This document shows positions 1 to 38,060 of a stretch of 38,060 nucleotides of DNA, in pieces. Numbering within the stretch: the first letter of the stretch is position 1; each line of letters begins with the position of its first letter. The translations under genes and the position numbers were made by a program. Source of the stretch: Cytophagia bacterium CHB2 (lineage in GTDB: Bacteria; Zhuqueibacterota; Zhuqueibacteria; Zhuqueibacterales; Zhuqueibacteraceae); assembly GCA_030263535.1 (NCBI GenBank), contig SZPB01000012.1:1-38060 (forward strand), read 5' to 3'. The notes under the pieces are model-generated. The model saw nothing but the letters and a program-made list of their open reading frames with translations. It did no database searches and was not told the origin of the DNA.

Positions 1-44
1 ACCGCCCGGGCGGGCTTCCGGCTATGCCGATTTCGTTTTTGCCT

Positions 45-1715
45 TTATTCGCTTGCTTCACCCAACATCAACGCGCCGATTCCCTCCGCGGAAATCTCAG
101 GCGGGAAGATGCCGGCAAACCGGCCTTTAAACAAAACCGCAATGCGATCCGACAACGCATAAATCTCACTCAATTCGGTCGAGATCAACAATACACCCGC
201 GCCCTGCGCCCGCGCCGCGAGAATCTCTTGATGAATTTTCGCGGTCGCACTTAAATCCACGCCGCGCGTGGGATTGACGGCAATCAACACTTTCGGCCGG
301 CGCGCCAGCTCGCGGCCCACAATGAGCTTTTGTTGATTACCGCCGGAAAGAGTCGTTACCGGCAGATCGAGGTTCGATACGCGTACATCAAAAGTATTCA
401 CAATCGTTTGGCAGTATTCGCGCAGCTTCGCGGGTTGCAGCCACCCGTGTTTGTTGAAATCCGGTGCGCGATAGGCTAGTGCGGCGGCATTTTGTGCAAT
501 CGTCAATTCCGGAAACAATCCCATCTGCTGCCGATCTCCGGGAATATGTGCGAAGCCGGCGACAAAACGTTTTTGGCTTGCCGGGAGCTTGCCGAACCGG
601 CTGATTTGTTGGTCAATGTCTTGATCTTCAAAATAGATTTTTCCGTCTTCGAGCTGGCGCAAACCGAGCAACACTTCCGCCAATTCCGCCTGGCCGTTGC
701 CGTCCACGCCGGCCACGCCCAAAATTTCACTGGCGCGCAACTCGAACGAAAGCCCGTCGAGCGCGAGATGGCCGGGATTGCCCCGGGCACGTAACCGTTG
801 AGCGCGTAAAACGATTTTGGTTTGCGCGGCCGCCGGTGCACTGCTTGGCGACTTGCCCTGAGCTTGCCGAACGGGCGTAATGGCGCGGCGGATCATCTCG
901 ATGTTGGCCTCTGCGGTGTTGAATGCGCCGGAAATCTTGCCGTTGCGCAACACCGTAATGCGGTCGCTCACTGCCTGCACTTCGTGAATCTTGTGCGAGA
1001 TGAAAATCGTGGCATAACCCTCCTCGCGCAAGCGCTGCAGCAGGGCGAACAACTCCTTCACTTCTTGCGGCGCGAGCACGGCTGTAGGCTCATCCAGAAT
1101 CAGCAAACGGCATTGCCGCAACAGGGTTTTGACGATTTCCACGCGCTGGCGTTGGCCCACGGAGAGATCCGCAATCTTGCTATTCAGGCTGAATCCCGCA
1201 TGTTGCGAGGGGCGCGGCGCTTCATTGTTTTTATCGCCGCGTGATTTTTTTTTCATGCGCAGGATTTGGCGCAGCCCCAGCCACGGATGCCTCCGGGATG
1301 ACGCAGGGTGGGAGATGTTGATGTCAATACCCAGGCGGCGGCAAAGCTCAAGCACCTCGGTTTGCGCCTGCTGCAACGCTGCGCCGCGCACGCCAAAACG
1401 TGGATTGCCGAGCAGAAAATTCTCCATCACCGTGAAATCGGGCACGAGCATGAAATGCTGGTGAATCATGCCAATGCCCGCGCGGATGGCGTCTGCCGGA
1501 CTGGCCGGACGAAACGGCTTGCCCGCGAGTCTCATCTCGCCGGCCTCGGGCTGCAGCAAGCCGTACAAAATATTCATGAGTGTGCTCTTGCCCGCGCCGT
1601 TTTCGCCGAGCACTGCGTGAATCTCGCCGGCGTTGACGCTCAAGCTCACGCCGTCGAGTGCGATGGTACTGCCGAAGCGTTTATGCAGGTGGTTGATTTC
1701 GAGGAGAGAGGGCAT
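45..1715 (-). CDS. Sugar/nucleoside-type ABC importer ATP-binding protein, two ATPase domains
   Basis: This protein would power uptake of a nucleoside or simple sugar with membrane permeases and a BmpA-type binding protein, none of which lies in the window. Domain 1 has Walker A GENGAGKST (residues 37-45), signature LSVGQRQR (184-191) and Walker B LLILDEP. Domain 2 has the degenerate Walker A GVDGNGQAEL (336-345) typical of the YufO/NupA group, signature LSGGNQQK (456-463) and a TRGVD segment. At 556 residues it is longer than usual for the family. About 40 extra residues (136-177, Arg/Lys/Ser/Pro-rich) sit just before the first signature, and the interdomain linker carries RQAQGK encoded by a repeat-like sequence. 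The frame stays open, so it may still work. Start ATG at 1715. Partner permeases may lie left of the window. The family is clear; the substrate is a guess. Confidence 0.93.
   Translation of the reverse strand: MPSLLEINHLHKRFGSTIALDGVSLSVNAGEIHAVLGENGAGKSTLMNILYGLLQPEAGEMRLAGKPFRPASPADAIRAGIGMIHQHFMLVPDFTVMENFLLGNPRFGVRGAALQQAQTEVLELCRRLGIDINISHPASSRRHPWLGLRQILRMKKKSRGDKNNEAPRPSQHAGFSLNSKIADLSVGQRQRVEIVKTLLRQCRLLILDEPTAVLAPQEVKELFALLQRLREEGYATIFISHKIHEVQAVSDRITVLRNGKISGAFNTAEANIEMIRRAITPVRQAQGKSPSSAPAAAQTKIVLRAQRLRARGNPGHLALDGLSFELRASEILGVAGVDGNGQAELAEVLLGLRQLEDGKIYFEDQDIDQQISRFGKLPASQKRFVAGFAHIPGDRQQMGLFPELTIAQNAAALAYRAPDFNKHGWLQPAKLREYCQTIVNTFDVRVSNLDLPVTTLSGGNQQKLIVGRELARRPKVLIAVNPTRGVDLSATAKIHQEILAARAQGAGVLLISTELSEIYALSDRIAVLFKGRFAGIFPPEISAEGIGALMLGEASE
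852..875. repeat. Repeat-like segment inside the ABC ATPase linker
   Basis: The sequence reads CTTGCCCTGAGCTTGCCGAA followed by CGGG. It resembles half of a palindromic repeat (CCCTGAGCTTGTCGAA type) that I recall from many environmental bacterial genomes. On the minus strand it encodes RQAQGK in the linker between the two ATPase domains. No second copy was seen in this window, so the repeat identity rests on recall rather than on a match here. Confidence 0.45.
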
Positions 1716-1823
1716 CTAGGGCAATGTTTAGCTAAGTTTGTAATCGCGCCTTCAGGTGTTCACCTTGCGAATTGACCTTCTCGCGCAAGCGAGACTCCGA
1801 TTTCCCGGCGGCAATCAAAAAAA

Positions 1824-1891
1824 GAAGGAACTGGCCCTGGTCCCAAGACGAAGGAATCGTCATGTGCGGGATCCAAGAACCAGCTCCTTCC
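1824..1891. repeat. Imperfect inverted repeat (hairpin) in the 1716-2180 spacer
   Basis: GAAGGAACTGG at 1824-1834 pairs with CCAGCTCCTTC at 1880-1890, with one mismatch. Pairing then continues inward imperfectly through TCCC/GGGA-like segments. Shorter hairpins lie just left: AGGTG-TT-CACCT near 1755-1766 and CTCGC-GCAA-GCGAG at 1780-1793. There is no T-run in the right place for a minus-strand terminator. The spacer separates the export operon from the ABC importer gene and holds no convincing coding sequence. Confidence 0.6.
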
Positions 1892-2054
1892 AAATTAACA
1901 CTGGCAAGATAACAAAATATGGCGCAAATTATTTTCATAAACAAAAGATTTTTTGCCTTCGAACGGAATAACTGTGGAGTTGTGTGCGGCAGGCCATCAA
2001 GCTTTGATGAAAAGTAACCATCGTGCAAAATTCAGGTACTAAAGGTACTTTTTT

Positions 2055-2092
2055 AGCCACGGATGAACACGAATTTCCACGGATTCTCACGG
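2055..2092. repeat. CACGGAT-type tandem repeat
   Basis: The unit CACGGAT or a near variant recurs about every 10-12 bases (2059 onward: CACGGAT, ACACGAAT, CACGGAT, CACGG). The wording AGCCACGGATGAACACG matches a dispersed repeat I recall from many environmental genomes. It lies just downstream of the second permease, between operons. No open frame or promoter is apparent in it. Confidence 0.5.
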
Positions 2093-2180
2093 TCAAAAGC
2101 CCCGCACCGATGTTTAGACAAGTTGAAAATCGAGGCTCTTCGAGCAGCCGTATGCGTTTAGAAGGTTTAGTCGTCTTGCA

Positions 2181-3374
2181 TTATTCATAATGCAACGCTT
2201 CTGCGGGGCGAACCTTGGTCGCCAGCCAACTGGGATACAATCCCGCCGCGCAGGTTAACAGATAAATCAGCGCGATTGAAAGCAGCAAGCCGGTGATGAA
2301 TACGTTGGTACTAACCCCGACCAAATCAAGCAACGGAAGTTGCACGACGACGATGATTCCGAGTAACAAACCGGCGGAGGTAATGGCAAATAGCTCGCCC
2401 AGAATTTGTTTGTAGATATCCTGCGCGGCGGCGCCTTTGGCGCGGCGCAAGCCGATTTCACGCGTGCGCTGCGTAACATTTTGCCACAGCACGCCCACCA
2501 GGCCGAAGCCCACCATAATCATCAGAAATGCGGCAATCAAACCGGCGGCAATCAACGGCGCCAGAAAAAGTTTTAAGGATGACTCACGCTTCTGCGCTAG
2601 CGGCTGTATTTCAAACGACCATTCCTTGGCCACGGCTTGCAGGCGGTTTGCAAGCTTTTCCTCGAACGCTGCCGTTGTTCCCGGGCGAACTTTGATGAGC
2701 AGGTTGCGCGGCGGGCGCTGCGCCGGATTATCCAGTTGCTTCAGCTCAAAGAGATAATTGCCCAACCCCTGATACTCGCCGCCTTGACGAAAATCCGTGA
2801 CGACTCCGATGACGCGAACTTCTTCATTTGCGGACGACCACGGCTCGAATTGCTGGCCGACCGGATCGTCCTCTCCAAACAATGCCCGGCTGAGTTTTTG
2901 ATTAATCACCACCGGCTGCCAATTCATGGCTTCGTCGGCTTTTTCAAACCACCGGCCGGCAACGAGCTGCAGCCCCATTACGTCCTTGAAGTCCACGGAG
3001 ACTTCGTTGACGCCGGCCTCGGCGCGTTTTCCGCGAATTTCGAGGCCGGAAACGCGACCGCCAAAATCGTATGGTGTTGCCAGCGCGCCGGCAACCGCTT
3101 CTACTTCGCCCAAATCGCGCGCGGCAAGATATAATTGATTCACTGTCGCCACTTGTTCGGGCGACCAGTAATCGTCGCTGGTTTGATTCATATTAATATT
3201 AACCTGCCAAACGTTGTCATAAGAGTATCCCAAAGGCTGGTTATAGTTAGCGATGAAATATGAAACCAGCGTTGCAACGGCAAAGAGTACGAGAAACGTA
3301 AAAAAGATTTCGACGATCATCAAAAAGTTGCTTCTTCTACGATTCCACATAAGCTTGCAAATATGCTTGATCAT
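2181..3374 (-). CDS. MacB/FtsX-type ABC transporter permease (second of pair)
   Basis: This is an inner-membrane subunit of the MacB/LolC/FtsX exporter superfamily. The first membrane segment follows the start (about residues 15-40, FFTFLVLFAVATLVSYFI). A large periplasmic domain comes next, containing NQKLSRALFGEDDPVGQQF, a MacB core-domain pattern. Three C-terminal membrane segments follow, with the FtsX-type stretch TQRTREIGLRRAKGA just before the second. The open frame runs further up to 3734, but that stretch is basic, non-conserved and overlaps the upstream gene. The start MIKHICK at 3374 is chosen because GAGGG lies six bases before the ATG; this gives 397 residues, normal for the family. 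It is the last gene of the export operon. It differs clearly in sequence from its partner at 3479-4717, so the two probably form a heterodimer. Confidence 0.93.
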   Translation of the reverse strand: MIKHICKLMWNRRRSNFLMIVEIFFTFLVLFAVATLVSYFIANYNQPLGYSYDNVWQVNINMNQTSDDYWSPEQVATVNQLYLAARDLGEVEAVAGALATPYDFGGRVSGLEIRGKRAEAGVNEVSVDFKDVMGLQLVAGRWFEKADEAMNWQPVVINQKLSRALFGEDDPVGQQFEPWSSANEEVRVIGVVTDFRQGGEYQGLGNYLFELKQLDNPAQRPPRNLLIKVRPGTTAAFEEKLANRLQAVAKEWSFEIQPLAQKRESSLKLFLAPLIAAGLIAAFLMIMVGFGLVGVLWQNVTQRTREIGLRRAKGAAAQDIYKQILGELFAITSAGLLLGIIVVVQLPLLDLVGVSTNVFITGLLLSIALIYLLTCAAGLYPSWLATKVRPAEALHYE

Positions 3375-3380
3375 GATATT

Positions 3381-3385
3381 CCCTC
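3381..3385 (-). promoter_or_regulatory. Ribosome binding site fixing the second permease start
   Basis: GAGGG on the minus strand, six bases before the ATG at 3374. It decides between this start and the roughly 120-residue longer open frame. Confidence 0.6.
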
Positions 3386-3407
3386 GGATGTTTGATGGGC
3401 GGCGCTC

Positions 3408-3438
3408 GCCTCTCGTGCGCGCATGCGCGAAGAGAGGC
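3408..3438. repeat. Hairpin between the two permease genes
   Basis: GCCTCTC (3408-3414) pairs with GAGAGGC (3432-3438). The loop is itself GC-palindromic (GCGCGCATGCGC). It sits in the roughly 100-base gap between the two permease genes. It could be a dispersed repeat or an mRNA structure tuning expression of the second permease. There is no T-tract, so it is not a canonical terminator. Confidence 0.55.
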
Positions 3439-3478
3439 AACGTTAATGGTGATGGCAACCTCTCGCGCGACTGCACCG

Positions 3479-4717
3479 TTAGGAACGCAAGGCCGCAACC
3501 GGATGCAATCGCGACATTTTCCACGCCGGATAGACTCCGGAAAAGACGCCAAAAAATAGAACAAGGCATAAACCGTAAAAAAAGATGCGGTAGTTCATGT
3601 GAAATTCGGCGTACTGTATCAATCCGCTGTTGGTGAGCAGGTGCAGAATGATAACGGCGAAGACGAAGCCGAGCACGCCGCCGATGAGCGTGAGCAGGAC
3701 GTTTTCGACGACAAATTGCCCGACGAGAACCCACGAGGAAGCGCCGAAAGCTTTGCGCACGCCGATCTCAGAAGCGCGTTCCATGATGCGGCTGACATTG
3801 AGATTGACAAGATTCACGGTGGGCAACACCATGAACATGATCATCAACACAACGATGATTGCCAGCAGCCGGCCGGCATAACTCTCCGCGGAGCGATCAT
3901 TCGCGAACAAGCCGCGCGCAATTGTTTCAAAAAAAGTTTCCGCCGCAGAAACAACCGTGTTGAACTCGCGGGGATCAGCAAATTCAACCTGCGTGAGTTT
4001 GTCTTGAAACTCTTCTTTGATCTTGGCAAAATCAGCGCGATCCTTCGCCAGGATTAAGGCCAGAAAATTGCCCGTCAAATCAGTCGAGGGTTTTGCCTTG
4101 GCGGTGCTGAGCGGCACCCACACGTCGGAAAAGGGTGTGAGACGGAAGATCGGGGTATTTTTTACCACGCCCACGACGCGAAAATTTTGACCGTCGACTG
4201 CGATCGTTTTGCCCACGGCGTTTGCGTCACCAAAGAAATTTTTGCGTGTGGCTTCATTGATCACAGCAACATCGTTGGCGTTGCGGTTATCCTCCTGCGT
4301 GAAAGCCTGCCCTTCCAAAAATTCGAAATCCAAAATTTCCCAAAAAGCGCCGTCGGTATATTTGAGGTAAACAGGTTTGCGTTGCCCGTTTTGATAAGAA
4401 TTCACTCCGCGAGGAAACGTGAAGATGGAGACTTTTTCCGGGGTGGACAATGTGCGAACATAGCGATCCAAAAAATTATACCCCGCGGCGCCCGACCGGC
4501 TACTGCTGCCGTCCGGGCTTGAAATAAACACCGTGAAGACGCCGAGCGAACGATTCAGCCTGGTCTCCGGCGGCAGCGGACCGAAAATATGATCAAGAAA
4601 AGCGACCACCACCATCAACACAACCAGCGTGAAGCTGATGCCGAAGAGGCTGATGAAGGTGAAGAATTTCCGCCGCAACAGGACTTTTATGGCGATTTTT
4701 AAATAGTTTTTAAGCAT
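3479..4717 (-). CDS. MacB/FtsX-type ABC transporter permease (first of pair)
   Basis: A 412-residue inner-membrane permease. It has an N-terminal membrane segment (about residues 18-42, FTFISLFGISFTLVVLMVVV), a MacB-type periplasmic domain with NEATRKNFFGDANAVGKTI, and three C-terminal membrane segments. The conserved cytoplasmic motif RASEIGVRKAFGAS lies before the second of these. The ATG at 4717 is preceded by AGGAAC. It follows the ATPase gene after 80 bases that contain a stable inverted repeat. With the adaptor, the ATPase and the second permease it should form a MacAB-like machine exporting a lipid, peptide or drug from the inner membrane. No TolC-like outer-membrane channel is in the window, and the substrate cannot be read from the sequence. 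Confidence 0.94.
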   Translation of the reverse strand: MLKNYLKIAIKVLLRRKFFTFISLFGISFTLVVLMVVVAFLDHIFGPLPPETRLNRSLGVFTVFISSPDGSSSRSGAAGYNFLDRYVRTLSTPEKVSIFTFPRGVNSYQNGQRKPVYLKYTDGAFWEILDFEFLEGQAFTQEDNRNANDVAVINEATRKNFFGDANAVGKTIAVDGQNFRVVGVVKNTPIFRLTPFSDVWVPLSTAKAKPSTDLTGNFLALILAKDRADFAKIKEEFQDKLTQVEFADPREFNTVVSAAETFFETIARGLFANDRSAESYAGRLLAIIVVLMIMFMVLPTVNLVNLNVSRIMERASEIGVRKAFGASSWVLVGQFVVENVLLTLIGGVLGFVFAVIILHLLTNSGLIQYAEFHMNYRIFFYGLCLVLFFGVFSGVYPAWKMSRLHPVAALRS

Positions 4718-4734
4718 AATCTGGTTCCTGGTTG

Positions 4735-4796
4735 CTTGTTTCTGGTTGCTCGTTGCGTCTTTTCCAGTTTGCTAGCAACAAGCGACCAGCAACGAG
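4735..4796. repeat. Inverted repeat of GTTGCT-type units between ATPase and permease
   Basis: Arms 4735-4756 and 4775-4796 are complementary at 18 of 22 positions, around an 18-base loop. The left arm and the bases before it contain repeated CTGGTTGCT/CTCGTTGC units. The structure fills most of the 80-base gap and ends two bases before the ATPase stop codon. It may be a dispersed palindromic repeat that now sits in the operon mRNA. Confidence 0.65.
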
Positions 4797-4797
4797 T

Positions 4798-5463
4798 TTA
4801 GTTCACCTGCCTCCCATCAAACAGCCGTACAATTCGTTCCGTTTTCTCACCGAGGCGCGGATCGTGCGTGACCATCACAACCGTTGTTTTTTCCTCTTGA
4901 TTGAGATCGAACAGGATATTCATAATCTCGTCGCCCATGTGGCTGTCGAGATTGCCGGTAGGTTCATCGGCGAGCAGGATTTTAGGTTTGCCCACAATGG
5001 CGCGCGCAATTGCGACACGCTGCTGCTGTCCGCCGGAAAGTTGCGAGGGGAAATGATGCACGCGCGAGGCCAGTCCCACACGATCGAGCGCGCGCAGCGC
5101 GAGCCGGCGGCGTTCAGCGTTGGAGAGGCGGCGATAAAGCAGCGGGATTTCAACGTTATCCACCACGCTGAGATCATTGATGAGATGAAAGCTTTGAAAA
5201 ATAAATCCGATATATTCGTTGCGCAACCTCGCAAGCTGCTGGTCGCGATAGGAGGTAATCGTCGCGCCGTTGATCTGAATTTGCCCTCTTGAAGGTTCAT
5301 CCAACAGCCCGACGAGGTTGAGCAACGTGCTTTTGCCCGAGCCGGACGGCCCCATCACGGCGATGAACTCACCCTCTCGCACGTGCAGATTGAGATTGGC
5401 CAGCGCCTGCGTCTCAATCTTGTCGGTGCGATAAACTTTCTCGACGTTTTCAAGTTTTATCAT
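4798..5463 (-). CDS. LolD/MacB-type ABC transporter ATP-binding protein
   Basis: A 221-residue cytoplasmic ATPase with a complete set of ABC motifs: Walker [10 protein letters not shown] (38-46), Q-loop Gln90, signature LSGGQQQR (142-149), Walker B ILLADEP (162-168) and H-loop His200. The length and the PTGNLD segment match the LolD/FtsE/MacB-N group, which drives FtsX-type permeases by mechanotransmission rather than substrate transport through a channel. The start follows a strong GGAGG seven bases upstream. It lies between the adaptor gene (73-base gap) and the first permease, as expected for one operon. Confidence 0.96.
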
Positions 5464-5536
5464 GCTGCCTCCGAAATGTTTTGAACCTCAATGCCTCAAA
5501 TGTGAACGTTCACTGGAAATTTCGACGGAGAATTCT

Positions 5537-6787
5537 TTATTTTCGAATTTTCACTTCCTTCATATGAATAAAGTCTCTCATATCCGAAATAATCACTTCC
5601 TCGCCTTCTTGCAAGCCCGCCATCACTTCAAAATAATCGAAGCCAACCAGTCCGATGCGCACCGGTGTGCGAACCGCTGCGCCGTCCCGTATCACAAAAA
5701 CCTCGTGTTCGCCTTCGCCGGTCACGAACGGGCCGCGTTTCACGCGCAGCGTTTTTTCTTTGGCTGCCGTGACCACGTAAACGTCGACGCGCAGATTTGC
5801 GCGCAAACGTGGGCTGGTCTTGTCTTCCAGCGCGACGAGAAAAGTGACGATGCCGTTTTGAATTGCCGGCAGCACGCTGGCAATCGTGCCGGCAAGATTG
5901 GTTTCATCGTCGATTTTCACGTTGACCGGCAAACCGGCAGCGAGCCGGGAAGCATGCACATCCGAAACCGTGGCCTCCACGCGAAAGGCGTTCAAGTCCG
6001 CGATTTTCGCCAGCATTTCGCCCTTGCCAATCGTGACGCCTTCTTGCGGCACCACCCAGGTGAGCACGCCGTTGCGATCGGCTTTCGTCGCCGCCAATTC
6101 GAGCTGGCGCGCAGCTTCATCGCGCTCGCCGCGCGTGATTTTGGTTTCGAGCGTCACGCCTTCCAATTGGTTTTGCAGCGATTGTTGCGTATTGGCGATT
6201 GAGTTTTCGAGTTGCGCAAATTCGAGGTAAGCAATCTCCAGTTCGAGCTTGCTTTGCCGGACCTGCTCTTTGCTGCTCCCGCCAATCTGAAACAGCTTTT
6301 CTTCTTGCTCGACTTTGGTTTGTAGATAATCAATGCGCAGTTTCTTGATTTGAAGTTCGCTGCGCAAATCGTTCAATGTCTTGTCAAGATCGATTCTAAG
6401 CTGGGCCTGGCGGTTCTCCTTGAGGGCGAGTTGTTCATTAAGCCGGGCCAGCGCAAGTTTGGCTTCGCTGACATCCAACTCGATAATCGGCTGGCCGATT
6501 TGTATTGTTGTGCCGGCCGTGCGCAGAATGCGCAGCACACGCGTGTCCAGCGGGCTGGAGATGACTTGCTCGAACTCCGGTACCACAGTGCCTGCGGCTG
6601 AGATCGTTGCAGCCATTGGCCCGGCTTCGACTTTCGCCGTGCGAATGCGGTTCTTGCTCACCGAAGGCGAGATCCAGCCGGGAATCCAAAACAAGAGCGC
6701 TGCCACAGCCGCGACAATCACCCCGAGACGAACGTATCGCTTCGTGAGTTGCTCTTTCAAAAAAGCCGGATCAAGTGGTCGATCCAC
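5537..6787 (-). CDS. HlyD/MacA-like periplasmic adaptor (membrane fusion protein)
   Basis: A 416-residue adaptor that would link the inner-membrane ABC exporter to an outer-membrane channel. One N-terminal membrane anchor (about residues 20-39, ending FWIPGW) is followed by a barrel-sandwich/lipoyl half around AGTVVPEFEQVISSPLDTRV. A long alpha-helical hairpin rich in Leu, Gln, Glu and Lys (roughly 110-215) comes next, then the second lipoyl half with VVPQEGVTIGKGEMLAKI and beta-barrel and membrane-proximal domains. The start is GTG at 6787, preceded by AGGAGA. It is the first gene of the export operon; any promoter should lie in 6788-6986. The family is certain, the cargo unknown. Confidence 0.94.
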   Translation of the reverse strand: MDRPLDPAFLKEQLTKRYVRLGVIVAAVAALLFWIPGWISPSVSKNRIRTAKVEAGPMAATISAAGTVVPEFEQVISSPLDTRVLRILRTAGTTIQIGQPIIELDVSEAKLALARLNEQLALKENRQAQLRIDLDKTLNDLRSELQIKKLRIDYLQTKVEQEEKLFQIGGSSKEQVRQSKLELEIAYLEFAQLENSIANTQQSLQNQLEGVTLETKITRGERDEAARQLELAATKADRNGVLTWVVPQEGVTIGKGEMLAKIADLNAFRVEATVSDVHASRLAAGLPVNVKIDDETNLAGTIASVLPAIQNGIVTFLVALEDKTSPRLRANLRVDVYVVTAAKEKTLRVKRGPFVTGEGEHEVFVIRDGAAVRTPVRIGLVGFDYFEVMAGLQEGEEVIISDMRDFIHMKEVKIRK

Positions 6788-6986
6788 TCTACAGTCTCCT
6801 AAAACGTGATGAAGTCAAGTTTTGGTTTTTGAGCACGAGTTGTCATATGAACAGCGCTTGCGTCAACATTTGCTCGCGACAACTGCAAGCAATATGCCGT
6901 TTTTTAAGAACTTGATTAGAATGATATTAGCGAGATATGCAGGATCCGAAAGATGTTCGACTTCGAACGGCGGGTGTTCAGAATCA
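6788..6986. other. Intergenic region upstream of the export operon
   Basis: AT-richer than its surroundings. It should contain the promoter for the adaptor-ATPase-permease operon reading leftwards, but I cannot pick convincing -35/-10 boxes. The short open frames here have no recognisable content. Confidence 0.3.
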
Positions 6987-7130
6987 GAGTTAGAGGCAAG
7001 ACCGTTCACTTAACATTTCGTTCGTAGTCCCGGCCCATTGTGGGCCGATTCTAACGCAAATAATTTCAATCTTCCTGCAGTGCCCCACGAGCGGGCAGGG
7101 CTACTGAGTGAACGGTATTGGAGTTAGAGG
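6987..7130. mobile_element. Nested palindromic element, copy 1 (MITE-like)
   Basis: Three layers are visible. The outermost is a 10-base direct repeat GAGTTAGAGG at 6987-6996 and 7121-7130. Inside is a perfect 10-base inverted repeat, ACCGTTCACT at 7001-7010 and AGTGAACGGT at 7107-7116. The 81-base core at 7024-7104 begins GTAGTCCCGGCCCATTGTGG and ends GCGGGCAGGGCTAC, with complementary ends. The core has the same length and the same ends as the core at 10118-10198. Direct repeats flanking inverted ends are what a non-autonomous transposable element leaves. No transposase is present, so mobilisation in trans is inferred. Confidence 0.65.
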
Positions 7131-7317
7131 GGTTGAGCGAGGCAAATCAAAGCTTGTGGAGGGAATGCTATTTTTGCCTTGCCAAAATGAGTTGAATGAT
7201 TTTCTTAAAATGAATGGCTATCAAGGTGAGTTTGAATTTCATAATAACCTCGTCGAGATGAAGTCGGCTTGGGCAAAAGATGTGTATTACGAAATTTATT
7301 GCCCAAGCCGAATGTAA
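7108..7317 (+). pseudogene. AT-rich plus-strand open frame, probable gene fragment
   Basis: This is the only plausible coding stretch on the plus strand, about 69 codons from a GTG inside the palindromic element to a TAA eight bases before the convergent gene at 7326. The later part (from MLFLPCQNELNDFLK to the end) reads like protein, with AT-rich codons unlike the GC-rich neighbours. The first residues are encoded by the repeat, and TGA directly precedes the GTG. The simplest reading is the 3' end of a foreign gene whose front was lost or replaced when the element arrived. No family recognised. Confidence 0.35.
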
Positions 7318-7325
7318 ACCAATTT

Positions 7326-8558
7326 CTATGACAACGACTCAATGCGATCCAACGCCTCTCGTGCCGCGGCCAGGCCAATCTCCGGATTTAAATCCAAATC
7401 CTTCTCGGAGAGCAGCATATATTTAACCGTATTGTCTTCGCCGCCGGAAAATGCGGTAACGATATCTGCGAGCATCGTGTATGCCCCGCGCGTTTGATAT
7501 GCGCCCTCGACCACCTGCCCCAGCGTGGAATAATTGCGCGCCGCGAATTTCGAGCAATTGATCGCATGATCGTTGTGATTGATATAACCTTCGCCGACAA
7601 TTACCTGGCAGCCCTCCGACCAGTTGCCCACCGCGGTTTCACCCTCGCCGCCCCAATGCACGTTAATCGAGTAATTGCGTTCGAGCGGGCGGGAAAGATC
7701 CGCGTCGGTCAGCAGCATATCGCTCGAACGTACCACCAATACGCCCGAGTTCATGGGTTTAAGCCCGTGGTAAACACGGCTCAAATCCGACAGTTTATGC
7801 CAGCCAAAGCGATAGATATGTTGCCCCAGCGTTAAAAACGGCGGGCCGGCAGGATGCTGTGAATATCCCGGCTCGGTCGAACCATAAAACTTGAAGGCCA
7901 GGCCGTTGATCAATAAAACGAACACATCATCAAACTCACGCACACCGGGCCGCGCCTCATGCCGGCGTATGCCGATCATGTGGATCTTGTTCGGATCCAA
8001 ATCCCAATTGGCAACGTTCACCGTGTCTGATTTCTGGGCGAATTGCTTGACTTTGCGCAGCATGGGATTGGGATTGGTCAGATATTTCTGTTTGACGAGG
8101 CCCAGCAAGTTCATCCACTTGCTGAATTCACGGCTTGGATTTGCGCCCGAAAATGCCGTCCAATCCGCTTTCTTGCTGGCCGCTTGCCAGCGTTTGATAT
8201 GCTGAAACGAGTTTGGGCCGAGTTTGCCATCCGGAAAGCCGATGCTGCTGTCGTTCTCGACCGTGCGAACATATTCTTGAAAGAGGCGTATCGACGCGGC
8301 AGTACGATAACCGCAAATGCCGTCGATTTTTCCCAGCGGAAAGAATCCCGCGTCTTTCAGAAACCGCTGCACCTCCGCGACCTTCATGGCGTTGCCCGTC
8401 GCTTTCTCGAACGCAACCCAATGATCGTCCCGTTCCCCGCGCAGTTTCTTCTGGTTTTTCCAATCCTGCTCGACGCCGGTTACACGATGAGCGTAATCAA
8501 GGTATTCTCCCAGAGCCGAAGATTGCACCTCGGGATCGTATGCTCCTAATGAAATCAT
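7326..8558 (-). CDS. Peptidoglycan-binding protein with a YkuD-like His...SxGC motif
   Basis: 410 residues with no signal peptide or membrane segment. Residues 58-98 look like a PG_binding_1 domain (VAEVQRFL, KIDGICGYRTAASIRLFQEY). The C-terminal half has LINGLAFKFYGSTEPG, then GQHIYRFGWHK, and INVHWGGEGE...NWSEGCQVI with His301 and Ser314-x-Gly-Cys317. That spacing resembles the His/SxGC catalytic signature of L,D-transpeptidases (YkuD), but overall fold identity is not certain. The start at 8558 is chosen over the codon at 8585 because AGGAGG stands seven bases before it. It is the last gene of a three-gene cassette. A secreted or lysis-released cell-wall enzyme is a reasonable guess; a phage-type wall enzyme is an alternative. 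Confidence 0.85.
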   Translation of the reverse strand: MISLGAYDPEVQSSALGEYLDYAHRVTGVEQDWKNQKKLRGERDDHWVAFEKATGNAMKVAEVQRFLKDAGFFPLGKIDGICGYRTAASIRLFQEYVRTVENDSSIGFPDGKLGPNSFQHIKRWQAASKKADWTAFSGANPSREFSKWMNLLGLVKQKYLTNPNPMLRKVKQFAQKSDTVNVANWDLDPNKIHMIGIRRHEARPGVREFDDVFVLLINGLAFKFYGSTEPGYSQHPAGPPFLTLGQHIYRFGWHKLSDLSRVYHGLKPMNSGVLVVRSSDMLLTDADLSRPLERNYSINVHWGGEGETAVGNWSEGCQVIVGEGYINHNDHAINCSKFAARNYSTLGQVVEGAYQTRGAYTMLADIVTAFSGGEDNTVKYMLLSEKDLDLNPEIGLAAAREALDRIESLS

Positions 8559-8565
8559 GGTGACG

Positions 8566-8571
8566 CCTCCT
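8566..8571 (-). promoter_or_regulatory. Ribosome binding site AGGAGG deciding the 8558 start
   Basis: A perfect AGGAGG on the minus strand, seven bases before ATG 8558. It rules against the codon at 8585 as the start of the peptidoglycan-binding protein. Confidence 0.75.
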
Positions 8572-8683
8572 GGTTGGTTCAACAACAGCTTGGCCGTTGC
8601 TTTTGCATTTGGATTTTTGATCGGAAAGCGAGGGCCGGCTATCGCGTTAATTCAGTTGTTTTATGGCGGCGCAGATGGCCAAA

Positions 8684-9409
8684 CTATTTCCCCACCAGAT
8701 AACCCACGCCAAAGCCCGCTGCCGCGCCGGCAACCCCGCCAACGGTTACTTTGAACCACCGGCTCGCGACTTCTTTGCGATATTTCTTGTCGAGCGCCTG
8801 ATATTCATTCCACAAATTATCATAGGTACTGCGAATGCTGTCGGCCTTCATGGTCAACAGTCTCACTTCATCATCTTTAAGCGTCATCGAGCTGCTGAAA
8901 CTCGCGATGGTGCTGTCTTTGAGCGCGATTTCACTGCCGCGTTTATCATTTTCAGCTTTTATCTCTGCAACTTCCGCTCCGAAGAAGCGCGGCGCTAACA
9001 AGCCGTGCACGCCATCCGAGCGTTGCACATCCCAAAACTGGCCGGCCCAATGCGGAAAAGCATTGTCTAACTCGCCTGTGACTTCCTTCGCTTCCCACAA
9101 CTTGTCCAGGCGCGCCAGGGTTTTCGCGTGTTCACGCTGCAAATTTTCGAGTTTGTGCTGGATCTCTTCGCGTTCCGCGGCAAGCAGGGCTTCGCGTGCG
9201 CGCACGTCGTTCAGCACCACGTCGAGGCTATCGACATAGCGCCGCATCGAGGCGTCGCGGCGCTCCAGCTCTTCCATTTTATCCTTCTGGGCCGCCAGCT
9301 TGGCGCGGGTATCTTTCAGAGAAGACCAGATGCTCCATCCCACCGCCACGCCGACAATCAGCAAAACGCCGGTAATGATCCACGAGAAAATGCCTTTGTT
9401 ATCAGCCAT
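8684..9409 (-). CDS. Membrane-anchored coiled-coil protein with glycine-zipper tail
   Basis: 241 residues, family not recognised. One membrane segment near the N-terminus (about 8-28, SWIITGVLLIVGVAVGWSIW) is followed by a long heptad-like stretch rich in Leu, Glu, Lys and Arg (about 30-110). A middle region with WAGQFWDVQRSDGVHG precedes a second helical region. The C-terminus is Gly/Ala-rich (GGVAGAAAGFGVGYLVGK) and resembles a glycine zipper able to insert in or pack against a membrane. Its start overlaps the upstream stop by eight bases (ATGGCTGA), so translation is probably coupled. GAGGTGAAAC precedes the ATG. Its place between a small soluble protein and a cell-wall-binding protein suggests an envelope role. 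Confidence 0.85.
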   Translation of the reverse strand: MADNKGIFSWIITGVLLIVGVAVGWSIWSSLKDTRAKLAAQKDKMEELERRDASMRRYVDSLDVVLNDVRAREALLAAEREEIQHKLENLQREHAKTLARLDKLWEAKEVTGELDNAFPHWAGQFWDVQRSDGVHGLLAPRFFGAEVAEIKAENDKRGSEIALKDSTIASFSSSMTLKDDEVRLLTMKADSIRSTYDNLWNEYQALDKKYRKEVASRWFKVTVGGVAGAAAGFGVGYLVGK

Positions 9410-9641
9410 GTTTCACCTCAAGGCGATTGCCGTTTTTAAGAATGCCCAATTTTTGCGCGAATTCCTCCACCACGGCTTCCTCTCCCGAAAGCAAGCGATA
9501 CGAAATGGCAAAACCCTCCGGCACAGCGTTGAACAACTCGATCTCGGTTTGTCGCGTCTCGACTTCCAGCAGGAGCTGGCGAATCACCCACTTGGCGCCG
9601 CGCGCCAGCTTGGCGGCTTCCGTGCGATTGTGTTCCGACAT
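9402..9641 (-). CDS. Small soluble protein, first gene of the wall-associated cassette
   Basis: 79 residues, not recognised. It is predominantly helical, with a hydrophobic/acidic alternation (WVIRQLLLEVETRQTEIELF) and no signal peptide. The start MSEHNRT at 9641 is chosen because AGAGGC precedes it; the open frame continues to 9794 but the extra residues look like read-through of non-coding DNA. Its stop overlaps the next gene by eight bases, so the two are probably co-translated. It could be a cytoplasmic partner or regulator of the membrane protein. Confidence 0.7.
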   Translation of the reverse strand: MSEHNRTEAAKLARGAKWVIRQLLLEVETRQTEIELFNAVPEGFAISYRLLSGEEAVVEEFAQKLGILKNGNRLEVKHG

Positions 9642-10084
9642 AGATCTGCCTCTTTGGTTTGCATGAAATGGCTGCTGCACGCCGTCATGATTTACAGATA
9701 ACATGGCATTTCTTAAGGTTATTTTCAATGAGAAAATTTGCGGCGCGTGTGTTTCGCAAAGCCATTCTCGCCGGCTCAAACGCAAAATTGCCACACCTTC
9801 TTATCTCGCGGCGAGGCTAGGCTTGGGGGGCAGAGCTATCTTCAAAGACACGGATCGGAAACCAAAATCTCAGAAATTACCGGCGATAGAATTATTTCAA
9901 GTTGATAGAGTTAAATTTGTACACTGCCCCGGCGCACGTCGTGTATTGTTTAAATAGATTCAGCTATCGGCCAAAATTTCACAAGCCTAATGAATTTTTC
10001 TGAAACCATGCTCTCAAAATTAGATTTTTTACAAACAGCTTGAACGAATAAAGCGCGTGTCGCCTTTTGCCCAATACTACAACG
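9642..10084. other. Non-coding spacer before palindromic element copy 2
   Basis: About 440 bases of AT-rich sequence. Short open frames exist on both strands but have no recognisable domains, no good ribosome binding sites and no codon pattern like the neighbours. It probably holds the promoter of the three-gene cassette at its left end. No clear promoter boxes seen. Confidence 0.35.
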
Positions 10085-10231
10085 TTACAGCGTTTTTCAT
10101 TTGGATGAACAGAGTTTGTAGTCCCCGCCCCTTGTGGGCGGCTGTTGAAACCATGAAATTCGCGGTTGCAACAATGCCCCACAAGGGGGCAGGGCTACGA
10201 ATCCTGTACACGCATTTAAAAAACGCTGTAA
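10085..10231. mobile_element. Nested palindromic element, copy 2 (long hairpin)
   Basis: The ends TTACAGCGTTTTT (10085-10097) and AAAAACGCTGTAA (10219-10231) are perfectly complementary over 13 bases, and weaker pairing continues inward. The 81-base core at 10118-10198 begins GTAGTCCCCGCCCCTTGTGG and ends AAGGGGGCAGGGCTAC, matching the core of copy 1 at its ends and in length. Inside it, TGTTGAAACC pairs with GGTTGCAACA. Almost the whole unit can fold as one long stem. Outer arms differ between the two copies, so the core appears to be the transposed or amplified unit. Confidence 0.7.
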
Positions 10232-10398
10232 GTCGCATTCTGACGGGACTCTATTTCACAAAGGCCCTCGGGCAGAAATGCGATATGCACAATTTCAAAC
10301 TGGATTGAACGAGTATGACGTTTTGCAGTTGGATAGCCGTGCCCCAAAAGCATGCGATGGCTTTTGAGCAGCCAGCATACCATGTGCATGAAGAAGAA
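10232..10398. other. Non-coding spacer
   Basis: No gene, clear repeat or promoter recognised between the palindromic element and the golvesin remnant. Confidence 0.3.
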
Positions 10399-10614
10399 TT
10401 ATGGGCTGGGGTGATTTGAAACCGGTGTATTGCCAAGATAAACCAGCTTAATGGCATCGGCAATCACCGGGCCATTGGCTTTGTTGGAGACGGTGATGCT
10501 AGCCTCCGCGCCGCGTTGGAACGAGTAATGGCCAAGCGAATTCCATCGGCCGGAATTGCGGTTTTGATCAACCAAGATTATTTTTTCACCGTTGGCGTGA
10601 CGGTTGAGATAGTC
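10399..10614 (-). pseudogene. Golvesin C-terminal-like domain remnant
   Basis: About 71 codons encode the second half of a golvesin-type domain: ILVDQNRNSGRWNSLGHYSF, then ITVSNKANGPVIADAIKLVY. It aligns by eye with VNQRNNVGRWNSLGTYLF and TVVADAIKFVY at the end of the secreted protein at 20410-22284. The first half of the domain, any signal peptide and any start codon with a ribosome site are missing. The frame is open only through overlap with the unrelated membrane-protein gene at 10623-10940. It is most likely the 3' stump of a secreted protein gene left by a deletion or rearrangement. Confidence 0.75.
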
Positions 10615-10622
10615 TTTGCCGT

Positions 10623-10940
10623 TCAAACTATAGCCGCATATAAGATCGAAACGATCAATAGAAAAAGAATGACGATGGTGACAAGCTGAAATGTCATGAT
10701 TGAGCTTATAATGCCTCCGCCTTTCTCCCCCAACACTGTCCGGATCGAGCGCAAAAGGGCGCGATACCACACGAACAGCAACGCGCAAATCGGAATGCCG
10801 GTCAACAGCGCCATGCCGATCATCCAGGCATGATCCCGCAACGGCACGGCTTCCCGGACAACCGTCACGGCGGCAAACGCGCCCACCGCCAAGCCAAACA
10901 CGAAACAGGCCATTGCCAGAGTGGCCTTTGAGCTATTCAA
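10623..10940 (-). CDS. Small membrane protein with three predicted membrane segments
   Basis: 105 residues, family not recognised. Predicted segments are near residues 8-28 (LAMACFVFGLAVGAFAAVTV), 38-58 (WMIGMALLTGIPICALLFVWY) and 80-104 (IMTFQLVTIVILFLLIVSILYA). The start is TTG at 10940, supported by a perfect AGGAGG six bases upstream; no ATG nearby competes. It follows another small membrane protein gene after 88 bases and stops just before the golvesin remnant. Role unknown. Confidence 0.82.
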   Translation of the reverse strand: MNSSKATLAMACFVFGLAVGAFAAVTVVREAVPLRDHAWMIGMALLTGIPICALLFVWYRALLRSIRTVLGEKGGGIISSIMTFQLVTIVILFLLIVSILYAAIV

Positions 10941-10946
10941 CGCAAA

Positions 10947-10952
10947 CCTCCT
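10947..10952 (-). promoter_or_regulatory. Ribosome binding site AGGAGG for a TTG start
   Basis: AGGAGG on the minus strand six bases before TTG at 10940. It fixes a non-ATG start for the three-segment membrane protein. Confidence 0.7.
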
Positions 10953-11028
10953 GATTGGTATAGCCAGACGACTTCATGCACAAAACAAATGTCCGGATTC
11001 GAATCGCGCCCGCCGCGCGCGAAGGCGG

Positions 11029-11481
11029 TCACGGACTGCCGTTGTGATCGGAATTCTCTGCCGCTTGTTGCAGCAAGAGCAGAATTTCATCCACTTCCTT
11101 GTATTCCAGCCTTCGGTCGTTTTGGCGGGCTTCACTCAGATACTCCATCATTCGCGCAGCAATGCGCTGTAAATCCGCCTCATTGACCTGCCCCTTGGAA
11201 GCGGCGTTGGTGAATGCGTCGAGAGCATCGATAAATTTGTCGCGATTGAGGCTCACATAAGCATCCGGGAAATGGCGAAAAAAATGGTAGGCCATATCAC
11301 CGGCAACCAGGCCCACGGCGGAGTCAACATACTGCATGCGGTTGCTCCAAAGATAATAACCCGCGCCGCCGGCGAGGCCGAACGCCAGTAAAAAACCGGC
11401 GAGCATGCCCCTAAAAAAAACTCGCCGCTTGATCATGCCGACCTCAACGGCGAGCAATTTCTGATATCTGCCTTCGTCCAT
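11029..11481 (-). CDS. Membrane-anchored protein of unknown function
   Basis: About 150 residues, not recognised. One membrane segment follows a basic stretch (IKRRVFFRGMLAGFLLAFGLAGGAGYYLW). A soluble, mainly helical, charged tail follows with no catalytic motif that I can name, ending AENSDHNGSP. The start is uncertain: ATG at 11481 (MDEGRYQ), an in-frame TTG at 11493, or ATG at 11436 (MIKRRVF), which has GAGGT five bases upstream. It lies between the polysaccharide locus and the three-segment membrane protein and may share their transcript. Confidence 0.78.
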   Translation of the reverse strand: MDEGRYQKLLAVEVGMIKRRVFFRGMLAGFLLAFGLAGGAGYYLWSNRMQYVDSAVGLVAGDMAYHFFRHFPDAYVSLNRDKFIDALDAFTNAASKGQVNEADLQRIAARMMEYLSEARQNDRRLEYKEVDEILLLLQQAAENSDHNGSP

Positions 11482-11608
11482 GGTGTTTAGCAAAGTTGAA
11501 GTGAAAGGCGATGGAAGAAAAGAGCCGCGATCGTTGATCCATCAGCACAGACGCCAAAAAGAACGGCGACTGCGCCGGCCCGGCGCTCGCGGAGTGATGA
11601 TTTTGTTA

Positions 11609-11626
11609 CGCGCTTTTATAAGCGCG
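11609..11626 (-). other. Hairpin overlapping the SDR stop codon
   Basis: On the minus strand CGCGCTT-ATAA-AAGCGCG gives a seven-base perfect stem with the TAA stop in its loop. It is not followed by a T-run, so intrinsic termination is doubtful. It could stabilise the 3' end of the polysaccharide transcript. Confidence 0.45.
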
Positions 11627-12647
11627 CGTGTTCCAGAAAAGCCGCTTCTGGCTGCGTTGCACTGCCGTTCATACGGCCGTTTTTCTCCTGTTCTTGGAAA
11701 TACTCCCAGATGTGGCGAATGATTTGATCGAGCTTCACCGTCGGCTCGTAGCCGACCATGTTCTTGATCTTGGTGAGATCGGGCATGCGGCGCTGCATGT
11801 CCTCGAAGCCGGCCTCGTAGGCTTCGGAGTACGGCACTTTGACGATTTCCGAAGTGCTGCCCAGAATTTGCGTGACACGCTCGGCCAGTTCCATGATCGT
11901 CACTTCTTCGTTGCTGCCGATATTGAAAATTTGGCCAATGGCTTGTGGATGATTCGCGAGCGCGATCAGCGCCTGCACCACGTCGCCGACATAGCCGAAA
12001 CAGCGCGATTGCGTGCCGTCGCCGTACACGCGCAGCGGCTGGTTGCGCATCGCCGCTTGCACGAAACGCGGAACGACCATGCCGTATTGCCCGGTTTGCC
12101 GCGGCCCGACGGTGTTGAACAAGCGCACGATCACCACCGGCAATTTCATCTCTTTGTGATATGCCAGCGCCAGAAACTCATCGATCGCTTTCGAGCAGGA
12201 ATAGCTCCAACGGCTTTTCGTTGTCGGGCCGAGAATGCGGTCGTCTTCCTCGTTGAACGGCACTTTTGAGCTTTTGCCGTAGACTTCAGAAGTGGAGGTG
12301 ATTAAGACTTTTTTCTTGTAGCGATTGGCGGTTTTCAAGACGATCTCCGTGCCGAGCACGCAACGCTCGATCACTTCGACCGGGCGATTCACGATCAATT
12401 CCACGCCCACGGCCGAGGCCAGGTGGAAGATCAAATCGCATTCGCTCACCAGGCGATCCATCACCGCCTCGTTCATGATCGTCTCGATGGCGAAATGAAA
12501 ATTCGGAAACGCGCGCACATGCGCGATATTTTCCAGCTTGCCGGTCGACAAATCGTCGATGATCGTCACCGTGTGCCCGCGCTTCAACAACGCATCCGTG
12601 AGATGCGACCCGATGAATCCTGCTCCACCCGTGATCAGCACTTTCAT
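11616..12647 (-). CDS. Extended SDR sugar-nucleotide epimerase/dehydratase
   Basis: 343 residues. The Rossmann motif GGAGFIG (7-13) binds NAD. The catalytic TS(T)SEVYG region (118-124) and Tyr149-x3-Lys153 (YSCSK) are all present. The C-terminal segment VYGDGTQSRCFGYVGDVVQA is typical of the UDP-glucuronate decarboxylase / UDP-glucose 4-epimerase branch of extended SDRs. The reaction is therefore epimerisation, decarboxylation or dehydration of a nucleotide sugar in the cytoplasm; UXS-like decarboxylase is my first guess. AGGAG stands 12 bases before ATG 12647. It is the last gene of the polysaccharide locus and would supply a modified sugar donor. Confidence 0.93.
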   Translation of the reverse strand: MKVLITGGAGFIGSHLTDALLKRGHTVTIIDDLSTGKLENIAHVRAFPNFHFAIETIMNEAVMDRLVSECDLIFHLASAVGVELIVNRPVEVIERCVLGTEIVLKTANRYKKKVLITSTSEVYGKSSKVPFNEEDDRILGPTTKSRWSYSCSKAIDEFLALAYHKEMKLPVVIVRLFNTVGPRQTGQYGMVVPRFVQAAMRNQPLRVYGDGTQSRCFGYVGDVVQALIALANHPQAIGQIFNIGSNEEVTIMELAERVTQILGSTSEIVKVPYSEAYEAGFEDMQRRMPDLTKIKNMVGYEPTVKLDQIIRHIWEYFQEQEKNGRMNGSATQPEAAFLEHARL

Positions 12648-12729
12648 AACTGATTTTACTCCTTGCTTGGTTCGTAACGATAAAGGTTTTATGCGAATGT
12701 ATTGCGGTTTTCATGTGATTGTCGAAGCC

Positions 12730-12799
12730 GTCATTCAGGGGAATCTTGTGAGGTATTTGGCATTCTGCCTGCGACTTCACAGGCACCCTTCTGGATGAC
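12730..12799. repeat. 70-base imperfect palindrome
   Basis: Ends GTCATTCAG (12730-12738) and CTGGATGAC (12791-12799) are complementary at 8 of 9 positions. Inner pairing includes CTTGTGA with TTCACAGG-type segments. It occupies most of the gap between the deacetylase and the SDR gene and looks like another dispersed hairpin repeat. It may affect mRNA stability between the two genes. Confidence 0.55.
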
Positions 12800-12813
12800 T
12801 AGGTGAATATTTT

Positions 12814-12839
12814 TAGGGTGTCCGTGAACTCACGCCCTA
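12814..12839 (-). other. Hairpin overlapping the deacetylase stop codon
   Basis: TAGGGTGT (12814-12821) pairs with ACGCCCTA (12832-12839), including one G-U pair in RNA. The deacetylase stop codon is part of the stem. On the minus strand an A-rich run rather than a T-run follows, so this is not a normal terminator. Confidence 0.45.
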
Positions 12840-13616
12840 CTCCCGCTGCAATGCGCGTTTTATTTTACCCATCTGCCTTCTGACAAAAAAATAATAGCCC
12901 AAACCGTTTTCAATTTTAAAACGGAAATGCGCGAAGGAATCGTTCCATAAAATTTCGGTGCGGCCAATGGCGAACGGGCTTCCCGGCCCGTCTTCATAAA
13001 ACGGCGGACCGCCGCACGCGCCGCGATAGCCGGCTTCCCGTACGCAATCGCTGATGCGCGCATCGAAGTCGGCAAAAGGATAACAAAAAAAATCCACGGC
13101 CGCGCCCAGTTTGGCGGCAATTACTTCACGCGATTCGAAAATCTCGCGATGCAAACGTTCCCGGCTCAACTCCGTCATCTTGACGTGATCCAGGCCGTGT
13201 GATTGCAAACTCCAGCTGTGTCTTCGCATGTCACGAATCTCGTTCCACGACATGAATCCCTGCCGGCTCTCCGCCGGCGGCGCATCATCGGCGCGCATCA
13301 AATTGCCCGCCAAAAATACCGTGCCAGTGAAATCATATTTTGCCATTAGCGGAAATGCGCGGCTGTAATTGCAATAGTAGCCGTCATCGAAAGTGATCAC
13401 CAGGGCTTTTTCGGGAACAGGCTCATCGCGCTCGTAATAATCCAGCAGCGCGTGCAAATCAATGGTGCGATAACCTTCTTGGGCCAGCCAGGCCATCTGC
13501 CGGGCAAAATTGTCAGGCGATACGCAAAAAGGCCGCCAAACCTTGTCCGCTTCCGAGTCGATGCGATGATAGAGCAGCACCGGAATACGTTGTTTTCGGG
13601 ATTCGTTGAACGGCAT
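12837..13616 (-). CDS. Polysaccharide deacetylase (NodB/CE4 family)
   Basis: About 259 residues. It carries VLLYHRID, the metal-site motif ITFDDGYY (catalytic Asp plus metal Asp), SHGLDH (metal His pair) and FCYPFADFD, as in CE4 enzymes that remove N- or O-acetyl groups from polysaccharides. No signal peptide is evident, so it may act on lipid-linked intermediates or be exported by another route. The start is ATG 13616; an in-frame TTG at 13628 is possible, and neither has a strong ribosome site. It follows the flippase gene after about 28 bases, consistent with one operon and with trimming of the repeat unit. Confidence 0.92.
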   Translation of the reverse strand: MPFNESRKQRIPVLLYHRIDSEADKVWRPFCVSPDNFARQMAWLAQEGYRTIDLHALLDYYERDEPVPEKALVITFDDGYYCNYSRAFPLMAKYDFTGTVFLAGNLMRADDAPPAESRQGFMSWNEIRDMRRHSWSLQSHGLDHVKMTELSRERLHREIFESREVIAAKLGAAVDFFCYPFADFDARISDCVREAGYRGACGGPPFYEDGPGSPFAIGRTEILWNDSFAHFRFKIENGLGYYFFVRRQMGKIKRALQRE

Positions 13617-13644
13617 GATCGCATTCAATAAAAAATCGTGGGCG

Positions 13645-15096
13645 CTATTTCAAAAGACGCGTTGCCAGCGCCCAATCCTGCTTCGAAAAAAGCCTGACGG
13701 CCAGCAATGCCAGCAAGTATATGAAAAACGCCAATGGCATCAAAAACCAAATTTGAATCCCGGGAAAAAACGCCAGCACTCCGGCCATGCAGGCTGCTGC
13801 GGCAAGCAGTTTGAAGCCGCCGCGCCACAGCGGCTTGCTTTCGAATTTAATCACACGCCGGAAGACGAACGGCGCTTGCAGCGCGACATAGATGAAAATC
13901 GCGCCGAGCGCGGCCCACGCCGCGCCGAGGTAGCCGAAACGTTGAATCATCAAAACATTCAAGGCAATGCTGGCCGCCATGCTGACGGCGTTCACGAACA
14001 AGTCATAGCGCTGGTTGTTGCTGGCGACAAGCGCATACGCAAAAATCTGCGAGGCGGCATAAGGCACGACGACCCAAATGAGAATGCGCAAAACCGGAAC
14101 CGCCTCCATAAACGCGTCGCCGTAGATGAGGCCGATCAACTGCGGGGCCAGCAGCGACAGCATCACGGCCACGGGCAGAATGAGCACGAGCAGCACTTGC
14201 AAGCCCTTTTTGCACGCCACCTCGAATTGATTCACCGCCGGATTCGCGGCATGGTAATAATGCGAGATGATGGGAAAAAGCGAGTTGACGAAACTGTCCA
14301 CCACCACCATCGCCAGCATCAAAAACCGGTAAGCGGCGCTGTACAGCCCGACCTCGTCCATCCCGCGCATTTTGGAAAGAATCGAGACATCGACTTTCCA
14401 ATAAACTGTCACGCAAATCATCGTCAAGGCAAAAACCCGCGCCTGGCCTACGATGCGCCGGGCGAAGGCTGGATCAAAATGAAAGCGGCCGGCGTGTACG
14501 GGTTTCGCCGTGTGGCGTTGCAGATACCAGTAGTAAAAACCCGCGCGCGCAAAACGGCAGGCGACAAAAACCCAAACCAGCGCGAGCAATCCGAATCCTT
14601 GCCACAAGGCGATCAAACTGAACAGCACACGCAACGCATTTTCCAGCACAGCAGTGTAGCCGACGATGTGCAAACGCTCGATGCCGGCGAGCACGCCCTC
14701 GCAAACGTCACACAACGCTGCCGCGAGCAGCGAAAGGCTCACGATGATCGACGCCCACAGTACGGCCTCGCCGTATTGCAGCACGGCGGTAAGCACGATG
14801 AGCAGCAGCATGCTCAACAGCGAAAACGGCAGAGCGATCACGCTGCCGTGGCGGAGATAGCGCCACATTTCTTCCGGCTGCTGCGCCACGTTGCGCGTGA
14901 GCAGATTCTTCAGGCCGAATGCCGAGATGATTTGAAAGATCGCCTGGTAATTGAAAACCGTGGCATATGCGCCCAGGCCCTCAACTTGCAGCTTCCGGCT
15001 GATGGTCACGATCAAGTAGAACGACAACACCGGCTGAAGCGCATTCGCCAAGATCAGCACCGAGGTATTGCGAAAAAAGCGTTGCAGCGTGGACAT
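13645..15096 (-). CDS. Wzx-type polysaccharide flippase (MOP superfamily)
   Basis: 483 residues with about twelve to fourteen hydrophobic segments. The N-terminus (MSTLQRFFRNTSVLILANAL) and the internal stretch SKMRGMDEVGLYSAAYRF are characteristic of Wzx/RfbX flippases, which move undecaprenyl-diphosphate-linked oligosaccharide across the inner membrane. The start MSTLQ at 15096 is chosen because the 49 extra upstream residues overlap the preceding glycosyltransferase gene, whose stop lies 14 bases away. Together with the Wzy-like protein at 26707 it points to Wzx/Wzy-dependent assembly. Confidence 0.94.
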   Translation of the reverse strand: MSTLQRFFRNTSVLILANALQPVLSFYLIVTISRKLQVEGLGAYATVFNYQAIFQIISAFGLKNLLTRNVAQQPEEMWRYLRHGSVIALPFSLLSMLLLIVLTAVLQYGEAVLWASIIVSLSLLAAALCDVCEGVLAGIERLHIVGYTAVLENALRVLFSLIALWQGFGLLALVWVFVACRFARAGFYYWYLQRHTAKPVHAGRFHFDPAFARRIVGQARVFALTMICVTVYWKVDVSILSKMRGMDEVGLYSAAYRFLMLAMVVVDSFVNSLFPIISHYYHAANPAVNQFEVACKKGLQVLLVLILPVAVMLSLLAPQLIGLIYGDAFMEAVPVLRILIWVVVPYAASQIFAYALVASNNQRYDLFVNAVSMAASIALNVLMIQRFGYLGAAWAALGAIFIYVALQAPFVFRRVIKFESKPLWRGGFKLLAAAACMAGVLAFFPGIQIWFLMPLAFFIYLLALLAVRLFSKQDWALATRLLK

Positions 15097-15110
15097 GTGA
15101 CCCGGCCGGC

Positions 15111-16391
15111 TCAAGTGAGTTGCGCCGCGCGCGTTTTGGCGCCGTAAACGTTCGCAAAAATGCGCTCGAAGCTCGACACTTGATGCGCCAAAGAAAATTC
15201 CGTCTCCACTGTGCGGCGCCCTACCTGCGCCAGCAGCGGCCATCGTTCCTGTTCATTCAAGCATTGCAGCAGCAGTTTTTGCAAAGCAGAAGCATCTGCC
15301 GGCGGCGCGAGAAAACCATTTTCACCGTGGCTCACCACTTCGGGAATGCCGCCAACCGCGGTGGCCACTACCGGCTTTTGCGCGGCCATCGCCTCCAGTA
15401 CGACATTCGGCAAACCTTCGGAAACCGAAGGCAGCACAAAAAGATCCAGAGCGCCGAGGATTTCATTGACGTCGTTGCGCGCGCCGAGAAAAGTGATATG
15501 GCCGCTCATTCCCAGCGCCCGCGCCTGCGTCTCCAACTCCGCCCGCAACGAGCCTTCGCCGGCAAAAATCGCGTGCGCGCGCGGAAATTGTTTGACAATC
15601 GCCGGAAACGCTTCGATAAAAAAGCGATGGCCTTTGGGCGGCTCCAGCCTGGCCATAACGCCGATGAGAATCGCATCACTGGGAACGCCCAGCTCCCGGC
15701 GCTTGGCAAGGGTAGTCTGGCGATCGGCGGGACGGTATTTCTCCAAATCCACGCCATAGTGAATCACATGAATTTTCTCCGCCGGAATGTTGCGGCGCTT
15801 GATCAACGAACGTTTGATTTCATGCGAAACCGGAATGATCCGATCCACCCATTTCATTGCCAGGCGATAACCGGCGCGGCGCTGAAAATTATTGTGAAAC
15901 GGATCACCTTCGTGAGAAACGGTTTCCCAGGAAAAAATCGCCGGCACACCGGCGAGCTTGGCGGCAAGGGCGCCAATGATGTCTGCCCAAAGCAAAGTGG
16001 TTTGCACGATATCGATCCGGCGTTGCCGCATCAAACGATAGAGCCGCCAAACCGGCAGCGGATCGAAAGCGGATCGCCGCGCGAATTGAAAAATATCGAC
16101 GCCGAGTTGCTGAAATTTTTGTTCGAGCGGGCCGGTGGGGCCGACATTGGCCAGCAGGACCTCAAATCTCTGCTTATCGAGATGCGCAATCAGCTCCAGC
16201 AATTTGGATTCAGCGCCGCCCATGCGGAAACCGTCGACGATTTGCAGCACGCGCAAGCGCTTTTTATCCGATCGGCCGGGTTGATCGCTTTCGTTGCGCC
16301 CGGGCGAGACATAATCGGCAGCGCCGCTTTCCATGTGCGGGGGCATTGGCCTTTGCCTTTGTTGCGGCTGTAACAATAAATCGTGTTCCAT
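15111..16391 (-). CDS. Glycosyltransferase family 4 (GT-B fold)
   Basis: 426 residues. The N-terminal acceptor domain starts with LRVLQIVDGFRMGGAESKLL, preceded by about 50 polar, Gln/Pro-rich residues. The C-terminal donor domain has HYGVDLEKYRP, GVMARLEPPKGH, FAGEGSLR and the EX7E region SEGLPNVVLEAMAAQKPVVA. Such retaining transferases add a sugar from a nucleotide donor to the growing repeat unit at the inner membrane. The start MEHDLLL at 16391 is chosen because AGAGGA precedes it; the open frame above it (to 16511) has no conserved content. Sugar specificity cannot be read. Confidence 0.93.
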   Translation of the reverse strand: MEHDLLLQPQQRQRPMPPHMESGAADYVSPGRNESDQPGRSDKKRLRVLQIVDGFRMGGAESKLLELIAHLDKQRFEVLLANVGPTGPLEQKFQQLGVDIFQFARRSAFDPLPVWRLYRLMRQRRIDIVQTTLLWADIIGALAAKLAGVPAIFSWETVSHEGDPFHNNFQRRAGYRLAMKWVDRIIPVSHEIKRSLIKRRNIPAEKIHVIHYGVDLEKYRPADRQTTLAKRRELGVPSDAILIGVMARLEPPKGHRFFIEAFPAIVKQFPRAHAIFAGEGSLRAELETQARALGMSGHITFLGARNDVNEILGALDLFVLPSVSEGLPNVVLEAMAAQKPVVATAVGGIPEVVSHGENGFLAPPADASALQKLLLQCLNEQERWPLLAQVGRRTVETEFSLAHQVSSFERIFANVYGAKTRAAQLT

Positions 16392-16544
16392 GTTCACGTC
16401 CTCTTTCCTGTACCGGGGTAAAACGATAACGCCGAACGAGCTTGCTGCAGCCGGCGCAACTACTTTCCTCTCCACCTCATTCAATGTGAAACGATGATTC
16501 AATCGCCGCATCGCAATTGTTGGCTCATCGTCTCGCCGGAAAAA

Positions 16545-17750
16545 TCATCGCGCCGCATGTGCGCGCCGGCGTTGCAAAACCTCTTCAAAAATTTCGATCA
16601 TCTTTTTCGCGTTTGCCTCCCAATTCCATTTGTGCTCGACGTCACGCCGCGCCCGCTCGCTGACACGCTGCCGTGCTTCTGCAGAATCGGCCAGTGCCGT
16701 GATTTTCTGGACCAACTCCGCACCGGAATCGGGGTCGAAAAGATACCCGTTGACGCCGTCATTGATCACTTCCGCAATCTGGCCCACGGCGCTGGCCAGC
16801 ACCGCCTTGCCGGCAGCCATGTATTCGAAAATTTTCATCGAGGAGGCATACCAAAAATCCAATTTGGGATACGGCGCCAGGACCACGTCCATGCACGACA
16901 AATAACGCGGCACTTCTTCATGGGGCACGGTGCCGGGCAGGATCACGCGCGCGGCATATTCACCGGTTTGCAGCTCTTTACGCATCAGTTCCTGATTGGG
17001 GCCACCGCCCACCATCATAAAACTCACCTGCGGCCGCGTTGCCAAAACCTGGCGCGCCGCGGCAATCAAGTTCTCGATGCCGGTCCAGCCGACCAATGCG
17101 CCCACCCAGCCAACAACGGTTTTCCCGGCGAGGTTGTATTTCTGCACGAACTCGCGATCCCGGGGCAGCGGCCGGAATTTTTGCGGATCCGCGGCGTTGG
17201 GAATGACGTGCATCTTGCCGGCGGGAATGCCGTGTTCGATATAATAATTCTTGAGCACATTTGAAATGACAATGACCGCATCCGCAGCGCGCAAGTTGGC
17301 AAGCTCGATGCGCGCCGGCAATTTGCCCAGATGCAAATAATCCTTGCCGTAAAAGGTATTGTGCTCGAATGTCGGCGGGCAATCCGCTTCCACAACGAGA
17401 GGCAAGTTCAACAGGCGGGAGAGCCACGATCCGGAGAAATAGTAGAATTCCAGGCGGTTGAAAAACACATCGGGCTTTTGCCGCTTGAGCAGGAAATATT
17501 CCTGGCTGAGATGGCGGAAGTTGTTGACCAGGCGTTTCGGCTCATGCAGATAAGGCTGCAAGCGCGGCTTCATGCCAGCGTGATTTTTCCCGCCGAATCC
17601 GTTTTGATTTTTGGGTTGCGGCGTGCGCCACTCTAAATGCGCGGTGTGTCCCAACCGCCGCAATGCGGCAATGAACTCTTTGGCTTTGACCGCAGACCCG
17701 GCGGAGATGCCATCAATGTCCCAGAGATAGTTGAAGTACGTAATCGTCAC
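16545..17750 (-). CDS. Glycosyltransferase family 4 (GT-B fold)
   Basis: 401 residues. The N-terminal domain begins TITYFNYLWDIDGISAGSAV. The donor domain has VIPNAADPQKFRP, VVGWVGALVGWTGIENLI, FMMVGGGPN and the catalytic region WYASSMKIFEYMAAGKAVLA, followed by NGYLFDP. The start is GTG at 17750, with GAGAG upstream. It lies 117 bases after the carbamoyltransferase gene and is followed by the other GT4, so the two are likely to add successive sugars of one repeat unit. Confidence 0.93.
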   Translation of the reverse strand: MTITYFNYLWDIDGISAGSAVKAKEFIAALRRLGHTAHLEWRTPQPKNQNGFGGKNHAGMKPRLQPYLHEPKRLVNNFRHLSQEYFLLKRQKPDVFFNRLEFYYFSGSWLSRLLNLPLVVEADCPPTFEHNTFYGKDYLHLGKLPARIELANLRAADAVIVISNVLKNYYIEHGIPAGKMHVIPNAADPQKFRPLPRDREFVQKYNLAGKTVVGWVGALVGWTGIENLIAAARQVLATRPQVSFMMVGGGPNQELMRKELQTGEYAARVILPGTVPHEEVPRYLSCMDVVLAPYPKLDFWYASSMKIFEYMAAGKAVLASAVGQIAEVINDGVNGYLFDPDSGAELVQKITALADSAEARQRVSERARRDVEHKWNWEANAKKMIEIFEEVLQRRRAHAAR

Positions 17751-17867
17751 AATTGTCTCTCACATCGTCCATAATGGCGCATCAATGGCAAGTGCTATGC
17801 CCTCACGCCCATTTGATGGCCGCCGTCCTTTGCCGCCATGTTACTAATTCCGAAGTTGCATTCTCAG

Positions 17868-19595
17868 TTAATTTTGGTTTTGGCCTTTGATGAGAAACGG
17901 CCCGAGCGCCAGGTAATCGAGATGGCCGAGCTGAAAGGCGCGGATGGCGTCTTCCGGCGAACAAACGATCGGCTCTTCGTGCATGTTGAAGCTGGTATTG
18001 ACGATGCTCGGAATGCCGGTGAGCTTGTAATACTCCTTCAAGATGCGATAATAACTGGCATTCGATTGTTCGTCGATCAACTGCGGCCGCGCAGTGTTGT
18101 CAACGTGCACGGCTGCCGGCGATTTTGTGCGCATGAAATCCGTGCAATCGAAAGTAATCGTCATGAAGCGCGCCGGATATTCCGCACCGCTCAAATTCTT
18201 GTAGCAGCGCGGCGCTTCCTCCATCAGCGTCACCGGCGCGAACGGCATGAACTCCGTGCGTTTGAGGCGGTCGTTGAGCCATTTGTTGACCGCCGGATCG
18301 ACCGCGGGATATAAGATCGAGCGGTTGCCGAGCGCGCGCGGGCCATATTCCATCGCGCCGTTGAAACGCGCCACCACTTTGTTTTGCGTCAACAATCCGG
18401 CAACTTTGACTTCGATATCCTTGTGATATTCGAACGGCACGCCTTTGTCGCGCAGCGCCTTTTCCATTTGCTTCTCGGAATAATCCGGGCCGAGATAAGC
18501 ATGCGGCAGGGCGCTGCCGCGCGAGCCGTTTTGATTGATGTCGTAATACAGTGCGCCGCCGGCGCAGACGCCGCCATCGCCCATATTCGGGAAAATATAA
18601 ACCCGCTTCACGCCCGGCACTTCGAACACACGCTGATTCAATTTCACGTTCGCAAAAATGCCGCCGGCCAGGCAGAAACTGTCGACTTTGTAATGTTCCA
18701 TCGCATTCTTCACCAGCGTGGTCACGACTTCCTCGAAGCGACGCTGAAAGGCCGCGGCAATATCTTCACGCTTGTACTTGGCCACCAACTTGCTCATCAT
18801 GCTGCTTTTGGCAAACGGCATTTTTTTATGCCAGATTTTTCCCATCATATAAGGCGCATGTACGTCCAGGCCTTCACACACCAACAGGCCTTTGATTTCA
18901 TCATACACCGGTGAGGCGGGATCGCCGAACGCCGCGAGTCCGAGAATTTTTCCCTCGTGCCGGCCGCCGCGAAAGCCGAGCCAGTTGGTCAGGCTTTGGT
19001 AATAATGCCCGAGCGAATTGGGATAATAGCTGCGGTGCACGGCTCTCATCTTTTTGCCTTCACCGAGGCAAACCATCGTCGAAACGAAATCGCCCCAGGC
19101 ATCGCCGGTGATCACGATAGCCTTTTCGAAGCCGCTGGTGTAATACGCCGAAGCGGCGTGCGTCAAATGATGCTCGACGCGATGCAACTGCGCTTGGGGA
19201 AACATCTCGCGCAGGCGTTTTTCGTAGCGGCGATACAGCAGCGCCATGCGCGGATAGGTTTTCATGAGCAAGCTGCCGGACATCACCAATTGTCGCGTGC
19301 GGTCGCCAAATCCCGCCCGCGCGGACTTTGAGCCGGCAAAAACGCTTTTCGGATACTTCGGAAAAATATTTTTGAAAATGTCTTCGCCCTTGCGCAGCTC
19401 GGGAATCACGACATGCTTGATGTCTTCGTGTTTCACGCCCGCGATCTGCATCACAGCCGGAATCGAGCGTGAGGGGAACTGCGTGTCCATTTTGATGCGT
19501 GACAACCGTTCTTCGCTGATTGCTGCCAGTATGCGCCCGTCTTTGACGATGACGGCGCCGGTGTCATGCCCCTGGGTGATGGAAAGGACGGCCAT
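17868..19595 (-). CDS. Carbamoyltransferase (NodU/CmcH family)
   Basis: 575 residues, full length for the family. It would transfer a carbamoyl group from carbamoyl phosphate, through carbamoyl-AMP, to a sugar hydroxyl. The N-terminal TsaD/Kae1-like part has ITQGHDTGAVIV, the metal-binding HHLTHAASAYY (His142, His143, His146) and ITGDAWGD. The C-terminal YrdC-like part has MEYGPRALGNRSI and NTSFNMHEEPIVCSPEDAI. AGGAGA precedes ATG 19595. Located among glycosyltransferases, it probably decorates a residue of the surface polysaccharide rather than a Nod factor or antibiotic. All key motifs are intact. Confidence 0.95.
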   Translation of the reverse strand: MAVLSITQGHDTGAVIVKDGRILAAISEERLSRIKMDTQFPSRSIPAVMQIAGVKHEDIKHVVIPELRKGEDIFKNIFPKYPKSVFAGSKSARAGFGDRTRQLVMSGSLLMKTYPRMALLYRRYEKRLREMFPQAQLHRVEHHLTHAASAYYTSGFEKAIVITGDAWGDFVSTMVCLGEGKKMRAVHRSYYPNSLGHYYQSLTNWLGFRGGRHEGKILGLAAFGDPASPVYDEIKGLLVCEGLDVHAPYMMGKIWHKKMPFAKSSMMSKLVAKYKREDIAAAFQRRFEEVVTTLVKNAMEHYKVDSFCLAGGIFANVKLNQRVFEVPGVKRVYIFPNMGDGGVCAGGALYYDINQNGSRGSALPHAYLGPDYSEKQMEKALRDKGVPFEYHKDIEVKVAGLLTQNKVVARFNGAMEYGPRALGNRSILYPAVDPAVNKWLNDRLKRTEFMPFAPVTLMEEAPRCYKNLSGAEYPARFMTITFDCTDFMRTKSPAAVHVDNTARPQLIDEQSNASYYRILKEYYKLTGIPSIVNTSFNMHEEPIVCSPEDAIRAFQLGHLDYLALGPFLIKGQNQN

Positions 19596-19676
19596 AAAGT
19601 CTCCTGGTTAAACGGCCGTCCGTGGTCGAAAATCAAGCGTCTCATGCTGCTCGAGGTTTGAAAAACGTTGTGATGT

Positions 19677-20375
19677 TTATTGTGAATAGGCAAAATCGGC
19701 CTGCGGTTGCCGCCGGCTGATTTCAAATTTTTCGCCGAACATGATCACGAAGTCAAGCGTGAAACCGAACAAATGATTGCGTTTGATGCGATAGTGTTGA
19801 ATGCCGGCGTCCCGCAGAATCCCGCAAATGTCGTTGTACGACAGCAGAAACATGTAATCGCCGGCCGCCCAGCCTTTTCCCATGAGCCGCAGATAGCGCT
19901 CGAACAGCGGCTTGGGCAGATAATGCAGCAGCGGCGTGCGCGTGTGCACCTCCACCGGAAAAAAGCGGTTCGGCGTGGTGAGGTAGGCATTTTTCGCGAC
20001 GCGGCGGATTTCTTTCAAGAACAGAATCTGGCGCTCGCGATCGCCCACGTGCTCGATCACCGCGTTCGACCAGCAAAGATCGAAGCTTTGATCCGGGAAT
20101 GGAAAAATCTTGCCGTCATACACCTGCGCCTGAACTGCGGGATAGCGCGCGCGGAATTTCCGGTACTGGTCCACGCCCAGCGCCGTGATGTTGCGCTGAT
20201 GCGGATACAGCTTTTCAAGAAGATTGTCTGTGGCGCTGTACTCTTCTTCCGCAGCGCCGACATCGAGAATCCGGGTGGTTGCCTCCGGCGCAAAAACCTG
20301 CATGAAGGTGTCGAATTTCTTGCGGCGATTTTGGCCGCTGATCCGGTATGCGAGTTTGTTTTTCCAGTCACGCAT
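19677..20375 (-). CDS. SAM-dependent methyltransferase (class I)
   Basis: 232 residues. The SAM-binding region is ILDVGAAEEEYS, with an acidic cluster where many relatives have GxGxG. It is followed by FPDQSFDLCWSNAVIEHVGD and a Methyltransf_11-like core; EVHTRTPLLHYLPK is typical of polysaccharide-locus relatives. The start MRDWKNKLAYR at 20375 is chosen because AAGGGAT precedes it; the open frame above it overlaps the secreted-protein gene and is Arg-rich. It ends 81 bases before the carbamoyltransferase. It probably methylates a sugar of the polymer; the acceptor is unknown. Confidence 0.88.
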   Translation of the reverse strand: MRDWKNKLAYRISGQNRRKKFDTFMQVFAPEATTRILDVGAAEEEYSATDNLLEKLYPHQRNITALGVDQYRKFRARYPAVQAQVYDGKIFPFPDQSFDLCWSNAVIEHVGDRERQILFLKEIRRVAKNAYLTTPNRFFPVEVHTRTPLLHYLPKPLFERYLRLMGKGWAAGDYMFLLSYNDICGILRDAGIQHYRIKRNHLFGFTLDFVIMFGEKFEISRRQPQADFAYSQ

Positions 20376-20409
20376 GGCGTCATCCCTTACAGCAAGGCAA
20401 CAGGACAGG

Positions 20410-22284
20410 TCAATTCTCGATCCTGACATTTTGCGGCGCCGCCGGCGGATCGTTATCCGGCTCCGGCCCGCTGCCGTTTTGATACACAAACTTGATTGCA
20501 TCCGCGACCACCGTGCCGCTTGCGCCGGCGCTCAGAATCTTCACCTCGGCGTTGCTGCCGGCAGTGAAAAGGTACGTGCCCAACGAATTCCACCTGCCAA
20601 CGTTGTTGCGCTGATTCACGGTTTTGTTGGCCGAGCCGCCGGTGTGCGTGATCGTGTACGTCACGCTCGTCGCCGCGTCGCCCGAGTTGGGTTGGCCGTG
20701 CCACTCGAAAACTTCATACGGGCCGGATACTCCGATTTTCGGACGGAAAGTCGCCGTAGCCGAGCGATCGGTGGTGAGGTGCATTCCGTAGGAATTGTCC
20801 ACCCACGAAGCGCAGCGCAGCGTGTAATACTGGCTCCCGCCTTCCTCACAAACCTGCTGCCATGATCCTGAAAAACTTGCCGCCGGCGATCCGGCCGTCG
20901 TGGCGCTGCGAACGTTGTCGATCACCATGTCCGCCACTACCGTTTGCGGCGTCTTCACCAAAACCACGCCGTCGCCGACGATGATCGTCGCATTGCCGTA
21001 GCCGGTAAAGCTGTGGCCGTTGAGCGTGAGCGAGGTGAATTGCTGGCCGTTGTTCATCGCCGGGTCTTGCCCGCCTTGAAAGCGCCAGTACGGCCCGGCA
21101 TAACCCGGCGCGGAACGCAATTCCGCATCCGTCACCGTTGTGTTGGTGTTGCTGACGTTGGCAATCACCGCGCCCTTGTCAAAAAAGCGCACCCAGATGC
21201 CGCGCTTCACTTCGTACATGTTGCCGGTGGGATAGCCTACGTCAAGGTCGAACTCGTCATAATACTCCGTCCAATAATGTTCGCCCGACTCCCAGGTATG
21301 CAAATCGAAATACTGGCCGAAGAGCATGGCGCGCGCCAGGCCGAAGCGCATGTAGATAAAATCGTTCTTGCTCCCGCCGACACCCTTTGACGTTGGATTT
21401 GACGGATCGGTTTTGTTGTTCAACGTGAAAATCGGCGGCTGCGCTGCCCGAGAATGAAGCTGCGGCATGATGTTTTTGTCGTAATCCCAATTGAATAACC
21501 CGCCAGTGTTTTCGAAATACAAACCGTTGACCGCCGAGGCAGTCGGCAAATCTTGCGAGCCAGTGTTGATCACAATCAATTTGTTCGGCCCGAGCAGGCT
21601 GCGCAGCTTGTTGAGAAATTTGTCCACGCCCGCCACCCAGCGCTCGATCACCCAATTCTTACCCTTGCCCGGTTCAGTGAGATCGTTCTGGCCGTTGTTG
21701 TCGAGATCGACGTCCGGAAACATATTCCATTCCAGATGCAGGCGATAATAAAGCCCGTCGGAAACGATTCCTTCCGCGCCCGATTGCCGAACCAATCTTT
21801 CAAGCTCAATCGGGAAGAAATCATGTAGGCGCTGATTCGTAAAGCTCTGGCCGTTGATCGTGCCGCTCGCTGTCGGGCATAACTCCGAAAGATTCGCCCA
21901 GTAGGTATTCCCGCCGTAGAGCACGATCTTGTTTCCCTTCGAGTCGCGCAGAAACCACGAGTCCGGGAAGCCGTTCAGGTACTCATCTGCTCGATTGAAA
22001 TCTCTCATGATCAGCCACATGAGATTAGGATTCAATGCGCGGATGCGGTCGATATAGGCCTTGTTATCCTGCCGCATGAAAAGCAAATCGAATTTCGCAT
22101 ACCATTCATCGGGCGCACCGCCCCATTGCAGTTGAGCGGTGCGCGGGAAGGGGTGATTACGGATTTGCTGCGCTGCAGCCGGCTTTGGCAAACCCAATAA
22201 TGCCACAACCGGCGCCAGTACCATCAAAAAAAACGTTCCCAATTTTCGAGACCAGCACAACGGCGTGTCCTTTCGTCTCATCAT
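20410..22284 (-). CDS. Secreted GHL15-like putative glycoside hydrolase with golvesin domain
   Basis: About 624 residues. A signal peptide is visible (FFLMVLAPVVALLGLPKPAAAQQ region). The catalytic-type domain resembles putative glycoside hydrolase family GHL15: NPNLMWLIMRDFN, GIVSDGLYYRL, NKLIVINTGSQD, YFENTGG. Residues about 453-602 form a golvesin C-terminal-like domain ending VGRWNSLGTYLF and TVVADAIKFVY. The protein then stops at PPAAPQNVRIEN, which looks like the first strand of a fibronectin type III domain, so a C-terminal module seems to have been lost. The start is ATG 22284 with GGATGAG upstream; an in-frame codon at 22299 is possible. It may hydrolyse or bind the locus's own polymer. 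Confidence 0.87.
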   Translation of the reverse strand: MMRRKDTPLCWSRKLGTFFLMVLAPVVALLGLPKPAAAQQIRNHPFPRTAQLQWGGAPDEWYAKFDLLFMRQDNKAYIDRIRALNPNLMWLIMRDFNRADEYLNGFPDSWFLRDSKGNKIVLYGGNTYWANLSELCPTASGTINGQSFTNQRLHDFFPIELERLVRQSGAEGIVSDGLYYRLHLEWNMFPDVDLDNNGQNDLTEPGKGKNWVIERWVAGVDKFLNKLRSLLGPNKLIVINTGSQDLPTASAVNGLYFENTGGLFNWDYDKNIMPQLHSRAAQPPIFTLNNKTDPSNPTSKGVGGSKNDFIYMRFGLARAMLFGQYFDLHTWESGEHYWTEYYDEFDLDVGYPTGNMYEVKRGIWVRFFDKGAVIANVSNTNTTVTDAELRSAPGYAGPYWRFQGGQDPAMNNGQQFTSLTLNGHSFTGYGNATIIVGDGVVLVKTPQTVVADMVIDNVRSATTAGSPAASFSGSWQQVCEEGGSQYYTLRCASWVDNSYGMHLTTDRSATATFRPKIGVSGPYEVFEWHGQPNSGDAATSVTYTITHTGGSANKTVNQRNNVGRWNSLGTYLFTAGSNAEVKILSAGASGTVVADAIKFVYQNGSGPEPDNDPPAAPQNVRIEN

Positions 22285-22405
22285 TGTGATCTCATCCATG
22301 AAAGTTAAATACCCATCCTGGATGCATGTGCCCCGCCGGCGCGGGATTGTGTTGTCGAGCCGTAACTTTCATTCTCAAAATCTGCTTTGACCTGGCTTTT
22401 TATGC

Positions 22406-22474
22406 AACACGCGTGCCAACACATGCCCAGAAATCAACTATGCGTATTTATATATACGCACGTTGACACGTGTT
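22406..22474. repeat. Nested palindromes upstream of the secreted-protein gene
   Basis: Outer arms AACACGCGTGCCAAC (22406-22420) and GTTGACACGTGTT (22462-22474) are complementary with two extra bases in the left arm. Between them TGCGTAT-TTATAT-ATACGCA (22441-22460) is a perfect seven-base palindrome with a six-base spacer. This lies in the 370-base gap upstream of the GHL15/golvesin gene. It could be an operator, part of a promoter region or a dispersed hairpin. The rest of 22300-22670 shows no coding sequence. Confidence 0.5.
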
Positions 22475-22670
22475 AGCGTTTTACGGAAGATATGCGGATG
22501 CAAGGGTTACGAATACTTCACATTTGACTCAAAGCGTAGCAGAGCTCTCGTGTTCGCCTTTTTGATTGTTGAACTTTGCCGAAACAGTTCCAGCCTGCCG
22601 AGACAGTTCTTGAACCTGCTGTAAAAAATACGGCGACTGTGGCCGGAATTTAATCACCAACCGACCGGAA

Positions 22671-23651
22671 TTACTGCTGTGCGCCGCGGTATTGTTGAAT
22701 CAACAAACGGTCCGGTAAAGTTTGGAAACCCTTGCTGCCGAGAAAATAGTAAGACGAGGCAGCGTCAAGAGTGGCGGTCGATTTGATCGTCAATTTATCG
22801 AGATAGGGCAGCCAAAAGAAGAGCAGCCGGGTTATGAGAATAATCACGGCGCGCAGTGCCCTTTTGCTGCCGGCAAAACTCAGGAAAAAATGTTCGATCG
22901 ACCACGCCAAAACGCTGCCCGCGCCGCAGGCCGCGCCGCTGGCAATTTCGTCGAATTGGCGAAACAGCCGGCGATGTCCCAAATGCGTGAAGCGGGTAAA
23001 ATCATACCGCCCCATGTGAACCTGCTGCATGAACGGCGTTTCAGCATACACCAGGCCGTTGGGTTTGAGTACGCGGTAAATCTCCTGCACAACACGGGCC
23101 GGATCGACAACGTGCTCCAGCACTGCCTGAATAATCACGCCGTCAACCGATTCTGCTTGCAGCGGAATATCATGCCCATCAACCACGAGATGAATATTGG
23201 AAGCGATAAAAATTTCGGTGTTGATGAAGCGCAGCGTGGGATTTTTCAGAATTTGAGACATTCCCGCGCCCTCTGCGCCGGCGCCGATAACCAAAACGAG
23301 AGGCTGCGGAGTTCTTTCCAACAGCGCATGCGCGAATCTTGCGTAATTTTCATCAGCGCCGATGTTCTTGACGTTTTGTGGAATCAGTGCACGCAAGCGC
23401 TGAGTCAGCCCCCCTCGCTGCCTGACATGCTTGTCCAACTGCTCGCTTTGCGTGTTGGGCTGAACATAATCCTGAATCGAGAAAATCGAATTGTCTTCAT
23501 TGATCAATATCGGAACGCCGCGCACACTCGGATACGATCGCCCGCACGCCGGGCATGCCAATCCCGCCGGTGCAGAATTCTCGCGACCAAGGCTTGCTTT
23601 GCACGCCGGGCAGGCCAGTAAAGCGAAAATATCAGGGTCGAGTCTAATCAT
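22671..23651 (-). CDS. SAM-dependent methyltransferase with N-terminal Trm112-like zinc ribbon
   Basis: 326 residues. Cys14-x2-Cys17 and Cys33-x2-Cys36 (two CPAC motifs) in the first 40 residues form a zinc ribbon of the Trm112 type, followed by YPSVRGVPILI. The methyltransferase part has VLVIGAGAEGAGM (SAM loop), VDGVIIQAVLEHVVDP and RVLKPNGLVYAETPFMQQVH. A hydrophobic segment near 265-285 may touch the membrane. The start is ATG 23651; the longer open frame overlaps the upstream glycosyltransferase gene. The ribosome site is weak. Likely role: methylation of a sugar or lipid-linked intermediate. Confidence 0.9.
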   Translation of the reverse strand: MIRLDPDIFALLACPACKASLGRENSAPAGLACPACGRSYPSVRGVPILINEDNSIFSIQDYVQPNTQSEQLDKHVRQRGGLTQRLRALIPQNVKNIGADENYARFAHALLERTPQPLVLVIGAGAEGAGMSQILKNPTLRFINTEIFIASNIHLVVDGHDIPLQAESVDGVIIQAVLEHVVDPARVVQEIYRVLKPNGLVYAETPFMQQVHMGRYDFTRFTHLGHRRLFRQFDEIASGAACGAGSVLAWSIEHFFLSFAGSKRALRAVIILITRLLFFWLPYLDKLTIKSTATLDAASSYYFLGSKGFQTLPDRLLIQQYRGAQQ

Positions 23652-23694
23652 TTTTTTGAATGATCTCTTTCCGATGAGGTTGAGTGCAACGGTT

Positions 23695-24927
23695 TTATGG
23701 CAACAGACTTTGATACGCCACCAGCATCTTGCGGTAATGCGTTTCCGGATCGAATTCGCGCTCGGCCGTTTGGCGCGCGGCACGGCCCATGGCTTTTAGC
23801 CGGGTTTCATCGCGGAGCATATCATTGATCAATACTGTCAAGGCCTGATCATCCTTGGCCTCGAAGAGGCGGCCGTTCACCCCGTCTTCGATCAGTTCAG
23901 GCATGCCGCCCATGCGCGTGGCAATCACCGGCTTGCCCATGGAGAAAGACTCGTAAATCACCAGCGGTGAATTATCATACCATTCGCTCGGTACCACCAC
24001 GAATTTTGCCCGGCCGACCAATGAAACCAATTCCTGCGCCGAACGATTTCCCATGAACACAACGTTTTTGAGATCATGCTTTGCAACAAATTGTTCGAGC
24101 GCGGGGCGTTGCGGCCCGTCCCCGATTATCATCAGCTTCGAAATCGGCGCGTTGCGCAACGCTTGCAGCAGCGTCATAATGCCCTTTTCTTCGGACAAAC
24201 GGCCGTAGTACGCGAAATAATCATCAAACTCCGGCGAATAGGGAAAGTCGCGCATTTCAATGGTATAAAACTGATGCCAAACCCGCTGTGCATCGACGCC
24301 GCTTTGCAACAGCTTATCACCCAAGAACCGGCTGGGCACGTGAAAGAGACGAATGACATCGTAAATCTTCATCCATTTGTGCAAATAGGATTCGGCGGCA
24401 ACCATTGCGCTTGCCACGAGCGAATCTTTGTGGCAGCGTTCGAGCAGCGCATGATAAAAATTGCCAGTCACGCACTTTTCGCAAATACGGTTCTCCCGCA
24501 TGATCAACAGCCGGTAACTCGGGCACACCAGTTTGTATTGGTGGCATGTTTGCATAACGGGAATGCCGTGCCGCTGAAACACGTGCAGAATCGAAGGCGA
24601 TAGTTGATGATCGATCATGTGCAAATGCACGAGATCGGGCTTCACGCGATTGACGAGCTTTTCGACTTTAGCCTTGGCTTCCGTGGAATACAGCATGCGA
24701 CCAAAAACCTTAGGCGCTTCCATGACTTTGTGCAGCGCGCCGTTGCCGTTATACTCGATGTAGGACACGAAATGCGCCGACCAATCCGAAGGAAAATTTT
24801 CTGGATGGTGCATCGAGAAGGGAATCACTTCATGGCCGTGACGTTCGAGAATGCGCTTCAGTTCAAAATAATAACGTTCCGCGCCGCCTTTGATGAAGTG
24901 ATATTTGTCGATCATCAAAATTTTCAT
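23695..24927 (-). CDS. Glycosyltransferase family 4 (GT-B fold)
   Basis: 410 residues. It begins MKILMIDKYHFIKGGAERYY, a GT4 N-terminal motif (GGAE). The donor domain contains YYGRLSEEKGIMTLLQAL, MIIGDGPQRPALEQF and the EX7E-type region NSPLVIYESFSMGKPVIAT. A cysteine-rich stretch in the middle (CHQYKLVC and CEKC) is also seen in relatives. Its ATG overlaps the stop of the preceding gene by four bases (ATGA), so translation is coupled. The 77 upstream codons in the same frame are a shadow of that gene. Confidence 0.94.
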   Translation of the reverse strand: MKILMIDKYHFIKGGAERYYFELKRILERHGHEVIPFSMHHPENFPSDWSAHFVSYIEYNGNGALHKVMEAPKVFGRMLYSTEAKAKVEKLVNRVKPDLVHLHMIDHQLSPSILHVFQRHGIPVMQTCHQYKLVCPSYRLLIMRENRICEKCVTGNFYHALLERCHKDSLVASAMVAAESYLHKWMKIYDVIRLFHVPSRFLGDKLLQSGVDAQRVWHQFYTIEMRDFPYSPEFDDYFAYYGRLSEEKGIMTLLQALRNAPISKLMIIGDGPQRPALEQFVAKHDLKNVVFMGNRSAQELVSLVGRAKFVVVPSEWYDNSPLVIYESFSMGKPVIATRMGGMPELIEDGVNGRLFEAKDDQALTVLINDMLRDETRLKAMGRAARQTAEREFDPETHYRKMLVAYQSLLP

Positions 24928-26732
24928 AGCGCCGGCTTGCTCGCATTCAGTTCGGTAGGCTGCTCGCCGCCCGGCGAGGGCGCGGCGGGTGAAGCGGTTG
25001 CTGTCGCCTCCCGCACCAGCCGGTAAATTGCGGCGGAATCCGTGGCGCGCTGGAATTCCTTCACGACAATGAGATCGAACTGCTGCTGCGCCATTTCTTT
25101 TTCGAAGTTGTTGCAGGCGAGAAAATAGGCTTCCTGCGTTTGATCCGCCGCTTGCCATGCCGCGGCAGGATGAATTTGCAAATCGCTGCGATCGAGCGCG
25201 CGGAGCATGACGAGCTTGTCCTCCGCATTCATAATTTTAACCCGACGCGCGCGCTCGCGCAATGAAATGTGGCGACGATCGAAGCGCGTTGTGCCCAATT
25301 CTTCTTCGGTAAATTCATAGAGCGCGGCATTGCTGGGCATTTCATAGCGCAAATAATTCATCAATTCTTGAAAATTTTGGTTGGAATCGAAGGCGATTTT
25401 CACGACTTCAAACGGCTCGGCCAGAGCGGGCGTTTTACCGGCAAGCACAAGTGCGAAGGGCGCCGCCAACAGCGCGGCGCCGCCAGCCAACGCCGGAATC
25501 TTTACACGCGGCCGAACGGCAAATCTCTGCCACATGAGCACAAGCGGCTGCGACAGCCGCATGATCAATACACCCATGGCGAGCGCCAGGGCAAAACCGG
25601 CTTCCAAAAGATAGCCGTTGTGATAATATTTTGCCGAAAGGAAGCAAATTAACGACGCGCCGGCCCACGCTATCGGCAAGCGGAGTTGATCATCAATGAT
25701 GAACAAGTATATACAACAGAACACGAACCAGTAAATCGCAAACGGTTGCAATGCCATCAAACCGAACGCCAGGATGAACGTGAGCGGCGGCCACAGCCAC
25801 TGCGCTTTATCAAAATGGAATTTGGTTTTAGCCAGACCGGCCAGATGATGCAAAACGCCGCCGCCAATAAGCGACAGCAATAGCGCGCCGGTGATGCCGC
25901 TGGTTAAGAGGCCGCCGTAATAAAAGAAGCGTTCCCGCAAGAATGCAATAATCGCCGCGACATTCGCGCCTTCCGCGAGCACCGAGCCTGCGCTGGTTTG
26001 CGGGGAAAGCGAGATCAGATAAAAACTCGGAAGCAATAATACGAGGGCAAGCCAATTATTGCGCAGAAACGCCAGGGCTTGTTTGCGTTGTTCGAGTAAC
26101 ACCGCTACCAAAATCGCAACCATCAACACCGGCGTGGTTTGGCGACTCATGGCCGGAGCGAGAAATACCAACATGCCCAGCAAGTGTGGCCAGCGCTGGT
26201 TTTGCAAATACGCCCAAAAGAAATAAAGCAGCGTGATCTGGTAGAAAAATGAAACCTGAATGGTCAAATGATACAAATTGTACATGGAGCCATAAAAGGC
26301 GGCCATCAACGCCAGACAACTCCACACAGCGGTGGCCAGGCCCCAGCGCTGTTCGGCCAGGCGGAACAGGAAATAAACCGCGATCATGAACAGCAAGCCG
26401 CCCACGACATAATATGGCCCCGCTGTAAGGCCAAAAAAATTCCACAGGCCCTTGACGTAAAGATAAACAAAGGGACGCCAATACGGCCCCATGCCGGGGT
26501 ATTTGTCAAAGCCGTTGACAGCAGGATCCGGCGAAACGGCGTGGTAAAACGGCGAGGTGAATTCCTTTGCCCACAATATCACGGCGGAATCGTCGTGGCG
26601 AAAATACAATTGTGTGCCGATGAGCGGAACGCTGAGGAAGGGCAACAACGCCAATGCGAGCAGCAACAGGCGGGAGGGAGGCGCGGACGAAGCTCCCGGA
26701 TTTTGTTTATGATTGCGATAAATTCGTTTCAT
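24924..26732 (-). CDS. Polytopic membrane protein, GT-C glycosyltransferase-like
   Basis: 602 residues, about ten to twelve membrane segments, then a soluble C-terminal domain (about 440-602). The first periplasmic loop holds RHDDSAVILWAKEF and later YWRPFVYLYVK. An Asp pair in the first loop is the usual catalytic layout of GT-C enzymes, which use polyprenyl-phosphate sugars outside the inner membrane. The Ala/Pro/Ser-rich tail (ATASPAAPSPGGEQ) looks unstructured. Its start overlaps the Wzy-like gene by 26 bases and its stop overlaps the next GT4 by four. Exact family assignment is uncertain. Confidence 0.85.
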   Translation of the reverse strand: MKRIYRNHKQNPGASSAPPSRLLLLALALLPFLSVPLIGTQLYFRHDDSAVILWAKEFTSPFYHAVSPDPAVNGFDKYPGMGPYWRPFVYLYVKGLWNFFGLTAGPYYVVGGLLFMIAVYFLFRLAEQRWGLATAVWSCLALMAAFYGSMYNLYHLTIQVSFFYQITLLYFFWAYLQNQRWPHLLGMLVFLAPAMSRQTTPVLMVAILVAVLLEQRKQALAFLRNNWLALVLLLPSFYLISLSPQTSAGSVLAEGANVAAIIAFLRERFFYYGGLLTSGITGALLLSLIGGGVLHHLAGLAKTKFHFDKAQWLWPPLTFILAFGLMALQPFAIYWFVFCCIYLFIIDDQLRLPIAWAGASLICFLSAKYYHNGYLLEAGFALALAMGVLIMRLSQPLVLMWQRFAVRPRVKIPALAGGAALLAAPFALVLAGKTPALAEPFEVVKIAFDSNQNFQELMNYLRYEMPSNAALYEFTEEELGTTRFDRRHISLRERARRVKIMNAEDKLVMLRALDRSDLQIHPAAAWQAADQTQEAYFLACNNFEKEMAQQQFDLIVVKEFQRATDSAAIYRLVREATATASPAAPSPGGEQPTELNASKPAL

Positions 26733-28077
26733 GAGGTTGTGGCGAGCGTTTGTTCTTTTGCGCGAGCGCCATTTGTTTTTGTTTGAACAACATCACACGT
26801 TTCAAGCGGCTGACGGCGAACAGCAACGCGAGAACGAGCCAAAAGTAAGATTGCACACCGTAATTAATCCAAAAATCCGGGCCGACCCATGCGGCCAGGC
26901 AAAAACCAAGCATGCCGGCGAGCGCCCCGCGCGCATAATTGGCACAGTAGAGCACGCTGGACCGGCTCACCGCCCAAATTTCACGGAGGATCTCGAGCAT
27001 GAACCATAGAAAACAGAGCAGCCCAGGAATGCCGATTTCGGCCGCGATCAACATGTAGACATTGTGCACGAAAATCACCGAAGCATAAAAACGATCGTTG
27101 TTATAACCCACGCCGATTACGGGGTTGCTCAGAATCAAAGGGATGGCTTCGTCGATTTGCTCGCCGCGGCCTTCGAGCTGACCTTCCGCGTCATCCTGGA
27201 ACACGCGATCATAAATTTTGGGCGCAAATTTTATCGACAACAACCCGACACCCAAAAAAGCCAGCGCCAGCAAATTCGACAGAATGCGGCGAATTTTCAC
27301 GCCGCGCTTGGTGAAATCGACGGCCAGCATGATCAATAAGCCAAAAACCAAGCCGCCCCACGAGCCGCGATTATAACTGGCCAGCAACGCCACGAGGCCG
27401 ATGCCGAACGTCGCGAAACCGTACATCATCCATTTGGCGTTGCGCTCCGCCATCGCGTTGATGAGATAGCGCAGCGCGAGCGGCAGGGTGAGCAGCAAAA
27501 ACATGCCGTAGTGATTGGCATGAAAAAACGTGCCCTTCGCGCGCCACCACATGTAGGATTGATAATGATCGATGACGCCGATCTTGAAAAAAGGGAATTT
27601 GTATTGCAGCAGCCCGATCATGCTCTGTACGATGATCGCGGCCATCAAGCAGCCCACGTAAAAGCGCACGTCGCCGGACGTTTTCACCGTGCGCAGCACG
27701 GCAAAGAACATGATCACATCGAACGCGAACATCACGAACGGGGCGCGCGCCATATTCGGGTCGATCGCTTTGGTGACGGCGAGCGCAGCAAAGAATAGCA
27801 TGCCAAGCCACGGCCACAGCACGCGCGGCTTGGGATGTTTGATATCGCGTTTCGGTTCAATGAACGAATAAATCAGCAGTGCGAGAAAGGCGAGGTAGCT
27901 GAGCGTAATTACAGCGCCGAAGTAGGTAAGCAGCAATTCGATTTGGAAGCCGGCGGTAATGGTGCCGTACGCAAGCAAAAATCGGCGCCGATTCGTTGTG
28001 AGCAGAAAGCCGGCAATAAAAATAGCGGCAAAAAAAACAACTCCGATGATTCTTGTTTTGAACAGCAATGGTTCCAT
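26707..28077 (-). CDS. O-antigen ligase/polymerase family protein (Wzy-like)
   Basis: 456 residues with about eleven membrane segments. The region ASYNRGSWGGLVFGLLIML is the Wzy_C-type motif (Arg in the large loop), preceded by GTFFHANHYGMFLLLTLPL, typical of O-antigen ligase/polymerase proteins. It would link repeat units on the periplasmic face. The start is ATG 28077, with AGGA seven bases upstream; the in-frame GTG at 28080 is too close. It opens the gene cluster after a 215-base gap, so a promoter probably lies in 28078-28292. Polymerase rather than ligase is inferred from the Wzx in the same locus. Confidence 0.91.
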   Translation of the reverse strand: MEPLLFKTRIIGVVFFAAIFIAGFLLTTNRRRFLLAYGTITAGFQIELLLTYFGAVITLSYLAFLALLIYSFIEPKRDIKHPKPRVLWPWLGMLFFAALAVTKAIDPNMARAPFVMFAFDVIMFFAVLRTVKTSGDVRFYVGCLMAAIIVQSMIGLLQYKFPFFKIGVIDHYQSYMWWRAKGTFFHANHYGMFLLLTLPLALRYLINAMAERNAKWMMYGFATFGIGLVALLASYNRGSWGGLVFGLLIMLAVDFTKRGVKIRRILSNLLALAFLGVGLLSIKFAPKIYDRVFQDDAEGQLEGRGEQIDEAIPLILSNPVIGVGYNNDRFYASVIFVHNVYMLIAAEIGIPGLLCFLWFMLEILREIWAVSRSSVLYCANYARGALAGMLGFCLAAWVGPDFWINYGVQSYFWLVLALLFAVSRLKRVMLFKQKQMALAQKNKRSPQPHETNLSQS

Positions 28078-28292
28078 CACGATTTCCTGTGTGCGGCCGC
28101 AAGAAACAAAGTGTCACGTTTGTGCATCATTCTTTTGCATTAAGCAAATTTCAATCCAAGAATACAAATACGCCACAGATTAATTTATGCTCGGCAACTA
28201 TGATTTTAAAGAGATTGGCAGGGTAACACTTGTTCAATAATAAAGAAAACAGGCGTTTCGTCGAATAAACTGCCCTATCGTGAACGACTGTT
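28078..28292. promoter_or_regulatory. Gap likely to hold a promoter for the Wzy-like gene
   Basis: AT-rich 215-base gap between two co-directional gene blocks. TTGAAA with AATGAT 17 bases further is a weak minus-strand candidate around 28120-28150. No operator or terminator stands out. The promoter call rests mainly on gap size and composition. Confidence 0.3.
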
Positions 28293-29069
28293 TCAATGTG
28301 AAACTTTCGCGACAGCGCAAACTGAGGTGCCAAAAGGCCTGATGATGAACCGCCCGAATCTCTCTTCCGTGTGCGTTATATAGGTGAGCATGGAATTCAA
28401 TAGACCGAAGTTTAGGGTAAGGTCGGAACTGGCCTTGGCAGCATCTTGCTTGCCGCTGCGCAACACCCGGCGAACGAGGGCGAGCGCCGGTAAAAACATC
28501 ATGTAGCGGTATTCGAGGCGCAGCGGCTCGAAGCCCGCCGCCCGCAATTTTTGCCGCAAGCTTTTGGCGGTATAGCGGCGTTGCGTCGAGACGGCTTGAT
28601 CGTGTTCGCCGCGCAACCATTCGTAGGCCGGCAAGTTCAAAATGAGCGCACCGCCGGGCCGCAATACCCGTTTGAATTCTCGCAAGGCATTGACTTCATC
28701 ATCGTCGTGCAGCAAATATAAAACATCCGCACAAATAATGCCGGTGAAACTGTTGGAGGAATACGGCAAATTTGTTACGGACGCGCAGCACAATTTATTG
28801 AACATGTGATCGCGATTGCAAGCGAATTGCAGTCCGGAGAGGGAGAGGTCAAAGCCGAGGGATTTGTAGTTCAACGATTGCAACAAAGCCAATGTCGCGC
28901 CCGTGCCGCATCCGGCATCCAATAGCCATCCGTCATTGGAAACATATCGGCGGACGACATGCTCGAGCCAACAGCGCAGCGCGCGGTACCACCAATGCGA
29001 ATTCTCCGCTTCGAACATGATACGGTATTCTTGCGGGAGCATGAGGGTTGAGGTTGAGGAGGCCGCCAT
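28293..29069 (-). CDS. SAM-dependent methyltransferase (class I)
   Basis: 258 residues. The SAM loop is LLDAGCGTGATLALL, followed by SLGFDLSLSGLQFA, FTGIICADVLYLLHDDDEV and RVLRPGGALILNLPAYEWLRG, a normal Methyltransf_11 core. The N-terminal FEAENSHWWYRALR is often seen in methyltransferases from polysaccharide loci. AAAGG stands ten bases before ATG 29069. It follows the aminotransferase gene after 76 bases and ends the right-hand block before the 28078-28292 gap. Acceptor unknown, plausibly an amino or hydroxyl group of a deoxysugar. Confidence 0.9.
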   Translation of the reverse strand: MAASSTSTLMLPQEYRIMFEAENSHWWYRALRCWLEHVVRRYVSNDGWLLDAGCGTGATLALLQSLNYKSLGFDLSLSGLQFACNRDHMFNKLCCASVTNLPYSSNSFTGIICADVLYLLHDDDEVNALREFKRVLRPGGALILNLPAYEWLRGEHDQAVSTQRRYTAKSLRQKLRAAGFEPLRLEYRYMMFLPALALVRRVLRSGKQDAAKASSDLTLNFGLLNSMLTYITHTEERFGRFIIRPFGTSVCAVAKVSH

Positions 29070-29145
29070 CGGAACAACCTTTCGGGATTCTTATCTGCGA
29101 TTTTCTCTCGTGAACAGAAGTGTTACCAGCAGGCAAATGCGAAAA

Positions 29146-30249
29146 TCACCGGTGATAAAATTCCCGGACACATGCCGCCACGAACTCGATTTCATCTTCT
29201 CGAATCTCGGGGTAGAGCGGCAGCGACACGATTTCCTGGGCGGCCTTTTCCGCTTCCGGCAAAGCGCCGAGCGGCAGGTTTAAATCCTGGTAGGCTTCCT
29301 GGCAATGCACCGGCACGGGATAGTGAATGATGGTTTGAATGCCGCGTTCGGCCAAAAAGGAACAAAGTTCATCGCGCCGGTCACAGCGAATGACATAAAG
29401 ATGAAACACGTGTTCGCCCCACGTCATCGTCTGCGGTAATACTATTGGCAAGCCCTGCAGCAGTTGATCGTAGAGCCGCGCCAGCTCTCGCCGCCGGGCA
29501 TTCCAATAATCAAGGTAGAGCAGCTTCCTCCGCAGAACGGCAGCTTGCAACTCATCCAACCGGCTGTTGAAACCCTTGGTCGCATGATAATAACGCTTGG
29601 TTTGTCCGTAATTGCGCAACAGCCGCAAACGTTCGGCAATCTCAGGATCATTGGTGCATACAAAACCGCCGTCGCCGTAAGCGCCGAGATTCTTGCTGGG
29701 ATAGAAGCTGAAGCAGCCCGCCTCACCATAAGTTCCGGCCTTGCGCTGTTCAAAGGTTGCGCCGTGCGCCTGGCAGGCATCTTCCACCACACGAAGATTG
29801 TGCTTCCGCGCGATTTCAAGCAAGGGCGAAAGGTTCGCCGTTTGCCCGTAAAGATGCACAGGCAGCAAAACTTTCGTCGCCGGCGTGATCACCGCCTCGA
29901 CTTGTGAAACATCCATCGTGTAGGTTGCCGGATCGATATCCACCAACACGGGTTTGGCGTTTGCGAATGAAATTGCGGAGATCGTCGGTACCGCCGTATT
30001 CGGCACGGTGATGACTTCGTCGCCCGCAGTAACGCCGCAGGCGAGCAGGGCCAGATGCAACGCTTCGGTGCCGGAGCCGACACCCACGCCATGCCGCGCG
30101 CCAAGATAAGCGGAGAATTCCTGCTCGAACGCCTCGCCTTCTTCTCCCAAAATAAACCAGGCGCGGTTGAACACACGCGCCAGGGCTTCATCAATTTCAT
30201 TTTTCATCGCCGTATGCTGGCGGGACATGTCAAGAAAACTGATTTTCAT
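29146..30249 (-). CDS. DegT/DnrJ/EryC1/StrS-family sugar aminotransferase
   Basis: 367 residues, normal length. PLP would bind Lys186 in SFYPSKNLGAYGDGG, with Asp157 (VEDACQAHG) holding the pyridine nitrogen. GSGTEALHLAL and the C-terminal HVFHLYVIR are family signatures. These enzymes aminate a nucleotide keto-sugar using glutamate. It overlaps the upstream SDR gene by 20 bases, so the two probably act in sequence: the SDR would make a keto-sugar, this enzyme the amino-sugar. The following methyltransferase may then modify it. Confidence 0.95.
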   Translation of the reverse strand: MKISFLDMSRQHTAMKNEIDEALARVFNRAWFILGEEGEAFEQEFSAYLGARHGVGVGSGTEALHLALLACGVTAGDEVITVPNTAVPTISAISFANAKPVLVDIDPATYTMDVSQVEAVITPATKVLLPVHLYGQTANLSPLLEIARKHNLRVVEDACQAHGATFEQRKAGTYGEAGCFSFYPSKNLGAYGDGGFVCTNDPEIAERLRLLRNYGQTKRYYHATKGFNSRLDELQAAVLRRKLLYLDYWNARRRELARLYDQLLQGLPIVLPQTMTWGEHVFHLYVIRCDRRDELCSFLAERGIQTIIHYPVPVHCQEAYQDLNLPLGALPEAEKAAQEIVSLPLYPEIREDEIEFVAACVREFYHR

Positions 30250-31249
30250 CTTTGGGCCAATACTCGTTTTTGTGTTGTTGGAAATATTTCACGGTGCGTT
30301 CCAGGCCGTCGCGCAATCTCACCTGCGGCTCCCACCCCAGCACGCTGCGGATCTTTTCATAATTGCCGTAATAATCGCCAATGTCGATCCGTTTTTTTTC
30401 CTCCGGGAACGGTATGATTTTGTAGGAACCGGTGCCGGTGATCTCGATCAACATTTCGACAAAGCGCAAGAGGCTGAACACTTCCATGCCGCCGAGGTTG
30501 AAGGCCTCGCCATTGGCGCGCTCATCTGCCGCAGCGAGCAGGAATGCGTCGACGACATCATCAACATAGTTGTAATCCCGGCGCTGTTTGCCATCCCCAA
30601 ATATTTTGATTTCTTCGCCATTGATTGCCTGGCGAATAAAGACACCGATAAACCCCTGGCGATTGTGTTTCATCAGCATGCGCGGGCCATAGGTGTTGGT
30701 CAAGCGCAGCGAGCAGGCGCGAATGCCGTAAACGTTGTTGTAGAGCAAATGATAGGTTTCGCCCGCAATTTTGTTGATGCCGTTGACATCGGTCGGAATC
30801 ATCAAATGGCGTTCGTCGACGGGCAAATATTGCGGCTTGCCGTATTGCTGCCGCGTTCCGGCGAAAATGATCTTGACCTCGGGATTGAACTTGCGGCAGG
30901 CTTCGAGAATCGAAAGCTGGCTGATGCAATTGATCTCAAGATCGTTGTAGGGGTTTTCCATACTGTCGATATGGCTGACCTGCCCGGCGAGGTTGAAAAT
31001 GTAATGCTGGCCGCGCACGAGATAATTCATAGTCGGGCGCGTGCGCACGTCCGCGATATTGATGCGGATGCGTTCTTCATAACCGCGCAGATTGAAAAAA
31101 TTGCCGCCGTAGTCATCGATCAACGAATCGACCACAGTTACGCGAGCTCCCATCTCCGCCAAGCGAATCGCCAGGTTGGACCCGATGAAACCCAACCCGC
31201 CGGTGATCATGACGTTTTTGTCATGAAACGATTTCGTGAGCTCGAGCAT
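30230..31249 (-). CDS. Extended SDR (epimerase/dehydratase family), catalytic Tyr replaced
   Basis: 339 residues. GGLGFIG (17-23) binds NAD, and NLAGQVSHIDSM and FAGTRQQYGK follow the extended-SDR layout. TYGPRM, IFGDGKQRRDYNYVDDVVDA and VLGWEPQ also match nucleotide-sugar enzymes. The usual YxxxK reads Asn156-Gly-Ile-Asn-Lys160, so Lys is kept but Tyr is not. Either this branch uses another acid/base residue or the activity differs from classical dehydratases. The start is ATG 31249, without a clear ribosome site; its first 29 bases overlap the preceding GT2, which suggests coupled translation. It precedes the aminotransferase and would supply its substrate. Confidence 0.9.
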   Translation of the reverse strand: MLELTKSFHDKNVMITGGLGFIGSNLAIRLAEMGARVTVVDSLIDDYGGNFFNLRGYEERIRINIADVRTRPTMNYLVRGQHYIFNLAGQVSHIDSMENPYNDLEINCISQLSILEACRKFNPEVKIIFAGTRQQYGKPQYLPVDERHLMIPTDVNGINKIAGETYHLLYNNVYGIRACSLRLTNTYGPRMLMKHNRQGFIGVFIRQAINGEEIKIFGDGKQRRDYNYVDDVVDAFLLAAADERANGEAFNLGGMEVFSLLRFVEMLIEITGTGSYKIIPFPEEKKRIDIGDYYGNYEKIRSVLGWEPQVRLRDGLERTVKYFQQHKNEYWPKDENQFS

Positions 31250-31988
31250 GAACGGGATGTTTGAGTTGGGATTGTTTTTTGACGACCAGACGCCACCATA
31301 ATTTGGTGAGATCGACGCCCACGCGCGCAATGCGCCGGAACTTGAAAAACGTCGATTTGCCGCTGGCGCGATGAAAATGTGTCACCGGCACTTCTGCAAA
31401 GCGGCACCCGACATCGTGCATTTTTTTGATCATCTCGACACAGATCACGCCGCTGTTGTGTTCAAGATGGATGCGATCAAAAATGCCGCGCCGCATCAGC
31501 CGGAAATCGCAATCCACATCGCGAATGGTGAAGCCGAAAGCCAGCTTGGTGACGGTATGATACAGCTTTCCAATGACGATGCGATACCAGGGGTCGTTCC
31601 GCTTGATTTTGTACCCGTTGACGATATCGATGCCGGGGCGCATCGCAGACACGAGTTTTTTTAACTCGCGCACGTCGTACTGCGCATCACCATCGGTGTA
31701 AAAAATATAATCCTTCGTGGCAGCGTTAAACCCGCTTTTCAGCGCGCCCCCGTATCCCCGGTTTATCTTGTGATGAACGACGCGAAGCTGGGGGAAGTTT
31801 TTCTCAAGAAAGTTGAGCACCTCTAGCGTGCTCTCGCCGCTGCCATCGTTGACTAAAATGACCTCGAAGTCGCTGGTAATTTGCTCGGCGGTCGCAATTG
31901 CCAGCGCTGCCATGCTTCCGATCGTTCCCCAGTCATTGTAGACCGGGAAAAAAATCGACAAGCTGATGCCGTTCGTGCTGTGTTCCAT
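31221..31988 (-). CDS. Glycosyltransferase family 2 (GT-A fold)
   Basis: 255 residues. LSIFFPVYND, FEVILVNDGSGEST, INRGYGGALKSGF and the metal-binding YTDGDAQYD are standard GT2/DPM-type motifs. VDCDFRLMRRGIF and FHRASGKSTFF follow the polyprenyl-phosphate glycosyltransferase pattern. No C-terminal membrane helices are present, unlike the GT2 at 32485. It lies 25 bases after the small flippase-like gene and its end overlaps the SDR. It may make a second lipid-linked sugar or add a sugar to the repeat unit. Confidence 0.93.
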   Translation of the reverse strand: MEHSTNGISLSIFFPVYNDWGTIGSMAALAIATAEQITSDFEVILVNDGSGESTLEVLNFLEKNFPQLRVVHHKINRGYGGALKSGFNAATKDYIFYTDGDAQYDVRELKKLVSAMRPGIDIVNGYKIKRNDPWYRIVIGKLYHTVTKLAFGFTIRDVDCDFRLMRRGIFDRIHLEHNSGVICVEMIKKMHDVGCRFAEVPVTHFHRASGKSTFFKFRRIARVGVDLTKLWWRLVVKKQSQLKHPVHARAHEIVS

Positions 31989-32013
31989 GGGCGTGAGAAT
32001 TGTTGGTCATGGC

Positions 32014-32388
32014 TCAGCTCTGATACGTCATGAAAATTCCCACGCTCATCAATCCAATCCCGATCCATCGAGTCACGGTCATTTGTTCGTCGAAGAGCCA
32101 CCAGGACAGCACCAAAATCAAAATGTAACTCAAGGTGGTTGATACCGGAAAGGCAAGGCTTAATTCGAAACGCGAGAGCACGACAATCCACAATGTCGCG
32201 CTGATTCCCGCGCTCAACACCCAACCCATGAGATAGGGGTTGAGCAGCAACGCCGTCAGCGTTGAAAGTAACTGCGTCGGATCAAGGCTGAAACGCTGGG
32301 AGGCTGTCGCCTTTTTGAGCAGCAACTGGCCGGTAATGGTGGTGGCAATCGAGATCAGAAAGATGATGTTTGCATAGGTCTTGCTCAT
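32014..32388 (-). CDS. Small EamA/SMR-type membrane protein (ArnE-like flippase subunit)
   Basis: 124 residues, four predicted membrane segments. The stretch VVLSRFELSLAFPVSTTLSYI and the opening IATTITGQLLLKKA match the ArnE/ArnF and SMR-like group, which flips undecaprenyl-phosphate sugars across the inner membrane. GAAGGTG precedes ATG 32388. It lies between two GT2 genes and near an ArnT-like GT-C gene, exactly where a flippase for a polyprenyl-phosphate sugar would be expected. A drug-efflux role is less likely in this setting. Confidence 0.88.
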   Translation of the reverse strand: MSKTYANIIFLISIATTITGQLLLKKATASQRFSLDPTQLLSTLTALLLNPYLMGWVLSAGISATLWIVVLSRFELSLAFPVSTTLSYILILVLSWWLFDEQMTVTRWIGIGLMSVGIFMTYQS

Positions 32389-32484
32389 GGCACCTTCAGA
32401 GCGAAATTAATGAGATGATCATGCAAGCATCTTAACATTAATTTAATCAACAACAATTGCTTGCCACTTCAATTACCAACAGTT

Positions 32485-33471
32485 TCATGCAGATGCGGAA
32501 CGATTTTGCTCGCCAAAGCCAAGCGTTTCATCCAGGAGGTAAAGTGGCCGGCGCTTAACTTCATCAAAAATACGCCCCAGATATTCACCGATGATGCCGA
32601 TGGTAATCAATTGAATGCCACCTAAGAAAAGCACGGCAATGATGAGGGAGGCGAAACCCGGTACGTATGAGCTTGGCACGAACAGGCGTTTATAAAGTTG
32701 CACCAACGCCGCGACGAATGATATGCCGGAGGTGATAAAACCCAGAAGGGCGGCCATGCGGAGCGGCGCGTACGAAAATGAAACGAATCCATCCACCGCA
32801 AGCTTGATGAGCTTGTACAGCGTGTAGTGCGTCTCACCACCAAACCGTTCGTCCCGTTCGTAGGCCAGGCCGATTTGCCGGAATCCCACCCAGCTTCGAA
32901 TGCCGCGCACAAAACGGTTGCGCTCCGGCATGGCGCGCATGACGCTCACGACTTTTTGATCCATGATGCAAAAATCGCCGCTATCGAGCGGAACGTCGAT
33001 ATCCGCGATGCGCTTGAGGATGCGATAGAAGGCGGCATACGCGGCGCGCTTGAAAATATTTTCTTTTCGCTTGGTGCGAATGGCATACACCACGTCATAG
33101 CCGTCGCGCCATTTGGCGATAAATTGCGGCAGGCATTCCGGCGGATCCTGCAAATCCGCGTCCATGACGATCACGGCGCTGCCCGTTGCAAAGTCAAGCC
33201 CCGCGCTTACCGCGGTTTGATGGCCGAAATTGCGGGTGAAACTCACGAGCTTGATGCGCGGATCGCGATGATGCAGCTCGCGCAACAAGTCGCGCGAACG
33301 ATCGCGGCTGCCGTCGTTGATAAAAATAATTTCGTAAGGCTCGCCTAACGTTTCCAAAACTTTCGTGAGGCGTTCATAGATCATCGGTATGTTGGCTTCT
33401 TCATTGTAGACGGGCAGCACGATCGAAAATGTGACTTTCGTGCGCGCCGCGGCTTCCTTACGCTCTGGCAT
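32485..33471 (-). CDS. DPM1/ArnC-like polyprenyl-phosphate glycosyltransferase (GT2)
   Basis: 328 residues. The cytosolic GT-A domain has FSIVLPVYNEEANI, IIFINDGSRDRS, FTRNFGHQTAVSAGL and MDADLQDPPE. Two C-terminal membrane helices (about 240-265 and 275-305) end in GEYLGRIFDEVKRRP. This is the layout of GtrB/ArnC-type enzymes that load a sugar onto undecaprenyl phosphate. The start MPERKEA at 33471 is chosen because AGAGGGTGGAG precedes it; the 41 upstream codons are not conserved. It should supply lipid-linked sugar to the flippase at 32014 and the GT-C enzyme at 33660. Confidence 0.94.
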   Translation of the reverse strand: MPERKEAAARTKVTFSIVLPVYNEEANIPMIYERLTKVLETLGEPYEIIFINDGSRDRSRDLLRELHHRDPRIKLVSFTRNFGHQTAVSAGLDFATGSAVIVMDADLQDPPECLPQFIAKWRDGYDVVYAIRTKRKENIFKRAAYAAFYRILKRIADIDVPLDSGDFCIMDQKVVSVMRAMPERNRFVRGIRSWVGFRQIGLAYERDERFGGETHYTLYKLIKLAVDGFVSFSYAPLRMAALLGFITSGISFVAALVQLYKRLFVPSSYVPGFASLIIAVLFLGGIQLITIGIIGEYLGRIFDEVKRRPLYLLDETLGFGEQNRSASA

Positions 33472-33659
33472 CGCTCCACCCTCTGCTTTCACATGCCGGA
33501 CGCCTTTAACCGCGCCGATTTCAAAATGGCTAATTTCGTGCAACAGATCATTCTCCTCGACTAACTTTCCTGATTGGACACAGCCATGCCGCATGTACAG
33601 TCATTTCGCTTTTGCCGGTCCTTGAGATGCGCAATTACTTTAGTCTGAATACTTTTGTG

Positions 33660-35360
33660 CTATTGTTCTTTCTTGGAAGTCTCCTCGCTTCCCGGCGTGA
33701 GCGCTGCGAACCGGTAGATGATCGTTCGCAGCCCGGGGGCTTGCGTCTCGTCATAAATCGCCGTCAACTCCGGCGGCGCCGTGGCCGGATCATTGAGCTG
33801 CAACAAATTGGGAAAATGCGAGGCGTAACGTTCGGCCCACACCACATGCGTCACGCCGCGATAATGCGCATATTGCGCGAGCCGCGGCCATTCGTTCTGT
33901 GAAAAGGTTGCGCCCGAGCGAATGTTATGATTTCCTGCATAAAAATTTATCGCTTTATTGTAACTCATCAAAACCGGTGCGGCGCCCGCATGTTGGCGCA
34001 GCCATTGCCCCGCCTGCTTAAGCTCGATCGCCTCGCTCCAAAAATCAACGTCATGCGGTGAGCGCTGCACGATGCTGCCGAGTTGGGTTAGAAACGCGAA
34101 GATCATCACCACGCCAGCGGCCCCAGCCCAGGCAAGTCGCTGCGACCCAAGTTTTTTTATAATGTTGTTCGAAGTGAATTGCGTGAATATCTCCAAAAAC
34201 CAGCTTTTGAGCGTGATTATACCGCGTCCAATCCAGATCGTCGCGATCGGCAATAATGCGGTCAAATAGCGTTCATTGATATGAAACAACGGGACTACAA
34301 TAAACCAAAAGAAGCCGACAAAACACAGTAAGTATAAACTCAAGCGCATTTGTTCGGCGCGCCACGCGCTGCCGAACAAACCAAGAATGAAAGGCACGAG
34401 TAAACCCAGCGAAAAGATTGCCGCCAGTTCGGAGCGTGTCAACCGATAAAAATGTGTTGCATACTTTTTAAGCAATAGTCCCAATGAATTTTGGATCGGC
34501 GGGCCGCCCTGTTTGGCGGTTGCCTGCACAAAATCGCCGTCGTGATAAATTTGATCGTTGGGATAAGTGCGGTTATCCTCTGACAGCGAATCAAAGGTTC
34601 CGAGTTTGCCGGGCGAGAAATATTGCGCTTCCAACTGCTGCACGGCTGCTCCTTTTGCGCTCAAGGTCCAGCGGCCGGTTTCGCCGTGGAGATAAAAAAT
34701 GTAAGGAAACGCCGTTAGGAGCCAAGCCAGGGCAGCGATCACCCCCAGTTTGAGCGCTGCATTTTTTTGTTTTTGAAATAACTGAACGCCAAACAGAAGG
34801 CTGGCAAATACACAATAGACGATCAAGAAGCCTACGCCCTCCGGCCGCGTCAAATAGGCCAGCCCGATAAATACGCCCGTTGCGAAAGCGCGCAGCAGTG
34901 AGCCGCGTTTAAGCGCTTCCCAGCCCGACCAAACGCCCAAACAGGCGAACAGCATGTAAGAAGGCTCTGCCAGCGCACTGGTTGAAGCGAAGGCCATGGG
35001 CGGGTAAAGGGCGAGCACGGCAGCCGCGCATAACGCGCTTGCCCTTCCCACGAGATCGACGCCCAAGCGATAAATCGGCCAGAGCAACAGTGTGCCGCAA
35101 ATGACATTAACGAAACGACCGGCCAGTTCCACCTCCGAGGTGAGCGCGGCCATAAGCCCGGCCAGCATCGGATACATGGGCGACCAAAAGGGATGCAGCC
35201 AGTTCTTAAATTCTCCGGCAATGAAGCTCGCTGCCAGATTGAGATAATGAGGCTCGTCCCAGCCGACGGCGTAGCGAAAGTTGAGCAGGAAAAGGCGAAA
35301 CAATAATGCCGCCAACAGCAAGCCCAGAAAGGGCCAATCGAGGTGTTTTTTTGAATTCAT
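33660..35360 (-). CDS. ArnT/PMT-like GT-C glycosyltransferase (GT39-type)
   Basis: 566 residues, about eleven to twelve membrane segments. The first periplasmic loop has GWDEPHYL (Asp35-Glu36), the catalytic acidic pair of GT39/ArnT-like enzymes. Another conserved stretch is LAYLTRPEGVGFLI, followed by a C-terminal periplasmic region with ERYLTALLPIATIW and AQYAHYRGVTHVVWAERY. It would move a sugar from undecaprenyl phosphate to a polymer, lipid or protein outside the inner membrane. It is 188 bases upstream of the matching GT2. The start is ATG 35360 with a weak ribosome site. Confidence 0.92.
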   Translation of the reverse strand: MNSKKHLDWPFLGLLLAALLFRLFLLNFRYAVGWDEPHYLNLAASFIAGEFKNWLHPFWSPMYPMLAGLMAALTSEVELAGRFVNVICGTLLLWPIYRLGVDLVGRASALCAAAVLALYPPMAFASTSALAEPSYMLFACLGVWSGWEALKRGSLLRAFATGVFIGLAYLTRPEGVGFLIVYCVFASLLFGVQLFQKQKNAALKLGVIAALAWLLTAFPYIFYLHGETGRWTLSAKGAAVQQLEAQYFSPGKLGTFDSLSEDNRTYPNDQIYHDGDFVQATAKQGGPPIQNSLGLLLKKYATHFYRLTRSELAAIFSLGLLVPFILGLFGSAWRAEQMRLSLYLLCFVGFFWFIVVPLFHINERYLTALLPIATIWIGRGIITLKSWFLEIFTQFTSNNIIKKLGSQRLAWAGAAGVVMIFAFLTQLGSIVQRSPHDVDFWSEAIELKQAGQWLRQHAGAAPVLMSYNKAINFYAGNHNIRSGATFSQNEWPRLAQYAHYRGVTHVVWAERYASHFPNLLQLNDPATAPPELTAIYDETQAPGLRTIIYRFAALTPGSEETSKKEQ

Positions 35361-35518
35361 TTAAAAGCGCATTTGATTTTTGGGAAGGAACCTTGCCTTA
35401 GCCATCAAAAAATTCGCCCTCAGAACTTCGAGCCTCCCTGTTTACAGACCCAGGGCTTGGGACTGGGGGTTCTATTCTGCGGGCGATAGGATAAAATCAC
35501 AAAACTCAGGATCTCAGC

Positions 35519-36625
35519 TCAAGAATTTCGCTGAGACATGTCATGGAATAACTTTTCGTAATCGTCGGCGATTTTTTCCCAGGTATATTCACGTTTGATG
35601 ATTTCAACGGCCTTTCGCGCTGCTTGTGTTACCGCCTCGGGATGATCCAGCAAATACTGCATTTTTGTTGCCAGGTCGCCGTTCTCTTTCGTGCTGAAGA
35701 AATAACCGGCGTCTTCCAGCACTTCGCGATGTTCCGGCACATCGTTCGCCAGCACGCAATTGCCGAACCCCATGCCCTCGAGCAACGCCGGATGGGTGCC
35801 GCCGACTTCGGTTGCCTGCACGTAAAAATAGGCATTCGATTGCAGCTCGCGATAGCCGTGGCCGAACACATAACCAGTGAAGAGAATGCGTGCGTCTTTA
35901 GTTGCCTTGAGATTTTCAATATAGTCTGAACTGTAGGGCGCATCGCCAACCATCACCAGGCGTTTGTTGGTCTTCACCTGTTCAAATGCTTTAACCACGA
36001 GATGGGCATTGTTTTCCGGCTCGAAGCGGCTGACGTAAAGAACATAATCGCCTGCCTGCAAGCCGTATTTTTTGAGCGTGTCGTTTGCCGGCACTTTTTC
36101 CGTGGGCGCGCCATAGGGAATAAACACAGAATCTTTCTTGAATTTTTCCAGATAATAGCGCTTGATAAACTTGGAATCGGTAACTACGACATTGGCAAGC
36201 TTGGTGGAGAGCCACTCGGAAATTTTGTAATACCATTGGCCAAGCTTGTTCCATTTCTTACGCTGCCATTCCAGTCCGTCGACATTGATAGCCACCTTTT
36301 GCCCGAATAAGCGGGGAATGATGCAAAAGGCAGCGTTGGCGCTGTTGCAAACCAAAATCGCGTCGAATTTTTCTTTGAGGGCAGCGTGCCAGGCGCAAAG
36401 AAACGTGTGCGCTACGGTATCGAGATATTTGTGGCTGATCGTCGGCAAAATTACCAGACGCACGCCCTGGTAGTAGGGCGCATTGAATTTGATATTATTA
36501 GAGCGGCCATACACCGTAACGTGATGCCCGCGCTTGACCAAACGCGTGGCCAAATGTTCCGCAAATGTTTCAAACCCGCCATAGTTTGCGGGAATTCCCC
36601 GAATTCCCATGATTGCAATGTTCAT
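35519..36625 (-). CDS. Glycosyltransferase, DUF1972/rhamnosyltransferase-like GT4
   Basis: 368 residues. The N-terminus IMGIRGIPANYGGFETFAEH is the DUF1972 signature found in rhamnosyl/fucosyl-type transferases. It is followed by AINVDGLEWQRKKWNK and VVVTDSKFIKRYY. The donor domain has VLYVSRFEPENNAHLVVKAF, MVGDAPYSSDY and GGTHPALLEGMGFGNCVLA. The start MNIAIMG at 36625 has GGAT five bases upstream; ten extra codons above it overlap the intergenic region. It lies 34 bases after the gene at 36660. A 158-base gap with only short hairpins separates it from the GT-C gene. Confidence 0.94.
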   Translation of the reverse strand: MNIAIMGIRGIPANYGGFETFAEHLATRLVKRGHHVTVYGRSNNIKFNAPYYQGVRLVILPTISHKYLDTVAHTFLCAWHAALKEKFDAILVCNSANAAFCIIPRLFGQKVAINVDGLEWQRKKWNKLGQWYYKISEWLSTKLANVVVTDSKFIKRYYLEKFKKDSVFIPYGAPTEKVPANDTLKKYGLQAGDYVLYVSRFEPENNAHLVVKAFEQVKTNKRLVMVGDAPYSSDYIENLKATKDARILFTGYVFGHGYRELQSNAYFYVQATEVGGTHPALLEGMGFGNCVLANDVPEHREVLEDAGYFFSTKENGDLATKMQYLLDHPEAVTQAARKAVEIIKREYTWEKIADDYEKLFHDMSQRNS

Positions 36626-36659
36626 AAATGATCCACAAGCTTTCCTGTATGCCACCTTC

Positions 36660-38060
36660 TCAGAATTGCGTCTCTGTTTTCTTGCCCGAGGCTGGTTGCG
36701 GCGGATAGCGATAAACCAGTACGGTGCTGTTGACCGTCGTCAGCGCGCGTTCAAAATTGGAGACAATATACTCGCGCATCGGCACGGGCACGAATACGGG
36801 GGCCTCCAGCATTTTATATTGTTGCCCCAGCATCCAAATCGTCTTCTTCTCTGCCACCAGCCTTTGCAACTGTGCCAAATCTTTGATGTAGGGCTTGCCC
36901 GAGTACAAGTCAAAATACTCGCCCTTAGCATCCTTGAGATTGCTGCCCATCGACAGATCAAGGTCGGCAAAATTGAGATCATAATCAACCCTGCCGAGAT
37001 AGTGCAGCGTACCGAGGGCATCGGTCGAGATGATCACATCACTGCTGTCGCTGTGTTCGCGCACGAATTGGCAGGCTTCCCGCCATTCTTCCATGTACAT
37101 CGCGCCGTTGAAGCTGCCGTCTTCGCTGGCGGGAATGCGCCGCGCCAGCCGCACCGAAGGCGTGATCGGCAGCCAAACGAGAAACACGCAGAAGACGATT
37201 GCTGCAATAACGCCCTGCGACAGCCGCGATTTTGAAAACCACCGGCTCTTGATCGTTTCGAGTTCAGACGCCATGATATTCGAAAACGCAAAAGCACAGA
37301 GCATGATGAAGAACGCATAAACATGAAACAGATATTGGAAATGCCGATACGAAAACGCTGTCATGAACATGAACAGCGTGCTCACGAACAAAGATAAAAC
37401 ATAAATGCCGTCGCGATGCATGCGGGCCAATACCTGATAAGCGCCGATAACGAACAGCACCCCCATGGGAAAATTGTAGTGATCGAACATAAAATCGAAA
37501 AAGAGCATGCGTTTCTGAAAGCGCGTGCCTTCCGCCCATTTGGGCATGAAGCCCAGCGCGTAATCGAGAAACGCGCGCAATGCCGGCACGGTCACTAGCG
37601 CGACAATCGGTACAAAAATAAGAATCCAAAAAACGATGAAATATTTTCCCCGCATGGCCTGTATCAGTCCCTGGTTGCGCCACTGCACGATTGCCATGAT
37701 GCCGGTGTAGAATATCAGGCCGACAACAAAAAGCGCGGTGAGATCGTGCACTTTAAAAGAAATCAACAAGGCAATCAGCGCGATCAGCAGCCAAAAGACA
37801 TTTAAATTCCATGCCGCCAGCAAGCGTTGCAGCCAGGCATTGCGCAGGAACTTTTTCTGCCATTCACCGAAGAGGCCGCCGCCCTCGCTTTCGAAGCCGC
37901 GATAGAAGGCATAGCTTCCGAGCAGAAACAAAAACTGAAACAGCGTGTACATGCGCGAGAGGCGAGACCAGCCAATCTCAAACGGTGAAATGGCGGTAAA
38001 AAGCGCCGCCAGCAAGGCCGTTTGCACGCCAAAGAAGCGGCGCGCGATCAAAAATACGGC
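36660..38060 (-). CDS. GT-C-like polytopic membrane glycosyltransferase, 5' end outside window
   Basis: At least 466 residues; the frame is open to the right edge (AVFLIARRFFG), so the N-terminus is missing. About nine to ten membrane segments. SPFEIGWSRLSRMYTLFQFL follows the (E/S)xRMY-type second-loop pattern of GT39/GT83-like proteins. The C-terminal periplasmic domain has WREACQFVREHSDSSDVIISTD and ends with a short Pro/Lys-rich tail. The catalytic DE/DD of the first loop would lie outside the window. Role: transfer of a polyprenyl-phosphate-linked sugar, inferred. Confidence 0.88.
   Translation of the reverse strand, partial: AVFLIARRFFGVQTALLAALFTAISPFEIGWSRLSRMYTLFQFLFLLGSYAFYRGFESEGGGLFGEWQKKFLRNAWLQRLLAAWNLNVFWLLIALIALLISFKVHDLTALFVVGLIFYTGIMAIVQWRNQGLIQAMRGKYFIVFWILIFVPIVALVTVPALRAFLDYALGFMPKWAEGTRFQKRMLFFDFMFDHYNFPMGVLFVIGAYQVLARMHRDGIYVLSLFVSTLFMFMTAFSYRHFQYLFHVYAFFIMLCAFAFSNIMASELETIKSRWFSKSRLSQGVIAAIVFCVFLVWLPITPSVRLARRIPASEDGSFNGAMYMEEWREACQFVREHSDSSDVIISTDALGTLHYLGRVDYDLNFADLDLSMGSNLKDAKGEYFDLYSGKPYIKDLAQLQRLVAEKKTIWMLGQQYKMLEAPVFVPVPMREYIVSNFERALTTVNSTVLVYRYPPQPASGKKTETQF

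Follow-up and report, generated by a model that had tools for sequence, protein, structure and literature searches.

Two palindromic elements with a common core

How does one core sequence come to lie at the centre of two palindromes whose outer arms are unrelated? The window, i.e. the whole analysed stretch of 38,060 nucleotides, corresponds to contig 12 in a draft assembly of 6.98 Mb from an uncultured KSB1 bacterium, with an estimated contamination of 4.18% (hereafter the host genome). It contains two 81-bp cores, at 7024–7104 and 10118–10198, that have their GTAG...CTAC ends in common and are 72% identical, ungapped, over 85 bp. An earlier note on this DNA had described both cores and the dissimilar arms around them, and inspection of the sequence bears out its coordinates and ends. 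Copy 1 is enclosed by perfect 10-base outer arms (ACCGTTCACT/AGTGAACGGT) with the direct repeat GAGTTAGAGG present on either side (6987–6996 and 7121–7130), and copy 2 by 13-base outer arms (TTACAGCGTTTTT/AAAAACGCTGTAA; 10085–10097 and 10219–10231). With these arms included, copy 2 folds almost end to end, as had also been stated (−38.8 kcal/mol; z = −6.9 versus shuffled sequences), and folding of copy 1 with its surrounding palindrome gives z = −4.2 versus shuffles. In what follows the surrounding palindromes are called shells, shell B for copy 1 and shell A for copy 2, and the core is a REPIN, i.e. an inverted pair of GTAG-type REP hairpins. Each copy is very probably a composite miniature transposon (composite MITE) in which the REPIN is the only cargo between the terminal inverted repeats (TIRs) of a larger transposon. 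The features are as follows:

6987–6996 (unstranded): putative left target-site duplication of copy 1, GAGTTAGAGG, identical to 7121–7130; the corresponding repeat of sibling B copy L071 is single in the empty site
6997–7120 (+ strand): probable composite MITE of copy 1, B shell plus REPIN, 124 bp, with ends CAAGACCGTTCACTTA and TGAGTGAACGGTATTG; family with 10-bp duplications
6997–7023 (+ strand): left B-shell arm of copy 1, 27 nt; same arm in 11 host copies
7024–7104 (+ strand): REPIN core of copy 1, 81 bp, with GTAG hairpin REPs at 7024–7047 and 7081–7104 (inverted)
7105–7120 (+ strand): right B-shell arm of copy 1, 16 nt
7121–7130 (unstranded): putative right target-site duplication of copy 1, GAGTTAGAGG
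10086–10087 (unstranded): putative left TA target duplication of copy 2; sibling A copies L005, L026 and L020 have a single TA in the empty site
10088–10228 (+ strand): probable composite MITE of copy 2, A shell plus REPIN, 141 bp; near-perfect end-to-end hairpin, 18 host copies with the same shell
10118–10198 (+ strand): REPIN core of copy 2, 81 bp; 96–99% identical full-length or nearly full-length cores elsewhere in the genome
10229–10230 (unstranded): putative right TA target duplication of copy 2, by analogy with its siblings

The core is a REPIN

Assignment of the core as a REPIN follows from the features by which GTAG REPs and REPINs are recognised, namely a GTAG tag, an imperfect hairpin and inverted pairing (PMC3733652, PMC3116915). 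The core carries a 5′ GTAG on an imperfect palindrome, and the inverted REP pair is the unit that is repeated. The REP consensus GTAGNCCNNNCCCNNTGNGGG, with at most one mismatch, has three matches in the window and none in 100 shuffles. The host genome yielded 82 REP half-sites (48 forward, 34 reverse; none for a reversed-pattern control) as well as 55 paired cores, mostly 80–83 bp long, that have flanks of 30 bp or more; these counts are lower bounds, as many draft contigs end inside a core. Relatives that bear the core are mostly candidate division KSB1 records; the genomes compared are metagenome-assembled drafts, in which repeats may be misassembled.

REPINs normally rely on a transposase of their own. 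A gene for a REP-associated tyrosine transposase (RAYT) is flanked by arrays of the same REPs in two sister genomes, G005 and G006. At one such locus (L194, G006:C205) the RAYT open reading frame at 1994–2494 lies between REPs at 1334–1978 and 2491–2990, a second sister-genome RAYT lies between the same REPs at L193 (G005:C71), and the sister-genome protein scores above the NCBIfam RAYT cut-off (94.6 versus 80 bits). In the host draft no gene close to this RAYT was found; its best match there has 30% identity. The host's own Y1 transposases were considered as partners of the core and set aside: they are IS200-like, or are RAYTs without a core nearby, and are not evident partners.

The shells are transposon ends

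What are the palindromes that surround the core? Shell families were defined by flank alignment of all copies, with each shell consensus derived from those copies themselves. The 55 host cores comprise 18 in shell A (TTACAGCGTTTTT..., also written CAGCGTTTTT...; copy 2 included; TA duplication), 11 in shell B (CAATACCGTTCACTTA..., copy 1 included), 9 in shell D (CTAGTGCACTGTTACC...), 3 in shell C (CAATGCCGTTTCCTTA..., which has diverged from B and shares its 27/16-nt asymmetry), 6 in other shells and 8 without a recognised shell. Host copies of shells F, H, I and E are few; with relatives added, H reaches 8 copies and F reaches 7. The same core is found in at least three shell families beyond A and B. 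Among 100 non-redundant cores from the host and its relatives, 34% have outer inverted arms scoring at least 22, compared with 5% when the flanks of different copies were paired and 0.2% for shuffled flanks.

These outer arms are the terminal inverted repeats of different transposon types. Shells A, B and C have the properties of MITEs, namely terminal inverted repeats, a length below 300 bp and no coding capacity. Alignment of the flanks revealed target duplications for B and C: across 14 elements, left and right agree at 8.3/10 positions on average, versus 4.0/10 for cross-paired flanks, and these 10-bp duplications carry YTAR at positions 4–7 in 12 of the 14. A 10-bp duplication is within the usual range of the IS4 family. 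Moreover, a 3.1-kb element at C408 is bounded by identical 16-bp B ends, and its first open reading frame encodes an IS4-family transposase that is apparently interrupted by a second IS4-family gene. By its TA duplication, shell A would be IS630/Tc1-like; a search of the host with the A-end pattern turned up no autonomous element.

Shells also hold contents other than the core. At L077 a B shell without the GTAG core holds a palindrome flanked by TTA, which at L055 and L076 adjoins the core, and another palindrome, TGTCATTC...GAATGACA, is present in D shells and in one A-like shell (L092, L095–L099, L105, L108). Each of shells A, B, C and D shows a single core orientation and constant junctions, and the inner spacer of the core is nearest to that of a same-shell copy in 40 of 47 cases versus 10.9 expected. 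This pattern agrees with a single capture in each shell family and later amplification of the composite by a transposase that recognises its outer ends. Separately, L086 is a nearly empty D shell of 75 bp that has the same length in strain KSB J3; it may predate an insertion or result from a deletion.

Could all shells instead be ends that evolved for RAYT, making the composite a RAYT element whose TIRs vary, like the TIRtrons of PMC3733652? The joining of GTAG-1 units to unrelated stem-loops in Pseudomonas (PMC3733652) is in line with such a scheme. However, we regard it as exceedingly improbable, given that B, D and A-like shells hold other modules that replace the core (L077, L092, L108), that an IS4-family gene is bounded by B ends and that the target duplications are of two kinds, TA and 10 bp. 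To our knowledge, two kinds of target duplication are not expected from one single-strand Y1 transposase.

Shell and core are absent together at five sites in a near-identical strain

Does the core move by itself or together with its shell? Loci without the insertion were sought in strain KSB J3 (QEVD01, G079), whose orthologous loci are 94.5–100% identical to those of the host, mostly 96–99%. The joined flanks of 22 host sites (20 with a core) were searched in KSB J3, contiguous matches were aligned, and five clean empty sites resulted (three A, one B and one C). At each of them the shell, the core and one target duplication are jointly absent: the empty sites of L005, L026 and L020 (A) keep a single TA, that of L071 (B) has GTGTTAGAGG once and that of L053 (C) has CCGTCCGGCC once, which defines the target-site duplication as TA for A and 10 bp for B and C. 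Since both are missing together in the empty sites, the shell moves with its core as a single unit. The duplications argue for a gain in the host and not for a precise loss in KSB J3. The 10-bp direct repeat GAGTTAGAGG is the target duplication of the shell, since in sibling B and C copies the corresponding repeat is single in the empty site.

The five empty sites belong to 17 scorable A, B and C copies; L003, L004, L007, L015, L022, L042, L046, L055, L056, L079 and both window copies are filled in KSB J3. No empty site was seen among 16 scored core copies outside A, B and C, which comprise D, F, I, E and shell-less copies (L021, L029, L030, L041, L044, L045 twice, L047, L048 twice, L051, L052, L060, L064, L066 and L068). 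The difference in empty sites between A/B/C and the other copies has a nominal Fisher p of 0.026, with a grouping that was chosen post hoc. L008, L016, L019, L043, L057, L069 and L070 have no unambiguous ortholog flank pair in KSB J3, and in three further comparisons (L139 with L053, L142 with L027 and L187 with L050) the intergenic sequence is too diverged for junctions. One tandem copy-number change is seen at L047. Since KSB J3 has both window copies filled (L146), their own empty sites were not seen there; for copy 2, comparison with the relatives gave the filled KSB J3 copy and no empty site that could be aligned. By analogy, copies 1 and 2 would themselves have moved as their siblings did.

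The earlier note had proposed that the core inserts into hairpins already present, and one part of this proposal stands, i.e. a single core family does sit in many different, unrelated palindromes. A core that is itself the mobile unit and enters chromosomal hairpins locus by locus would also agree with the 8 of 55 cores without a recognised shell, with the existence of a RAYT in relatives and with similar placement in other species (PMC3733652). However, shell and core arrived together at the five empty loci, so the core did not enter a standing hairpin there, and entry locus by locus is refuted for those loci. Taken with the 16 scored copies outside A, B and C, which yielded no empty site, and with the fixed orientation and junctions within each larger shell family, this makes such entry very unlikely in general, and it survives only as an ancient capture step.

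A different explanation is that the elements are selected regulatory hairpins, acting as terminators or mRNA stabilisers with compensating arms, and that the different shells derive by divergence from one structured RNA. The strong folding and the fact that the arms of B and C differ while both are still palindromic are consistent with this, and single copies may possibly have a regulatory role. Nevertheless, a structured RNA would not account for the target duplications and empty sites, for the IS4-family element with identical B ends or for shells with other contents, and an Rfam scan of 6700–10600 returned no match. As a general explanation of the shells it is therefore highly improbable.

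The genes between the two copies

Are the two copies the ends of one mobile cassette? The earlier note had suggested that the genes at 7326–9641 arrived between them, a suggestion for which position is the only argument. Their products are 419, 241 and 79 aa long; the longest has a peptidoglycan-binding domain, the second gives a weak TPR-like match and the shortest gives none, and there is no recombinase among the three. In the more distant relative G001 only 315 bp lie between the HlyD gene and the genes corresponding to 8684–9641; the gene at 7326–8585 is absent, the other two are present and no element is found at the position of copy 1, where divergence of the matching interval prevents exact placement of the junction. 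In G005 a single contiguous match spans all three genes. The two window elements have separate complete ends of different transposon types and different duplications of their own, and lone composite elements are dispersed genome-wide. For these reasons a single cassette is almost certainly the wrong reading: copies 1 and 2 are independent insertions, and their bracketing of the genes is most readily explained as a coincidence, the genome being rich in repeats.

A model for the spread of REPINs as transposon cargo

How, then, would the composites have arisen? We hypothesize that each shell family acquired its REPIN between two transposon ends roughly once, in the past, perhaps when RAYT-mobilised REPINs entered the tip of the hairpin formed by a TIR-only MITE. 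An ancient insertion of the core into such a hairpin-like MITE, once per shell family, is possible. A transposase acting in trans would subsequently recognise the outer ends of the composite (for B, an IS4-type gene exists and is broken here), and shell and REPIN would transpose as a unit that leaves a family-specific duplication, as the sibling empty sites show. Internal decay may follow, as suggested by L004 and L007, whose orthologs in KSB J3 lack 33–36 bp. Under this model copy 1 would use the ends of an IS4-like element with a 10-bp target duplication, and copy 2 those of a TA-target element, IS630/Tc1-like by its duplication. The position of the REPIN at the dyad could reflect either RAYT targeting of the hairpin tip or ascertainment, in that only end-sparing insertions were amplified. 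More tentatively, and with doubt outweighing confidence, one may envisage a two-tier system in which RAYT-mobilised REPINs prefer the hairpin tips of unrelated TIR-only MITEs and several DDE-type transposases then spread the REPINs by proxy, such that REPINs outlast their own transposase.

Comparison with known systems

The spread of REP elements has been described as poorly understood (PMC8266576). The present cores resemble REPINs, GTAG-REP dimers and REPtrons (Bertels and Rainey 2011, PMC3116915; PMC3733652) in their GTAG tag, imperfect hairpin, inverted pairing and many copies, in the bracketing of a sister-genome RAYT by the same REPs and in that some copies are shell-less. They differ in that no close RAYT turned up in the host, that most of the host copies lie inside transposon ends and that the movement that is visible is movement with those ends. 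Shell B resembles IS4-family MITEs in that its ends bound an IS4-family transposase gene, its duplications are 10 bp and it has no coding capacity, but the interior here is a REPIN and not an IS remnant. Likewise, shell A shares short inverted ends, a TA duplication and the absence of coding capacity with TA-target MITEs of the IS630/Tc1-mariner type and differs in having a REPIN as its interior and in that the search of the host revealed no autonomous partner.

REP dimers inside longer palindromes are already known from three species, in which the palindromes were treated as targets (Di Nocera 2013, PMC3733652), and in two of those three species no REP-free palindromes were found (PMC3733652). 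The GTAG-15 dimers of Anabaena variabilis and the CGTC-1 dimers of Halothiobacillus neapolitanus (PMC3733652) are, as here, central in a longer palindrome. In contrast to the one palindrome type per species in those cases, read as a target, several unrelated shells coexist here in one genome, and shells with other contents, duplications and empty sites identify the palindromes as transposon ends. Strain-level movement of REPINs as cargo of several unrelated MITEs was not encountered in the open-licence literature searched. Earlier dimer-in-palindrome cases were read as insertion targets; here the empty sites between near-identical strains reveal a further route of spread, transport of REPINs as cargo in MITEs of different transposition chemistries, and this changes the meaning of REPIN counts as a gauge of RAYT activity. 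The natural filled and empty pairs can be used to test how REPINs spread and why they are central in palindromes. What appears to be new, relative to the known dimers inside palindromes, is the combination of one REPIN family in several unrelated shells, alternative shell contents, shell-specific duplications and movement of the whole unit at the strain level.

Genes and transposases

Window 7326-8585, gene for a 419-aa product with a peptidoglycan-binding domain

This gene is missing at the corresponding interval of G001, a more distant relative. Elsewhere in the host genome (G000), the B-ended element L080 (G000:C408:1466-4574) belongs to the IS4 family, and another transposase gene of that family appears to have inserted into it. 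At L031 and L034, genes for IS200-like transposases lie amid short tandem-like repeats of their own, which are unrelated to the GTAG core at both loci and whose units near L031 resemble AACGCCGGAGGCGTGACATGTTTATAG.

Arrays and nested elements

REPINs, whole or partial, also occur in tandem arrays at L074 (G000:C94:14932-15228) and L047 (G000:C180:2100-2275), with periods of 72 bp and 96 bp, and L047 holds two units in the host whereas the spacing in the near-identical strain KSB J3 (G079) is compatible with one. Compared with the orthologous B-shell element L079 (G000:C211:9768-9890), L282 of KSB J3 (G079:C289) has 83 additional bases, positioned between the right shell arm and the core, which represent either a further insertion or a longer form of greater age. 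Host contigs C52, C90, C236, C255, C366, C405 and C474 terminate within the core or its shell, so the assembly is broken at the repeat and the true number of copies is higher than the counts.

Besides the core, two more palindromic modules were found within the same shells:

L092, L095-L099, L105 and L108, module TGTCATTC...GAATGACA, inside shells
L077, L055, L076 and L100, module GGATT..TTTAAATAACTT...GATCC with TTA on the flanks, inside shells

These two modules at times co-occur in one shell, and the nesting of small elements in one another is a general Russian-doll pattern.
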